From assembly GCA_944472155.2 (NCBI GenBank), contig OX235272.1, forward strand, positions 79,986,020 through 80,050,019: 64,000 nt of DNA, given 5' to 3'. Source of the stretch: Trichobilharzia szidati. Taxonomy: Eukaryota; Platyhelminthes; Trematoda; Strigeidida; Schistosomatidae. The stretch's first letter is position 1, and the number at the start of each line of letters is the position of its first letter. Of the stretch, positions 1-64,000 are shown one piece after another. Below the pieces are notes generated by a model. It was given only the letters and a program-made list of their open reading frames with translations. It was not told where the DNA came from and did no database searches. The translations under genes were made by a program, and so were the position numbers.

Positions 1-40
1 AAACACCTACACACGCACACACACACAAACATACAGACTA
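1..40. repeat. CA-rich simple repeat
   Basis: Short run rich in acacac at the window edge; the left end may be cut by the window. A similar CA run lies near 4988-5011. Confidence 0.6.
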
Positions 41-799
41 TTGAGATATACTTGTATTTGTTTCTCATTCATTTCTGAGGCTTTATTTTCTTCCCTATCC
101 TGTTAGTATGAATGAGAGTTGAACTCAAATAGAGTTTCACTAACTAGTGCAATATGTAAGCTATGACACACACAGGGAGAGAAATGTTAGACATATCCTT
201 TCAGTAGACTGAACGATAGCAGCAAGGATTCATCCTAGCTTATTTATCACAGACTCCGATTGCCATTTAGGAATACGGTCCAAATGACTAGACATTGGTA
301 ATACAAGTGTAAACATTTGTCACTCTATGATGTAATTTATCATATGATTGTGGGACGAAATATTAAATTTGGTGCAAACTTTTGAGACAGGAGGAATAAA
401 CAAGTATGGAAAGATGAATTCTTAGTCTGTCAAAATTCATCTTTGCCCCTTAATTCGCTGTTTCATATATATATGTATATATACATATTATCATTTAAAT
501 TTCTGTCAACATTCTTCAAACCATTTATATTATTCAAACCACCTAACATCCACTCCAGCTTTTTATTGCTTTGCCGAGCTAGGTATTCCAACCGCCGGAA
601 ATGGTGTAAAATTTAACGATTTGCCTCATGATGTTAAACTACTGTGATTCCTAATGAGTAGCAGCAAACAACTCCCGTCAGTAAGAATTGATAATTAGCT
701 AGGTCGAAGTGATGTGAGAACGGATGATCATTTCACAGGTTTTGGGGATTAGCTTATCAACAGTGAGACTCAACACAAAGAGCTGAATTAAATCAAACC
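41..799. other. Gene-free AT-rich stretch
   Basis: No open frame with a recognisable protein and no clear repeat seen. Contains a small TATA-rich palindrome near 468-490. Nothing else can be supported. Confidence 0.5.
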
Positions 800-1736
800 A
801 ACTGAGTTCTATCTAGGTACTTGGGAGTAAAACAAGACTGTATTCTGTCATCAATGATATTTCTAACTGTGATGAACTGGGTTATGCATCAGACTGTGGG
901 GAGCTAGATGACAGGAATACTGTGGACCGATAAGAAGATGTTATGATATCCGGACTTCGTGGATGATTTATGTCTAATGTCACACAAACTCGATGACTTA
1001 CCGGCAAAAACAAGCAAACTGGTTGAAGAAGCAGATAGCGAAGGTAGGGCTCTAGGTGGACATACAGAAGACGAAAGTGATGAAGATAACCAGCCAACAG
1101 CAAATACCAACAGCACAAAATCACTATGAATGGGAGAAATTTGAAAGAGGTCACTTCCTTCACTTATCTAGGAAGTATTGTTTCAACCACAGGGGGAACG
1201 GATGAAGATATTAGAGCCAAAATCTGGAAGGTAAGATTCACCTTCATCAATCTGAAATCAGTTTGGAAATCTTCTGAACTCTGTCGAAATAAAGAACAAG
1301 ATTTGGATTATTGATACCACTGTGAAATCAGGCTTGGCTCACATGTCACGTAAAGCATCAGGTTGTAGACTTTTATCAACAGTTTTCTTCTCTCTGTATC
1401 GAAGATCAGATGGCCGGCTAGAAACAACTAGCAATAAGAAGTCCTGGAAGGGAACCAACGAAACACCTATTGCTCAAGAAATCTTCCGAAGAGAATGGAG
1501 ATGGATAGGAAACACACTGAGGAGACCGTTGAGCAACATCAGGCGATAGGCAATCGCTCGAGTGGAATCCGAGTAAGAAGCGATGAGTTTGGCGTGCGAC
1601 TATGGTTGACACAGAAGGAATGGAGATGAATGCTTATGTACAATCGTGGAGTCATCTGGAGAGGACAGTGTAGTACACGACAAAATGGAGATGTGCTATT
1701 CAAGCTCTACGTTCCACTTGTAATCCAAAAGGAATA
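800..1736 (+). mobile_element. RTE-like non-LTR retrotransposon, 5'-truncated and decayed
   Basis: Remnant of the reverse transcriptase (RT) and C-terminal tail of an RTE-like LINE. Reading across frames gives DWVMHQTVG, then FVDDLCLMSHKLDDL, in which the catalytic ADD box has become VDD, then NGRNLKEVTSFTYLGSIVS and the tail RREWRWIGNTLRRP. The same blocks recur in nine other copies in this window. Stops and frameshifts interrupt it at several points (for example after LSNIRR near 1547). It ends with the family's 3' tail (gttccac... aggaataataacaatg). The 5' border is approximate. It is a dead copy; the RTE clade assignment is from RT motif style and the short-repeat 3' end. Confidence 0.8.
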
Positions 1737-1739
1737 ATA

Positions 1740-2119
1740 ACAATGATACCTGGGCGAATTAAATTCTTCATCCTCAGATTACACATTTCGAGATGAAAGT
1801 TCACCTCAATTTCATCTGGAAACCAAAAAATATTCATATCACAATATATTATGTGCGTACTGGTGATTAACATGAGTGGTTTCAAGACTACTTGAATCAA
1901 TCGGTAGGAGATAATATTATGCAACTAACACTTTTTCTCATCGCTATTATTTATGGTATAGAGGAGATTTAAATAAATTTGGTTTCCCCTGAGAATTAAT
2001 TCACAATTTGTCAATTTGAGTTAACGCATTACCGTTTCGTCCAAGTAGCCAACCAGAACTCTGATTTGAGTCACATCGGGTACATCACTGATAAACCTCA
2101 CCCTAGATGAGTGCGACAG
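1740..2119. other. Gene-free stretch
   Basis: No coding signal or recognised repeat seen. Confidence 0.4.
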
Positions 2120-2215
2120 GCGTCCAGTGTTTAGACCATTTAGATCCAGCTAGAAAGCATTACTGGTTGATGTGAATGGTATTCAACTACACATATCAAC
2201 TAATCAGTAGTATAT
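2120..2215 (-). repeat. Short dispersed repeat, second copy near 40600-40680
   Basis: Its reverse complement matches 40600-40680 in several blocks, including cacatcaaccagta and a following ctagc-type block. The function is unknown; it may be the end of a decayed mobile element. Confidence 0.45.
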
Positions 2216-2367
2216 AGGGTCTTGTTCTTATTCAAGTAGACACAACCATGTAAAATTATTATATTTCAGATCTCTGTACCAGTCTTCTCAGTAGAAAAAG
2301 TATAGTTCAAACAACAGAGACAATGATGACAAACACCCAACCATGGCTTCTGCATATTTCGCACTAA

Positions 2368-2381
2368 AATATCAAGTGAAC
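2368..2381 (+). repeat. Target-site duplication, left, of the SINE1 copy
   Basis: aatatcaagtgaac here is repeated exactly at 2548-2561, bracketing the SINE. Confidence 0.9.
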
Positions 2382-2547
2382 CCAGAAGGTCCTGGGTTCG
2401 AATCCCGGTGGGTGCGTACTGCTGAAGAGTCCCAAACTAGGACGAAATAGCTGTCCAGTACTCCCAGGTTTTTCAGTGGTTCTCTAACTAATGTCAGCTC
2501 ATGATTAAAATATTGTAACCAATCAAATCCCTACAAACCAACACTTG
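2382..2547 (+). mobile_element. SINE1: tRNA-related retroposon with hammerhead, 5'-truncated
   Basis: A tRNA-like box B (ggttcgaatcc) is followed by a hammerhead fold and a tail ending in ccctacaaaccaacacttg. The copy is bracketed by a perfect 14-bp direct repeat, so it is a retroposition event. It lacks the 5' tRNA part (box A) that longer copies such as 43590-43820 keep. Related copies in the window lie near 7545, 13430, 30060, 30898, 34500, 42940, 43590 and 54095. Confidence 0.85.
2416..2461 (+). ncRNA. Hammerhead ribozyme, complete canonical core (SINE1)
   Basis: All conserved core positions are present: stem I GUACUG (2416-2421) pairs with CAGUAC (2456-2461); core CUGAAGA (2422-2428); stem II GUCC/GGAC around loop CAAACUA; GAAA (2444-2447); a short stem III formed from AUAG/CUGU; cleavage predicted after C2455. 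The stem II/loop design is that of the schistosome Sm-alpha hammerhead. Of the SINE1 copies here this is the only one I find with every core base intact, so it is the best candidate for self-cleavage. Activity is inferred, not shown. Confidence 0.85.
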
Positions 2548-2561
2548 AATATCAAGTGAAC

Positions 2562-2789
2562 AAATTGGGCGAATGTAGTGGAGTCAGAAAAAATTGACTT
2601 TATGAAACTTGGAGAAATAAATTTATGCAAATATAAATACATAATCATTTTTGTAAGTATTTAAATCCAATTTTAAATGAACAGTTTTCAAAAATTTTAT
2701 TAATGGGTAAATAAAATTCATTGTTTTAAGAAATAAATATATTTCCAAATATGAGAAAGTTCAGCATGTCTATGTTCATTGATTTCAGG
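2562..2789. other. AT-rich gene-free stretch
   Basis: No coding signal; A/T-rich with no clear repeat. Confidence 0.4.
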
Positions 2790-2960
2790 CTTGAAGTTTC
2801 TGTAGCAGTGTTTTGTTTTTACAGGATGGGGTTGTTAGCCTCATGCCCAACCTTTCCTATTTACCTGCTTTATTTCTGGCTTAGCGAGGTATAGGATCGA
2901 ACTCCGGACAACATGCGTGGTTGGCAAGTGTCCTAACCGTTGTGCCACCGAAGCACGTTA
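2790..2960 (-). mobile_element. SINE2: tRNA-derived SINE, minus strand
   Basis: Reverse complement of the SINE2 unit seen in full at 6491-6721: tRNA-like head with boxes A and B, then a unique body ending in the block agcttgaag. This copy lacks the last part of the tail. Box B is damaged (gttcgatcctat). Confidence 0.75.
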
Positions 2961-3484
2961 TGTCCTTGGATCTCTATTATGTATCGTGTCTTCCAATCAG
3001 ACTTAAATATCTTGTAGTCTGTCTAATGTTGTTGTTAGGACATCTTCTTCGGACAAGCTGGCATACCCTTATGGTTTAGGGTGAAATTTTTTAATTCGTT
3101 GGCGTAAAGGTGACAGTGCATAGACTGAATAATTCATTCAAACAAACTGTTAAGTTAAGCTGAAACTATTCATTATCTATACAGACAAATCACTATTGCA
3201 CTGCTTTGCTAAAGTAGACTAAAAGGATGAAAAGGAAATCGATAGAAGTTAAGGTGGGAGATAAGTTGATAGCATGAATTTTAAAAAATGCCCTTTCTGA
3301 TACTAATGAAGGTATGATAAGTATGTATTCTTTGAAAAAGTGACTATACAACCAGTTTTAAAAAAATTAAACTGAATACTGTAAGAAAAAACCTGAGAGC
3401 GAAATCCTACAAAATAAAATTGATAGGCTTTCAATAAATCTAAAAGTGACTGGTTCTAAAGATTTTATATTTGTTAGTTTAGGT
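2961..3484. other. Gene-free stretch
   Basis: No gene or repeat recognised. Confidence 0.4.
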
Positions 3485-4516
<1,032 letters not shown>

Positions 4517-4924
4517 ATATTTAAATAATTTAAGTCGATAAGATGTATTCTGTCCAATATTTCATTATCATATTTATTACATGACTAGAAACAGTACTCC
4601 TAAAGCTGCCTAATTCACTCAGGCATAATCTCAATGGTATCAATTTACAAAGCTAAGTTTCAACATATTACTTTTTACCCACTTTCTTGAGCACCACTTT
4701 AAGAAAATGATTTTTCCAACTAAACCTCCTCATTCTTCCTCTTATAACCAGTAGTAAAAAATGATGAGACAAAATATTCTTTATGAAGGCTTAGAGTTCA
4801 TTAGTTTCAACTGCCTTAGTCTTTATTCAGCCGATCAACTGGTGACAAAATCTGGTCTTACTTCGTATAAACTAATCTTTTGATGAAATTGTTTTATTAT
4901 TTCTCTCACTTTAACTAGTATAGG
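4517..4924. other. Gene-free stretch
   Basis: No coding or repeat signal recognised. Confidence 0.4.
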
Positions 4925-5275
4925 AGTAAAATTTGGGCACTGTGACAGAATATGATCCCATGTGAAATAAGTTTATTTCGTATAACACGCATACACGCAC
5001 ACACACACACACTCAGTGATACAGTATTAAATATCTAGATGACGTTTTGAGTATAATTTATTGCTCACAATCATATAAGTGTAGTCACACCACTTCCTAA
5101 CTTGCTTTTCAATCCCTATAGTTTTCTAATGCAATTTCCATCTATCCGTGTCCCGTCATTTCTGTTGCATTCATCTGGTGTTGACTGGATGAACAATGTT
5201 TCGATGACTAAAGTCTTTCTCCACCAAAATATATGACTTTTTAGAATTTCTATCCTATCCTATCCTACACACAAG
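4925..5275 (-). mobile_element. PLE tail fragment related to lineage A
   Basis: Minus strand reads DRIEILKSHI, then TLVIETLFIQSTPDECNRND, matching the C-terminal end of the lineage A protein (RMTVLKSNV ... ITEALFIES.ANTCNRND). It is followed by a diverged hammerhead-like segment (ending aaaacgtcatc) and the start of the next unit (tttgggcactgtg). So this is a 3' tail joined to a 5' leader, as in the full lineage A copies, with a CA repeat at 4988-5011 inside. Confidence 0.75.
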
Positions 5276-5520
5276 TGAGTACACTTCACTGACCGAGCGA
5301 GAATTTGTCTAGATTACTCAACTTGGAAGGGTGAATTATTCTAGATTAAGTTAAACCCCTATGTTTTGATAGCTTAACTGGCCCCGATCTACTAGTATGA
5401 TCCGTGTAGTTGACCTTACAGTCATTATCTAGGTTACTGCTATTACTCTTCTTATAAGTCTTAGTAAACTTTTGGATGAATTCTAGTGAGCAACTGTTCA
5501 GCAGTAATGGTCTATTAATT

Positions 5521-6268
5521 TATTATAATGAAGGTTTTTTGTATTTCCCAATGAATGAAAAACAAACGATTTTGTTTTTACTGACGTTTCGCTATTTAAT
5601 GCTGCTAATAGCTTCACCAAAGTATTATTAAACCGGAATTTACAAAATCCACTCAGCTTATATATAACGAAGAGTTAAGAGGTGAGAAAATAGACAAGTT
5701 AGGTCAAGTTGAAAGGACATATTGAAAGTCAAAATAACAATGAAGATCACTAAACCAAATAACAAGGGTAATAGTACATCTGTTATGGTATCAAAACAAA
5801 GTTTACTAACTTGATCATCGTTCGTCAGTCTGGGGTCGATTTTCGTTATCAAATTGGTCAATTGGTAAAGATAACAAAAACCAAGTGTGGATTGTTGGAT
5901 TTGATCAGTGTGTAAAATTATAAAAGCAGTGTGTGTTTACATAGTGAACTTGCTCATCACATTCGTGTTTATTTTGTCACTTGATGGGGGAGGGCAGGAG
6001 TATTGTAACGTGGTCAGATTCTGTTTTAGTCCATCATTCCTATTCAGACAATTTGGATTCCACTTGATATGAAGTGCTTCTGATGATATTAAACGTTCTT
6101 TGTGATTTCTCAAATGCTTTTCCTAGATTATTTCAATATTGTCAAAATCGATTTTGTGGCCAGATTCTAGACCACCTATGGCTGATGATTTTTCAAGCTT
6201 TTCTAGTTCACTAATTGGATTTCTCGGTGGTCGAACAGATGCTCTACGGTGTTCATTTCTTCTGATTT
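5521..6268 (-). mobile_element. PLE lineage B, 3'-terminal fragment
   Basis: Nearly the same sequence as 22293-23035, the 3' end of the lineage B element: part of the GIY-YIG domain (RRNEHRRASVRPPRNPISEL), the C-terminal end, the 3' UTR and the hammerhead-like terminus. 5'-truncated at about 6268, where it abuts another decayed PLE. Confidence 0.85.
5579..5624 (-). ncRNA. Hammerhead-like fold in PLE B terminus
   Basis: Stem I UACU/AGUA, stem II GCUAUU/AAUAGC, then GAAAC-GUC. Core here is UUGGUGA, so it keeps G8 and A9 but loses C3 and A6. Compare the copies at 22348-22393 and 25251-25293. Confidence 0.55.
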
Positions 6269-6279
6269 CGATTTATTTG

Positions 6280-6478
6280 ATCTATTGGCTTAAATTTTAT
6301 GACTTACTGGTCACAGACTCCTGGCTCAATTGCATAAAAATGGAATCAAATCCACCTTCACTGATTTTGAGTGGGAGCATGGTATTTTATAAATGCTGGT
6401 ATCAAAACTTCCATCTTTATTTTGGCTTTGTTTTAGAGTATAGCATAGTTAAATCATCCTGTCCATTTTCTCACTCTA
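6280..6478 (-). pseudogene. Decayed PLE RT, downstream half (lineage A-like)
   Basis: Minus strand reads FSLEWENGQDDLTMLYSKTK with stops after it, matching the segment just after the YVDD box of lineage A (FTYELENQEGELPMLDCNVK). It continues the pseudogene at 6734-7205, from which it was separated by a SINE2 insertion. Confidence 0.55.
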
Positions 6479-6490
6479 AACTGAGCTGAA
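6479..6490 (+). repeat. TSD of SINE2 copy (left)
   Basis: aactgagctgaa, repeated exactly at 6722-6733. Confidence 0.9.
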
Positions 6491-6721
6491 AGTGCGTCGT
6501 GGCACAGCGGTTAGGACGCTCGCCGACCATGCACATGGTCCGGGGTTCGATCCCCGGCCGATGCACTCCTTTACCTCGCTAACCCAGAAATAATGCTGGT
6601 AAAGAGGAAAGGTTTGGCATGAGGCTAGCAACCCTATCCTGTAAAATAAGCTCTGCTACAGAAAATTCAAGCCACTAGCTTGAAGCCCTATGTTCCACTG
6701 GGGAAGGTGAAGGGAAAAAAG
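6491..6721 (+). mobile_element. SINE2: tRNA-derived SINE, full copy
   Basis: tRNA-like head with box A (tggcacagcggttagga) and box B (ggttcgatcccc), a unique body, then the 3' tail gaagccctatgttccac plus an A-rich end. Exact 12-bp TSDs flank it. The tail is the same as the 3' end of the RTE elements in this window, so RTE machinery probably mobilises it. It has split an older PLE. Confidence 0.9.
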
Positions 6722-6733
6722 AACTGAGCTGAA

Positions 6734-7205
6734 TTCCACCTACTAGTGAGTTTATGTGTGTATGTGAAGTAACTGGAAATATATTCAGATTTCAACATAG
6801 TGAATGTAACGTCTCCTGGAGTGGGATAACACACTCCAGAAGTCCAACTATCCACAAATATATTTGCTGTTACGTGGATATCTGTGATCCCATTGCCACT
6901 CATTTGTTTGTTCATATATCTTAGGCTGAATTTAACGACAGGTTTGTGTTTCAGTTCAGGATCGATATTTATCTTATTCGTGACTGTTTTGCAGAGCTCT
7001 ATTCATTGGAATTTTGGTGATTAACCTTTCAGATCAAAACTAACCGTTGTTTTCATCTTTATCTAATTGAATATCCTCAAGTGTGTGTTTTATTTCACAA
7101 AGATTAGTTAGTCTAGAACTTAGAGGGTTTCTAACTAACAAGGAATGTTTTGAAGCTTCGCAAAAATTGCTGGTCTCATTACTTATTCCCAATGGGTAGA
7201 TAAGC
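6734..7205 (-). pseudogene. Decayed PLE RT, upstream half (lineage A-like)
   Basis: Minus strand reads NPLSSRLTN and EIKHTLEDIQLDKDE (lineage A: SRLTNSYELKHRLDNLKLDNE), then KIPMNRALQ, then NKQMSG and VTANIFVDSW (lineage A: YKQTEGVAMG ... VVADIFMNKW). Stops and shifts are frequent, so it is an old copy. The SINE2 at 6491-6721 sits where the YVDD region should be followed by the rest of the palm. Confidence 0.65.
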
Positions 7206-7544
7206 GGAATCCGATAAAAATTGAAATAACAACAATACGAGGTTTCTTTTATGTAAATAAACTTTCACTACCATCTCATAATCTCAAATCAAGGAATGAA
7301 GTCCTCTTGTTTATTCTCACGGATGAGGTAAAATCATGTTAATTGAATCTGATACAAAAATTAATATTGCAACAGAAATATATCAGCCAATACAAAAATA
7401 ATGACTGAAAAGCCTTAAAAAGGTCAAGGTTATTATGAGTTTTATTTACAAAAACATTTTTCAGAGGGATGTCAAATAATATTGTTCACTAGTAGGGCTG
7501 TTAGATGAAATATTCTGGTAAGACTACATTACCAATAAATGAAA
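7206..7544. other. Gene-free stretch
   Basis: No coding signal or clear repeat. Confidence 0.35.
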
Positions 7545-7690
7545 GCTAGAGTGTACTGAAGAGCTATTTCGTCTTGGTTTGGGAGTCTGCTGAAGACTGA
7601 ACGTAAGACAAGACTGGGAAAGTCAGTCAGTCACTGGGACGGGATCAGAATGGCCCATGAATTTCGAATTCCTCCAATTCAAGATATATG
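7545..7690 (-). mobile_element. SINE1 fragment, minus strand, decayed hammerhead
   Basis: Minus strand holds the SINE1 head (gggccattctgatccc) and a degenerate hammerhead with ACGAAA but a damaged CUGAAGA core. Confidence 0.6.
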
Positions 7691-7697
7691 CTATCAA

Positions 7698-7948
7698 TGC
7701 TAACCTCGTGCGTCAGTGGTAAAGTGGTGGAATGCTCGCCGACGACGCATGTGGTCTGGGGTTCGATCCCTGGCACACCTTTACCTCGCTAAGTCAGTGA
7801 TAAGGCTGGTAAAGAGGGAAGGTTGGGCATGAGACAAGCAACCATATCCCGTAAAAATAAACGCCAGTGCTACCGAAACTTCAAGCCTCTAGCTTGAAGG
7901 CCTATGTTCCACTGGAAACGTAAAGGAATAAAAAAAACTGCTAACCTC
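7698..7948 (+). mobile_element. SINE2 copy with 10-bp TSD
   Basis: SINE2 unit at 7708-7938, flanked by tgctaacctc at 7698-7707 and 7939-7948. Box B reads ggttcgatccc. The tail is cctatgttccactgg followed by an A-run. Confidence 0.85.
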
Positions 7949-9589
7949 ACACTCGGCTTAGCAGACTCTATAGGTTAATTTCTCCTAGCTTCAAGTTTAA
8001 GAAGTTCGTTGCATAGCTAGGCACCAATATTTCCCTAACTAGTGTTCATTTGTGATGGACTTTAACCTGAAATGATTCGAATTCATAAACCAACATTTAA
8101 AAGTAAGAATTCCTGTTACATTACCTTTTAGGTAGTGTGGATATCGCATACATATACGTTAAACAGTTATCCGATATCACAACTACAAGCTACGCAATAG
8201 TAGATACACAGAAAAGGTGTTTGACAGATATTTTTAAAAAACTGGACAAAGTTTTATATTAGAGTTAAGAAGGCTATATTTTTTTTAAATCGTATTCCTG
8301 TAGTTTTCATCATGGAGCCATAGGTCACTAGTACAGAAGCTTGATCACCAAACTCTAGGTTACCAATTCGACTTCTGTTCTATCTGATAAAGTTTAGGCA
8401 GCTAGGTAATATGATTAGCTGTCACCTAGAAGGCTAAGCTCCTCGTCAGCTGCACGGAAATCTTAGTGACCGTCCAGTAGCATCCTCACATTCTCAATAA
8501 GTTTATTTCCTGCGGTTTTCACTTAACACTTAAACCAAGAGTTCTATTTGAGTAGTCTGTTTCACTGAAAAATTTCATACACAATTCTTCCCATTAATAG
8601 TCTCGAACAATGGAAGAACAACAAATGTACTAGGATAATATATACTTATCTTCTATTATTTCTAGGATTCTTCCTAACTGGCTTTGCACTTTTTCTGGAT
8701 GACAAGCAGCAGTTGGTTGTTAAACAGTTTACATTATGCCCGACTTATGTTACTCTTAGTTCCTACCAATAAGTCATTGTCATCGTGAAAAAAAGCTGTA
8801 GCCAGATGAGAAGAATCCTTGAAACAATAAAAGATGAGCTGATATTACCCTGGTACATTTACCTGTCTTTCTTTGTTCAAGTTAATCTGTTTCAATTTAA
8901 CGAGAAACTTCCAAATGAAGGAGATTTAAAGGTGTCACATAATCATTTCGTCAAGGATTGAGATCCCATCATTACACTGTTGAACATTAACTGCAATTTA
9001 TGCATAAATCATTCATTATTTAATGATCTTTCATCGTATTAATTTAAACTAAAACTCAATGGTTTTATGATATAACTACTCGAGTACATTTTGTCTTGGT
9101 TATTCCAATCGGTATTGACTATGAAGTGGAGTAATTGACTGAAGTGCATGGCTATCCCCCCACCCCGTTTAATCCCCAGTGTCAGCAGACGTTTTACGTG
9201 TTAGTTAACTGAAGACTGAAAGAAAATTCACTGATAAATTCACTGGTATCAGCTACAACTCGTCAATAGGTTAGCACACTAAACTGGATCAACACTTTAT
9301 TGAAAATAATTAATAATAATAATGCGCATTTCGTCAATCTAATCTGTATTCGAATAAATGCTCACTGATAATTAGGCATAATTTCTACCAGATTACTTTA
9401 CTCTGTAGCAAATTACGTCATTTAACTAAAAATCAATTTTGAAGAAAATAAACAATTTCAAAATACGTGCATCTATAAAAATAATCCTACGTCTCTGAAA
9501 TGTTTTTTTTAAAGTGCGCCTGTCTGAAAGATTAAAAAATAAGAAGTGATAGTTCTTTTAAGTGTTTTTAAGAAAAAGAAATCATGATA
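7949..9589. other. Gene-free stretch
   Basis: About 1.6 kb without a recognised gene, RNA or repeat; AT-rich and full of stops in all frames. Confidence 0.45.
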
Positions 9590-9840
9590 CCATGTAAACA
9601 CTGAGGAAAAATTTACGGTTCACTCGAGTCATGATATCAGTTCCAGTTGCCACGACGTAATCGAAAAGGTAGAGGGAGATATAGTAACTATATAGGTCTA
9701 GGAGTGCATAAAGGCTGTATGATCCTACGCAATTGATCCATGGCGCCAACACTCTGTAGTCGTTCATTCCTGGAGTCTTGAGGACCCCCATCAAGCAGTC
9801 TACACCTCCCTATTTAGCTTAAACTAACAGTCAAAGAATT
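9590..9840 (+). repeat. Dispersed repeat, second copy at 49180-49510
   Basis: Shares ordered blocks with 49180-49510: a gttgccac box, a purine-rich gaaaaggtagagggaga-type segment, and an end resembling cctacacatcccc..gcttaaactgactgt. Diverged; no coding capacity seen. Confidence 0.5.
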
Positions 9841-10974
9841 CATAGACTGATGTGAGGTTTTGATTTGACCATCCGTAACTCCTTTCCAACTTAATTCTGT
9901 GTTGGTTAGTGTTGCTCGGTGAGGAAGGCAATAGCTTGTTATTCTAAAATATGTCCTAGCCGTTTCATCATTTAGCTCAGCTTCATAACCTCATCGATTG
10001 ATTTGCCCTCATTATCTAAGAATCCACGTCTAATCTCATTAATACTGATCACATCTTGCCACTTAACAAACACCTATGGTCGGAGATGGTCGATCTCTTC
10101 ATATATTCCGCTTTCAAAGATCATGTCACATAGTATTAAAAAAGACTAGGGCAAACTTCTGCTCAGTACATATGTCCTGTGGTTGACAGCCAGTTATATG
10201 TCATATCGTAACTCATCAAAACTGTCACTTCACACCATGAAGTGTCCATTGACAGTCATATCCTAATTATATTTATGACCGACAACAATATAAATCACAG
10301 CCAAGCTGCCCTACGACTAGGTGGAACTTGGAAGACGTTGGCTATTGCATTCCCTAATGGTAATCTAGTGACAGTGTGCTGCTAGTAAAATGACTGTCCC
10401 GGGTATCATTTCAGCGCTTCTAGATAGTTCCAGACTGGGTCAAGGTGTCATCCCAGTCCTTTCTGGATTCCGAAGTACACTTGAATTACTTATGAAAGTA
10501 CTTCAAAGACCACTGTCCCTTCATGGTGTTATTTATGCTGAACCTGTGTGCCTGTGTGTGTGCAATACTGTCAGGTTAGCTAAACGGAATTATAGTTAGG
10601 TGTTTCAAATCATTTATGGTGAACAATCATGCTGAAACATGTTCCACACTATGAGAATAAAGTATAGTCAAATTTATATGAGATTTAAGCAGAATAAAAT
10701 TGAAAACTCTAATCTAGTCAAAGTTTATATGAAGTGAAATATTTGTGGTGAAAAATTTGCCACTTTATTCGTTGAAGGGTAGTGAAAATGAAAACAGAAT
10801 TGTTTATGTGTTTTTCTTAAGTGTCTATAACATACCTTATGCGTTCAAAGGACATTAAAACTGTTATTGAATGTGTAAAGAACTTTATTATCTGCATGCC
10901 AAAATAGGCTCAACTATGATATGTTTTTATTACCATTATTATTATTCCCTTGAATTCCATATGCAATTTAGTTT
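9841..10974. other. Gene-free stretch
   Basis: No supported gene. A 69-codon open frame at 10390-10599 has no recognisable features. Confidence 0.4.
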
Positions 10975-11283
10975 GTGGGTGGTGACTAGCAGTGGAATTC
11001 AGGATGTGGATTTCGTCCCATTTGGGACTCGTCATCTGGATGTACCTGCATTTCCCAGTGAGTGATGATGTTCCCACCGAGGCTCGAACCCAGTGCCCTT
11101 GGTTTCAAATGCCAAAGCGTCATCCACTAGACCACTCGGGCCACGAGAGCCACCTCTTGTGCAACGGGTCATATTAATTTAATTGAATTTGAGATTTTCC
11201 CGTCGATTGATCGAACCGAAGGGCTCGGTCTCAAGTTGACATATCGGCTTCTTGTGCAGATGCTTCGAAGGGAAAATCTCAAA
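10975..11283 (-). mobile_element. Sm-alpha-type retroposon, minus strand
   Basis: Minus strand order: 5' block (gacgggaaaatctcaaattc), tRNA-like part with box A (gtggtctagtgg) and box B (ggctcgaac region), hammerhead at 10997-11041, then ccactgctagtcacc. This order and hammerhead sequence style are those of the schistosome Sm-alpha family. It forms an inverted pair with the next unit. Confidence 0.85.
10997..11041 (-). ncRNA. Sm-alpha hammerhead, mutated core
   Basis: AUCCAG opposite CUGAAU (one mismatch in stem I), core AUGACGA (C3 to A), stem II GUCC/GGAC, GAAA, AUC before the predicted cut. The C3 change should weaken or abolish cleavage. Confidence 0.75.
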
Positions 11284-11500
11284 TTCAATTAAATTAACAT
11301 GACCCGTTGCACAAGAGGTGGCTCTCGTGGCCCGAGTGGTCTAGTGGATGACGCTTTGGCATTTGAAACTAACGGCACTCGGTTCGAGCCTCGGTGGGAA
11401 CATCATCACTCACTGAGAAATGCAGGTATATCCAGATGACGAGTCCCAAATAGGCCGAAATGCGCATCCTGGATTCCACTGCTAGTCACCATTCATAAAT
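11277..11500 (+). mobile_element. Sm-alpha-type retroposon, plus strand
   Basis: Inverted counterpart of 10975-11283, with box A gtggtctagtgg, box B ggttcgagcct, and a hammerhead at 11430-11474. Starts inside the 5' block (gggaaaatctcaaattc). Confidence 0.85.
11430..11474 (+). ncRNA. Sm-alpha hammerhead, mutated core
   Basis: Stem I AUCCAG/CUGGAU perfect; core AUGACGA (C3 to A); stem II GUCC/GGCC with one mismatch; GAAA; stem III AUGCGCAU, self-complementary; cut predicted after C11468. Confidence 0.78.
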
Positions 11501-11524
11501 TAAATTCTAATTAAATGCCCAGAC

Positions 11525-11628
11525 ATCGTCGAAGTATCTGCACAAGAAGTCGATATATCAACCTGAGACCGAGCACTTCGGTCCAATCAATCGACGGGAA
11601 AATCTCAAAATCAATTAAATTACTAATG
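11525..11628 (+). mobile_element. Partial Sm-alpha unit (5' block only)
   Basis: Repeats the 5' block of the family (gcacaagaagtcgatatatc ... cgacgggaaaatctcaa). Together with the neighbours it suggests a rearranged tandem. Confidence 0.7.
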
Positions 11629-11631
11629 TAA

Positions 11632-11815
11632 TGTTGGGCTTCAGCAGCACATCTCCGTTTAACTCTGTTCTCTACAGTCTTTTTTAGCTGGCTTCACGAC
11701 TGACCATAACCTTTCATAGCCTCCTCACACGATCTCCTCCATGTCACCCTCTAATCGACGCCCAACTCAGCTCGTTTTCCATTCGGGTTCCACTTGAGCG
11801 CATGGTGCACGTCAA
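11632..11815 (-). mobile_element. RTE-like 3' fragment, minus strand
   Basis: Minus strand corresponds to the RTE tail (TWRRSCEE region through gctgaagccc). Lacks the last bases of the tail; flanked directly by the Sm-alpha fragment. Confidence 0.75.
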
Positions 11816-12577
11816 ATACAGACCTAATTTTCTACATGTCATTCTCACATCTCTGTTTGTATTCCCCTCACCCCACTTATGACCTTTGAAATCCTATTGG
11901 TTGTTCACTGTTTTAATTTATCAATGTCATTAGCGCAAGCGCTGTCAATCATTTTGACGGTTGTTTGAGACAGTAAAAGCTCTCTTATCGACGTTGGGTG
12001 TTTTCTTTTGTCTTTGAGTGTCGGCGGTGCTAATGTTGTTGTTGACATGCGATTAGGACATATTAGCCAGTGCATAAAGTTGATATTCCCTCCTGGTCTA
12101 CTAGGTCATAGTTCCGGTCATAAGAACACGAAGTTACTCAACAGTATTCTCAGCGTAGGTATACTTTTAGTGAAAGTAAAAACAATACAATAGTTTAAAT
12201 CCCATCTGAGTTAAACAGAATAAGTAAGTGATTACGTTTCTGATTTCATGCTTTAATATTCATGCATTATTCTACATTTGTTCTCTTTCCTACTTAATTA
12301 CTGAGCAGTAGTTTATATCACGTGAACTACCAATTCAAGATGTGTAGAAACATTCGTGAGTTGAGGTTTGCTACTGGGTAACTGATGCACTATGCATCAA
12401 TGATATGGAGAATTTTACGTCTAAGTGTATTATAAAACTATACGGCGCGCAATTGGTGTGCATTATATAAACACAATAGAATGACGTATATATTTTTCAA
12501 CTAGAGTTTTCATCTGTTTTGCGTATTTGAACAAACAGCTTTCATTCCTGCGTATCAGTGTATTATAACTTTATTAT
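11816..12577. other. Gene-free stretch
   Basis: No supported gene. Holds an inverted CCAAT (attggttg near 11901), but no transcript model can be built on it. Confidence 0.35.
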
Positions 12578-12917
12578 AAGCCGGAAAGAATCACCAACAA
12601 GAAACTATGGGTACAAACAAAACAAGAACCAATCGCCCAACAAATATTCAGGAGAAAGTGGAGATGGATTGGACACTCGCTGAGGAGGCCGCTGGGTGAC
12701 ATCGCGCGTCAGGCCATCGCTCGAGTGGAACCCGAAAGGGAAGCGGCGAGTGGGACGTCCAAGGGTGACATGGAGGAGATCGTGTGAAGAAGAGTTGAAA
12801 CAGTATGGACTAACATGGATGCAGGTGAGAAGTACAGCAGAAGACAGAAGCAAGTGGAGACGTGCAGTTGAAGCCCTATGTTCCACTAGGAACCCAAGGG
12901 AACAATAATAATAATCA
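12578..12917 (+). mobile_element. RTE-like 3' end, 5'-truncated
   Basis: Reads ERITNKKLWVQTKQEPIAQQ, then RRKWRWIGHSLRRPLGDIAR. The frame then changes by one to LEWNPKGKRRVGRPRVTWRR and EALCSTRNPREQ before a stop. 3' UTR is the family tail gaagccctatgttccac, then aataataataat. The frame change is at the same place in the other copies of this subfamily. Confidence 0.88.
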
Positions 12918-13429
12918 CAGTGTAGAGTATGAACTAAGACAAAATACTGGAAACATATTTTATATTCAATTATATCAAACCATAACTATCCTAAAGACTT
13001 ATTTTAATGAGTGTTATGTGTCATTATGAAATATGAGTCATCAGAAAGCAGATATGTGATGTGTCTTGTGATTTTATTAAAACGCTTCCCCTAGTCACGT
13101 TTAATTTGTGCTTTAGTCAGCCAATGTGACATCCGTCTGCCTGGATGACTGTAAGGAAAAGATTCAAAATATTCACATTATGCAATTTTCGGGGGTTTGG
13201 AAATTAAATTGATTTAAATCCCCACAAATCCCATAATCTAAATATCAGTCTCCAGATCACTGATGTCTACTGGATGGATTCCTGAAGCTGTACTGAGAAG
13301 TCATGACCACTGGCGTCCAGTATGTCAAGATGAAGTGTACGGTCATTGAAAACATTGATGAGGACAGTGATATATCACGAATTAAAGCTCATGGATCATT
13401 GAATTTTGGCCAAAGTAGAGATGAATGGT
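12918..13429. other. Gene-free stretch
   Basis: Nothing recognised. Confidence 0.4.
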
Positions 13430-13575
13430 CGACGAGCTTAGTCTCATAACCTGAATGCTTCGGGTTCGTGGGTGCGCATTGTCAAAGAGTCCTAATATAC
13501 GATGAAACAGCTGTCCAGTGAACCTTGGTTTTCAATTATCTCTCTAACTAATGTTAGTTTATGACGAAATCTGAC
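13430..13575 (+). mobile_element. SINE1 copy, decayed
   Basis: SINE1 body with cgatgaaacagctgtccagt and the tail ctctctaactaatgttag. The hammerhead core (UCAAAGA) is damaged. Confidence 0.65.
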
Positions 13576-13984
13576 AGCAGACTCAAGCTTTCATTTTTGA
13601 ATGCTTTTATTTGAAGAACAGCAGCTAGTGGAATTCGAAACAATAATTTCAACTATAATACATAAAGTGAGTTATAAGTGTATCTTGTTTACAAGACCTA
13701 TAGCCTATAATTCCAGGTTAGCTTTAAGGAAAACTGGAGGAGATCATCTATAGTTTTTTCGTAATAATCAAATGAACGCTTTCATAACTTCATTTGAAGT
13801 TAGTAATCATTAAATACCTCAGGTATACTGGCATCAGTATCTCTTCCGGGCAAACAATTTCATATTGTGCATGTCGATTCATCCGTGGGATACTTTGAAA
13901 CAGTTATATAATACCCAAGAATTTATTTGATGTATCAGTGTGACTTAGTTCTGCCGGCCTCTTCATTCTTAACTAAATGAGAAC
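13576..13984. other. Gene-free stretch
   Basis: Nothing recognised. Confidence 0.4.
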
Positions 13985-14009
13985 ATATAGAAAATCAAAA
14001 CAAATGATT

Positions 14010-14047
14010 CAGCGAAGACTCTTTTCAACGAATTTATCATCAAGCTG
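14010..14047 (-). ncRNA. Hammerhead-like fold in PLE D terminus
   Basis: Stem I CAGC/GCUG (perfect); core UUGAUGA (only C3 changed); one extra U; stem II AA/UU around AUUCG; GAA; stem III AAG-AGU-CUU; H17 is C14014. The same layout with compensating stem changes is found in lineage C (40843-40883). Confidence 0.65.
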
Positions 14048-15202
14048 TACAATCGTATATATATGGTTTTTAAGAAGATATATCCGGTGAGGGAATTAAA
14101 TCATAGGTGTGAATGCATAAAATAATAATAATAATAATATGAAATACAATTAAAACTAAAATGTTTGTGATTATAATCGTAGTCATATATAGAATAATTC
14201 ATAGGATGGAGAGAACTTGAAAAAGGGTGTGCAATTATAAGATTAGTAGACAAATCGAATGAAATAAAACGTTACGTAATATTGTGTGAAATTTAATAGC
14301 ATAGAATTTAATGTTGTAAAAAGGAATTGATTTAGAATGACAAGTGGAACAAGTGAAATAATACCGGGGGACAGTTAAAAGTGAGAGTAATAATGATAAC
14401 AGTTGACGTAATAAGGAAGAGTATACAAATTGCAAAGACAAAAATGAAAAATTGGTAGAGTCAAAATATGACTGGGGATTACCATACTTTAGCATAGAGG
14501 GATTAAGACCATGAGAGTTGAAGGGGTTGAACGAACTTTTTCTGTACACAGAGATCTGGCTTTTCTGTTTCGATAGCCAAAGCTTCAGCAATACAGATGA
14601 GTCAAGTACGTAGGGATTTGGGTAAATTACTCTTTGCCTTGTAGATGACTTTAAAGGCGGAGGCTATAGAGATAGGGTGATCATTATCAACCAGATGTTC
14701 AATGATCGCCCTTCTTATTGCTCCACTTCCACCTCTTCATAACCATGCAGGATAGTGTTCTTGTATCCTCTTGGACAAAACTCGAGTCGAACGACCGATA
14801 TACCTAGCTCCACACGAGTAGGTGAATTGATAAACACACATAGAGTTGGTCAACAGCGGGATCTTGTCCTTCAGGTTATTGAAAAATAATGGTCGACTAG
14901 AAAAGGCTATTCTCAGGGATGCAGGAGGGAATGTTCTTTTCAGGGACTGTGATATCCTCCGTTTCATGATATCGGAAGCTAAGTCCCCTTTGAATTCCAA
15001 GCTCATGTATCTTCTTGGGTACGGTCGATAACTCACGTTTTTTAGGATTTGAATGTATATTCTTATATATAAAACGTGGTGGAAATCCATTTTCTATGAG
15101 GATTTTCCTCAAGATGTATAACTCATCTTCCACAGTATCAGGGCTACATATGCGCCGAATACGAGTGGCAAGCGACCGGATCAGGTTTCGTTTTCGACCA
15201 AT

Positions 15203-15214
15203 GGGTACCCAGCT
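15203..15214. repeat. TSD, left side, of the lineage A pair
   Basis: gggtacccagct, exactly repeated at 20966-20977. On the minus strand it codes for the SWVP segment of PLE D. Confidence 0.92.
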
Positions 15215-15268
15215 CCATATTAGTTTGTTTATTAGGTATATCACACAGTGAAACAGTATTATTTACTG

Positions 15269-15308
15269 GATGACGTTTCGAACAAAATTTATTGTTCATA
15301 ATCATATC
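15269..15308 (-). ncRNA. Hammerhead-like fold, PLE A terminus
   Basis: Stem I GAU/AUC, core AUGAUUA (C3 and G8 changed), extra U, stem II GAACAA/UUGUUC, then GAAACGUC. The same sequence occurs at 17955-17994 (minus), 18161-18200 and 20847-20886 (plus). Confidence 0.5.
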
Positions 15309-18006
15309 AATTGTGATCACACGACTTTGACACTTGAGTTTTATAGCTTTCTTTGTTTTCTCCTATTTGTCGTAGGGGGAGTAGAATTTTCCAGATATCG
15401 GGGACAGGTGATGAATCATTCCTATTACATGTATTTGCAGTTGATTCGATAAACAAAGCTTCTGTTATCAATCTCTCCCTATACCCTGTGACATTAGATT
15501 TTAAAACTGTCATCCTATCCCATCCTATTGTATGGTTGTGTGTGACTGCATGTAGTGCTATAGCTGAACTATTCTCTAGATTACTTATTTTATTCGGGTC
15601 AACCAATCTAGATTTTGCTAAGTTTTTATGTTCAGCTAGTCTGACTGCCCCTGTTCTACTAGTTTGACCTATGTATTTGACCTGACAATCATTGCAGGGT
15701 ATTAGATAAATTAAATTGCTTTGTTTTAAAGGCTCTACAGGATCCTTTAGCCGACAAAGCTTGTTTCTAATTGAGTTTGTGGGTTTGAATGCCGTTTTTA
15801 TTCCTGCCTTGTTTAGAATTCTGCGTAAGGCTTCCGAGGTTCCTTCTTTGTATGGAATTACTACTGATGATTTAGACTCTTTATTGTTGGTGTCGTTATC
15901 AATATTATTATTATTGTCACTATTATCATTATCATTATTATTGTTATTATCACTATCGCTATTACCATTATTTATTTTATTTTTACATTTCCTTACATAT
16001 TTCCTGACTAATTTATCCGGGTAATTATTAAGTTTCAAGGCTTCTTTTATATGTATCAGTTCTTGGTTTAGATTTTCTTTGGTACTACTTAATTTTTGTG
16101 CTCTGTTATTTAAACATTTCACCAATCCTACTTTTACTGACATAGGATGGGATGATTGGAAGTCCAAATATCTGTTTGAGTGTGTGGGTTTCCTGTAAAC
16201 ACTAGTGTTTAACTTCCCATCTTCTTTCCTCTTTACGTTGCAATCTAACATTGGGAGTTCCCCTTCCTGATTTTCCAATTCATAAGTGAATTGAATTGCC
16301 TCAACCTTCGAGTTTATGTGTTCGAAAAACCTATCTATATCTTGTGTTCTAAGTACAGTGAATGTGTCATCTACGTACCTCCACCATACTTTTGGGGTGG
16401 GGGTGAACGTTTCAATCGCTATGCTTTCCCACTTATTCATGAATATATCTGCTACCACTGGGGATATTGGTGATCCCATGGCAACTCCCTCAGTTTGTTT
16501 GTATATTTTCCCTTGGAATTTAAATACTGTGGAAGTCAGGCATAGTTGTACTCCCAGCATTATGTCCTCAAGTGGCACTTTTGTCCTAAGTTCGAGGTCT
16601 TGGTCAGAAATGAGTTCGTTTCTGACTGCCTCTATAGCCATATTTATTGGTATACGTGTGTATAAACTGACAATATCAAAACTAACCATTTTTTCTTCAT
16701 TATCTAATTTTAAATTATCTAATCTATGTTTTAGTTCATAAGAATTAGTTAGTCTAGATTTCGAGTGGATTTTTAAGGGATTTAATACCATGGCTAAATA
16801 TTTAGATAATTCATAAGTAGGTGAATTTCTAAAATCAACTATAGGCCTAATAGGGTATCCTGACTTATGAACTTTAACAACACCATACATCCTACTGGGA
16901 TTATTAGTTTTGGGCATTAAATTAAACCACTTAGACTCACCTAGAAACGGCTTCATTCGGCGTATAAGATCCGCTGTGGATTTCTTAACTTTATTCATAA
17001 CTGTATCTATTGGTTTATTAATTTCCTCATATGGTCCTGTTTGTATGTGAGTATTTACCTTGTCCAAATAGTCTGATTTGTCTAATACCACTGTTGCATT
17101 TCCTTTGTCTGACTTTGTGATAACTATATCCTTGTTATTCTTAAGGTGTTTCAAGGCTTCTATCTCTTGTTTTGTCAGGTTAGGCTTTCCACATTTTTGT
17201 CGTTTTAATGTTAGTGCACATTGTGCCCGTACTTCATCAGCCGTAGTTTTGTCTATCCCACTTAGTGCTATTTCTATTTTAGGGATGACATCCTCAGGTT
17301 TCAGCTTGTCTAGAGATACATTGAAATTTAGTCCCTTTTCTAATACACTTATTTCCGTAGGACTTAATGTATGTGTTGAGAGATTGATAACCCACTTTGA
17401 TTTATCGATCGCCGTTGACTTTTTGTTGTTGACTTCATCATTCTGAGATGTAGATTTCTCTTCTAATAATTTGTTGAACTTTTTGATTTGACTATTTTTT
17501 GACTTTTTGAAAGTTGCTGATTTGGCACTGCTAGAGGACTGCGTTATAAGATCATAATCTGTACTGGTAACTATTCCTTTTATCTTTTGTTTTAATTGCT
17601 CAATTTCAGATCTGATATGTTGCAACTTTTTTACGATTCTGTGGATTTCTTCTTTCAGGCATAATTTTTGTAGGCCTTCTATTCTGCTTCTAACTCTGTC
17701 CGTTGGAACTGGAGCTCGTAGACGTAGATATTTAGGAATGATTTCATTTTTTTGGCATCGAATGTTGAAAATACGGTGATTTTCATATCTTGCTTCAGTT
17801 TGTGAAAGTCGAGTGAGTTTATTGATAAGTCTTCGTACAGGAAGACCATAAGTCATATTAATATATGTGTAAAACTTGGGCACTGTGGTAGTAAGTAATT
17901 CCATATTAGTTTGTTTATTAGGTATATCACACAGTGAAACAGTATTATTTACTGGATGACGTTTCGAACAAAATTTATTGTTCATAATCATATCAATTGT
18001 GATCAC
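15307..18006 (-). CDS. PLE lineage A protein, RT plus GIY-YIG endonuclease, copy 1
   Basis: Open frame of 899 codons; the frame opens on GTG, and the first ATG is codon 6, so the protein is probably 894 aa (or 892 from codon 8). It should copy the element RNA and nick the target. Visible parts: basic N-terminal region; KSDKGNATVV (298-307); RT motif A with D444 in SFD; motif B GVAMGSPISP (507-516); motif C YVDD (544-547); a low-complexity Asn/Asp stretch (679-708); a CNDC pair (771-774) just before the GIY-YIG core YIGQTSR (778-784). No breaks. It differs from copy 2 at two residues only (Pro275 here, Thr there; Thr856 here, Ile there). All catalytic boxes look intact, so activity is possible. 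No introns needed. Confidence 0.93.
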   Translation of the reverse strand: MITIDMIMNNKFCSKRHPVNNTVSLCDIPNKQTNMELLTTTVPKFYTYINMTYGLPVRRLINKLTRLSQTEARYENHRIFNIRCQKNEIIPKYLRLRAPVPTDRVRSRIEGLQKLCLKEEIHRIVKKLQHIRSEIEQLKQKIKGIVTSTDYDLITQSSSSAKSATFKKSKNSQIKKFNKLLEEKSTSQNDEVNNKKSTAIDKSKWVINLSTHTLSPTEISVLEKGLNFNVSLDKLKPEDVIPKIEIALSGIDKTTADEVRAQCALTLKRQKCGKPNLTKQEIEALKHLKNNKDIVITKSDKGNATVVLDKSDYLDKVNTHIQTGPYEEINKPIDTVMNKVKKSTADLIRRMKPFLGESKWFNLMPKTNNPSRMYGVVKVHKSGYPIRPIVDFRNSPTYELSKYLAMVLNPLKIHSKSRLTNSYELKHRLDNLKLDNEEKMVSFDIVSLYTRIPINMAIEAVRNELISDQDLELRTKVPLEDIMLGVQLCLTSTVFKFQGKIYKQTEGVAMGSPISPVVADIFMNKWESIAIETFTPTPKVWWRYVDDTFTVLRTQDIDRFFEHINSKVEAIQFTYELENQEGELPMLDCNVKRKEDGKLNTSVYRKPTHSNRYLDFQSSHPMSVKVGLVKCLNNRAQKLSSTKENLNQELIHIKEALKLNNYPDKLVRKYVRKCKNKINNGNSDSDNNNNNDNDNSDNNNNIDNDTNNKESKSSVVIPYKEGTSEALRRILNKAGIKTAFKPTNSIRNKLCRLKDPVEPLKQSNLIYLIPCNDCQVKYIGQTSRTGAVRLAEHKNLAKSRLVDPNKISNLENSSAIALHAVTHNHTIGWDRMTVLKSNVTGYRERLITEALFIESTANTCNRNDSSPVPDIWKILLPLRQIGENKESYKTQVSKSCDHN
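17955..17994 (-). ncRNA. Hammerhead-like fold at 5' end of PLE A copy 1
   Basis: Same fold as 15269-15308. It overlaps the first codons of the open frame, because the end of one unit is the start of the next. Confidence 0.5.
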
Positions 18007-18015
18007 ACGACTTTG

Positions 18016-18148
18016 TTTATCGAATCAACTGCAAATACATGTAATAGGAATGATTCATCACCTGTCCCCGATATCTGGAAAATTCTACTCCCCCTACGAC
18101 AAATAGGAGAAAACAAAGAAAGCTATAAAACGCAAGTGTCAAAGTCGT
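18016..18148 (+). repeat. 133-bp PLE A 3'-end fragment (pseudo-LTR piece)
   Basis: Copy of the last codons of the element (FIESTANTCNRNDSSPVPD region) placed head-to-tail in front of copy 2. It has its own silent change (acgcaag where both full copies have actcaag) and shares Thr856 with copy 1, not copy 2. It separates the two arms of the palindrome. Confidence 0.9.
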
Positions 18149-20848
18149 GTGATCACAATTGATATGATTATGAACAATAAATTTTGTTCGAAACGTCATC
18201 CAGTAAATAATACTGTTTCACTGTGTGATATACCTAATAAACAAACTAATATGGAATTACTTACTACCACAGTGCCCAAGTTTTACACATATATTAATAT
18301 GACTTATGGTCTTCCTGTACGAAGACTTATCAATAAACTCACTCGACTTTCACAAACTGAAGCAAGATATGAAAATCACCGTATTTTCAACATTCGATGC
18401 CAAAAAAATGAAATCATTCCTAAATATCTACGTCTACGAGCTCCAGTTCCAACGGACAGAGTTAGAAGCAGAATAGAAGGCCTACAAAAATTATGCCTGA
18501 AAGAAGAAATCCACAGAATCGTTAAAAAGTTGCAACATATCAGATCTGAAATTGAGCAATTAAAACAAAAGATAAAAGGAATAGTTACCAGTACAGATTA
18601 TGATCTTATAACGCAGTCCTCTAGCAGTGCCAAATCAGCAACTTTCAAAAAGTCAAAAAATAGTCAAATCAAAAAGTTCAACAAATTATTAGAAGAGAAA
18701 TCTACATCTCAGAATGATGAAGTCAACAACAAAAAGTCAACGGCGATCGATAAATCAAAGTGGGTTATCAATCTCTCAACACATACATTAAGTCCTACGG
18801 AAATAAGTGTATTAGAAAAGGGACTAAATTTCAATGTATCTCTAGACAAGCTGAAACCTGAGGATGTCATCCCTAAAATAGAAATAGCACTAAGTGGGAT
18901 AGACAAAACTACGGCTGATGAAGTACGGGCACAATGTGCACTAACATTAAAACGACAAAAATGTGGAAAGACTAACCTGACAAAACAAGAGATAGAAGCC
19001 TTGAAACACCTTAAGAATAACAAGGATATAGTTATCACAAAGTCAGACAAAGGAAATGCAACAGTGGTATTAGACAAATCAGACTATTTGGACAAGGTAA
19101 ATACTCACATACAAACAGGACCATATGAGGAAATTAATAAACCAATAGATACAGTTATGAATAAAGTTAAGAAATCCACAGCGGATCTTATACGCCGAAT
19201 GAAGCCGTTTCTAGGTGAGTCTAAGTGGTTTAATTTAATGCCCAAAACTAATAATCCCAGTAGGATGTATGGTGTTGTTAAAGTTCATAAGTCAGGATAC
19301 CCTATTAGGCCTATAGTTGATTTTAGAAATTCACCTACTTATGAATTATCTAAATATTTAGCCATGGTATTAAATCCCTTAAAAATCCACTCGAAATCTA
19401 GACTAACTAATTCTTATGAACTAAAACATAGATTAGATAATTTAAAATTAGATAATGAAGAAAAAATGGTTAGTTTTGATATTGTCAGTTTATACACACG
19501 TATACCAATAAATATGGCTATAGAGGCAGTCAGAAACGAACTCATTTCTGACCAAGACCTCGAACTTAGGACAAAAGTGCCACTTGAGGACATAATGCTG
19601 GGAGTACAACTATGCCTGACTTCCACAGTATTTAAATTCCAAGGGAAAATATACAAACAAACTGAGGGAGTTGCCATGGGATCACCAATATCCCCAGTGG
19701 TAGCAGATATATTCATGAATAAGTGGGAAAGCATAGCGATTGAAACGTTCACCCCCACCCCAAAAGTATGGTGGAGGTACGTAGATGACACATTCACTGT
19801 ACTTAGAACACAAGATATAGATAGGTTTTTCGAACACATAAACTCGAAGGTTGAGGCAATTCAATTCACTTATGAATTGGAAAATCAGGAAGGGGAACTC
19901 CCAATGTTAGATTGCAACGTAAAGAGGAAAGAAGATGGGAAGTTAAACACTAGTGTTTACAGGAAACCCACACACTCAAACAGATATTTGGACTTCCAAT
20001 CATCCCATCCTATGTCAGTAAAAGTAGGATTGGTGAAATGTTTAAATAACAGAGCACAAAAATTAAGTAGTACCAAAGAAAATCTAAACCAAGAACTGAT
20101 ACATATAAAAGAAGCCTTGAAACTTAATAATTACCCGGATAAATTAGTCAGGAAATATGTAAGGAAATGTAAAAATAAAATAAATAATGGTAATAGCGAT
20201 AGTGATAATAACAATAATAATGATAATGATAATAGTGACAATAATAATAATATTGATAACGACACCAACAATAAAGAGTCTAAATCATCAGTAGTAATTC
20301 CATACAAAGAAGGAACCTCGGAAGCCTTACGCAGAATTCTAAACAAGGCAGGAATAAAAACGGCATTCAAACCCACAAACTCAATTAGAAACAAGCTTTG
20401 TCGGCTAAAGGATCCTGTAGAGCCTTTAAAACAAAGCAATTTAATTTATCTAATACCCTGCAATGATTGTCAGGTCAAATACATAGGTCAAACTAGTAGA
20501 ACAGGGGCAGTCAGACTAGCTGAACATAAAAACTTAGCAAAATCTAGATTGGTTGACCCGAATAAAATAAGTAATCTAGAGAATAGTTCAGCTATAGCAC
20601 TACATGCAGTCACACACAACCATACAATAGGATGGGATAGGATGACAGTTTTAAAATCTAATGTCACAGGGTATAGGGAGAGATTGATAACAGAAGCTTT
20701 GTTTATCGAATCAATTGCAAATACATGTAATAGGAATGATTCATCACCTGTCCCCGATATCTGGAAAATTCTACTCCCCCTACGACAAATAGGAGAAAAC
20801 AAAGAAAGCTATAAAACTCAAGTGTCAAAGTCGTGTGATCACAATTGA
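18149..20848 (+). CDS. PLE lineage A protein, RT plus GIY-YIG endonuclease, copy 2
   Basis: Open frame of 899 codons starting at GTG 18149. The likely start is ATG 18164 (codon 6) or ATG 18170, giving 894 or 892 aa. Domains and motifs are as in copy 1: D444 in motif A, GVAMGSPISP, YVDD at 544-547, YIGQTSR at 778-784. It carries Thr275 and Ile856. No stop or frameshift. The frame runs straight out of the preceding 3'-end fragment, and the stop (tga at 20846-20848) lies inside the repeated hammerhead segment. Transcription start is not visible; in PLEs the pseudo-LTR region normally supplies it. Confidence 0.93.
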   Translation: MITIDMIMNNKFCSKRHPVNNTVSLCDIPNKQTNMELLTTTVPKFYTYINMTYGLPVRRLINKLTRLSQTEARYENHRIFNIRCQKNEIIPKYLRLRAPVPTDRVRSRIEGLQKLCLKEEIHRIVKKLQHIRSEIEQLKQKIKGIVTSTDYDLITQSSSSAKSATFKKSKNSQIKKFNKLLEEKSTSQNDEVNNKKSTAIDKSKWVINLSTHTLSPTEISVLEKGLNFNVSLDKLKPEDVIPKIEIALSGIDKTTADEVRAQCALTLKRQKCGKTNLTKQEIEALKHLKNNKDIVITKSDKGNATVVLDKSDYLDKVNTHIQTGPYEEINKPIDTVMNKVKKSTADLIRRMKPFLGESKWFNLMPKTNNPSRMYGVVKVHKSGYPIRPIVDFRNSPTYELSKYLAMVLNPLKIHSKSRLTNSYELKHRLDNLKLDNEEKMVSFDIVSLYTRIPINMAIEAVRNELISDQDLELRTKVPLEDIMLGVQLCLTSTVFKFQGKIYKQTEGVAMGSPISPVVADIFMNKWESIAIETFTPTPKVWWRYVDDTFTVLRTQDIDRFFEHINSKVEAIQFTYELENQEGELPMLDCNVKRKEDGKLNTSVYRKPTHSNRYLDFQSSHPMSVKVGLVKCLNNRAQKLSSTKENLNQELIHIKEALKLNNYPDKLVRKYVRKCKNKINNGNSDSDNNNNNDNDNSDNNNNIDNDTNNKESKSSVVIPYKEGTSEALRRILNKAGIKTAFKPTNSIRNKLCRLKDPVEPLKQSNLIYLIPCNDCQVKYIGQTSRTGAVRLAEHKNLAKSRLVDPNKISNLENSSAIALHAVTHNHTIGWDRMTVLKSNVTGYRERLITEALFIESIANTCNRNDSSPVPDIWKILLPLRQIGENKESYKTQVSKSCDHN
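18161..18200 (+). ncRNA. Hammerhead-like fold at 5' end of PLE A copy 2
   Basis: GAU stem, AUGAUUA-U, GAACAA loop UAAAUU UUGUUC, GAAACGUC, AUC. Stem II is perfect; core positions 3 and 8 are not canonical. Confidence 0.5.
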
Positions 20849-20886
20849 TATGATTATGAACAATAAATTTTGTTCGAAACGTCATC
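20847..20886 (+). ncRNA. Hammerhead-like fold at 3' end of PLE A copy 2
   Basis: Identical to 18161-18200. Confidence 0.5.
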
Positions 20887-20965
20887 CAGTAAATAATACT
20901 GTTTCACTGTGTGATATACCTAATAAACAAACTAATATGGAATTACTTACTGCCACAGTGCCCAA

Positions 20966-21125
20966 GGGTACCCAGCTGTAGAAATTTGTCAAATGACCAT
21001 TCCATGACAGCTTACGATAAATCGATCTCTTCAAAATTCCATCGGTCCTCCTTGATAATTTCACATCGAGGAAATGAACACTAGACTCGTTCTCCATGAG
21101 AACAGTTAAGGAAATAAACAACTTT
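20966..21125 (-). mobile_element. PLE lineage D, RT segment upstream of the nested insertion
   Basis: Minus strand reads SSVHFLDVKLSRRTDG, then RSIYRKLSWNGHLTNFYSW, the part of the RT just after the catalytic box. It runs into the TSD (20966-20977) and continues at 15214. The copy is 5'-truncated at about 21125, so the YxDD box is missing. Confidence 0.85.
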
Positions 21126-21379
21126 TCTTTCTTAATCTCAATGTATGGGAAATTTCATCTGAATGAACAGTACTGAAGGAATATAAAATCAGTCAGGCCT
21201 ACAAATCACTTTGACATCTAGGAACTCTTATATAAAGGACATAACATTTTATTGTAGTTGTGCTCAGTGAGTTGGAGGGTTTAGTTTACTAAACGTTCAT
21301 TGTCTTTCTAGATGGCATCTTCAGTGCATACTTCAAATACCATCCAGCTGAGATAATACAACTTCACCAATAGCATCCA
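21126..21379. other. Gene-free stretch
   Basis: Nothing recognised. Confidence 0.35.
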
Positions 21380-21605
21380 TGCGTCTGTGGTACAGAGGCA
21401 GAATGCTCGCCAACCACGCAAGTGGTTCGGAGTTCAATCCCCGGCCGACGTACGCCTTTACCTCGTTAAGCTAGTAGTAAGACTGGTAAAGAGGGAAAGT
21501 TGGGTATGAGGCTTGCAACCCTATCCAGTAAAAATAAACACCAGTGCTACCGAAACTTCAAGCTAGAGGCTTGAAGCCCTATGTTCCACTGGGAATGTAA
21601 AGGAA
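21380..21605 (+). mobile_element. SINE2 copy
   Basis: Boxes A/B-like head (ggttcggagttcaatcccc), body, and tail gaagccctatgttccac followed by an A-rich end. Confidence 0.82.
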
Positions 21606-22277
21606 ATTTAAAAAAGTATATCATCCACCTGAGTGAAAAATATTCTCCATCATAATAGCTATAGCATTTCTTGGATCTGTCTATCAAACTAGAATAAAGC
21701 AGAAACAGTTTATGAGCGAACGAAGGCATGCTAGGTATATTGCTGACAATTATGGCAGATAGAACTAATAAGCTGTGTAAACTAACCAAACACTAATATT
21801 GTTTAAGTTTGAGGATACAGTTGTGAAGCGATAATGAAATCTGGTTTATCTATTAAATTTACTCTAAGTAAGCTTGATTTTTTGAAACTTAACGCAAATA
21901 TTCTATGGGTAAATTATTCAGGCCAACGGATACGAAAATATGTCAAGTACAAAACTTTACCATTAAAACACAACACACAGTTAAGTATATTAAAAAAAAA
22001 ACACTAACCTAACGGTTTATTTACAAGTAGTCATTCGTTGATATGGTACATAAATAAACTTAATTTGCAGATCTATTTCGTCAAGGTCACACATCAGCAA
22101 GGAAATCAATGAAAAGCAACATTAAATTCGACAGGTTTTCTAGCCTAGTTTGAAATTTCAGTAATATTCACCTTTATCACATTAGCAGAACAAATCAAAG
22201 GTCATTAGGAAAATCTGTAGCCATTTACCCACTTTCATCAAAACTGTACCTCTTCACAATATCGTGTGTAAGTGACC
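21606..22277. other. Gene-free stretch
   Basis: No coding or repeat signal recognised; AT-rich. Confidence 0.4.
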
Positions 22278-22292
22278 ATCTTCATACTTGAT
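22278..22292. repeat. TSD, left side, of PLE B
   Basis: atcttcatacttgat, exactly repeated at 25353-25367. Confidence 0.9.
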
Positions 22293-22347
22293 CATAATAA
22301 AGGTTTTTGTATTTCCCAATGAATGAAAAACAAAACGATATTGTTTT

Positions 22348-22393
22348 TACTGACGTTTCGCTATTTAATGCTGCTAATAGCTTTATCAAAGTA
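22348..22393 (-). ncRNA. Hammerhead-like fold, PLE B 3' terminus
   Basis: Stem I UACU/AGUA, core UUGAUAA plus extra A, stem II GCUAUU/AAUAGC (6 bp, perfect), GAA, two-pair stem III AC/GU, H17 is C. Confidence 0.6.
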
Positions 22394-22789
22394 TTATTAA
22401 ACCGGAATTTACAAAATCCACTCAGCTTATATATATAACAAAGAGTTAAGAGGTGAAAAAATAGACAAGTTAGGTCAAGTTAAAAGGACATATTGAAAGT
22501 CAAAATAACAATGAAGATCACTAAACCAAATAACAAGGGTAATAGTACATCTGTTATAGCATCAAAACAAAGTTTACTAACTTGATCATCGTTCGTCAGT
22601 CTGGGGTCATTTTTCGTTGTCAAGTTGGTCAATTGGTAAAGATAACAAAACCAAGTGTAGATTGTTGGATTTGATCGGTGTGTAAAATTATAAAAGCAGT
22701 ATGTGCTTACATAGTGAACTTGCTTATCACATTCGTGTTGATTTTGTCACTTCATGGGGGAGGGAGGTGTTGTAACCATGTTAAATTCT

Positions 22790-25190
22790 GTTTTAGTCCA
22801 TCATTCCTATTCAGACAATTTGGATTCCACTTGATATGAAGTGCTTCTGATGATATTAGACGTTCTTTATGATTTCTGAAGTTTTTCTGGATTATTTCAA
22901 TATTGTCAAAATCAATTTTGTGGCCTGATTCTATAGCGTGTAGACCACCTATGGCTGATGATTTTTCAAGCTTTTCTAGTTCACTAATTGGATTTCTCGG
23001 TGGTCGAACAGATGCTCTACGGTGTTCATTTCTTCTGATTTTGATTTCTCTCCGGCGATGTTTGTCCGATGTATATCGCATCACATTCCAAGCATTTTAT
23101 TTTATAGACACAATTAGATAGAGAATCTTTAGGGATTCGGTCTTTTATATGGACAAGGTTGTTTCGTAGTGTGTCTGATATTTTGAAGAAAACTCTAATG
23201 TCGAGCTGATTGAGTACTCTTCTGATATCGTCTGACGTCTCTGCTCTATATGGAATGACGACTGTTGAGGTCCATGTTTTCGGAATGCGTTTTCGACCAT
23301 ACTTAATGTTTGTGTTGATTTTGTTGATGAAGTTCCTTGGGTAGTTGTTTTGCTTGAGAGTTTCAGTAATGTTTGATATTTCTTTTTCTTTCTCATCCGT
23401 TATCAGAGAGTGTGATCGTCTAAGAAGACTTGAAACAACTGAAATCTTTGCGCTGATGGGGTGTGATGATCTGAAGTCTAAATATTTATTGGAGTGGGTT
23501 TTCTTCCTGAATATGGATATACTAAGATGTCGGTTTTCCCTCCTCTTAACTAGGCAATCTAGAAATGGTAGTTCACCGACGTCTGATTCTGCTTCCGAAG
23601 TAAACTGGATTCTGGGAGATACACACTTTATTTTCTCCAGGGATGAACTGTGTAGATCTCGCTTTAGCGCTACAAAAGTATCATCTACATATCTTAACCA
23701 TATTTTAGGAGTGAGTATGCTTGAAAAGATGTTATTTTCGAATCTATTCATGAAAAGGTCAGCGACTATTGGGGAGACTGGTGAACCCATAGCAACACCA
23801 TTTGTCTGTCTATATAAACTCCCTTTAAATGTAAAATAATTACTTTCTAGATAGAATTTCAAGCTCTTAATTATTTCACTGGTGTCCAGTGGACATCTTT
23901 GTGATAGCATTGTATCTGATTCTAGTAGACTGGAAATGATATCAAGACTTTCGGTAATAGGGATACTAGTATATAATGAGTTAATATCATAGCTTACCAT
24001 AATGTCTTCTTTATCAATTTCTCGGTGTTCTATTTGGGATTTGAAATCATATGAATTTCTCACAATATTTTGAGTGTCCTTTTGTAGTGGTTGTAGTATC
24101 GAGAGTAAGTATTTAGAGAGGTTGTATGTTGGTGAGTTGGTGAAATCTATTACTGGTCTTAATGGAACTGTGGGTTTATGTATCTTTGGTTGACCGTAGA
24201 ATCTTGAAGGTACATAAGATTTTGGATTTAGTTTAAACCAGAGAGAATTTCCAATTTTGGGTTTCGTTTCTTGAAGGAGTCTGTTTGTATTTAGTTTCAT
24301 TTTGTTGAATTCGGCGGATTTCTTCTTCTCTTCAGTGAGTAAGTATGGTCCTTCAGATAGGTGTTCAGTCGCCTTCTTTTCATAATCCGTTCTGTTCATT
24401 ATCACAGTGACATTTCCCTTGTCGGCTTTCGTTATAACGATGCTTTTGTCTTTCTTCAAATTTCTTAAGGCTTCATATTCTTGTTTGGTGAGATTAGATG
24501 GCATGTTTCGTTGTGTCATTAATATGTGTGATATCTTTTGACGAACAGATTGTGATTCTTCATTGGTGAATTGTTGTAGAGCAGGTTCGATCATAGGTGC
24601 TATTTCCTGGACCGATAATGGCTTTCTAGTGATACTGAAATTCAAACCTTTCTGTAGTAATGAGATTTCATTTTCGGTTAGTATCTTGTCTGACATGTTA
24701 TGTATGGCTCTAATATTCTTCATATCATTTGCTGAGGTTTTCTTTGGTTGTTTCTTTTCTTCGAGTTTCAAGAATTTTTGTATTTGTCTTCTTTTAGTGA
24801 CATTATGAAAATGAGATTCTCGTTCATTAAACAATTTTTGGAAGGATTCATAGATATGGCTTGTAACAAATAATGTTAAACAGTTGTCTATATTTTTGAT
24901 TCTCGTTCGATAAGATTCAAGTCTGATGTTGCAGTTATGTATTCTTTCTCGTAAAAATGCTTTGGAGGTATGATTTGCGGCAAGTATGGATTTATGCGAA
25001 TACTCAAGAGGTTTAACTCGTAGTGACTTTGGAATAATTCCACTTTGTAGACAGCGTACGTGAATACATGATTATAGAAGTTACATTTATGCCTTGATAG
25101 AGTAATCCGGCTTTTAATTAAGTTATATATGTCCAAACCAAGTTCACTTTTAACAGTTTGAAAAAATTTGGGCATTGGGTATATGATATT
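22790..25190 (-). pseudogene. PLE lineage B protein, RT plus GIY-YIG, two frameshifts
   Basis: Equivalent of the lineage A protein, about 800 codons. It opens with MNIIYPMPKFFQTVKSELGL. A frameshift near 25043 leads into GIIPKSLRVKPLEYSHKS. An open stretch of about 600 codons (to 23026) then holds KADKGNVTVI, motif A SYDINSLYTSIPI, motif B GVAMGSPVSP, motif C YVDD and the start of the GIY-YIG domain (CDAIYIGQTS). A second frameshift near 23055 separates this from RREIKIRRNEHRRASVRPPR and the C-terminal end (NCLNRNDG). RT catalytic residues are intact but the two shifts make it a pseudogene. The two breaks are single-base-type changes, so the copy is not very old. Confidence 0.9.
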
Positions 25191-25250
25191 CATTATAATA
25201 AAGGTTTTTTTTGATTTCCCAGTGAATGAAAAACAAAACGATATTGGTTT

Positions 25251-25293
25251 TACTGACGTTTCGCTATTTAATGCGAATAGCTTTATCAGAGTA
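25251..25293 (-). ncRNA. Hammerhead-like fold, PLE B upstream fragment
   Basis: Same fold as 22348-22393 but the core reads CUGAUAA, keeping C3. Taken with the 5579-5624 copy, which keeps G8, the family ancestor probably had CUGAUGA. Confidence 0.62.
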
Positions 25294-25367
25294 TTATTTT
25301 TTATTATTAATGTTTTCAAACTTTTAAAAGTGAACTTGGTGTGGACATATATATCTTCATACTTGAT

Positions 25368-26224
25368 TTGAGAAACTTGATCTGTCACTTCTGTCATTAA
25401 AATTTCAAAAGTTCCATCATGAAACTACTACTGAATAATCATTTGATCGAAATTCAAGTTTTTACTTTGTAAGTGTAACAGTAGAAGACGGAGGACTGCA
25501 TAAAGAGGTGTATCTCTTTGTAGCCAAATTATATACATCTTATCTTCAACGCACAGTTTGCACAGATCTTCGAGTTGTGGTGCTTCTGGAATTCATATTG
25601 TGTTTCTTTATGTTCCTTTCATGTCTCCCATATATTCCTAAAACGCTGTATCATTTCCCTCTTCGGAGTTCAAATGTATCTCCCCGCTATTTGATGTTTT
25701 TTTTTATGCTGATGAACGTCTCCTCATATGCTACTGATAAGTCTTATCAGTAGCACTCGCCACATATTCACGTGATAGTTATTTAGATAGAATTCAGTTA
25801 AATTCCAAGAAAATTAACAGTTTAAAATGTGGGGCTTTTAGATGCTAAGGAATTAAACTGAGTCTAAGAGACAAGAAGTCGTTAAAGCATTTCAAATGTA
25901 ATGCTTGGAATTTTCAATCTGTTCTTTTATTCCTGTTTTTACTTGAAATATGACAGTACTCATTTGAATAATCTTCAAATTACACTAGTTTCTAAGAATA
26001 AAATAATTTTGGCTCTTTATTTGACAAGTCAGAAACTCAATAAGTAAAATACCAATTAGGCAGATGAAAGAAGGTGTAGGGAACTGTGTAGAGCAAGTTC
26101 ATTTAACATAACAAATATGCGAATAAAAATCCAAGTCAATGAGAGTACAATGCAACAATATATTATCAAAATGCAGTAATGAGTTATATAGGTTACTTGG
26201 ATATGTTGTTGAAGTCCACTGCTA
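25368..26224. other. Gene-free stretch
   Basis: No supported gene. An 81-codon open frame at 25508-25753 is unrecognised and hydrophobic by AT-rich chance. Confidence 0.4.
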
Positions 26225-26552
26225 CAAATTATTTATATAATCCACAGAAACGTTGACTGTTGGAATTGTGTCTACTGATAGAAGCTGTGTTCCGGTTGTA
26301 GATTTGTCTTCGGATAAGGATGATAGGTTCCTGCAATAAATTCAAAGTATACAACATGGTTTGAGTGGAGTGAGTAGACAGAAATGGCCAGAGAGAAGGC
26401 GAAGCTACCAACAGTATAGTGTATTTCAAATTGCACTCGGAAGTTATATGTATTTAAACATAAATCGTTTTAAACAAGAGTCATGTACAATGTTTCTAAT
26501 TTCAACATCTAACCAAAAAGTGTACAATCATACGGTTACGTACTCCACACGG
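26225..26552 (-). mobile_element. Possible 3' LTR of the Ty3/gypsy remnant
   Basis: On the minus strand a G-run tract (ctaggggggggggag, about 26545-26565) resembles a polypurine tract and is followed by TGTGGAGTACG, a plausible LTR start, then a stretch with TATA-like and CA-ending segments. The 3' limit is a guess and no second LTR is in the window. Confidence 0.3.
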
Positions 26553-26565
26553 CTCCCCCCCCCTA

Positions 26566-27049
26566 GAGGTCCGGAGAGACCACCGGAGACCGTCACTGTT
26601 AGTGAAGTTAATAATAATAATAACCATTTTTAGGATAAAAATAATGATACATAATAACATCCATGTACGCAAAAGGTATCTGAACCGTGTAAAGTTTGAA
26701 CGCATTTACAAATAGTTCAACAAGAAAAATTGAAATAGAATTTCATGTCAATTAAATGAGGTCAGTTTCTCGTTGCACAAATCATAAACAAAGATTTTTA
26801 ATGTGTAAACAAAGATATCTATGTATATAGTCATTAAAGGGGGAAAAGAAAAAAATGGATTGAAAATGAATCGTTTCTGAAAAAAAAACGCGATGCCTGT
26901 TTTGTAGCTGAGATACAAATAAATAAATAATAATAGTGATAATTAGCTTTTATAGTAACAGTGACATCAAGGTGTACGAAGAGATAGTAATAATCATGAT
27001 AATAATGTCTAAACATTAAAAAAATGTTATTTTTTTAAATATTTTTTAT
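26566..27049. other. Low-complexity AT-rich stretch
   Basis: Between the pol tail and the putative LTR; rich in aataat repeats, no coding. Confidence 0.35.
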
Positions 27050-27264
27050 CAGTCCACAAAATGAACTTAGCGAGCCGGTTTACTGATTTGTCGACCACTA
27101 CGTGTTTGATATGGAGGTTGCAGAAGACTTGGTCCCGTTGGAGTGGAGTCAAACGTCTGATTATTTGGTGGTGCAGTTGTCGATGTAGCTTCAAAATCGC
27201 TGTCTGTGTAGGCTGGTTTGATTCGATCAATAGAAATAGTCTCCCGTTTTCCATTTTTGTTCAC
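27050..27264 (-). pseudogene. Ty3/gypsy-like pol C-terminal tail
   Basis: Minus strand reads NKNGKRETISIDRIKPAYT and ends PYQTRSGRQISKPAR, the usual close of chromovirus/gypsy-type integrases (DRIKPAY ... TRSGR...P.R). A stop replaces what is probably a Tyr codon (SKPAR then stop then VHFVD). Nothing upstream of NKNGK is left, so this is a 3' fragment only. Confidence 0.7.
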
Positions 27265-27937
27265 TGTATTAAATACACTGAATTAGAAATGGAATCTTTA
27301 GTTAGTTATGCCTTCTTTCTCATACGATGGTTTTGCCTACTGAGACTTGAATTCGAAAAGTATGATTTTAAAGTGTACAGCATTAATCGTTAAGTGTCTC
27401 TGCGATGAAAGCTACCTATTCTGGGAATAGGTTAAAATTTGATTATTTACTTAAACATATGACTTCCAATTGACTTTACTCAAATGAATTGAGATGAGTG
27501 TCTCCTTAGACAGACAGATTCCTTGATTAGATATCTTGGTATTACCTTACATTTTTCATTTTGATATTATGCTATTTAAAGCGTTAACAACAAGCGTAAA
27601 ATCAATGATACACTTATAAAATTACTGAAAATGATCCTAGCATGTCTAGAAATTCAATACAAGATTTGTGTGAACGTTTCTCTGTGTAAGCCAGAACTTC
27701 TTCAGTGGAACAAAACACGTTGGCACTATTTTAAGTCATTTTGTGATGATTCGATCTGACTCAGAGCTCAGATTATTCCAGGGGATTCTCAGTATCTATA
27801 GTCTGAATATTTACGGAACTGGGATCACTCCCCCCCCAACACACACATACAAACAAACAAGGACGATGGAGTATATACAAGTAAGCAAGCTAGCCTTTTT
27901 TACCCTGCTGGATGCAGTCATCCACACTTCAAGAATC
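27265..27937. other. Gene-free stretch
   Basis: No supported gene; a C-run plus acacac tract lies at 27828-27850. Confidence 0.4.
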
Positions 27938-27950
27938 CCTGGCACTATTA
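27938..27950. repeat. TSD of the RTE copy (left)
   Basis: cctggcactatta, repeated exactly at 29500-29512. Confidence 0.8.
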
Positions 27951-29499
27951 TATTATTGTTATTGTTTCCTTTAATTCCTAGAGGAACATAGGGCTTCAGC
28001 CGTGCGTCTCCATTGCGTTCGGTTCTCTGCTAGAGTCTTCACCTGGCTCCAAGTCTGCCCACACGTTTTCATCTCCTCTTCACATGACCTCCTCCAAGTC
28101 ACCCACCTTCGCACTGACGACCAACTCGCCGCTTCCCTTTCGGTTTCCACTCGAGCAATGGCTTGTCTAGTGATGTCACTTGATGGTTTCCTCAGAGTAT
28201 GGCCAATCCATCTCCATTTCCTTCTGCCTATTTGTTTCACAATCGGTTCCTGGTTGGTTCACTCCCAGAGATCTCTGTTGCTGATCTTTTATGGCTGGCC
28301 ATCTGATCTTGAGTATTGAGCGAAGACAACTGTTAAGGAAGGTCTGTAGTTTGTTTGAGATGCTCTTTATGACGCGCAGTGTAAGTCTCTGATCCGTATA
28401 GTAGCACTGACTGACTTCACATTGGAGTTGAAAATCCGGATCTTATTTTTGATGCTGAGTAGTGCTGTTGACCTCCACACAGACTTGAGAGTAGTGAAAG
28501 CTTGTCTTGCTTTTCCGATCCTCGCTTGCTTTGATATCCTCGTCAGTTCCGCCTGTAGTTGAAACGATGCTTCCCAGGTAGGTAGGTAGGTAAAGGAGGT
28601 TGTTTCTTTCAAATTTCTCCCATTTATGCTGATTGTTGTCTGTTGTTGGGGTTCTTGCTGTTGATGTTGGCCAGGAATCTTCACCACCTCTGTTTTCTCT
28701 ATGTTCACCTGAAGTCCTATCTTCTCTGGATGCTCCTTCTGCCAACTTGTTGCTTTTCACTTGCATATCTTCCAGTTTGTGGGAAATCAGACATATATCA
28801 TCGGCGAAGTCCAGATCCTCCAAGTTTTTTGTGTGAGTCCATTTTATGCCTGTTTCCTCATTGTCCGCTGTTTGTCGCATTATCCAATCTACTGCAATCA
28901 GGAAAATCATTGGTGATAGTAGACAGCCTTGTCTTACTCCTGTCCTCACTTCGAAGGATTCCGTGAGCTTCCCGTTGTGGATTACTTGGCATGCAGCATT
29001 GTCATACAGCTGTTGGATGAGATGTATAATTGTCGGTGGCACACCGTAGTAGCGTAATAGTTTCCAAATCACCTCTCGATCGACGCTGTCAAAGGCCTTT
29101 TCAAAGTCGATGAAGTTGAGATAGAGAGGTGACTGCCATTCCAAGCTTTGTTCAATGATGATCCGTAGTGTGGCGATCTGATCAATGCATGACTTGTTTC
29201 TCCTGAATCCAGCCTGTTCCGGTCGAAGTTTTTCATCCAGGTTGGCATGTTTGATTCTCTCCAGGATGATGCGGCTTAGTATTTTGCTTGGGATGGACAG
29301 GAGCATAATTCCGCGCCAGTTCTTGCATTGACTTAGGTCTCCTTTCTTTGGTAGTTTGAATAAGTATCCTTTCTTCCAATCCTCGGGTAAATTGCCTTCT
29401 TTCCACACCTTCTTCAGTAGTGGCGTCATCAAGTCCGCTGTTGTCTCTGGATCCATTTTCAATGCTTCTGCTGGGATTCCATCTGGTCCTGCTGCTTTT
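27951..29499 (-). mobile_element. RTE-like retrotransposon, 1.5-kb 5'-truncated copy
   Basis: Largest readable RT segment of this family in the window. From the 5' end: GKAAGPDGIPAEAL, LPEDWKKG, QAGFRRNKSCIDQIATLR, FIDFEKAFDSVDRE, TGVRQGCLLSPMIFL, LEDLDFADDICLISHK. The frame breaks near 28720 and resumes as NIEKTEVVKI and NGRNLKETTSFTYL, then LKSVWRSTALLSIKNK, and in the last segment RRKWRWIGHTLRKPSSDITR to EALCSSRN. Tail gaagccctatgttcc then (AAT)n. Flanked by a 13-bp TSD. The endonuclease domain is missing. A local aggtaggtaggt run inside is specific to this subfamily and recurs at 50845 and 62795. Confidence 0.9.
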
Positions 29500-29512
29500 C
29501 CTGGCACTATTA

Positions 29513-29587
29513 CAAATATATAGTTATTTATCTTATCTTTAATAAAAAATGTCGGAGGTCGAGTTTCAATCAATTTAATATGCTTTC

Positions 29588-29631
<44 letters not shown>

Positions 29632-30060
29632 TTAAGGTATTTTCACCGAAAATCAATAATAATCAGCTCAGTAGTCACATATTGAAAAGACAATGTATAT
29701 TTTACTAGTGCTTTGAATATCTGGTTTTCTTAAAAATTGATTATCCCTAGTCATTCAACTATAAATAAAGGTGTCATTAATCTAATTAATTTACTATACT
29801 ACATTAATTAATTAATTAATTTGCTTATTAATTAGGTAAGAAGAACTGGATTACGACAGGAATTTGTGCACAATAATTATGATTCTATAAATAGACAATA
29901 GTGAAGTCTTTTCTACTTAAGCTAAAAACTGTATTTATTAACATTCTCTATAAATAAAAAAATCTTTTACTGAAGTAGCACAACACTTAATGAAGTCAAA
30001 ATTCCAAATTTTAACTATTTCTGTTAATTGTGAAGAGTTGATTTGTAAGGATTAGTTTTT
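29513..30060. other. AT-rich gene-free stretch with (AT)n
   Basis: Contains a dinucleotide (AT)n run at about 29589-29628; no coding. Confidence 0.6.
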
Positions 30061-30760
30061 TCATTGGAGTTTAATCGCGGACTGACATCAGTTAGAGAAC
30101 CATTGAAAACCAGGGAGTACTGGACAGCTGTTTCTTCAGCCTAATTTTGGAATCATCGGCAGTATACACTCACTGGAGTTAGAACCCAGGATCTTCAGGT
30201 CACTCAGCATCAACAACAAAATTCGGATTTTCAATACAAACGTCAAGTCAGCTCTTCTATACGGATCAGAAACTTGGCGGGTCACAAAGAACAGGTTGCA
30301 GACCTTTATCAACAACTGTCTTCGTTCTATACTGAAGATCAGATGGCCGGCCGGAAACAATCACCAAAAAGAAACTATGGGAACAAACAAAACAAGAACC
30401 AATCGCCCAACAAATATGCAGGAGAAAGTGGAGATGGATTGGACACTCGCTGAGGAGGCCACTGGGTGACATCGCGCGTCAGGCCATAGCTCGAGTGGAA
30501 CCCGAAAGGGAAGCGGCGAGTGGGACGTCCAAGGGTGACATGGAGGAGATCGTGTGAAGAAGAGTTGAAACAGTATGGACTAACATGGATGCAGGTGAAA
30601 AGTACAGCAGAAGACAGAAGCAAGTGGAGACGTGCAGTTGAAGCCCTATGTTCCACTAGGAACCCAAGGGAACAATAATAATCTTCAGGTTACAAGGCAA
30701 GCTCGTATACCATTGAGCCACTGAGATCCAATTCAATGGCCCATGAATTCTAACTTCTAA
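30061..30760 (-). mobile_element. SINE1 copy split by an RTE insertion
   Basis: The minus-strand SINE1 lies in two pieces, 30061-30200 and 30681-30760: tail side ctgacatcagttagagaacc and a mutated hammerhead at the left, tRNA-like head at the right. The RTE between them carries 10-bp TSDs (atcttcaggt at 30191-30200 and 30681-30690), so the RTE came later. Confidence 0.8.
30201..30680 (+). mobile_element. RTE-like 3' end inserted in SINE1
   Basis: Starts in the segment INNKIRIFNTNVKSALLYGS, continues SETWRVTKN and ITKKKLWEQTKQEPIAQQIC, RRKWRWIGHSLRRPLGDIAR, with the shared frame change, and the tail gaagccctatgttccac, aacaataata. Very close to the 12578-12917 copy. Confidence 0.9.
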
Positions 30761-30897
30761 ACGTTCTGTCAAACAAATAAATCAATAGATAGAATATATA
30801 TATATCAGTATTGTGATTCATTGGAATAGGGTAGTTTAGTGAAAATACCTCAGAGTAAACAATAACTTGAGGATGAAATGGAATATAACAGGATCGC

Positions 30898-31090
30898 TCA
30901 CGAGCTGACATCAGTTAGAGAACCATTAGAACACTAAGGAATACTGAACAGATTTTTCGTCCAAATTTGGGACTTTTCAGCACTACGTCCCACAAGGGTT
31001 CTAAGTCATCACCTTCTGATCACAAGGTGAACTCACACACCCTTAAGCCATTGGGACCTGATTCGTTGACCAATAAATTCCAGCTTCTGA
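30898..31090 (-). mobile_element. SINE1 copy, minus strand
   Basis: Head-to-tail complete SINE1 on the minus strand. Hammerhead: GUAGUG, core CUGAAAA (G8 to A), GUCC/GGAC, GAAA. Probably inactive because of the G8 change. Confidence 0.75.
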
Positions 31091-33104
31091 CAATTCGCGA
31101 TTTATAGAGCAACCGTAAGCAACTGTCCTCTTACAGGACTTGGTGAACTTACCTAGTCACTACTTCTCAGTAAAATTCCAGGTAAATTCCTGTATAGAGC
31201 CAGTTGCTAGTGAGCATCAGATTAATTTTTAATTGTTGGTTTGATTTGATTGGTATATTCAGCTTCTGCTCAGGAATATTAATGATATATCTCACTTTTC
31301 TAAAAGTATTTTTTCCTCATGAATAAATTCTTTCCTCTTTATTTTGACAGTGGTTAATTTTAGAACTAGACGTGAATGCCTTAATTTTAGAAAATCACAA
31401 AAAGACTCACATAACAAAACCACACATAAATAGATACTAGAAATGTCCTTCACCTTACAGTAATACAATAACTTTGCATATTTTAATGTACAAATTCGTG
31501 GACTATGTTTAATGCCTCTGGACTAAATCACCATTGAAATTCTAGTGAAGTTAATCGACAGTTAAACTGGACATCTTTTATTAAATCCATATCCAACATC
31601 CAGTTATATAATCAGATTGAACAACGCATATGGTACTATTTTTATCACTACTGTTATTATTGTTATTAAGCACTTGTCAAAATATAAATTAGAAATTAGC
31701 TAAATTAGTTATATCTGCTTCTGATGGTTTGATTATCTAATTGCAGGTTGACATTTGAGATTTCCTGTCGCCACAATGTATTCCACTGTAATGTAAGCAG
31801 TGTACGCTAGAATTCTATATACTGTCAAGTGTAAAAGCAGTTGGCCTTAAGAGGAATATAATCGTATACATTACACAGTAGGCTTTGGTTTGATTTCTAC
31901 TGTGGCTGTTGGGGATTGCATGAAAATGAATCGTAATGCCTAATGACGATATCATGATAACAGACTGAAAAAGGTTATGTGTTAGGACACTAGGTGGGAG
32001 AGATAATTAGCCCTAGGAAACACAAATATTAAGGTATCCCTAAACCGAATAAGTGACTTCTTCTGTTTATTCGTGTACAGTTGCACCGCTAATTTTTAGA
32101 CGCTGCCTTGTACAGAACGATTCTCTCAACTAAATGCTTAGACTCTTAACTCTTATATAAATGTTTTAACGAATGACGGTGAATTTGTGGATCAAATAAT
32201 ACCAATAACGATTTTAATAATACGGTGTTCCAAATGGGTTATCCTAGTAGATTTCTGAGGAGAAACTGGCAACAGTTAAAGAGAAACAACTGTTCCTAAA
32301 ATTGCAATTTAATGGGGAAGTGGCTAGTGAAGTTCTACATCTAAGATTATCAAGAACAGTAAAATGGACTTATATTGCCGTTATCCTGTATTTGTGATTT
32401 TCCAGCCAACCACCAATCATGATTGTTTAAGTGAAATTCAAGCCGCCGAGCTGTGCCACTTATATGTATATATACAAAATTTAATTGATTCTATGGAGAA
32501 AGCTACGCAGGGCGAACAACCCGACAGCTCAAACAATGTATTATTGAGCATCTTCCTTCATATTTCGGAAAAGGCCGAATAATAAAAGGAGTTCCATCCT
32601 GACTCATTTGACTGATGGCGGTCACCAAGCCGACAGAAGAAGTGCCTTCAAAGTTATCTATCGTATTCCATCGAGCCTTTCGAACGGAATTCGAACCCAC
32701 CTTTTACACATAACCGAAGCTATGGGAATTAATTCGAGGGAACAATCCTAGTATTTGCATACAAAAGAAATTTGTTCTACCTTTGTCTCTCCCTTGATTG
32801 CTTAGGTAAAGTCTCTAATTTTCCATTTCCTTCGTGTTTTAATGATATTTATTTAAACTCTGATTATCTGTCCACTTCACCTTTAGTATCACTTAACTTT
32901 GAAGATTTGACCTAATTTATTTATTCATTGAATTGTCTACATACACACATATTACTACCTTCGTTATTCTTATCACCACGTGCATAAACCTTATTATCAT
33001 TATTTTGTTATCATTATAATAATCGTTACTACTGACGTTCAAAATATTTACCACATTATTATTATTATTATTATCATTATTAACTCTTATGACTAGTGAA
33101 AGAG
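31091..33104. other. Gene-free stretch
   Basis: About 2 kb without a supported gene. An open frame at 32364-32582 (72 codons) is not recognised. A box B-like gttcgaattcc lies on the minus strand near 32690, but no repeat unit could be delimited. Confidence 0.4.
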
Positions 33105-33285
33105 CAGAACTTAGGCACCGTGGCAGAATATAATTCCATATTTGATAAGATTTTTCTTTGAAATAACATAACATCTATATGATATGACTATGGACAATGA
33201 ATTGTACTCGAAATGTCATCCACTTGTCAATACTCGATCACTCAATGTGTTATATCAAATAAAATCATCTAATAATGAGGTACTC
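33105..33285 (+). mobile_element. PLE A-like inverted junction
   Basis: Left piece (33105-33145) is the start of the lineage A-like coding region on the minus strand (gaacttaggcaccgtgg). The right piece (33178-33285) is the terminus/leader on the plus strand (gaattgtactcgaaatgtc). The geometry repeats the head-to-head arrangement at 18015 in a more diverged relative. Confidence 0.65.
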
Positions 33286-33308
33286 TTATAACTAAGTTAA
33301 TTCACTAT

Positions 33309-33597
33309 TTTTGATTGGACACTAGTCAGTAAGTAGTGTAATGTGTCTAGTCCTATCTTCGGTGCAGACTGAATTCTATCAGTCAAGCTTGCAATGTGGC
33401 CACCATGTTAAGTGGCTCGCCATTATGGTGCACTGTGAATTACCTCCAGCCGTCTAATACCAACAGTTCACAGTGCACTGTAATGGTGAGCCACTTAACA
33501 TGGTGGCCACATTGCAAGCTTGACTGATAGAATTCAGTCGGCATCGAAGATAGGATTAGACACATTACACTGGTTGCTGACTCGTGTCCAGTCAAAA
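33309..33597. repeat. Long inverted repeat, arms about 130 bp
   Basis: 33309-33439 pairs with 33465-33597 with few mismatches around a spacer of about 25 bp. The central 70 bp (actgaattctatcagtcaag and following) is almost perfect. The spacer resembles the tail of SINE3 just downstream. A diverged version occurs at 51785-51905, and one arm is seen in 39725-39800. Confidence 0.88.
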
Positions 33598-33624
33598 ACA
33601 ACCAATACAGTCCTACAGGAGGTC

Positions 33625-33845
33625 AACCGCTAGCCGGAATAGCTTAATGGTAATGTCTCTGACTGCAGCAATCACTGGATGATGCCGGTTCGAATCACAG
33701 AAGGGACTTGAGTTCCTTCGAGGTTACAGATACGCCTTGCTGACTGACTGTTGAGTACCAACTAGCACGAAACTTAGGTCGAGCAAGGCTTCCTGTGGCC
33801 AATTGCCTCCAACCACCTAGTACCAACAAGTTAATTCACCTCGTT
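33625..33845 (+). mobile_element. SINE3: tRNA-like unit with degenerate hammerhead
   Basis: tRNA-like boxes (tagcttaatggtaatg; ggttcgaatcac), then a hammerhead-like segment (33734-33789), then the tail aattgcctccaaccacctag. Always found next to the inverted-repeat sequence, so both may be one composite element. Other copies: 39525-39800 (minus) and 51970-52125. Confidence 0.75.
33734..33789 (+). ncRNA. Hammerhead-like fold with long stem I (SINE3)
   Basis: Outer stem I GCCUUGCU/AGCAAGGC is 8 bp and perfect. Core CUGUUGA (A6 changed), a GU...AC stem II, GAAAC and GGUC follow in the Sm-alpha order. Likely a decayed ribozyme. Confidence 0.5.
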
Positions 33846-33869
33846 CCATTTAAAGCCAACTTGGTAGTG

Positions 33870-33884
33870 TGTGTGTGTGTGTGT
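33870..33884. repeat. (GT)n simple repeat
   Basis: gtgtgtgtgtgtgt run. Confidence 0.8.
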
Positions 33885-34499
33885 AGCTATGTACATCCCG
33901 TTAATCAACTGAAACTCTGTTGGTATTGTGCTGTCGGTCATAATAAACTTCCGTTCATGTAGGTCTTTTTACTCAGCAGTTTAATCACTCCTGTTATGAT
34001 ATAGGGATTTGTTAATAATCCTTACCTAATTAATAGTGGACATACAGGCATGGAAGACACAGAAATGGGGAGTTGTGTTTCATCAACACAAGTTAGTATA
34101 GTTTATATTTCAGTAGTGAGATGAAATCAATCAATAAAAAGGAAAAGAACTAGATAAGAGTAGAAATTCCAAGAAAGTATTTGACGAAGAAAAAAATCTG
34201 AATTCATGAAAGATGCATGATATTAGGAAGCACATAGATAGAAGATTTCATTCGTTATTGAAGTTGCTATTGAGTTTCTGTCCACGATACAGTATTTTAG
34301 CTATACCACCTAAAATAACTAGGAGGCTGATGTGTGCTCAAAGAATCAAAATGTTAATTTGAAGTTTTGATATAGTCCCTATCATTTCTCAGCTAAACTA
34401 AACACTGGAGTAGAATAAAGATACTCATATGTAATATGGGTCGATAAAGTCTTGTTATTATTTATCTTCAAGTATTGGTTTTGTAGGGATTTTGTTTGA

Positions 34500-34640
34500 T
34501 TGCATGAAGGATTTCATCATGAGCTGACATCAGTTAGAGAACCATTGGAAAACCTGGGAGTACTGGGCAGCTGTTTCGTCCTAGTTTGGGACTCTTCATC
34601 TGTACGCACCCACCGGGATTTGAACCCAATAATCTACACT
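34500..34640 (-). mobile_element. SINE1 copy, minus strand
   Basis: Clear SINE1: box B ggttcaaatcccgg and hammerhead GUACAG, core AUGAAGA, GUCC CAAACUA GGAC, GAAA. C3 and U16.1 (GCC for GUC) are changed. Confidence 0.8.
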
Positions 34641-34659
34641 TGATGACTGTTTTCCTTGT

Positions 34660-37600
34660 ACAACAGTTGCACTATATTCAGATAATTTTGTGATTGCATT
34701 AGTGGTTAAAAACTTGCAGCCATTTTTATACTCGTGATATTCAGTGGCCATGTTTAACAGTCGTTTTCAGAAACGAAAGTGTAGTCCCGTTGACTATATA
34801 CTGATCTCTTAATAACTTTCTGATACTAAAGGTTGGTGTGATCTTATTTAGATTTCACTATGTGTTCCTAAAACCATTTTGCCGTGCTGATTTCTTCAGC
34901 AAACAAGGTAGTAAGCGTGCCCACTTCAGTTTTCCTGTCAGACGCATCGTCAAACCTTCGAATAGGTCTGCATTGAACAGTATGACTCTGAAAAGTAAGA
35001 AACGTGTCAGGCATCCTGATGGGCACTCCTAATAATAAATTTCAGAGTGAATAATTCACTGTAAAAACTGACATAATCATAAATGCACTAGCATAATGCC
35101 TTAAATAAAGAGGTATGCTGGTCAGAATAACCAAAAGACCTCCATATACCAGCTATCGGTTAACTTGACATCCAATTTCGAGCCGTTAATAACCATGTAT
35201 GTGCTTGAGGATTCGGTCAAAGAATCCACTTCGGTCAACTGAGATCAATAATATGATTTATTGAACCCATCTGTTTTAAGCATCAGATGACTTTTTAACT
35301 GACAGTCCAAGCAATTTAAGTTCTCTAGTCACTTCCGCCATTGCTGTTGCTAAATAGCTCTCCTTGAGACACCAAAGATTAATCATGCGCAATCAAATCT
35401 AGTTGTCACTTTCTTATTCATAAATTTGTCGGATTACCCGCTAGCGTAAATGTAGCGAAAAAGCTTATTAGTTTAGCTAACAACCGATATAGGGATGGAT
35501 CTATATTTAGTGGATCAATTGATTTTATCTTTTTTTCAAATAATGCTTGCTAAGTGACATAGTATCGATACTTAATGTGTCGGTGGATTCTATCTTCTCT
35601 TTTATGTGGTTTCGAATCTTTTCAAATCATACCGATTAATGTTATCATTACTATATTTTTATTGTGTGCTAATTGACATACTTGTAAATACATATTTTTC
35701 CCCGACCGCGTTATGCATGTGTTCTTTCTGGATCCGTGATCAGCTATTTGTTATGAATCAAATAATTCATGGAAAATTATATAAAAGTGACTTCTCTGAA
35801 ACACTTCTCTGACTCTGGACAATCAAGACTTTGTCGCAAGTATTTTCAACTTGTTACAGTTGACCAGGAAATGAATAGGAAATAATTGACAGCCATCTCA
35901 ACTGATTATTACCATTTCTTCCTAATTGTTTTCTTTGCTCCTGATTGTAATCCAACAATACGCTGACTTTCTCAGTTGTAATTGTGATTGCTATTGACTT
36001 TTCAACACTGTTTCACTTAGTAAATTTAAAATTGTCTCTTACCGCTCTCTTCTTTGTTTACTCAGCTTTTGCTTCTCCCTTCACTTATAAGCGAACTATT
36101 TTCCAGTCTGTACTTGAACACCTACAGACCTGGTAATATGATGTGTGATACTGAATAGTGGTCATGAATTCTTGCATGGTACTTTGTATAAATAAACAAA
36201 TGTACCCTATAAAATTCTTAATTTGGTGGGAGAATTAAGAAACATTTGATTAATTACTTGGTAAATGTGGCTGACTTTAAGGTCATCTTAATTTTATGTT
36301 ACTGAGATAGAATATAAAACCTACCTTCGCCGAAGGCTACCGTCGCTTTTAAAATCCCTTCTGAATTATCTGTTTGTGATATTGCTGCTTATTTGGGCAT
36401 TTCAACTAACTTTGTATTTACTATCCTCTTTTCCACTAGGTCGTATATCATTATTCTGACGTTTGCATGTCACCTATTGGCTCTGTTGCTGTCTAATCCC
36501 TAATTCTAATGCAGTTGTGATGGTGTCGGTAATAGGATGTGTATACGACTTTGTTGGAATGAATTCAAGGTTGGCCGTGAGAATTTCGACCTTAGACTGT
36601 CTGTGGTACGTACCTGATATGTGGTTGTTGCTAACAGAGTTTTGATCCCACCTTGCTGGGAATATTCTACTTGACTTTTAGGTACTTCTTACGATTGAGT
36701 TTTGGTTTACTGATTTAATTCTACAGTACTCGTTTTTTACTTGAAGATTTTCTGACCTGTAAAGCTACCTAATGATGTTATTGAGGTAATTTTGAGTTTT
36801 TCATATCTGAATGGTACCCCAGATTATGTATTCTGGGAACTCAATTAAATTTTGGTGAGCTACACGGTCGAACGCAAAGACGGGTTCCGAGCATTCAGAC
36901 TACAACGTGTCGGTTTCGGTCGCTACAACCGTTACATTTAAATAAAATCTACTCGAAGTTGTTAATTGCCAAACTGAGTCAACAGATTAACCATGGTGAA
37001 ACTAATTTCATAAAAGCACATCATACTACTTGGCAGTAGTTTCGAAGCTTAAGACCAAATTACACATCGAAGTTTGCATGTTAAGTGGTAGGAAGAAAAT
37101 TATATCCAGACCATTACATAGCAACATTTTGAAGTAGTGAATGAGGGACAGGAAGGGTGAAGAGCAACAGTTTAACTCAGATTTAACTTTCAGAATGTCT
37201 CAGAGCTTAATATCAAAAAGGAGGGTGGTGGCGCCTGCTGATCAGCAGATATGGTAGTGGTCACAAATGGGAATCGCTCCGATCCGTAGGAAAGCAATAT
37301 GCACTTTTTGACAGCTCGACAGTTAAACATTAGTCTGGATCCTTAACAAAAAATAATAAGGGTTGTACAGATCTAAATTATAAATAAAAAGGTGCTTTTT
37401 CCCCTAAAATCTACAAGCTTGCTCAGTTTCTTGTCAAGATGCTACTCATTGAGCCCTACAGAAACTCGTGAGACATCTTACAGGCCAGCTTGTTGTACGG
37501 CTTCTAATTTTCCAGATCTTTGAATTCATTCCTCACTTCAATGTCACTTACCTACCTCACAATAATCTTTTTATTTACGCACTATTATACTCTACTTTAT

Positions 37601-38159
37601 GTTAACTACCTCTGCCATTATTAAAACTAAAACTTGCTGTTTGTTCATATTTGTTGCTTGCCCAAAGTCTGGTTGCTTTGATTAAAAACACAACAACACC
37701 AATGTTTGATCAAAGCTATATCTTCATCGAAAACATCATAGTTTCCATGCTTAGACCAATATGGTTAGCAGTAAACATTACAAATGTAAACTATCATTTC
37801 AAGTACTATATAGCTTCTTCTTCTTCTTGTATTTTTCTTGTAAATATACTTCCAATAATGTATTATTTATAATTGCATTTTGTACCATTTTGCAGCTGCG
37901 CAGAATTTGCTTCTCTTCCTGAAATAGCATTCAATCACGTGGCGGCATAGCACTCACCCAGATATACGCTGTTCACTGGTTGACCATAACTATTAGCAGG
38001 AAACAGAACGAAGTTTGGGTTGTCGCTCAACTTTGATGGTGACTTTAGCAAACAATTTAACATTTATAAGAACCTGTTCTGATTGCTTGTACAATAAGTG
38101 AAAAATTTAAACTTTTGAAAAAGTGCTAATTTATGATACTTCAGTATTGTAATTTATGA
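34660..38159. other. Gene-free stretch
   Basis: About 3.5 kb with no supported gene or repeat. Short open frames at 34838-35032, 35606-35812 and 37651-37872 show no family features. I cannot exclude small exons or introns of a larger gene. Confidence 0.4.
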
Positions 38160-38240
38160 CATAACTGATCGTGCCTGTAAAAATGGCATGCATTTCTTGT
38201 AAACTTACACGTTTATACGAAATATAAATTATTATTAGTT
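38160..38240 (+). repeat. Dispersed repeat ending in ATT units, second copy 63690-63770
   Basis: Shares gatcgtgcctgtaaaaatgg and catgcattt, then an AT-rich end (aaatataaattatta), with the minus strand of 63690-63770. Possibly the 3' end of a retroelement. Confidence 0.65.
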
Positions 38241-39261
38241 AAAAATGATAAATGAGGTCTTCGTCCTATCTAAGAACGAGAGAGAGTTGAAATTTGAAGA
38301 AGCTAAGGAGATTAATTGTCTCCAGTTTCTGTTATGTGCTTAATCTGATAACTTTTCCAACAACTGAGTCATATTTTGCTTGCAACTTTTCTCTAAATGA
38401 TCCTGCACACGTTCAAAGAATCCTCACAAGACAATGTCTCTTATCGTATGTTTCAGAAAGAGGAAAAACTGAAGAGTGTGAAAGTCACAGATACGACATC
38501 AGTGAAATAAAACGAAGCAATTAAAGCTGGCATTTCATTATGACACTGTCTCTCTTGAATGGTCGAAATTCTCAGGCATATCACCAGATACTACCATGCA
38601 TTTGCTTAGGCAACCATATTCATCCCAGCACTGACGTCTTCATTTTCATATAAGGCTAGAGAATTCGAGAATTGGTATCAATTGTCTATCTTTTCACTCT
38701 TAATCCTTATTTAACTTAGTCCCCCTAAATTAAATGTACCTGAATCACTATCGTTTATACCAGTAGGGAAAGTATCAAGTGAAATCTAATATGGACCCAT
38801 ATTTATAATGATTGCCACATTCTGTGGCATTATACCTGAATGATGAATAGGTTTTGACCAAATGTTGTGAATTTAGTGTTCTTCTCCAGGCTGTTACTTT
38901 TATTTCGTGCATTCCTTTGGATTGACTGTTGTATAAACTTCTATTTGTCCATCGATTTATAGTAAAAAAAAGACTTACATACATTCTAATTGTAATTTTT
39001 CGATGCGGATGATGACATTATTTCTATTCAGTGTTTGTAAAATTATTTACATGACGTAAATCATACGGAAGCATTTGAATAGTTCTGTTTCTATATATTA
39101 GATCTCATGTAAATCTGATTATAGAATAATTATTATCCGACTGCTGTCATTGTCACAGATTGTCAGGACACTACAATTAACCTTGCTTAATTTAATGTTT
39201 TACTGGCTGCTACGTCTTTGTCGGAAATCAATGATTATTATATATATACACGGTTTGATGA
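38241..39261. other. Gene-free stretch
   Basis: No supported gene. The open frame at 38294-38524 is unrecognised and begins on a non-ATG codon. Confidence 0.4.
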
Positions 39262-39485
39262 GTTGGTGGTACAGCGGTAGAATGATCACTGCCCAAGCAT
39301 GCTGTACGGAGTTCAATCGCCGGCCGACGCACTCCTCTCGTCGATAAGCTAGTGACAAGTCTTTAAAGAGGGAAGGTTAGGCATAAAGCTAGCAACCCTT
39401 TCCTATTAAAATAAACACCACTGTTACCGAAACTTCAAGCCTCTAGCTTGAAGGCCCATGTTCCACAGGGAACGTAAAGGAATAT
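39262..39485 (+). mobile_element. SINE2 copy
   Basis: Boxes A/B-like head (tggtacagcggtagaatg; gttcaatcgcc), body, tail catgttccacagggaacg and an (AT)-rich end. Confidence 0.8.
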
Positions 39486-39524
39486 ATATGTATATATATA
39501 GTTGTACAACTAGACAGTAAATTC

Positions 39525-39800
39525 GTTGTTAGATGGTTGGAGGCAATCGGCAAGAAGTCTTGGATCTAGGTTCCGTACTTGTTGGCACACACCACTAAGT
39601 AAGACCTATCAGCAATCTTGAAGGAACTCATGTCCGTCCTAAGATTCGAATGTAGGCCACTCTGTCCTGCAGTCAAACACGTTACCACAGAGTTATTGGG
39701 ACTAGCGATTGATAACTTTGATTGGACACTAGACAGCAACTTATGTCAGTCTGTACCAAACGAAGGACTAAGTATATGACATTAGTTACTACGTAGTACC
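39525..39800 (-). mobile_element. SINE3 / inverted-repeat composite, minus strand
   Basis: Minus strand: one arm of the inverted repeat, then a tRNA-like part (ttcgaatcttagg region), a degenerate hammerhead, and the tail gattgcctccaaccatc. Confidence 0.65.
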
Positions 39801-40599
39801 CAATGAAGGTAAATTTGTCGAAAGTAGCATCTTCTCTGAATATTGCATCCTTAAAATCTGAAATATCTATCCACCTTATTTGGTTTACTTTTATTTGGCT
39901 CCCAATTAGTGTCCAGTGTTCGTTTTACGCTCTCTTAAAAATATTGGTCGATAAAATAATTTCAAGGGAATTGGTCCTCTTTCTCTGATATTTAAGGAAT
40001 ATTAACGATTAAAGTCAGTCAGACAATATCATATACAACCTTTACACTTAAGCTAATATCATAGTCGGGTAAATCATTGGTTTGTAACTCCTTTTTGTGG
40101 AAATCTATAATAGATTTCTATTAAGATACATTTACCCATTTCAGTTTGTGTCGTTTATAGTATTCTCGACTGTCTTTGAATTTCAGAGGCATAATTTTGA
40201 TGTCAAAGCTAGAATATACCAGGAGCATGTAAGCGTGGTAGATCGTGACTCAGTAATGCCTTTATTGTTGTCCATAATTGTTCCTTAATTTTCTAGTCAG
40301 TATCCAAACTTTCCCAAATTTTTATGTGATGTCAACTGTAGTCTTCCAGTGTGCAGAAAAATATCTTAGTTTACTGTAAGGCGAATCAAAACCGTAACAT
40401 TCGGGTATACACGAAAAAAACCTTGAGAGTGACATTACAAATCTCAAGAATTTTGTTTAAGAATAGTAGAATATCAAAGCCTTCAGGGGCAAAAATTCTG
40501 GTAATTGGTATTACGGTCGCATTTATCTAGGTATATTTAAGATAGTAAAGTGATCGATCAATCTTAGAATCTATAGTAATTCTATGTGATGCATGATGC
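39801..40599. other. Gene-free stretch
   Basis: No supported gene. Confidence 0.4.
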
Positions 40600-40680
40600 T
40601 AAATACTACTAATTGGTTGAAATAAGTAGTCGCATACTACTCACATCAACCAGTAGTGTTTGCTAGCCAGCTTGAAGTGA
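40600..40680 (+). repeat. Short dispersed repeat, partner of 2120-2215
   Basis: Shares cacatcaaccagta and neighbouring blocks with the minus strand of 2120-2215. Confidence 0.45.
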
Positions 40681-40842
40681 TGTAAATATTAATAATAATA
40701 ATAATTTGCTTTATTCCAAAACAGTACTTGTGATACAGAATGGAATTCTCAGCATTTTTACTACTACTACACTGGATGGCCATCTCGCTCTTTTGAGGTC
40801 GAGTTGGTCAGCAGTATACTCACCTCAGAAAGAATGGTAACT

Positions 40843-40883
40843 GAACAAAGAATACTCTTTTCGATAACTTCATCATCAGGTTC
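40843..40883 (-). ncRNA. Hammerhead-like ribozyme, PLE C terminus, intact CUGAUGA core
   Basis: Stem I GAAC/GUUC; core CUGAUGA (all seven bases canonical); one extra U; stem II GA/UC around AGUUA; GAA; stem III AAGA-GUAU-UCUU; H17 is U40847. Weak stem II and the extra U make activity uncertain. Confidence 0.7.
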
Positions 40884-41054
40884 TACAGTTATATATACAT
40901 GATAGTGAATGAAGTGGTGTTATTAAAAACATTAGTGTTGTTTAAATAACGTCGAATCAGTAATAATAATGTCTATGGATTACAGTTCAATAACATCAAC
41001 ATAACAATACACCGAATATTAGAGAAATTAAAAAAAAAACAGTAATATACAAAT

Positions 41055-42718
41055 TCATGAATTCATAGTCTCCATTGAAAGCCAGGGCAGTGGTAGTGGC
41101 TGAATTTGTTTCTTTTGCACACAAAGCACTGGTTTCATGCGAATTGCGATAGCTTCTGCTGTTTGGTGCATGAGGTACCTGGATGTATTTGGCAATTTAT
41201 TTGGTGCCCGGTAGATGATAGAGAAGGATTCTTCAATGCTGGCTCTGTCGCCAGTTTGGACTAGGTGATTTAGTGTCGAACTGCTGATGGTTTTTACTAC
41301 ACCTTCACTTCGCCATAGTAGGAAATGGTCTCGAGCACGAAAAATCAAGTTACTAGAAAAACGGCCAATATGACACGCTCCACAAGCGCAGTTTAATTGG
41401 TAGATAAAATTGGAAGTGGCTAGTCTAGGTACTTCATCTTTCAGTCGAGGAATCACCATTGGTTGTGTAGAAAATAAGGCTTGCAGTTCGCCAGCATTAA
41501 AGGTCCTTTGAATTTTCTTAGCTTATTCGTAATTATTTCGCTACGTATGCCGCCCTTGAATTGCAGTCGCGTGTATAAATGCTTCTTGTTTACGGACACC
41601 AAGTAGTACTTTTCCGCTTTCTTTGTCATTTGTTTCGTAATAAATTTGTCGGGATAGCTGTTTTCAATCAAGGTATCATATAAAATCCTTAGTTCATCCT
41701 CAATTACCTCTCCTCAGCATATATCTCTAACCATGTGGCTGAGGGTCTTTAGTAAATTTCTTTTCTACTGGAGAGGAACAAAGCTGTGAAAATGTGTATG
41801 TTGTCCTGTCCATGTACTTTTCCTATGCGAATTTCTCTTTATGCTACCATCTGGTTTTCTTGTAAGGACATCCAGGAATGCAATTTTGTTTTGGGATTCC
41901 TCTACACATGTGAATTTCATAGCAGAATGTACTTCATTGAATTCAGTTATTATTGTGTTCCTATCCGAATCATTATCACAAAGAATGAAGGTGTCATCCA
42001 TATGCCGGCAATAAAACGGGAACTTTCTGATAAGGTTGTTTACAGGTCCACTTTCTAGTTTACTTCGAAAGAAATTTGCCAAAATGGGACCCAATGGGGG
42101 GGGGGGCCAACGCCAACCCATCCACTTGTCTGTAAAATGTGTCATTAAATTTGAAATTTACATTCAGGGTATACCTTAATAGCAATTCTTTCAGGATTTT
42201 CGTTAGAGGGCCAATATATATTCACTGGTTATACACTTGTTCACATGTGTAGTTAACTATTTCTACTAGAGGTACATTTGTGAATAAAGATGTTGTGTCC
42301 AAAGATATCATAGCTTTGTCCTTGATATCAATATCTTTGATTTTGTCTACGAATTCAAATACATCTTTGATGCTGTGTTTCACTATCTGCTTATGCAAAG
42401 GTTTGAGAATATTTACTAACCATCTAGCTAGAGCATGGTTGGGCGAATTTTGCATATTAAGTATTGGTCTTAACGGTATCCCCAGTTTATTCACTTTAGG
42501 TAGGCTATACAATCTTGGCGAGTACGTAGCCGTTGGCCTGATTTGTTCGTATAAACCTTCAGAAAATATCTGCTCCTTCCTTAGTTTCTTCAAACGTCTG
42601 GTTAATTCATTCTCCATTTTGTTATTGAAATCTTTCTTCTCTTCAAGTTTTTCAAACTTCTGTGTGTCCTTCAATATATCATTCATCTTTTTAATATAGT
42701 CACTTCTGTCAGACAGCC
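41055..42718 (-). pseudogene. PLE lineage C protein, RT plus GIY-YIG remnants
   Basis: Segments in order: LPKVNKLGIPLRPILNMQNS; motif A MISLDTTSLFTNVPL; FYRQVDGLALA, then a frameshift in a poly-C run near 42100 and PLGPILANFF (motif B); CRHMDDTF (motif C, with His-Met before DD instead of Tyr-Val); FLDVLTRKPDGSIKRN; a break near 41760; ENSYPDKFITK; another break near 41455; GIY-YIG region FIYQLNCACGACHIGRF (Tyr of YIG replaced by His); end AIAIRMKPVLCVQKK. At least three breaks: a dead copy. The 5' third (N-terminal region) is missing. Confidence 0.87.
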
Positions 42719-42939
42719 GAATCAGTTGAAATCATCCAAATTCTGTCTACTTGGGCGAACTAATAATACACTGGGTTGAACTGCCGATTCTCAGATTAAT
42801 TCGGATTCCAAAGGAAACTGTATTGAAATTTCACTTCCTCAAACTATGCAAATTGCAAATCACTATTCAATTTTCGAACAGTGAACTTGACCTGGTATTT
42901 TTTAATTTCATGTTGAATTCCCCTATGAATGGATATTAT
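42719..42939. other. Short gene-free stretch
   Basis: Nothing recognised. Confidence 0.3.
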
Positions 42940-43050
42940 CTACGAAGAATGGTTGAAAATCCGGGAGCATTGAACTTTTAATAGTTTGGGACTCTTTAGT
43001 AATACTTCCTTGTGATTTCATAACAGATCGAATGCTGGATCTTAAGCTAT
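42940..43050 (-). mobile_element. SINE1 fragment, decayed
   Basis: Minus strand keeps agagtcccaaacta from the hammerhead stem II region and the following ccgg block; the rest has drifted. Confidence 0.5.
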
Positions 43051-43550
43051 CCAATAAATTGATTTATCACTGATCCATTGAATGAGGCCCCAACGATTCA
43101 GGATAATTAACTTCTGTTAATTTTTGTTATAGAGTCACAAATGTGAGATATCATTGTTGAATAACTACTATAAAAACAAAACAGATGATAATCACCAGTC
43201 GTGATGTTTCAAAATAACTTCGAAAAGTCAAATATGATGTTAGTCGGTGAGTATTGATGGGTTGAAATGACTAAATAGTGAGGTGTTCACCTCAACTTAT
43301 CCAGTATGTTAATGGGTGGACATTACTGCAGATTCATATCCTAGGAGAAAAGTCTGTTCAGTTCGACTTAATTATTTATATTGCTTATTTGTCATGGAAT
43401 ATGCCTTAAAACCTATCAACTCCACGACAAACTCAACACGGTGCAATCTATACTACTAAATGGTAGTTTAAGTACTATCTAGTAATGTCTATAAAACTAA
43501 GGACTTCAGTAACAGGATGTAGACCATAAATAAATACAGAAGCCCATGAC
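43051..43550. other. Gene-free stretch
   Basis: Nothing recognised. Confidence 0.35.
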
Positions 43551-43589
43551 GTTAGCTGGTGGTTGAACTATATATGTCGCGAATTGGTA

Positions 43590-43820
43590 GAGGTTAAAAT
43601 CCATGGCCATTGAATAGCATCCCAGTGGCTGAATGGTCTGTTAGCTCACCTTGTAACCGGAAGGTCCTGCGTCCGAGCCTCACTACGTGCGTACTTCTGA
43701 AGAGCCCTAGACCAGGAAGAAATAGCTTTCCAGTACTCTCTAATTTTCTAGTGGCTTTCTGACTGATGTCAGCTAGTGATCAAACCTGTAATCAATTATA
43801 TCCCTGCAAACCAACACTGG
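43590..43820 (+). mobile_element. SINE1 copy, long form
   Basis: Shows the 5' tRNA-like part missing from the 2382 copy (cccagtggctgaatggtctg; gtccgagcctcac), then GUACUU, core CUGAAGA, a degenerate stem II, GAAA, and the tail ccctgcaaaccaacac. PLE E is inserted a few bases downstream. Confidence 0.8.
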
Positions 43821-43826
43821 CTAAAT

Positions 43827-43838
43827 AAATACAGAAAA
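43827..43838. repeat. TSD of PLE E (left)
   Basis: aaatacagaaaa, exactly repeated at 44855-44866. Confidence 0.82.
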
Positions 43839-43861
43839 CAGGATTTAATGAATTCATCAAA

Positions 43862-44365
43862 TTTCCGAAGAAACCTGTCTATATCAGTTTGCCGTTCAAA
43901 GGAGATGATGTACAGGAAGTGGTCAAACGAAGACTCGACAAAGCCATCAAGAGAAATTATTATCATGCTGCAAAACTTGTTTTCCTTAACACTATTAAGC
44001 GAGTGCTTCAACAATCTGGAAAAGACCTGTCGCCAATCCTCGACAATTCAAACTGTGTATATCAATTTGAGTGTGTTTGTGGAAGCAAATACATAGGTCG
44101 TACGGAAAGACGATTGTCTACTCGCATGATGGAGCATTGGCCAAAATGGTTGAAAACAGTTGAGTGCAAAGTGCCAAAATCCTCATTGACAAAACATCTT
44201 GTGGATTACGGACATGATATCGACGCGGTCAAGTCATTCACCATTGTCAGCAGACAAAGAAACAAGAAGATGCTTGCAATTGCAGAGGCTTGTGCAATTC
44301 GAGTCTATAAACCAGGTCTCTGTGTACAAAAGGAGACGGTCATGACTCTGAATCTACCATGGTAA
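43862..44365 (+). pseudogene. PLE lineage E, GIY-YIG C-terminal fragment
   Basis: Uninterrupted frame reading KKPVYISLPFKGDD, VQEVVKRRLDKAIKRNYYH, SNCVYQFECVCGSKYIGRT (two Cys before the YIG core), MMEHWPKWLK, LTKHLVDYGHDI and ending PGLCVQKETVMTLNLPW. This is the endonuclease domain of a lineage related to C and D. There is no RT and no proper start codon, so it is a 5'-truncated copy, not a gene, although the frame itself is undamaged. Confidence 0.87.
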
Positions 44366-44755
44366 TACGTTTTACTTATAATTCTGCCTCTTATTATTAT
44401 TGTTATTCTTGATTCATTTAAAACTATCCTTTCTCAGTAGGATTATCTTAACTCACTTCAACACTATTATAATTACTGTTATTATAACTATTACTAGTGA
44501 TGTTACTCTGTTTGCAATTCTTGTTATAGTCCCTAATGACTAACTGTTTATCTAAGTGATGTAATTGAAGCGTAATGGAATTTATCTTAATTTTGATCTC
44601 TCATATTCAATCTCCCCTCATCTATTTGAACATGACCTGGGAAACATTTGCGCCTGTATTTCTGCATGACTGATTCAATGTAGTTTGTTTACTTATCAGT
44701 CCTATATCTCCCAATGTAATTTCACCAGTATATATATCCGTGTGTGTAGAGTATT

Positions 44756-44800
44756 CAGCTGACGAGTTCTACCGAAATTTGATGAATTCATTAAATCCTG
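44756..44800 (+). ncRNA. Hammerhead ribozyme candidate, PLE E, canonical core
   Basis: Stem I CAG/CUG; core CUGACGA (44759-44765, canonical, as in Sm-alpha); a one- or two-pair stem II; GAA; stem III AUUUGAUGAA/UUCAUUAAAU, 10 bp and self-complementary without a loop; AUC with cut predicted after C44797. A loop-less stem III would favour a dimeric form. Confidence 0.65.
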
Positions 44801-44866
44801 CTTTATTAACCTTTATTGCTTGTTTTAAATTCGTATCGGGAAATGAATGTTTTCAAATACAGAAAA

Positions 44867-45454
44867 ATCCTATTCGCGACTGGCAAAGTGTATAGGTTTC
44901 GTGTTCGTACCCTTAGCAGGACTGCCATCACTTACTGAAATGAATGTACGTACAGACACATCTTACGGGTCACAAATAAAAAAATATTCATCTTGTATTT
45001 AACTGCTGGTGGGTAGTAAGAAAGAAACCACAAGATAAAAACCAATGCAGTATCGCGGTATTTCTCCAAAAACGTTGTATATAAGAAAAATCATTATATT
45101 CACTCCATTATAGAAGCAGTGATGTATTAAAATTAAAATACTGTTTCCCAAACTGCTTACTTCAAACAAAAGCAGCAACAGATTAGGTTATTTTTAATAG
45201 TAACTTAAGTTATCATGAGAAATTTCTACCTAGACGAACACGTATTTACGACGGTATATCCCTGAAGTTTTCTGCGAAAACATATGAGTATAGCGGAAAA
45301 CGGATAATGTTCATCATTTCTAGAAACGCATATATTGCTATAAAATCGTCAGAAATAGAAAACATCATTCTTCACAGATTATTTTTCAGTTCCATATTTC
45401 ATTCTGACAGGCAATATCACTGAATACGACAATGGTGGCATTGAATTTACATTA
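44867..45454. other. Gene-free stretch
   Basis: Nothing recognised. Confidence 0.4.
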
Positions 45455-47315
45455 TTATTATTATTCCCTTGGGTTCCGAGTGGAATACAGGGCTTCAACA
45501 ACACATCTCCACTTTGTTCTATTTTCTGCTGTTCTCCTCAGCTGGGCTCACGATTGCCTAAAACCTCTCATCTCCACATCACACGATCTCCTCCATGTCA
45601 CCGTAGGATGACCTACTCATCGTTCCCTATTCGGGTTCCACTCGACGGTCTCGTGCGCGACGTCATTCGACGGTCTCCTCATTGTAGTTTCTCCTACATA
45701 ATTGTTGAGCGGTCGGCTCTTGGTTGATTTGTTGCCAGAGTTTCTTGTTACTAATTCTTTCTGGCCATTTGATCATGAGTATGGAGCGAAGGCAGCTGTT
45801 GATAAAAGTCTGTAACCTGTTGGAAATCCTTTTCGTGACACGCAGTGCAAGTTTTTGACCCATACACAAGGACTGACTGACTTCACATTTGTGTTGAGAC
45901 TAGGAATCTTGTTTTTTATGTTGAGCGCAGAAGATTTCCAAACTGGTTTCAGGTTGATGAAGGTGTATCTTGTCTTTCCGATTCTGACTTTGACATCTTC
46001 ATCCGTTCCGCCGGTCTGCAGTTGAAACGATGCTGCCCAGCGAGATAAGTGAAGGAAGTAACCTCTGACAAGTCTCTCCCGTTGATGGTGCTGGTTGTTG
46101 TTGCTGTTCGTTGATTATCTTTATCACCTCCGTCTTCTCTATGTTCACCTGAAGTCCTGTCATCGCTGCTTCTTCAGCCAGTTTGCTGCTTTTCTCCCGC
46201 AAACCTTCGACTCTGTGCGACACTAAACATAAATGATCAGCGAAATCCAGATCTCCTAGTCTTATTATCGATCCACTATATTCCTGTCTTCTCCCTCCCT
46301 GTGTACAGTCTGACGCATAATCCAGTCCACCACAATGAGGAATATCAACGGTGATAATAGACAGCCCTGCCTTACTCTTGTGTTCCCTTCCAATGCCTCG
46401 CTGAGTTTCCCGTTGTGGATCACCTGACATGTGGCATTGTTATATAGCCAGCTGTTGAATGAGGTTGATAAAGACTTCAGCACTACACGCCGTAGTGTTG
46501 AAGCAGTTTCCAAATTACCACTCGGTCAACTCTCTCTGTCGAAGGCTTTTTTGAAGTCAATGAAGTTGAGGTAGGGGTTTGACTGCCATTCTATGCTTTG
46601 TTCTGTGATGACGATGCGTAGAGTAGCAATTTGATCAGCACATGATTTGCCTTTCCTGAATCCACCTTGTCCTGGTTGGCAGATTTCTGCATCCAGTGCA
46701 CCTTTTATTCTCTCCAGGATGATGCCACTGAGTATTTTACTTGGCGTGGACAAGAGCATTATTCCACTCCAGTTCTTGAAGAGACCTAAGTCGTTTTACT
46801 TTGATAGCTTGAAAAGGTAGGCTTTGTTCCAGTCGGTAGGCACTTTTCCTTCCTTCCAGACCTTTTGTAATAATTGCGTGAGAACATCTGCCGCAGTCTC
46901 CGAGTCTGTTTACAGTGCTTCGGGGGAATTCCGTCTGGTCCTGCAGCCTTCACAACTGGATTTCAGTAGCTTTATCGCATTCAGGATCTCTGCTTTCGTT
47001 GGAGGATTGCTGTCCACTAGCAGTTCTGCACGTGCTGTTGGTGGTGGCGTATCTCCGGGCGAGTTGCAGGTGATGGTCGATTCAAGAGTTCTTTAAAGTG
47101 ATCAGTCCATTGTTTTATTTGTTTGTCTTCCTTGGTAATCGGGTTCCCTTGAACATCTTTTATTGGTTTTATCATTTGGGTTGATCTCTTCCCGGATAGA
47201 GACCTGGTTATCTGGTATATAATGTTCTGAAGTCTCTTTTACCTACGGCCTGTTCTGCTTCAGTTGCCGGCCAGTATATCTTAGAATTGCCTTTTGTCTT
47301 TCCTGGCACTTTTCT
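45455..47315 (-). mobile_element. RTE-like retrotransposon, long decayed copy
   Basis: Reaches further 5' than the other copies: linker between endonuclease and RT (PPPTARAELLVDSNPPTKAE, ILNAIKLLKS), then MLLSTPSKILSGIILERIKG, GGFRKGKSCADQIATLRIV, LNFIDFKKAFDRES, RVRQGCLLSPLIFLIVVDW, LGDLDFADHLCLVSHRVEG (ADD changed to ADH), LQVNIEKTEVIKI, and the C-terminal part. Tail gaagccctgtattccac, (AAT)n. Many frameshifts; inactive. Confidence 0.87.
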
Positions 47316-47329
47316 TCACATTTAGAGGA

Positions 47330-47390
47330 CATAAAAAAGAAGATTGATCAAAGAATATTCTTTTGATAACTTCTTACTCGGCTCTACAGT

Positions 47391-47427
<37 letters not shown>

Positions 47428-47600
47428 TAAAGAATAATCGTTATTGACAATATTGTTTTTTTTTAAATAATGTCGAATCATTAAGGTCAATAGAATCATA
47501 GTTCAAAAGCATGTGTACGTGATAGTATGCCTAAAATATAATATCAGATAAAATTAAGAAGAAAATTAATGAAGAAGTTAGAGATAGTTATAACAGCAAT
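47330..47600 (-). mobile_element. PLE C-like terminal fragment with decayed hammerhead
   Basis: Minus strand: GUAGAGC, CGAGUAA, AAGUUAUC, then AAGAAUAUUCUU, aligned with the 40843-40883 hammerhead but with the core and G12 lost. Includes an (AT)n run (47392-47424) where lineage C has atatatac. Right border approximate. Confidence 0.55.
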
Positions 47601-47735
47601 AATAACTTGTCAAAGTCTTAGAGGGTATGGGAAATTGTTAGATCTTTATCATCAAGTAATGATAACCAAGGTAAGGAAAACGCCTGTACGAACTTCTTCC
47701 GAACATATAAGTTTAGTTTCTTCAGATGGATTCGG

Positions 47736-48763
47736 ACAACTTTATAGACTTTGAGAAGGCCTTCGACAGCGTTGACCGCGAAGTAATTTGGAAACTACTC
47801 GAGTACTACGGCGTACCCCAAATATTCATCAACCTTATTCAACAGCTGTACGACAACGGCACATGTCAAGTGATCCACAACGGAAAACTCAAAGAGGCGT
47901 TTGAAATAAACACAGGAGTCAGACAAGGGTGCTTATTATCACCAATGATATTCCTAATTGTGGTGGACTGGATTATGCATCAGACAGTGGGAAACGAGAA
48001 GACAGAGATATCCTGGACCGACGTGAAGAACCTAGAAGACCTGGATTTCGCGGATGATTTATGACTGATGTCACAAAAAATCGAAGAATTACAAGCGGAA
48101 ACCGACAAACTGGTCGAAGAAGCAGCAAAGACAGGACTCCAGGTGAACATAGACATGACGGAGGTTATGAAAATAACCAACCAACAACAACAACAGCAGC
48201 AGCAACATCCAGCGCCAATCGCCATCAACGGGAGGGATTTGAAAGAGGTCACTTCATTCACTTGTCTAGGGAGCATTGTCTCAACTACAGGAGGAACGGA
48301 CGAGGATGTCAAATCGAGAATCGGGAAGGCGAGAAACACATTCATCAACCTGAAACCAATCTGGAAATCTTCGTCACTCAGCATCAACAACAAAATTCGG
48401 ATTTTCAATACAAACGTCAAGTCAGTCAGTTCTTCTATACGGATCAGAAACTTGGCGAGTCACAAAGAATATTTCCAACAGGTTGCAAACTTTTATCAAC
48501 AAGTGTCTTCGCTCTATACTGAAGATCAGATGGCCGGAAAGAATCACCAACAAGAAACTATGGGAACAAACAAAACAAGAACCAATCGCCCAACAAATAT
48601 GCAGGAGAAAGTGGAGATGGACTGGACACTCGCTGAGGAGGCCGCTGGGTGACATTGCACGTCAGGCCAGTGCTCGAGTGGAACCCGAAAGGGAAGTGGC
48701 GAGTGAGACGTCCAAGGGTGACATGGAGGAGATCGTGTGAAGAGGAGTTGAAACAGTATGGAC
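47736..48763 (+). mobile_element. RTE-like retrotransposon, middle and C-terminal part
   Basis: FIDFEKAFDSVDREVIWKLL, TGVRQGCLLSPMIFLIVVDW, LEDLDFADDL, then a TGA (48062) in place of the Cys of DDLC. It continues LMSQKIEELQAETDKLVEEA, LQVNIDMTEVMKI, a run of eight Gln codons, NGRDLKEVTSFTCLGSIVS, INNKIRIFNTNVKSVSSS; a frameshift; then NKKLWEQTKQEPIAQQICRR. The 3' end is cut at about 48763, before the usual tail. Apart from the single stop, the RT palm is well kept. Confidence 0.88.
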
Positions 48764-49179
48764 AACTTCAGCTGCATGTAAAATGACGAACTAGTCAGAT
48801 GAAATAAACATGAGTCCGAATACGGCTTATTAACACAGACTATATGTTCAGTATCTACAACATAATCGTTCATTTTTAAAGTAAGTTGCTAATCGATCTT
48901 ACTTTCTTCTCTCAGTAACTTTGTGTTGGTTAATGTTTAGACAGATACCGCCAGGGTGAAAGTAAGCAATCTCCACGCAAAAGTAAAGTCAAAGACAATA
49001 GCAGTTCACCTCATATTTGTGAAAAGAAGCCAATATTTTTCTTCTTGTAAGATGAAAGTAATGCATCAGGAATGCTAAGACGTTTAAACAAATGAATGTT
49101 ATTCCTTTGTCAAGTGTTATTAATTCAGTGAGATTCATCGAACTGTCAGTTTTGTGCTACAATTGACTGACTGACTGAC
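48764..49179. other. Gene-free stretch
   Basis: Nothing recognised. Confidence 0.4.
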
Positions 49180-49510
49180 TGGTTTCAACGTAGAACTTTG
49201 CACCGATGTGCAGCAGTTCGAGTTGCCACACTTCAATACAGAAAAGAAAGCAAGAGGGGAGAGTAGAGAAACATTCAAAAGAGAGATAATTAACAGAAAT
49301 ATAAGGTAAAAAGAATAGTAATACGGAATAACAGTAGAGTCTTATTGGATATGACATCACAAAGAGTGAATGCATCTGTACCCGCCATTGAGAATGATTT
49401 TGAACCATATCACTGATTGTCTCCAGGACTTGGTTCTTACCATTCCAAAGACCTCAACCAGGAAGCCTACACATCCCCACGTGGCTTAAACTGACTGTTG
49501 TGGATTTCAT
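49180..49510 (+). repeat. Dispersed repeat, partner of 9590-9840
   Basis: Same order of blocks as 9590-9840, ending cctacacatccccacgtggc. No coding frame. Confidence 0.5.
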
Positions 49511-50159
49511 TTCATTTCACTTGATCACCACTAGCTCTTTTCCATCGCCTGATCCTATGTCAGCTAACATATGTTACATATATTTCCCTCAATTCTTTAA
49601 AATAACATTATGGTTTAGTAATTAATATTCATATAAGTTGCCTTCGTCAGATTAGCCAACAAAATGAAAGGGATTGATAAATTTAACCTATTACACACAG
49701 ATGCACAAAGCGATTCATAAACTGATAAGGAAATGATCTCACTGGTTGTTTAAGATTTTTCAGAGGAAACTACTCCGACTACTTATTTCTTAGACGACAT
49801 TATGAAATATAGACTAAGCAGACAACGTATTTAACACTGCAAAATCAAATCAGTAAATATACACTGTGGTTTTACTTTCGTTATCTTATTGGTATAAGGA
49901 GTATCCTACCTTCGCAGAAGTTCTGAGGCTACAAAACTTAGTGGCATTTTTTTTCTTAAAAAAGTTATATGAGGAAGTACAATTTAATTTCTGAGCCATC
50001 AGTTATATGCAGCTTAAATATGCATCTTAGTAGGATTAGATATCAAACAGAATCTAACCTTGCTAAGAGTACAGAGTGAAATTCATGAGTTCTCTTTATT
50101 ATATGGTATTACTCGAGAAAGACTTCTAAATACCTTTAATATTACCTCAACTACGTTAT
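49511..50159. other. Gene-free stretch
   Basis: No supported gene. Confidence 0.4.
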
Positions 50160-51505
50160 CACTTGATGAATTCCATATTAAGCCACATCATTCTGGAGAG
50201 AATCAAACACGCCCTGGATGAAAAACTTCGACCAGAACAGGCTGGATTCAGGAGAAACAATTCATGCATAGATCAAATCGTAACACTACGTATCATTATT
50301 GAACAGAGCTTGGAATTTCAGTTAGTCAGCTCTCTACCTCAAATTTATCGACTTTGAAAAGGCCTTCGACAGCGTCAATCGAGAAGTGATTTGAAAACTA
50401 GTTCGCTACTACCAAGGGCTGCCGCCAACAGTTATACACCTCATCCAACAGTTAGTTGTAGAATAGTGCTGCATGCCAAGTAATCCACAATGGGAAACTC
50501 ACGGAATCCTTCGTAGAAGTGAAGACGGGAGTAAGATAAGGCTCGCTGGTGATTTTCCTGATTGTGATAGACTCGATAATACGACAAACGGCGGGACGGG
50601 CAGCGAGGAGACGGGCATAAAATGGACCCCCACAAAAGACTTGGAGGATCTGGACTTCGCCGATGATATACGTCTGATCTCCCACAAATTGGAAGATATG
50701 CAAGTGAAAAGCAACAAGTTGGCAGAAGAAGCATGAAGAGAAGAGAGGACTTCAGGTGAGCATAGAGAAAACAGAGGTGGTGAAGATTCATGGTCAACAG
50801 TTACAACAATCAGCAAAATGGGAGAAATCTGAGAGAAACAACCTCATTTACCTACCTACCTACCTGGAAAGCATCGTTTCAACTACAGGCGGACGGAACT
50901 AACGAGGATATCAAGGCGAGGATCGGGAAATCAAGGAAGGCCTTCATTACTCTCAAGTTTGTGCGGAGATCAACAGCACTCAGCATGAAAAGTAAGGTCT
51001 GGATTTTCAACTCTAATGTGAAGTCAGTGCTACTTACTGTACGAACGAATCATAGACTTGGTGAAGCGCCACGCCCCATCACGAAGGCCACTTCGAACAA
51101 ACTACAGACATTCATCAACATCTGTCTTCGTTCAATACTCAAGATCAGATGGGCGGCCAGAACAGATCAGCAACAGGGATCTCTGAGACAGAACCAACCC
51201 AGCAGAAACCGATTGTGTAACAAATATGCAGGAAGAAATGGAGATGGGTTGAGCATACTCTGAGAAAACAAATCATCATGTGACATCACACAACAGACCA
51301 TGACTCGAGTAGATCCCCAATGGGAATCGGCGAATTGGTCGTCAGTGCGAGGGTGACATGGAAGAGGTCATGCGAAGAGGAGATGAAAGCATGTGGACTG
51401 ACGTGGAGCCAAGTGAAAACGTTGGTGGAGAACAGAACGCAACGGAGACGTGCGGTTGAAGCCCTATGTTCTTCTAGGAACTAAATGAGACAATAATAAT
51501 AATAA
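50160..51505 (+). mobile_element. RTE-like retrotransposon, decayed copy
   Basis: ILSHIILERIKHALDEKLRP, QAGFRRNNSCIDQIVTLRI, LEDLDFADDIRLISHKLED, NGRNLRETTSFTYL, IKARIGKSRKAFITLKF, TSNKLQTFINICLRSILKIR, with frameshifts between. The 3' tail is gaagccctatgttcttct, (AAT)n. Same subfamily as 27951-29499 and 62490-63416 (shared cctacctacctacctgg). Confidence 0.87.
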
Positions 51506-51749
51506 GATAATTGGGTTTGATGACTACATGACAATATACCTCCAAAAATACAAAAATCGAGGCCAACAGTGACCCATACCAATGTATATTATATTTTACT
51601 AATTTACTATATACTGGACTAAATAGAAGTCTTATAAATCCAGCCTTGCTCAGCTCTGTTCAATATCTAACTGTAAGATTCGTCAATAATTACTAATCTC
51701 AGAATTTAGTTACCTTAAAAGCTAAAATATCAAACAACTGAAATCTCTA
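51506..51749. other. Gene-free stretch
   Basis: AT-rich, nothing recognised. Confidence 0.3.
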
Positions 51750-51784
51750 AATAGACACTAATGTCATGCATCTAGTCCTTTACT

Positions 51785-51905
51785 TGGTGGAGACTGAATT
51801 CTACCAGTCAAGTTTGCAATCACAACAATTCTGATTGCATCATGATGGTGAGCCATCTAGCATGGTGGTCACGTTGCAAACCTGACTGATAGCATTCAGT
51901 CTGCA
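51785..51905. repeat. Diverged inverted repeat (family of 33309-33597)
   Basis: gactgaattctaccagtcaa at the left and its near reverse complement at the right end (ctgactgatagcattcagtc), with shortened centre. Confidence 0.7.
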
Positions 51906-51969
51906 CCAAACAAAGGACTAGACACATAACACTAGTTACTGCCTAATCAAAGTATCTAATACAGTCCTA

Positions 51970-52125
51970 TAGGAGGTCAATCGCGGATCCGAATAACCCA
52001 GTGGTAACGTCTGTAACTGCAGCACTGGGTGACGCGGGTTCGAACCTCAGAAGAGGCATAAGTGCCTACAAGATTGCAGATACACCTTCAGGCAGATTGC
52101 CTCCAACTACCTAATAACAACAGTA
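51970..52125 (+). mobile_element. SINE3 copy
   Basis: ataacccagtggtaacgtc and ggttcgaacctcag as tRNA-like boxes; most of the hammerhead part is deleted; tail gattgcctccaactacc. Confidence 0.7.
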
Positions 52126-52694
52126 CTGAAATCTGCTGAAGAACTGTTACACAGCCTCTATACGGATTGATTTGTCACCTTCATTGAAATTGAATATTGT
52201 GGAATGTGACTTTAAATACTCTATTTTCACACAAAAACCAACAATTTCAGTGAAAACTATCTCTTCCGAAGGTTTATTTAGAATAACATTTATGTGAATT
52301 CATGATATTAATAAGATAATATTTTGTTTAATTTAATTGAGACAGGAATTCGTAGAATGTTGTCAACAGTATGTAATACAATCAGAATGAATATGAACCA
52401 CTAGACATTGAAATAACTAAAATTTTGAAAAAGTTACAAAGTTAACAGGTGGACAAAGAATATGATCCGACATTTTTTAAAACAAAATTGTTTAATTAAA
52501 GGTCATGTAAAACGAGACATGAAAATAAGTAATCACACCATCTAAATGTAACTACAAGTGTTATAAAATGAATTTGTGCGGAGTTAAACTTTAAGCACCA
52601 AAATAAAGCAGCGCATAAATGATCTTGAACGCACCACCAGTCACATGAAAAGCGAGATCTTTACGTATAAAATGCATATATCTATGAAAATAAT
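52126..52694. other. Gene-free stretch
   Basis: Nothing recognised; AT-rich. Confidence 0.35.
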
Positions 52695-53340
52695 ACTTAC
52701 TTTACTTTACTTCGGCTATCTCCTACGGAAGGATGAGCCGGCTTCATGAACATCTCGAATCATCGCTGCCCAGGCGCGGCGATCTGTTGCAAGGTTTTGC
52801 GACAAGGTAAGAGAGTTCATGAAGTTTCATGGGAATTTGGTACGAGTGATGTCCCCAGAATCGCTCGGCCTTTTGTTTGAGAGTGCAGCTCTAGCCTTTA
52901 CACAACCAAGTGTGACCTACAAGGCAGTAGGAGTGGAGTAGGGAGTCCACTATCCATTGGCAGCTGGTGACCGGAGTTCGGTTCATACGCCTTTTTGAAT
53001 GGGGCCAGACATCCAGGACATCCAACAAGCCCTTTGTCCATACGTCTGCCGGTGAGCTTCATACGCCAGTCGTTGGAGGTTTGGAATCAGGGTTTAGCCA
53101 TCTCCCCTAGACTGTCATCCAATGGACAGTCAACCCGGTGAAGAGCGCCGGGCATCCGCTTTCGCCCTCTCACTTTGGTGAAAAACACCTCCGCCACGTG
53201 AAGGCAGTGAGTAGGACTTCCTCAGGAGAGGCTATGTAAGACGCCCGGTCATATGGGAGCATTTCAAGAGGTGTGCGGAGGGATGGCCAACCCGCAGCGC
53301 AAGGCACCCACCCCCGACCATCCTGAGGCTTTGGAGGCTA
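52695..53340 (-). mobile_element. GC-rich block, probable 3' part of a second non-LTR family
   Basis: Clearly richer in G and C than its surroundings, with sharp borders. On the minus strand the last coding-like stretch reads LTLSQNLATDRRAWAAMIRD, then VHEAGSSFRRR and a stop, like the A.DR..W C-terminal ends of non-LTR RTs. After it comes a short tail of gtaaagtaaagtaagt repeats, an RTE-style 3' end. The rest (52830-53340) holds several stops and no recognised motif. It could instead be another GC-rich repeat; no second copy is in the window. Confidence 0.4.
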
Positions 53341-54069
53341 TGAAAATAATGGATAAATAGGCATGAAAATGTTGCGTAGGATAACATTCTCTGACGTGTG
53401 ACAAAAATGCCTCTCAGTTTTGGATTAGAGTGTCAACAGAGTAACTAAACCGCATTCCATACATGTATTCATCCAGGTCTTCTAACTCTAACCATAACGC
53501 GAAACTATCCCTAATCTAACTCGAGTCAGCTGCAATATATGTCTTATTAGGTGAACCGAACCCTAACCTGTCCTTAGCCTAAGCCTTAATCTTTCTAAAA
53601 CCTAACCTAAAACTTACCAGATATCTCATTTAATACCATAGTATTTCATTAGGCGTATTTTTTTGGTTTTATTTTTCTGGTTTCACTAACTTGCTCACTG
53701 AGTGTTGCAAAGCCATTGGTGCGGTCACACTCCTTTGGTGCTTGAAGTTTAACTTAGCTAAGATTTGTTAAACGAATGTCGAACGCCAAACTGAGAAGTT
53801 AAACTTATGTTACTTGTTCACCAATTAACCACGAAACACAAATAAATGTACTACTGATTTTGTATTAAAAGAATTAAAGTATTGTGAACACCTAGGTATC
53901 CATTCGATAAGAATATAACCTCACGCTATGTCAAGAAATAACTGATGCTCACTAGCCACTGGTCCTATTCAGGTAGGCAGTCACCTGGGCAAGTCGTGAC
54001 CAGTAGGGTGTAGCAAGTCGGGTGTGAGGACAAATACTCATCGGAGACATTGGCTAGCGGTCGCGCTAT
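53341..54069. other. Gene-free stretch
   Basis: Repeated short aaccctaacct-like blocks near 53550-53620 (aaccctaacctgtccttagc) look like low-complexity sequence; no gene. Confidence 0.35.
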
Positions 54070-54094
54070 GTCATGAATTGGCAGAAGTTGGAAT

Positions 54095-54310
54095 TCATGG
54101 ACAATTGGATCGGGTCCCAGTGGCTTAATCGTCTACGAGCTCGCCTTGTAGCCAGAAGGTCGTGGGTTCGAACTGATGAAGAGTACTACACTAGGACGAA
54201 ACAGCTATCCAGTACTCCCAGGTTTTCCAATGGTTTTCTAACCGATGTCAGCTCATGATAAAATCCTGTAACCAATCAGTCAAATCCCTACAAACCAATA
54301 CTTGAAAATA
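54095..54310 (+). mobile_element. SINE1 copy with internal deletion
   Basis: Head cccagtggcttaatcgtcta and tail ccctacaaaccaatacttg. The stretch between box B and the hammerhead is deleted, removing the 5' strand of stem I; CUGAUGA, ACGAAA and CCAGUAC remain. Confidence 0.8.
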
Positions 54311-57050
54311 AGTGATTTTAAAATAAGTCGACGTAGTAAACCCGTGAAAAAATACGTAAGACCTATCTCCTCCACTTTATCACTTAATTTTCTTGGTCCT
54401 ACTGAATCTAAGTTGTCTATCAGAAGACTTCAGGTATTAGAGAAATATTTATTTCGGGCATTTTATATAAACTGGTTGTATAATTTATATTGCATAACAG
54501 ACCAAGCCAAATGGTATTACTATCTCCATATATAAAGAATCTAATTACCTTTGAATCTATTTGAAACTTTAGTAAATTCATTATCTCCACTTAATTTGAA
54601 CTACATCACGATTTGGAAAAAAAGTTAACAAAAGTAACGCACACATGTGGTAAGTACAGTGCTTAGTTGATCACTTATCTTCATATCTCTGATGAGTACT
54701 AATTTCATGTCATTCATGTTAGTAAGCTCTGATGATGTAGTTCAACACTGAAACTTTTTTGTACTGCAACACAGAAAGTACTTCTAGGTAACCCTTTCGA
54801 AATGAGCATTCCCGTGAACATACACACACAAACTTTATCTCCTGACTTCACCCTATGTGACGAGGATGAATAAAGAGTAAGGAAAATGTTACGCACTAAA
54901 AAGACTTGTTGAGAAAAGGCTTTCAATTCTTCAGTATTTTTTTTTCAGAAAAATATTCTTATTCAGTCAAAAGTCATTCAATTGATTTCGAAAAATACTC
55001 TAGTACGGAAAAGCTGAAACAGATTCTCAAATTTCAGTTACTGAATTTTACTAATAGTCAGTGTTGATACACAGTTCAACTTGATAAAATGGGAATTCCA
55101 TTAACATTTTAAGCTATTTGTACGATATCAAAGAAATCAATGCAATACACAAAGAAACGGAACACACTGACAACTCATAATGCACAAGAAAGGCTGAATG
55201 TGACCAAACGATTTAAAATATTTCAAAGTTACATTTTAGGCGTAGGAATCCAAATGTTTTTACAGCATTGCTATGACTTATCAACGGTGTGTTACCAAAT
55301 CCCTATCTATACCATTTTTATCTTATTCTGTTCCTCTATTTCCACTGATATTCGAATAGATACGGTGCTGGAACCTCTGGAATGACCTACCTTTCTACTC
55401 ATCTTGCGTCTGTACCACTTGCATATTTGAGTTTTTCAGTGGAAATGTGTTGTTAACTTATAAACGGGAGATTTCAGAAAAAAATGAGGGATCATGACGA
55501 AAGAAACGGTATAAACCTCTTCCACTTTTCCATCTAACTATACTTGTAAAATTATCCACCGGGTACACAGAAATTTCGTCAATTCATTACGAAACTACTG
55601 AAGACAGGGCCTAGATCTACGCTGTCATCTATCATTAAGCAGACCAAAGATTCAAACGGATAAAACATCATAATATATTTCTAATAATTTCTATTTGTAA
55701 TTACTCTATCCGGCACAAGCACAGCACGATATACTATTCGCAGAGTTCCAGTACGATGTATATGTAAGTAAGAATTTCAATAAAATTCTTATTTTTGTAT
55801 CACCGGAAGCATTTTTGAACTAAACACGTCACATAAACAACTAATTCCACGAATTAATTAACCACTTGAAGACTTTCATTCAACTGACCGTTGTAACTGC
55901 TAAGATTAATTTTACGTGCTACAAGTAACTCTATATAATATAACCTTTTGTGTTTATTTAGCACCCGATTTTATTAAACATTATTCCGCTTACTTTGTTG
56001 GCGAATGCCTTATCAATTAAAGAAATTATGTAAATCAGTTGTATAACTAAAGTAGCATTTAATTTCTCCATCCGCTTTAGATTTTAAATACTTGGTGTAC
56101 ATAACCTAATAGGCATTAATTAATCATTAAGGAGATACAAGAATTGAAATTGTGTACTTGCTCCTACAGTTCCTCCTTTGAGAGAAAAGGAAACGATGAA
56201 AGAATACGGGAATAACATTACAGTTACAACTGAGAGATTACCACTAATCCATTTTAAGCCACGTCCTCAAAACTAAGGATTTTGTAGTCACGTAGAGTTC
56301 AGTCAAACAAGCTGTACTACGGAGACCGGTAGTTAGTGATTGCATTATTCCCAAACTTTTGAAATCTGACATATGTATTACGGAACTTACTTACTAAACA
56401 ATAAATTCAGAGGTGTTAGTAACTGTTTAGGAGGATTCAGGTTAATTATTTTTTCGTCAGGAACTTAATAATGAGAAGCCAACAAGATCAGTCGACTAAA
56501 AAACCCAGATTCTCAGCTCCTGATAAGCACTAATACGGTTATACTAACATAACAATACTTATCCACATAAAGCTTTTAGTTCAGATGATAACGAAACCCA
56601 CAATTTTAACAATTCCTAACAGAATAGATTATTATTTCTGAAGTTGCTTTTGACCTTTTCAACCACCATGTTATTATCATGTTCTAATCCACTTTTGAGA
56701 CTAAAAACCACGCTCTTTAAACAAATATTCAGTGGGATGAACTATTGCACACTGAATTTAGCATTTGATGTTCAGTGTCAAATTTTTACAGCAGCTAACA
56801 AAACATAATTATTCAAGTAACATTTTGTACACAGGTATGTGTGAGCGATACTTATTTCATACCATCCCCTTAAAAGTCCCAGAAAATAGATACTTAGAGA
56901 CTCCGCATGACTTTTTGAATACCTGAGGACTAAAATAGCTATCACATTTTTCGATGCATTTGTAACCGATACTTTTGGAAGTAAAACTTATTCCACTAGA
57001 CAGGACTATACTATTAGAAAAATTGTCTCCAGTAGTTAAATACATAATGT
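54311..57050. other. Gene-free stretch
   Basis: About 2.7 kb without a supported gene or repeat. Several open frames of 60-80 codons have no recognisable content. Confidence 0.4.
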
Positions 57051-57310
57051 AGTGCGGATTATTATTTATTTTTTTCCTTCACGTTTCCCAGTGGAACATA
57101 GGACTCCAAGCTTGTGGCTTGAAGTCTCTGTAGCAGTGATTATTTTACAGGATGGGGTTGCTAGCCTCATGCCCAACCTTTCCTCTTCACCAGCATTATT
57201 TCTGGCTTAGCGAGGTAAAGGAGTGCGTCTGCCGGGGATCGAACCCCGGACCATGTGCATGGTCGGCAAGCGTCCTAACCGCCATGCCGCCGACGCACAG
57301 TGCGGATTAT
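57051..57310 (-). mobile_element. SINE2 copy with 12-bp TSD, minus strand
   Basis: Element at 57063-57298, TSD agtgcggattat at 57051-57062 and 57299-57310. Minus strand: box A-like head, ggttcgatccccgg box B, body, tail cctatgttccactggg then A-rich. Very close to the 6491 copy. Confidence 0.9.
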
Positions 57311-57868
57311 GATCTAGTTCAATACTAGAATCGGTCAACTTGCAATGAATAAAGAGCGGTAATGCGAATAAAGTTTGAGAAAAAATGCGGTCATGATTGT
57401 TTTCAAACCTCCCTAACTAAATATTTCAGCGTGCTTGGAGAGTATTGACAAACAACTTTTAGCATCCTTAAACAGCATGAAACACCGCAATAAATTAAAG
57501 ATAGAGCCATTCTAAGACATTTTTATCAGGAAACTAATTTTAGAAATTAAATTAACCAACGCAAAAACGAACGGTTGATAATTTCTGGAAACTATATAGG
57601 GAGCCAGAACAAACTTTTTTACCACTTGTAAGTTCACCTAAACTCAACAGACGGTAGTGATAACCAGATTCGTAATGAAACCACTGGTATAAAGCAACAA
57701 AAAATTGAAGTGATTCGGTACATCTTAACTAAGTTGCCTCGCCATTTCATATTACGAAATACCTTTCCTTCAATGAGTTCAAGTGCTGTCTTAATAAGTA
57801 ACAAAAACAGCATAATCTGCAATAGAAAATATTTTCAAAATTTACACAAACAAATGATAAAAAAACAT
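57311..57868. other. Region downstream of UBL5
   Basis: Would hold the UBL5 3' UTR on the minus strand. No clear AATAAA was found in the first 100 bases. No other gene. Confidence 0.35.
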
Positions 57869-58090
57869 TCATTGATAGTACAGCTCCAGATTCATTCCAT
57901 CATTGATTTCATAGTCTTGCAGGGTAATATGGTCCTTAAATATAGTGTACCACTTTTTTAACACGATACGTTCCCAATTAGTACCAGTTTGAGCGGCGAT
58001 TAGTTTCTTAAGATCACCAACTTTATCAGTTGGATTACACTTGATGCGCACCTTCTTCCCAAGTCTGTCATTGCATGTTATCTCAATCAT
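57869..58090 (-). CDS. UBL5: Ubiquitin-like protein 5 (Hub1)
   Basis: Complete 73-residue protein, the family's exact length, ATG to TGA in one exon. Starts [18 protein letters not shown] and ends [10 protein letters not shown], with [10 protein letters not shown] in the middle, as in animal UBL5. There is no C-terminal di-glycine; the tail ends in Tyr-Tyr-Gln, so it binds partners non-covalently. Asp22, the residue that contacts HIND motifs of splicing factors (Snu66), is present. The family acts in the nucleus in pre-mRNA splicing and has a role in the mitochondrial stress response. It lies 99 bp downstream of DTD2 on the same strand with a good splice acceptor between them, suggesting an mRNA capped by trans-splicing. 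Confidence 0.97.
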
Positions 58091-58125
58091 GTCGAGCTAC
58101 CAAATTTTCTCAAGATATAGCTAGA

Positions 58126-58127
58126 CT
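58126..58127 (-). promoter_or_regulatory. Candidate 3' splice acceptor upstream of UBL5
   Basis: On the minus strand a pyrimidine-rich run (ttttctgtgtttttgtcata) ends in cag and is followed by tctag. Cutting here leaves a 35-nt 5' UTR before the UBL5 ATG. With no room for a promoter of its own, spliced-leader addition is a reasonable reading; a cis-spliced 5' UTR is the alternative. Confidence 0.5.
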
Positions 58128-58189
58128 GTATGACAAAAACACAGAAAATAAAAAGTCAAGATTAATTATTATTACACATTCATTGCACA

Positions 58190-58663
58190 TTACAGTTCGA
58201 TAGTATGGGTGAAAGGCCCATTAGTCTCTAAGCTCAAAATTTGCCGAATTCCAAATGTTCCATAAAAAAATTTACATGATTTAGATGACCACGAGGGATT
58301 ATTTTTTAGATATGAGTCACAAAATCTGACTAGCCGAGGGTATAGTAACTCGGCAGTTGTCCTGGGTACAGCAGAATGGTACTGAAAGCATTTTCCCTTC
58401 AGTTTTCCAGCAAGACAAAATTGAGGAACAATAAGCAAGTCACATGGACTGTCAACCACTGACACAAGTTTGTTGTTTTCATCAGATATAAGACGGACTG
58501 TACAAATTGTTTCAGCTACCCTTTGTAAGTCCTCATCAGAACACTCCTTTAGGAAGGCAACGTAGGCTATAAGTCCTTTGTCAATGCATGCTTCGGGAAT
58601 ATCACCCTCAACCAATAACTTTGCTGATGAGCAACATTGGAAGACAATCTTGACAGAAGACAT
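58190..58663 (-). CDS. DTD2: D-aminoacyl-tRNA deacylase 2 (animal-specific tRNA deacylase)
   Basis: Protein of 157 residues in a single exon. I chose ATG 58663 (MSSVKIVFQCC) because the eight upstream in-frame codons contain no ATG. The family removes wrongly attached amino acids from tRNA in the cytosol (animal DTD2/ATD corrects L-Ala mischarged on tRNA-Thr). Signature segments: LLIVPQFCLAGKLKG (76-90), the family's P-Q-x-x-L-x-G active-site loop; YGTFGIRQILSL (134-145); and LETNGPFTHTIEL (145-157), holding the Gly-Pro pair that serves as chiral filter. The length fits the animal family (about 160-170). It is upstream of UBL5 on the same strand; a divergent reading frame begins 170 bp away. 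Confidence 0.93.
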   Translation of the reverse strand: MSSVKIVFQCCSSAKLLVEGDIPEACIDKGLIAYVAFLKECSDEDLQRVAETICTVRLISDENNKLVSVVDSPCDLLIVPQFCLAGKLKGKCFQYHSAVPRTTAELLYPRLVRFCDSYLKNNPSWSSKSCKFFYGTFGIRQILSLETNGPFTHTIEL

Positions 58664-58833
58664 AGTAACGTACCTAATAAGGTTCAAAAACGCGGTTGAA
58701 CACTCTCATGTCCAATATCCACTTCACAGCCTATTGTTATATAAATAAGAATTCCTATCAATCCAGAAAACATATAACGCAATTTTATTGAAAATTATTG
58801 ACAAAAAATTTACCGAGCGAAATTTCAACCAAC
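58664..58833. promoter_or_regulatory. Short space between DTD2 and a divergent open frame
   Basis: 170 bp between the DTD2 ATG and an ATG on the other strand. If the plus-strand frame is real, this is a bidirectional promoter. No convincing TATA element was identified. Confidence 0.3.
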
Positions 58834-58992
58834 ATGCCGGATAAGTCCAGCCAACCGAATTTATCGCCATCAATCCTTGGTACAGAAATAGCAGCCTCTG
58901 GTCTTCTGGGATTTTTGGCCTTTTCATTGCCGCTACTCGCTTGTTGTAGTTGTGACAGACTCAGAGGGAAGTGGGTAGGGAGCTATATATGA
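58834..58992 (+). CDS. Possible first exon of an unrecognised gene
   Basis: ATG 58834 (context accaacATG) opens a frame MPDKSSQPNLSPSILGTEI followed by a hydrophobic stretch (SGLLGFLAFSLPLLACC) that could be a membrane segment; stop at 58990. A GT at 58975 (gtgg/gtaggg) could be a splice donor. I do not recognise the protein and found no clear following exon. It may be chance. Confidence 0.25.
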   Translation: MPDKSSQPNLSPSILGTEIAASGLLGFLAFSLPLLACCSCDRLRGKWVGSYI

Positions 58993-60429
58993 AGGGTTGT
59001 TTGTTGTCTATGTTTTGACCACTGCAGTGACCAATGTTTATGCCTTTGTCTGTTAGTGTTTTGTGTAGATGAATATAGTGACATAATGATATCAATGGTG
59101 ACCGCGAAAAACTGATCTCTCAGAAGAAAAATGAAAACAAATAAATGAAAAAATAAGCTAGGTAGAAAATTATTACATGGTAGATTTATAGGTATGAGGG
59201 ATTTCGCCTTGTCTAGCCTAGTAGAAAACCCGTTGTTACTGTGCAGAGTGTGACGGCTGAATTGCACTATGTTCATGTGGTTTGTCTTTTATGATTGTCT
59301 AGCCCGATGATGCAGTAGCCATGACCACTAGAAAATATTCCAGCATCAGGAAACTTGAAGGAAAAAGAACTTGATAATGATTGGTCTTCTGCCTTGGGAT
59401 AAACGACCTCTCATGGATCAAAGCAAGGTTGTACTTAATGAACTTATAGACGTAAATAATTATAATAATTATTATAATTATTATAATTAAATAATATAAT
59501 AATTATACGATCTTACTAGAGACGATTACGTCATCTCTCAGGAAGTGTCTGTAAAAGTTCAGGAACCGAATTTCAGTCCTTTTCGCTATACAGTTTGTTT
59601 CAAAGGCTAGTTATCTTCTTTAATGTTTTCCTTGGTGTCTTCAGGAGAAGACAGATATCGACGTTTACGGAGGTTGCTCTGTACAGAAAGTCAAGTACTT
59701 ATCCTGTAGCTCCAAAAGCACTTGTTCTGCTGAGACCAGAGACATATCAAAACACTAAATTGATCGTCCTAATTACCCGATACTTTCGGAAACACAGGCG
59801 TCGAGCGACGATGATTTCTTAGCTATCTAGGAAACGCACATGAACGGGAGAATGTGACACGTCAGAGTCCAAAGCGGTATGGATGCCTAACCACGTACCA
59901 TAAGTACACTTAAGAAGTGAAGACCAGCACTCATTGTTGAATTAATTTTGCTGTAGACCGATAATTTTGGGGAATTATTTACCGTTATACATCCTTTCTA
60001 AGATGTCACTGTCTCTTTTAAAAGTAGAGAGGTGTTGGTGTTATGTGTCAAAATTTTGGGTCAAAGAAGATTTGCACAGCCGTAGAAAAATTTCCGGGAT
60101 CAGCGTGTTAGGCGTTTAGATGGCCATCTGGGATAGGCAAGTTGAAAGACATTTTGTTGACTTGCACACCACCTTCCCAGGTTGCTAGGTACGTATTCAG
60201 TCTACACGAATCTTCCAAAAGTTTCAGCGCTTCCCAAATCTTCTAATTATCTACATGTAGACTCAGAAGGAGTGGTAGGTCATTAGTGAGCAGTAAGAAC
60301 ATCAGAGTTCTCAAGCCTCCAGAGGATGAGATGAACTAAGAATTGAATTTCATGAACCACAAAAGAAATAAACCGGCAATTTTCATTCGACCTTTCATGA
60401 AGAAAAGTGTCATGCTGAAGTGTTAAACC
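58993..60429. other. Gene-free stretch
   Basis: A palindromic AT-rich tract (ataattataataattattat) lies near 59456-59512. The GC content rises after about 59520, and decayed retroelement sequence is likely, but no frame could be assigned. Confidence 0.35.
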
Positions 60430-60539
60430 TCTTCGAGAAATCAAGCAACACCATCTGAACTAGGGTATTCATATCTCGCCACGATGTTTAATCACCACTC
60501 AACTTCAACTGATACCGACGTGTGCTTGATAGTATAGGT

Positions 60540-60775
60540 CGCTCCAAGGGGAAGTTCTCTATAACATTGATCAATCAGTTTGTTCAGTACCTTCCACCCT
60601 ATGGAGGGTAATGCTATGGGCATTCATAATGCGAAGTTTCGTCAGTCTGCAGCTATCTGCTGAGATGATGAAATTTTTCCACCTCCTGCGGAATTTCCTT
60701 GAGCTTATAGATTGTTGAAATAGGTCCTGTGTAAGGCAGCTGACTGGCCCCGTGCCATTTAACGACCTTATACAC
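60540..60775 (-). pseudogene. Remnant of a CR1/jockey-like RT
   Basis: In one minus-strand frame: LTQDLFQQSISSRKFRRRWK. After a frameshift: MPIALPSIGWKVLNKLID. This fits the RT order L..LF..SI....P..WK, then YRPI.L....K..E.LI, of non-LTR elements other than the RTE-like ones above. Short and damaged. Confidence 0.5.
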
Positions 60776-62489
60776 ACACTACTGGTCAACCTGGTTACTT
60801 TACTGCACAGAATATTTCAAGTGAAAGTGGCATCGATGAGAGTGTACCAACTAAAAAGGCTCTAAACGCACGCTTATAAGGCTGGTGCTACTGCTGGGAG
60901 ATCAGTATCTGCAGCTCATATGAATATGAACTGCAACCAGCTCGAAAATATCAAAAGACAGACATACAAATAGAGGATTGTTTATTGTCACGCAAATTAG
61001 ACTTCTGATCTTATAGCTCCAGCACCCTGCTGAAATGCAAGCAACTAGACCAAAGTTGGGATTCTAACATCCAGCGGAAACGGAACCAATTTGAATATGC
61101 TATGTTATTAGACAATCATTCAATGCTAACAACACTGACAATAGACACTTGACGACCCTAATTTATGGTGCAAGCCGTTTCGAGCGATAATGTCTTACTC
61201 ATTACCTAAATTACTCATCTTCCTGAGTGTAAATGGTGGATGTTCGTTGTTATGCTCTATATAGTAGTAAGCGGGAGATTCTACCCAGCACATGCTTGGC
61301 AAAGCCATTGGTGAAAAGGCACCATATCGGACTAAAGAGTTCAGTGTGTGGCGTGCCCGCCGTGTGCATACATCTGGGTTGATTGCAAAAAAGACGACAA
61401 CTCCACCCACTTCGTTATAATCCCCATTATTCGTATACAGAACCATGTCAGTAAAATTATTTTAGAACTCAGGTTGCAGTTGCCAGAGTTTCGCTAGTTT
61501 TCCGCCCAAACACTTTTGTTTCTGTATAAGCACCAGATAAAAGCCCCATTACTTTGATTAGTAATTATTTGACTAGCTTTTAAGGAAACTACTGAACAGA
61601 GGGTTAGTCTTTGAATTAGTTGGCTGATTTTAGCGGATTCGACCTGTTGCAGTATTTTCTCGTAGTTTTGTCAAGTTAATTAGATTACTATGATTGTAAC
61701 CTTTTACCTTTCTCCAAACCATAGTGTGACTGAGGCATGAGCATGAAAAGTAATCTACGTCTTCTGATTCCAGCTGTTTTTAAATCGACTCCCCAGTATC
61801 GTATGTTTCCTCCGTCCTCGCAATGACCTTAAAATGCTATTGGAGTACCATAGACAGATATCATGCTGAGTGGAATTTTGCTGCGAGTAGCTGTATGGAG
61901 TTAAATGATGCATGCTGACTGTGCTTGCTGAAGGGTGGCGTCCCGCATCTACTAATTACCAAATGGAGGAACAGCTACCCTCACTGCCGGAAATTGTTAG
62001 TATGCGTCCATTCAGGATTGCTGGTCTCAAGTGTCCGGACGTCAGGTGAATCACAAGAGCAGAGAGTAACAATTTCGACGTTAGTCTAACAATTCTCCTG
62101 ATAGCCCAAGGCTTATTGATCCTTATTCTTGGATCCGAAAATATCCCTTCACTAAGACTTGTGATTATTTAAAGACTCTTTCAACTTCTTTATACGAGCT
62201 CACTGTTGACTAGGAGGCCAGATGGTTGCGTTGCTAGAAAGACTTTGTGCTAGTTTCCTGCTGGCTTCATCCACGTATAACACTCTTGAGTTTGTGTGGC
62301 TATCTATCCTGCTAAAATTGCTTTTTTGTCACACTACGTGCTGGCTGTTTGGAATGACCTACCTAACCGGTTGGCTATGCTGCTCTTGAGACTACCTCCA
62401 ACTACTGAAGCAGGGATGTAAAGCATATGGCCGTTCAAGGATGTATTTCCTAACCATATTATGAAGAAAAAATAAAGGCACACGGTCTC
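60776..62489. other. Gene-free stretch
   Basis: No supported gene. An ATG-to-stop frame of 83 codons at 61195-61446 (minus) is unrecognised. The sequence is less AT-rich than average and may be old mobile DNA. Confidence 0.35.
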
Positions 62490-63416
62490 ACCACAACGCA
62501 GTTAGACAGACAGTAGGCAACGATGAAACAGGCATAAAATGGACCCACACAAAAGACTTAGAGGATCTGGACTTCACCAATGATATACGTCTGATCTCCC
62601 ACAAATTGGAAGATATGCAAGTGAAAAGCAACAAGTTGGCAGAAGAAGCATGAAGAGAAGAGAGGACTTCAGGTGAGCATAGAGAAAACACAGGTGATGA
62701 AGATTCCTGACCAACAGCAAAAGTAACTACAACAGACAACAATCAGCATAAATGGGCGAAATATGAATGAAGCAACCTCCTTTACCCACCCACCTACCTA
62801 CCTACCTGGAAAGCATCGTCTCAACTACAGGCGGACGGAACTGATGAGAATATCAAAGCACGGATCCGGAAAGCAAGGCAAGCTTTCATCACTCTCAGGT
62901 CTATGTTGGGATCAACAGGACTAACTGACTCAGCATGAAAATGAAAATAAGATCCAAATTTTCAACTCCAATGTGTAGTCAGTGCTAGTCGCCATATGTA
63001 CGAGGGCCACTTAAACAAACTACAGACATTCATCAACAGCTGTCTTCGTCCAGTACTCAAGATCAGATGGCCGGCCAGAACAGATCAGCAACAGGAAGGG
63101 ATCTCTGGGAGAGAACCAACCCAGCAGGAACCGGTTGTACAACAAGTATGCAGTAAGAATGGAGGTGGATTGACCATACTCTCAGAAAACAAATCATCAA
63201 GCGACATCACACGACAGGCCATTACTCTAGTCGAGTCCGAATGGGGAGTGGCGGGTCGGTAGCCGATTTGAGGGTGACATGGAAGAGGTCATACGAAAAG
63301 GAGATGAAAGTATGTGGACAGACATGGAGACATGTAATGAAAACGTCAGCGGATAACCGAACGCAACGGAGACGGTTGAAGCCCTATGTTTCTCTAGGAA
63401 TTAAAGGAAGAAATAA
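62490..63416 (+). mobile_element. RTE-like retrotransposon, 3' part
   Basis: Begins at VRQTVGNDETGIKWTHTKD, then LEDLDFTNDIRLISHKLED (ADD changed to TND). Continues with the cctacctacctacctgg marker of this subfamily, NKLQTFINSCLRPVLKIRWP, and the tail gaagccctatgtttctct, ggaagaaataatgatg. Frameshifts throughout. Confidence 0.87.
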
Positions 63417-63689
63417 TGATGTAATGCAGCTTAGATAAAAAAGTTGATTGTCGAAAGCGAAGCGACAAATTTTGCTGGTCCACTGCAGCTGTCTTTGATG
63501 GAATTAGTTTACTTTGGCACAAGTAGGTACTTGTGAAAATCTTTGACAACTCGATGGAAAGGATGTTCAATCAGCCCACTGCCAATGATCGAACAGTTTC
63601 TCTCTTTTTAATAATTTTTTAGTACGCGAAGATACTGTACTTTGGCCGAGACGGATTAAGATTCATGCAGTGATGGTGTAAAGACGTAA
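63417..63689. other. Gene-free stretch
   Basis: Nothing recognised. Confidence 0.3.
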
Positions 63690-63770
63690 TAATAATAATT
63701 TATATTTTCATATAAACATAAATTTACATGAAAATGCATGCCATTTTTACAGGCACGATCAAGTATGATA
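63690..63770 (-). repeat. Dispersed repeat, partner of 38160-38240
   Basis: Minus strand: gatcgtgcctgtaaaaatgg, catgcattttcatg, ending in (ATT)n. Confidence 0.65.
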
Positions 63771-64000
63771 CAATGTCAAATAGTAGATTGTCTACAAGTT
63801 AGTAATGTTTGAACAGCTAAATATTTGATATATGTATAAATACACTCATTGTCTGACCCATGTCGTATCATTATTGAATTAAACAGTAGTCCTCCAGGTT
63901 GCGCAGGAAAATCGACTTCATTTCGTCTTCAACCCGTAGTTGCAGGCATACGATAACCAACCAATATTGAGGTAAGTACAACGTTTACAGGGGATAGTAA
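63771..64000. other. Window end, no feature
   Basis: Nothing recognised before the window ends. Confidence 0.3.

Follow-up and report, generated by a model that had tools for sequence, protein, structure and literature searches.

A TSD-bounded head-to-head pair of Penelope-like elements in Trichobilharzia szidati, and unlike outer ends in 19 dimers of its family

Penelope-like elements (PLEs) have been considered a third class of retroelements in eukaryotes, and their known inverted and tandem layouts have had no settled mechanism. The window analysed here, a stretch of 64,000 nucleotides from the Trichobilharzia szidati genome, contains two PLE arms of 2801 and 2956 nt, head-to-head within a single 12-bp target-site duplication (TSD). 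The features of the insert and its flanks are as follows, in window positions:

14533–15214, reverse strand: left flank, C-terminal portion of 'PLE D', the older element that was interrupted, from the alignment over the rejoined flanks
15203–15214, no strand: left TSD, GGGTACCCAGCT; the same 12-mer is at both borders, maximal length 12
15215–18015, reverse strand: left arm, a complete unit with ~116 nt of pseudo-LTR (pLTR) upstream; 3' end outward at 15215, tailless
15307–17991, reverse strand: left-arm intact frame of 894 aa, stop included
17900–18015, reverse strand: left-arm upstream pLTR piece, repeated at 15214–15329
18011–18015, no strand: inner 5'-to-5' junction, 5-nt microhomology CTTTG
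18011–20966, forward strand: right arm, 270 nt of pLTR plus one full unit; tailed 3' end, outward
18011–18280, forward strand: right-arm upstream pLTR plus tail equivalent, repeated at 20697–20966 (98.9%)
18164–20848, forward strand: right-arm intact frame of 894 aa, RT and GIY-YIG-like, stop included
18251–18261, forward strand: putative RT start site 1, from the tailless ends of 19/19 dimers (median 18255, right-arm coordinates)
18279–18299, forward strand: putative RT start site 2, from the tailed ends of 19/19 dimers (18 at 18290–18299, the window's at 18279)
20942–20966, forward strand: tail of 24–25 nt beyond the tailless start site, right outer end only
20966–20977, no strand: right TSD, GGGTACCCAGCT; its first G doubles as the last element-matching base
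20978–21115, reverse strand: right flank, upstream part of PLE D, from the same alignment

Alignment of the inverted arms (15214–18015 against 18140–20941) gave 3 mismatches in 2802 aligned nt, confirming the two PLE copies with intact frames, head-to-head, that an earlier note on this DNA had described. Two of the three differences are coding (residue 270 P/T and residue 851 T/I), the two residue differences already reported. The frames are intact as claimed, but each has 894 aa counted from the first ATG rather than 899 codons. A supposedly separate 133-bp 3'-end fragment between the arms really belongs to the right arm, as the initial ~125 nt of its upstream pLTR; pLTRs as partial tandem copies, a PLE trait, are present in both arms. 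The outer ends of the insert are unequal, with the tail on the right and none on the left. The 5 bp of microhomology noted at the inner junction was located at 18011–18015, and at least 5 nt would be expected at a random join with P about 0.007.

The 12-mer is found at the outer borders only, with no inner TSD, as the earlier note had stated; it is not AT-rich, against the reported target preference. With the insert removed and the flanks rejoined with one TSD, a single continuous frame (NFYSWVPIGRKR) is obtained, and the alignments of six PLE relatives to it continue through the join, three of them (P0008, P0009, P0010) gap-free. The reading of PLE D is restored, as the earlier note had described, and the older PLE was interrupted by one insert. 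The single outer TSD, the lack of an inner one and the empty-site test uphold the suggestion that the palindrome is a single integrated product, as do 18 more dimers of this family in the same genome, all head-to-head and TSD-bounded.

The element encodes a telomerase-like RT in a single ORF, another PLE trait (RVT_1, E 7e-7); D295, K296, Y539, D541 and D542 of the RT are invariant in an alignment of 11 sequences. An AF2 model of the right-arm protein has a mean pLDDT of 82.6, and its top Foldseek matches are telomerase RTs (TERTs); a PDB sequence search gave no match better than E 0.28. The C-terminal match to Pfam GIY-YIG (E 0.009, 16.7 bits) is under the cut-off of 22.6, and the invariance of Y762, Y773, G775, R784 and E787 in the alignment favours a putative GIY-YIG endonuclease. 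A hammerhead ribozyme in the pLTR is common among PLEs, though not obligatory, and no Rfam hammerhead match was found in 15150–21020 at E up to 5.

TSD-bounded head-to-head dimers of this family were found at 19 of 34 genome places (window included), a share that may be inflated because the single query was itself a dimer junction, 40 of 742 candidates were scored and most of the places are on contig C1. L001–L008, which repeat the window and later loci, were counted once, and arm and border coordinates were taken by hand from BLAST tables. The 19 dimers have 19 different TSDs of 10–17 bp; variable TSD length is a PLE trait (12 bp in the window, 10–17 bp in the 18 others). The earlier note had called a TSD-bounded inverted dimer with two coding copies notable. 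TSD-bounded dimers as such are not rare here; the window copy stands out by its two full-length coding arms, the longest among the 19. The remaining places are of several kinds – five (L010, L013, L018, L037, L038) are head-to-head but lack a TSD or both 3' ends; L014, L036 and L039 (the same insertion as L040) each have a single arm and a TSD of 9–15 bp; and L009, L015, L021, L026, L032 and L035 have one arm in the stretch examined and no TSD longer than 6 bp, L032 being cut off by the start of its stretch. Since TSD-bounded one-armed insertions occur, two-sided copying is not obligatory. A second family among the sampled loci offered few ends.

The outer ends of all 19 dimers are 3' ends of the element, located at two fixed sites within the single TSD, and every dimer has one tailed and one tailless outer end. 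Chance would give so strict a pairing with a probability of 0.5^19 = 2e-6 for independent ends, or 1.5e-5 when the same 38 ends are re-paired at random. The pairing should not be inflated by the sampling, because the query contains no tail. Site 2 lies ~41 nt downstream of site 1, and this spacing is the family tail (24–25 nt in the window, whose tail end at 18279 stops ~17 nt before the usual site 2); an optional 3' tail of 30–40 nt is a PLE trait that the family has. L010 and L037 are like-ended head-to-head pairs, tailed at both ends in the former and at neither in the latter, and have no TSD above the null; L018 is unlike-ended yet without a TSD. In 15/19 dimers, the right-hand arm in the assembly is the tailed one. 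The shorter arm has the tail in eight of the 19, by 524–926 nt in L016, L020, L028 and L033 and by just 5–28 nt in L011, L017, L022 and L027.

The inner joins of the 19 dimers have 0–20 nt of overlap or 1–16 nt of filler; the filler in L027, ACAGTTATG, duplicates a sequence a few bases off. There is an apparent excess of coinciding 5' ends: in 7/19 dimers the two arms stop no more than 30 nt apart, a limit chosen after inspection of the data. The overall correlation of arm lengths is weak (Spearman 0.41, P 0.08). The distance between arms could be compared in 11 dimers, the overlap being too short in the other 8. The arms of L025, L022 and L012 have 10, 10 and 4 differences from the reference arm in common, in keeping with a single source; those of L016 and L017 are 7–8% apart, further than from the nearest other copies, which is not in keeping with one. 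Young dimers are uninformative on one versus two source RNAs.

Two further PLE insertions in the window serve as comparators:

22293–25352, reverse strand: PLE 'E' (39% aa identity), a full-length tailless-ended arm plus a ~44 nt inverted tail arm
33091–33281, no strand: A-like PLE, a decayed head-to-head pair with two short arms, a left-only tail and TSD-like ACTCTTAT

PLE E has a 15-bp TSD (22278–22292 and 25353–25367) and the same plan as the window dimer. The decayed pair is a weak match: its left arm scores 55, and the highest of 500 shuffles 47.

The palindrome is best read as the product of a single insertion event, namely two-sided target-primed reverse transcription followed by joining of the two cDNA ends (probability ca. 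85%). The element enzyme, that of a putative GIY-YIG-type PLE and probably dimeric, would cut the target strands ~13 bp apart, and each target 3' end would prime antisense cDNA on element RNA. One cDNA would begin at site 1, giving the tailless end, and the other at site 2, ~41 nt further 3', giving the tail. Both would extend toward the element 5' end, and their 3' ends would be joined via microhomology or short filler, so that each primes the other's complement. The expected product is a TSD-bounded head-to-head dimer whose arms are 5'-truncated independently or jointly; in the window, both cDNAs would have run past a full unit, so that two coding copies resulted. The insert's anatomy, TSD and empty site, the unlike ends, the excess of coinciding 5' ends and the joins can be read from the DNA itself; from these we infer where RT starts, an enzyme dimer, simultaneity, end-joining and the use of one or two RNAs. 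Priming on both strands of one target molecule is a proposal; a relative extends both strands in vitro (PMC11167929). Weighing on the other side are the window's early tail end, its TSD without AT-richness, the TSD-less L018, the diverged arms of L016 and L017, the rightward bias of the tailed arm and the one-armed insertions.

Snap-back self-priming, in which the target-primed strand folds back and is copied toward the target to form the second arm, is the strongest rival, though an unlikely one. An antisense-template version has been proposed for rotifer Penelopes (PMC3846280), the window dimer taken alone fits, its tailless arm being the shorter, and a short fold-back would predict the 7/19 dimers with arms ending no more than 30 nt apart; the join of L030 lies at a local inverted repeat (CCACC/GGTGG). 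However, a copied arm cannot outreach its template, and the 8/19 dimers with the tail on the shorter arm misfit simple self-priming. The four with large arm differences (524–926 nt) contradict a sole role for it, and the four differing by 5–28 nt are less sure; L016, L028 and L033 are old copies, about 87–92% identical to the reference. Nor does folding back account for both end sites in each pair or for joining to the far side of the TSD.

Successive insertions, in which a later element landed at the end of an earlier one, would be in keeping with PLE nesting, which occurs here, the window insert itself lying in another PLE; but the TSD is at the outer borders only, the inner join shows microhomology (5 nt) without any duplication, and the layout with one outer TSD recurs at 18 other loci, so that this history is very improbable. 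Much the same small chance is given to an assembly artefact, one copy mirrored via a missed adapter or haplotype mis-joining. The 99.9% identity of the arms is what it would produce, yet the mirror axis is within the element, the arms have 3 mismatches and different tails, and the mirrored arm stops exactly at the tailless site with a TSD; an artefact would hardly recreate the element's own end site, the TSD and the empty site, and there are 18 other dimers with varied arm lengths, some with diverged arms. That the palindrome is itself mobile, read-through RNA of an earlier inverted dimer having been copied whole, is scarcely credible. The other dimers have different junctions, and the window's own (query 17900–18100), which the earlier note had proposed to look for elsewhere, was matched over its full length at the window alone (47 matches; 40 of 742 candidates scored).

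In L1 twin priming, both target strands prime RT in one event, with an inverted product and a TSD, but the second primer anneals internally, which leads to a 5' inversion and a single 3' end. The T. szidati dimers differ in having element 3' ends at both outer ends. A more specific form of two-sided copying, which we hold only tentatively and at somewhat less than even odds, is a concerted two-strand integration – a dimeric RNP, probably with one RNA, would give each subunit its own start site, the two lying 41 nt apart, and its own target strand, and the cDNA 3' ends would prime each other. If so, every complete event would have exactly one tail, no separate second-strand priming step would be needed, the inverted pLTRs of PLEs generally would be explained, and a common RNA 5' end would account for the near-equal arm stops in 7/19 dimers. 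The 19 unlike-ended dimers suggest a rule open to testing, by which each event involves two strands and two start sites, and the full-length palindrome shows that a complete coding copy can form the second arm, so that a single event can leave two such copies at one site.

The inverted-plus-tail anatomy has already been published; the strict pairing of tailed and tailless ends was not found in the literature examined. In the available part of the account of Adineta vaga Penelope, a pLTR-ORF-pLTR unit adjoins an inverted pLTR within an outer TSD of 8–10 bp, with a 31-bp tail at one inverted pLTR, overlap at the inner junction, and head-to-head as the commonest inverted arrangement (PMC3846280). 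The T. szidati dimers share the inverted piece, outer TSD, tail, layout and junction overlap. They differ in the inverted partner, which is pLTR-sized in A. vaga and ranges from ~40 nt to a complete coding copy in T. szidati, and in the tail, which is optional in the former, as far as that part of the account goes, and present exactly once in 19/19 TSD-bounded dimers of the latter. The antisense self-priming proposed there is the model that the 8/19 dimers do not fit (PMC3846280). PMC2718515 mentions neither an inverted nor a head-to-head arrangement, the available portion of a D. virilis TE paper mentions no head-to-head arrangement, and no Penelope work was found in the literature tying second-strand synthesis to microhomology.

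The PAc (Poseidon) protein of Anolis carolinensis cleaves and extends both target strands in vitro, and its reverse transcription begins at two neighbouring sites within the RNA, which match the tail (PMC11167929). The likeness to the T. szidati element extends to the RT protein (with a putative GIY-YIG domain in T. szidati), the two adjacent start sites separated by the tail, and the cutting and extension of both strands (the last two as proposed here). Among the differences are the hammerhead, for which the T. szidati element has no Rfam match at E up to 5, and the PAc start site, which is apparently equal between strands; second-strand and later steps are left open for PAc, and its main text has no description of two-site pairing within one insertion (PMC11167929). 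In our own reading, the CGAAACGTC stretch of the T. szidati element sits near the described position of the PAc cut site.

The window dimer (15203–20977) has the marks of a single insertion into an older PLE. The TSD, which the earlier note had placed at the outer borders only, was found there: GGGTACCCAGCT bounds the whole unit, and the inner join is without a flanking duplication. Removal of the insert restores the interrupted PLE D, as had been claimed, since the flanks with one TSD copy form a single PLE frame. Among 132 proteins compared (12 from a PLE search and 120 from an RTE-like search), six PLE proteins cross the rejoined flanks at E values no higher than 1e-7, P0008, P0009 and P0010 ungapped and P0004, P0005 and P0007 gapped. 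With the insert in place, the right-flank matches of P0007–P0010 stop at the insert. The 5-bp microhomology at the inner junction was also confirmed (CTTTG is common to both sides; a random join would share at least five bases with a probability of about 0.007). In the genome search (40 of 742 candidates scored), this junction had a full-length match at the window only.

Features of the window dimer
15214–18015 and 18140–20941, inverted arms, pairing over 2802 nt with 3 mismatches
18011, start of the right arm
20697–20966, 3' end of the right arm, where its first 270 nt recur
20174–20275 and left-arm mirror, Asn/Asp-rich stretch of repeats that separates the RT part from the endonuclease part

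At its own upstream end, the left arm has 116 nt of the repeat that opens the right arm. The PLE unit is 2686 nt, so each arm consists of one complete unit and part of a second, which is the pseudo-LTR layout of PLEs. What had been described as a 133-bp 3'-end fragment between the arms is the right arm's own unpaired start.

Both reading frames are intact, though they encode 894 aa when counted from the first ATG and not 899 codons, and the two proteins do differ by two residues (270 and 851), at both of which the left arm matches the T. szidati relative P0001. Neither arm has lost RT residues or residues of the GIY-YIG motif; the Pfam GIY-YIG score is under the cut-off. An AlphaFold2 model built from 11 sequences had a mean pLDDT of 82.6, and its best PDB matches were telomerase RTs. 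The Asn/Asp-rich stretch (about residues 671–704, low pLDDT) recalls the N-rich inserts described in rotifer Penelopes (PMC3846280).

The 1.11-Gb assembly, in which the window is G000:C2:79986020–80050019, was searched with one query for this one family. There were 47 matches which, with 40 of 742 candidates scored, gave 34 places including the window, the majority on contig C1; 19 of the 34 are head-to-head dimers inside a TSD. All 33 non-window places were retrieved and examined. Arm and border coordinates were transcribed by hand from BLAST tables, and end positions are approximate in older dimers.

TSD-bounded head-to-head dimers (19)
window, L011, L012, L016, L017, L019, L020, L022–L025, L027–L031, L033, L034, L041

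The 19 TSDs are 10–17 bp long (median 13), and every one differs in sequence. When the right border was placed randomly 40 times for each of 13 of these dimers, the 95th-percentile match was 6–8 bp and the maximum 7–11 bp, except for 25 bp at L012 and the window. The arms are between about 40 nt and 2956 nt long, and those of the window dimer are the longest. The other 15 places fall into three groups. Five are head-to-head arrangements in which a TSD or a 3' end is missing. Four are one-armed and bounded by a TSD, and represent three insertions. Six are one-armed in the retrieved stretch, where a TSD was not found. L039 and L040 (G000:C1, about 16.00 and 15.54 Mb) carry the same one-armed insertion and TSD. 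The two loci mirror each other at a distance of about 0.46 Mb, which points to either an inverted segmental duplication or a misassembly.

The outer ends of the dimers fall at two sites. In right-arm coordinates, one cluster lies at 18251–18261 (median 18255) and the other at 18290–18299 (median 18296), with the window's tail end at 18279. Every one of the 19 TSD-bounded dimers combines a tailless end, from the first cluster, with a tailed end, which has a probability of 2e-6 if ends are independent and 1.5e-5 if these 38 ends are re-paired at random. The two like-ended pairs found, L010 and L037, have no TSD above the null; L018, a nested pair, has unlike ends and no TSD. Read in the direction of the assembly, 15 of the 19 TSD-bounded dimers have the tailed arm on the right. 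The comparator PLE E (22293–25352, minus strand; 39% amino acid identity) has the same plan and a 15-bp TSD. In L012, another tail piece of the E family stops no more than 2 bases from the tail site of E. The plan is probably shared by a decayed short pair at about 33.1–33.3 kb. Immediately to the right of that pair is a second palindrome (33308–33598; 132-nt arms, 92%, 27-nt spacer).

Under the self-priming model put forward for rotifer elements (PMC3846280), the shorter arm is the copy and should never reach further outward than the longer one. However, the tail is on the shorter arm in 8 of 19 dimers, with arm differences of 524–926 nt in L016, L020, L028 and L033 and of 5–28 nt in L011, L017, L022 and L027. 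Two independent starts on the RNA, one for each target strand, would account for both the shorter-arm tails and the one-of-each rule. The enzyme probably acts as a dimer, perhaps with one RNA as template, and end-joining would follow, each cDNA priming the complement of the other. For the anole PLE, in vitro work has shown that the enzyme cleaves both strands and extends both, with starts at two neighbouring sites on the RNA (PMC11167929); that study leaves later steps open. Start-site pairing inside single events is the addition here.

Inner-join microhomology was 0–20 nt in 13 dimers (upper bounds, being BLAST overlaps), and six joins have 1–16 nt of filler, that of L027 repeating a neighbouring 9-mer. 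With distance limits set post hoc, 7 of the 19 dimers have arm 5' ends at most 30 nt apart, where permutation predicts 1.1 (P 5e-6), and 9 have them at most 130 nt apart (P 0.0015). Among the 12 dimers in which neither arm is shorter than 250 nt, nearby ends occur in 6 (P 1e-4). The correlation across all 19 is weak (Spearman 0.41, P 0.08). Thus in some dimers both cDNAs stop at the same place, and in others they do not; a common stop would be expected at a shared RNA's end or a local fold-back.

Earlier papers already describe inverted pLTRs, head-to-head orientation and a tail on one of the ends (PMC3846280; also PMC8969392). Neither a TSD-bounded dimer of two coding copies nor strict start-site pairing was found in the open-licence literature searched, a set outside which older Drosophila work falls.

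Other repeats were noted in the window. In the inverted head-to-head pair at 10965–11506, which looks tRNA/SINE-like, both arms contain a type I hammerhead (10997–11041, minus; 11430–11474, plus), and no common flank of at least 7 bp was found at the borders of the pair. Additional hammerheads are at 2416–2461 and 34560–34605. The PLE E pLTRs (22388 and 25288, minus) contain a hammerhead-like motif (TGATAA, hairpin, GCGAAACGTC) that was not reported by the Rfam gathering scan of the window; one copy reads TTGATAA, which would correspond to paired C3U and G8A changes in the hammerhead core. A minisatellite-like array with an 8-bp period lies at about 3454–4000.
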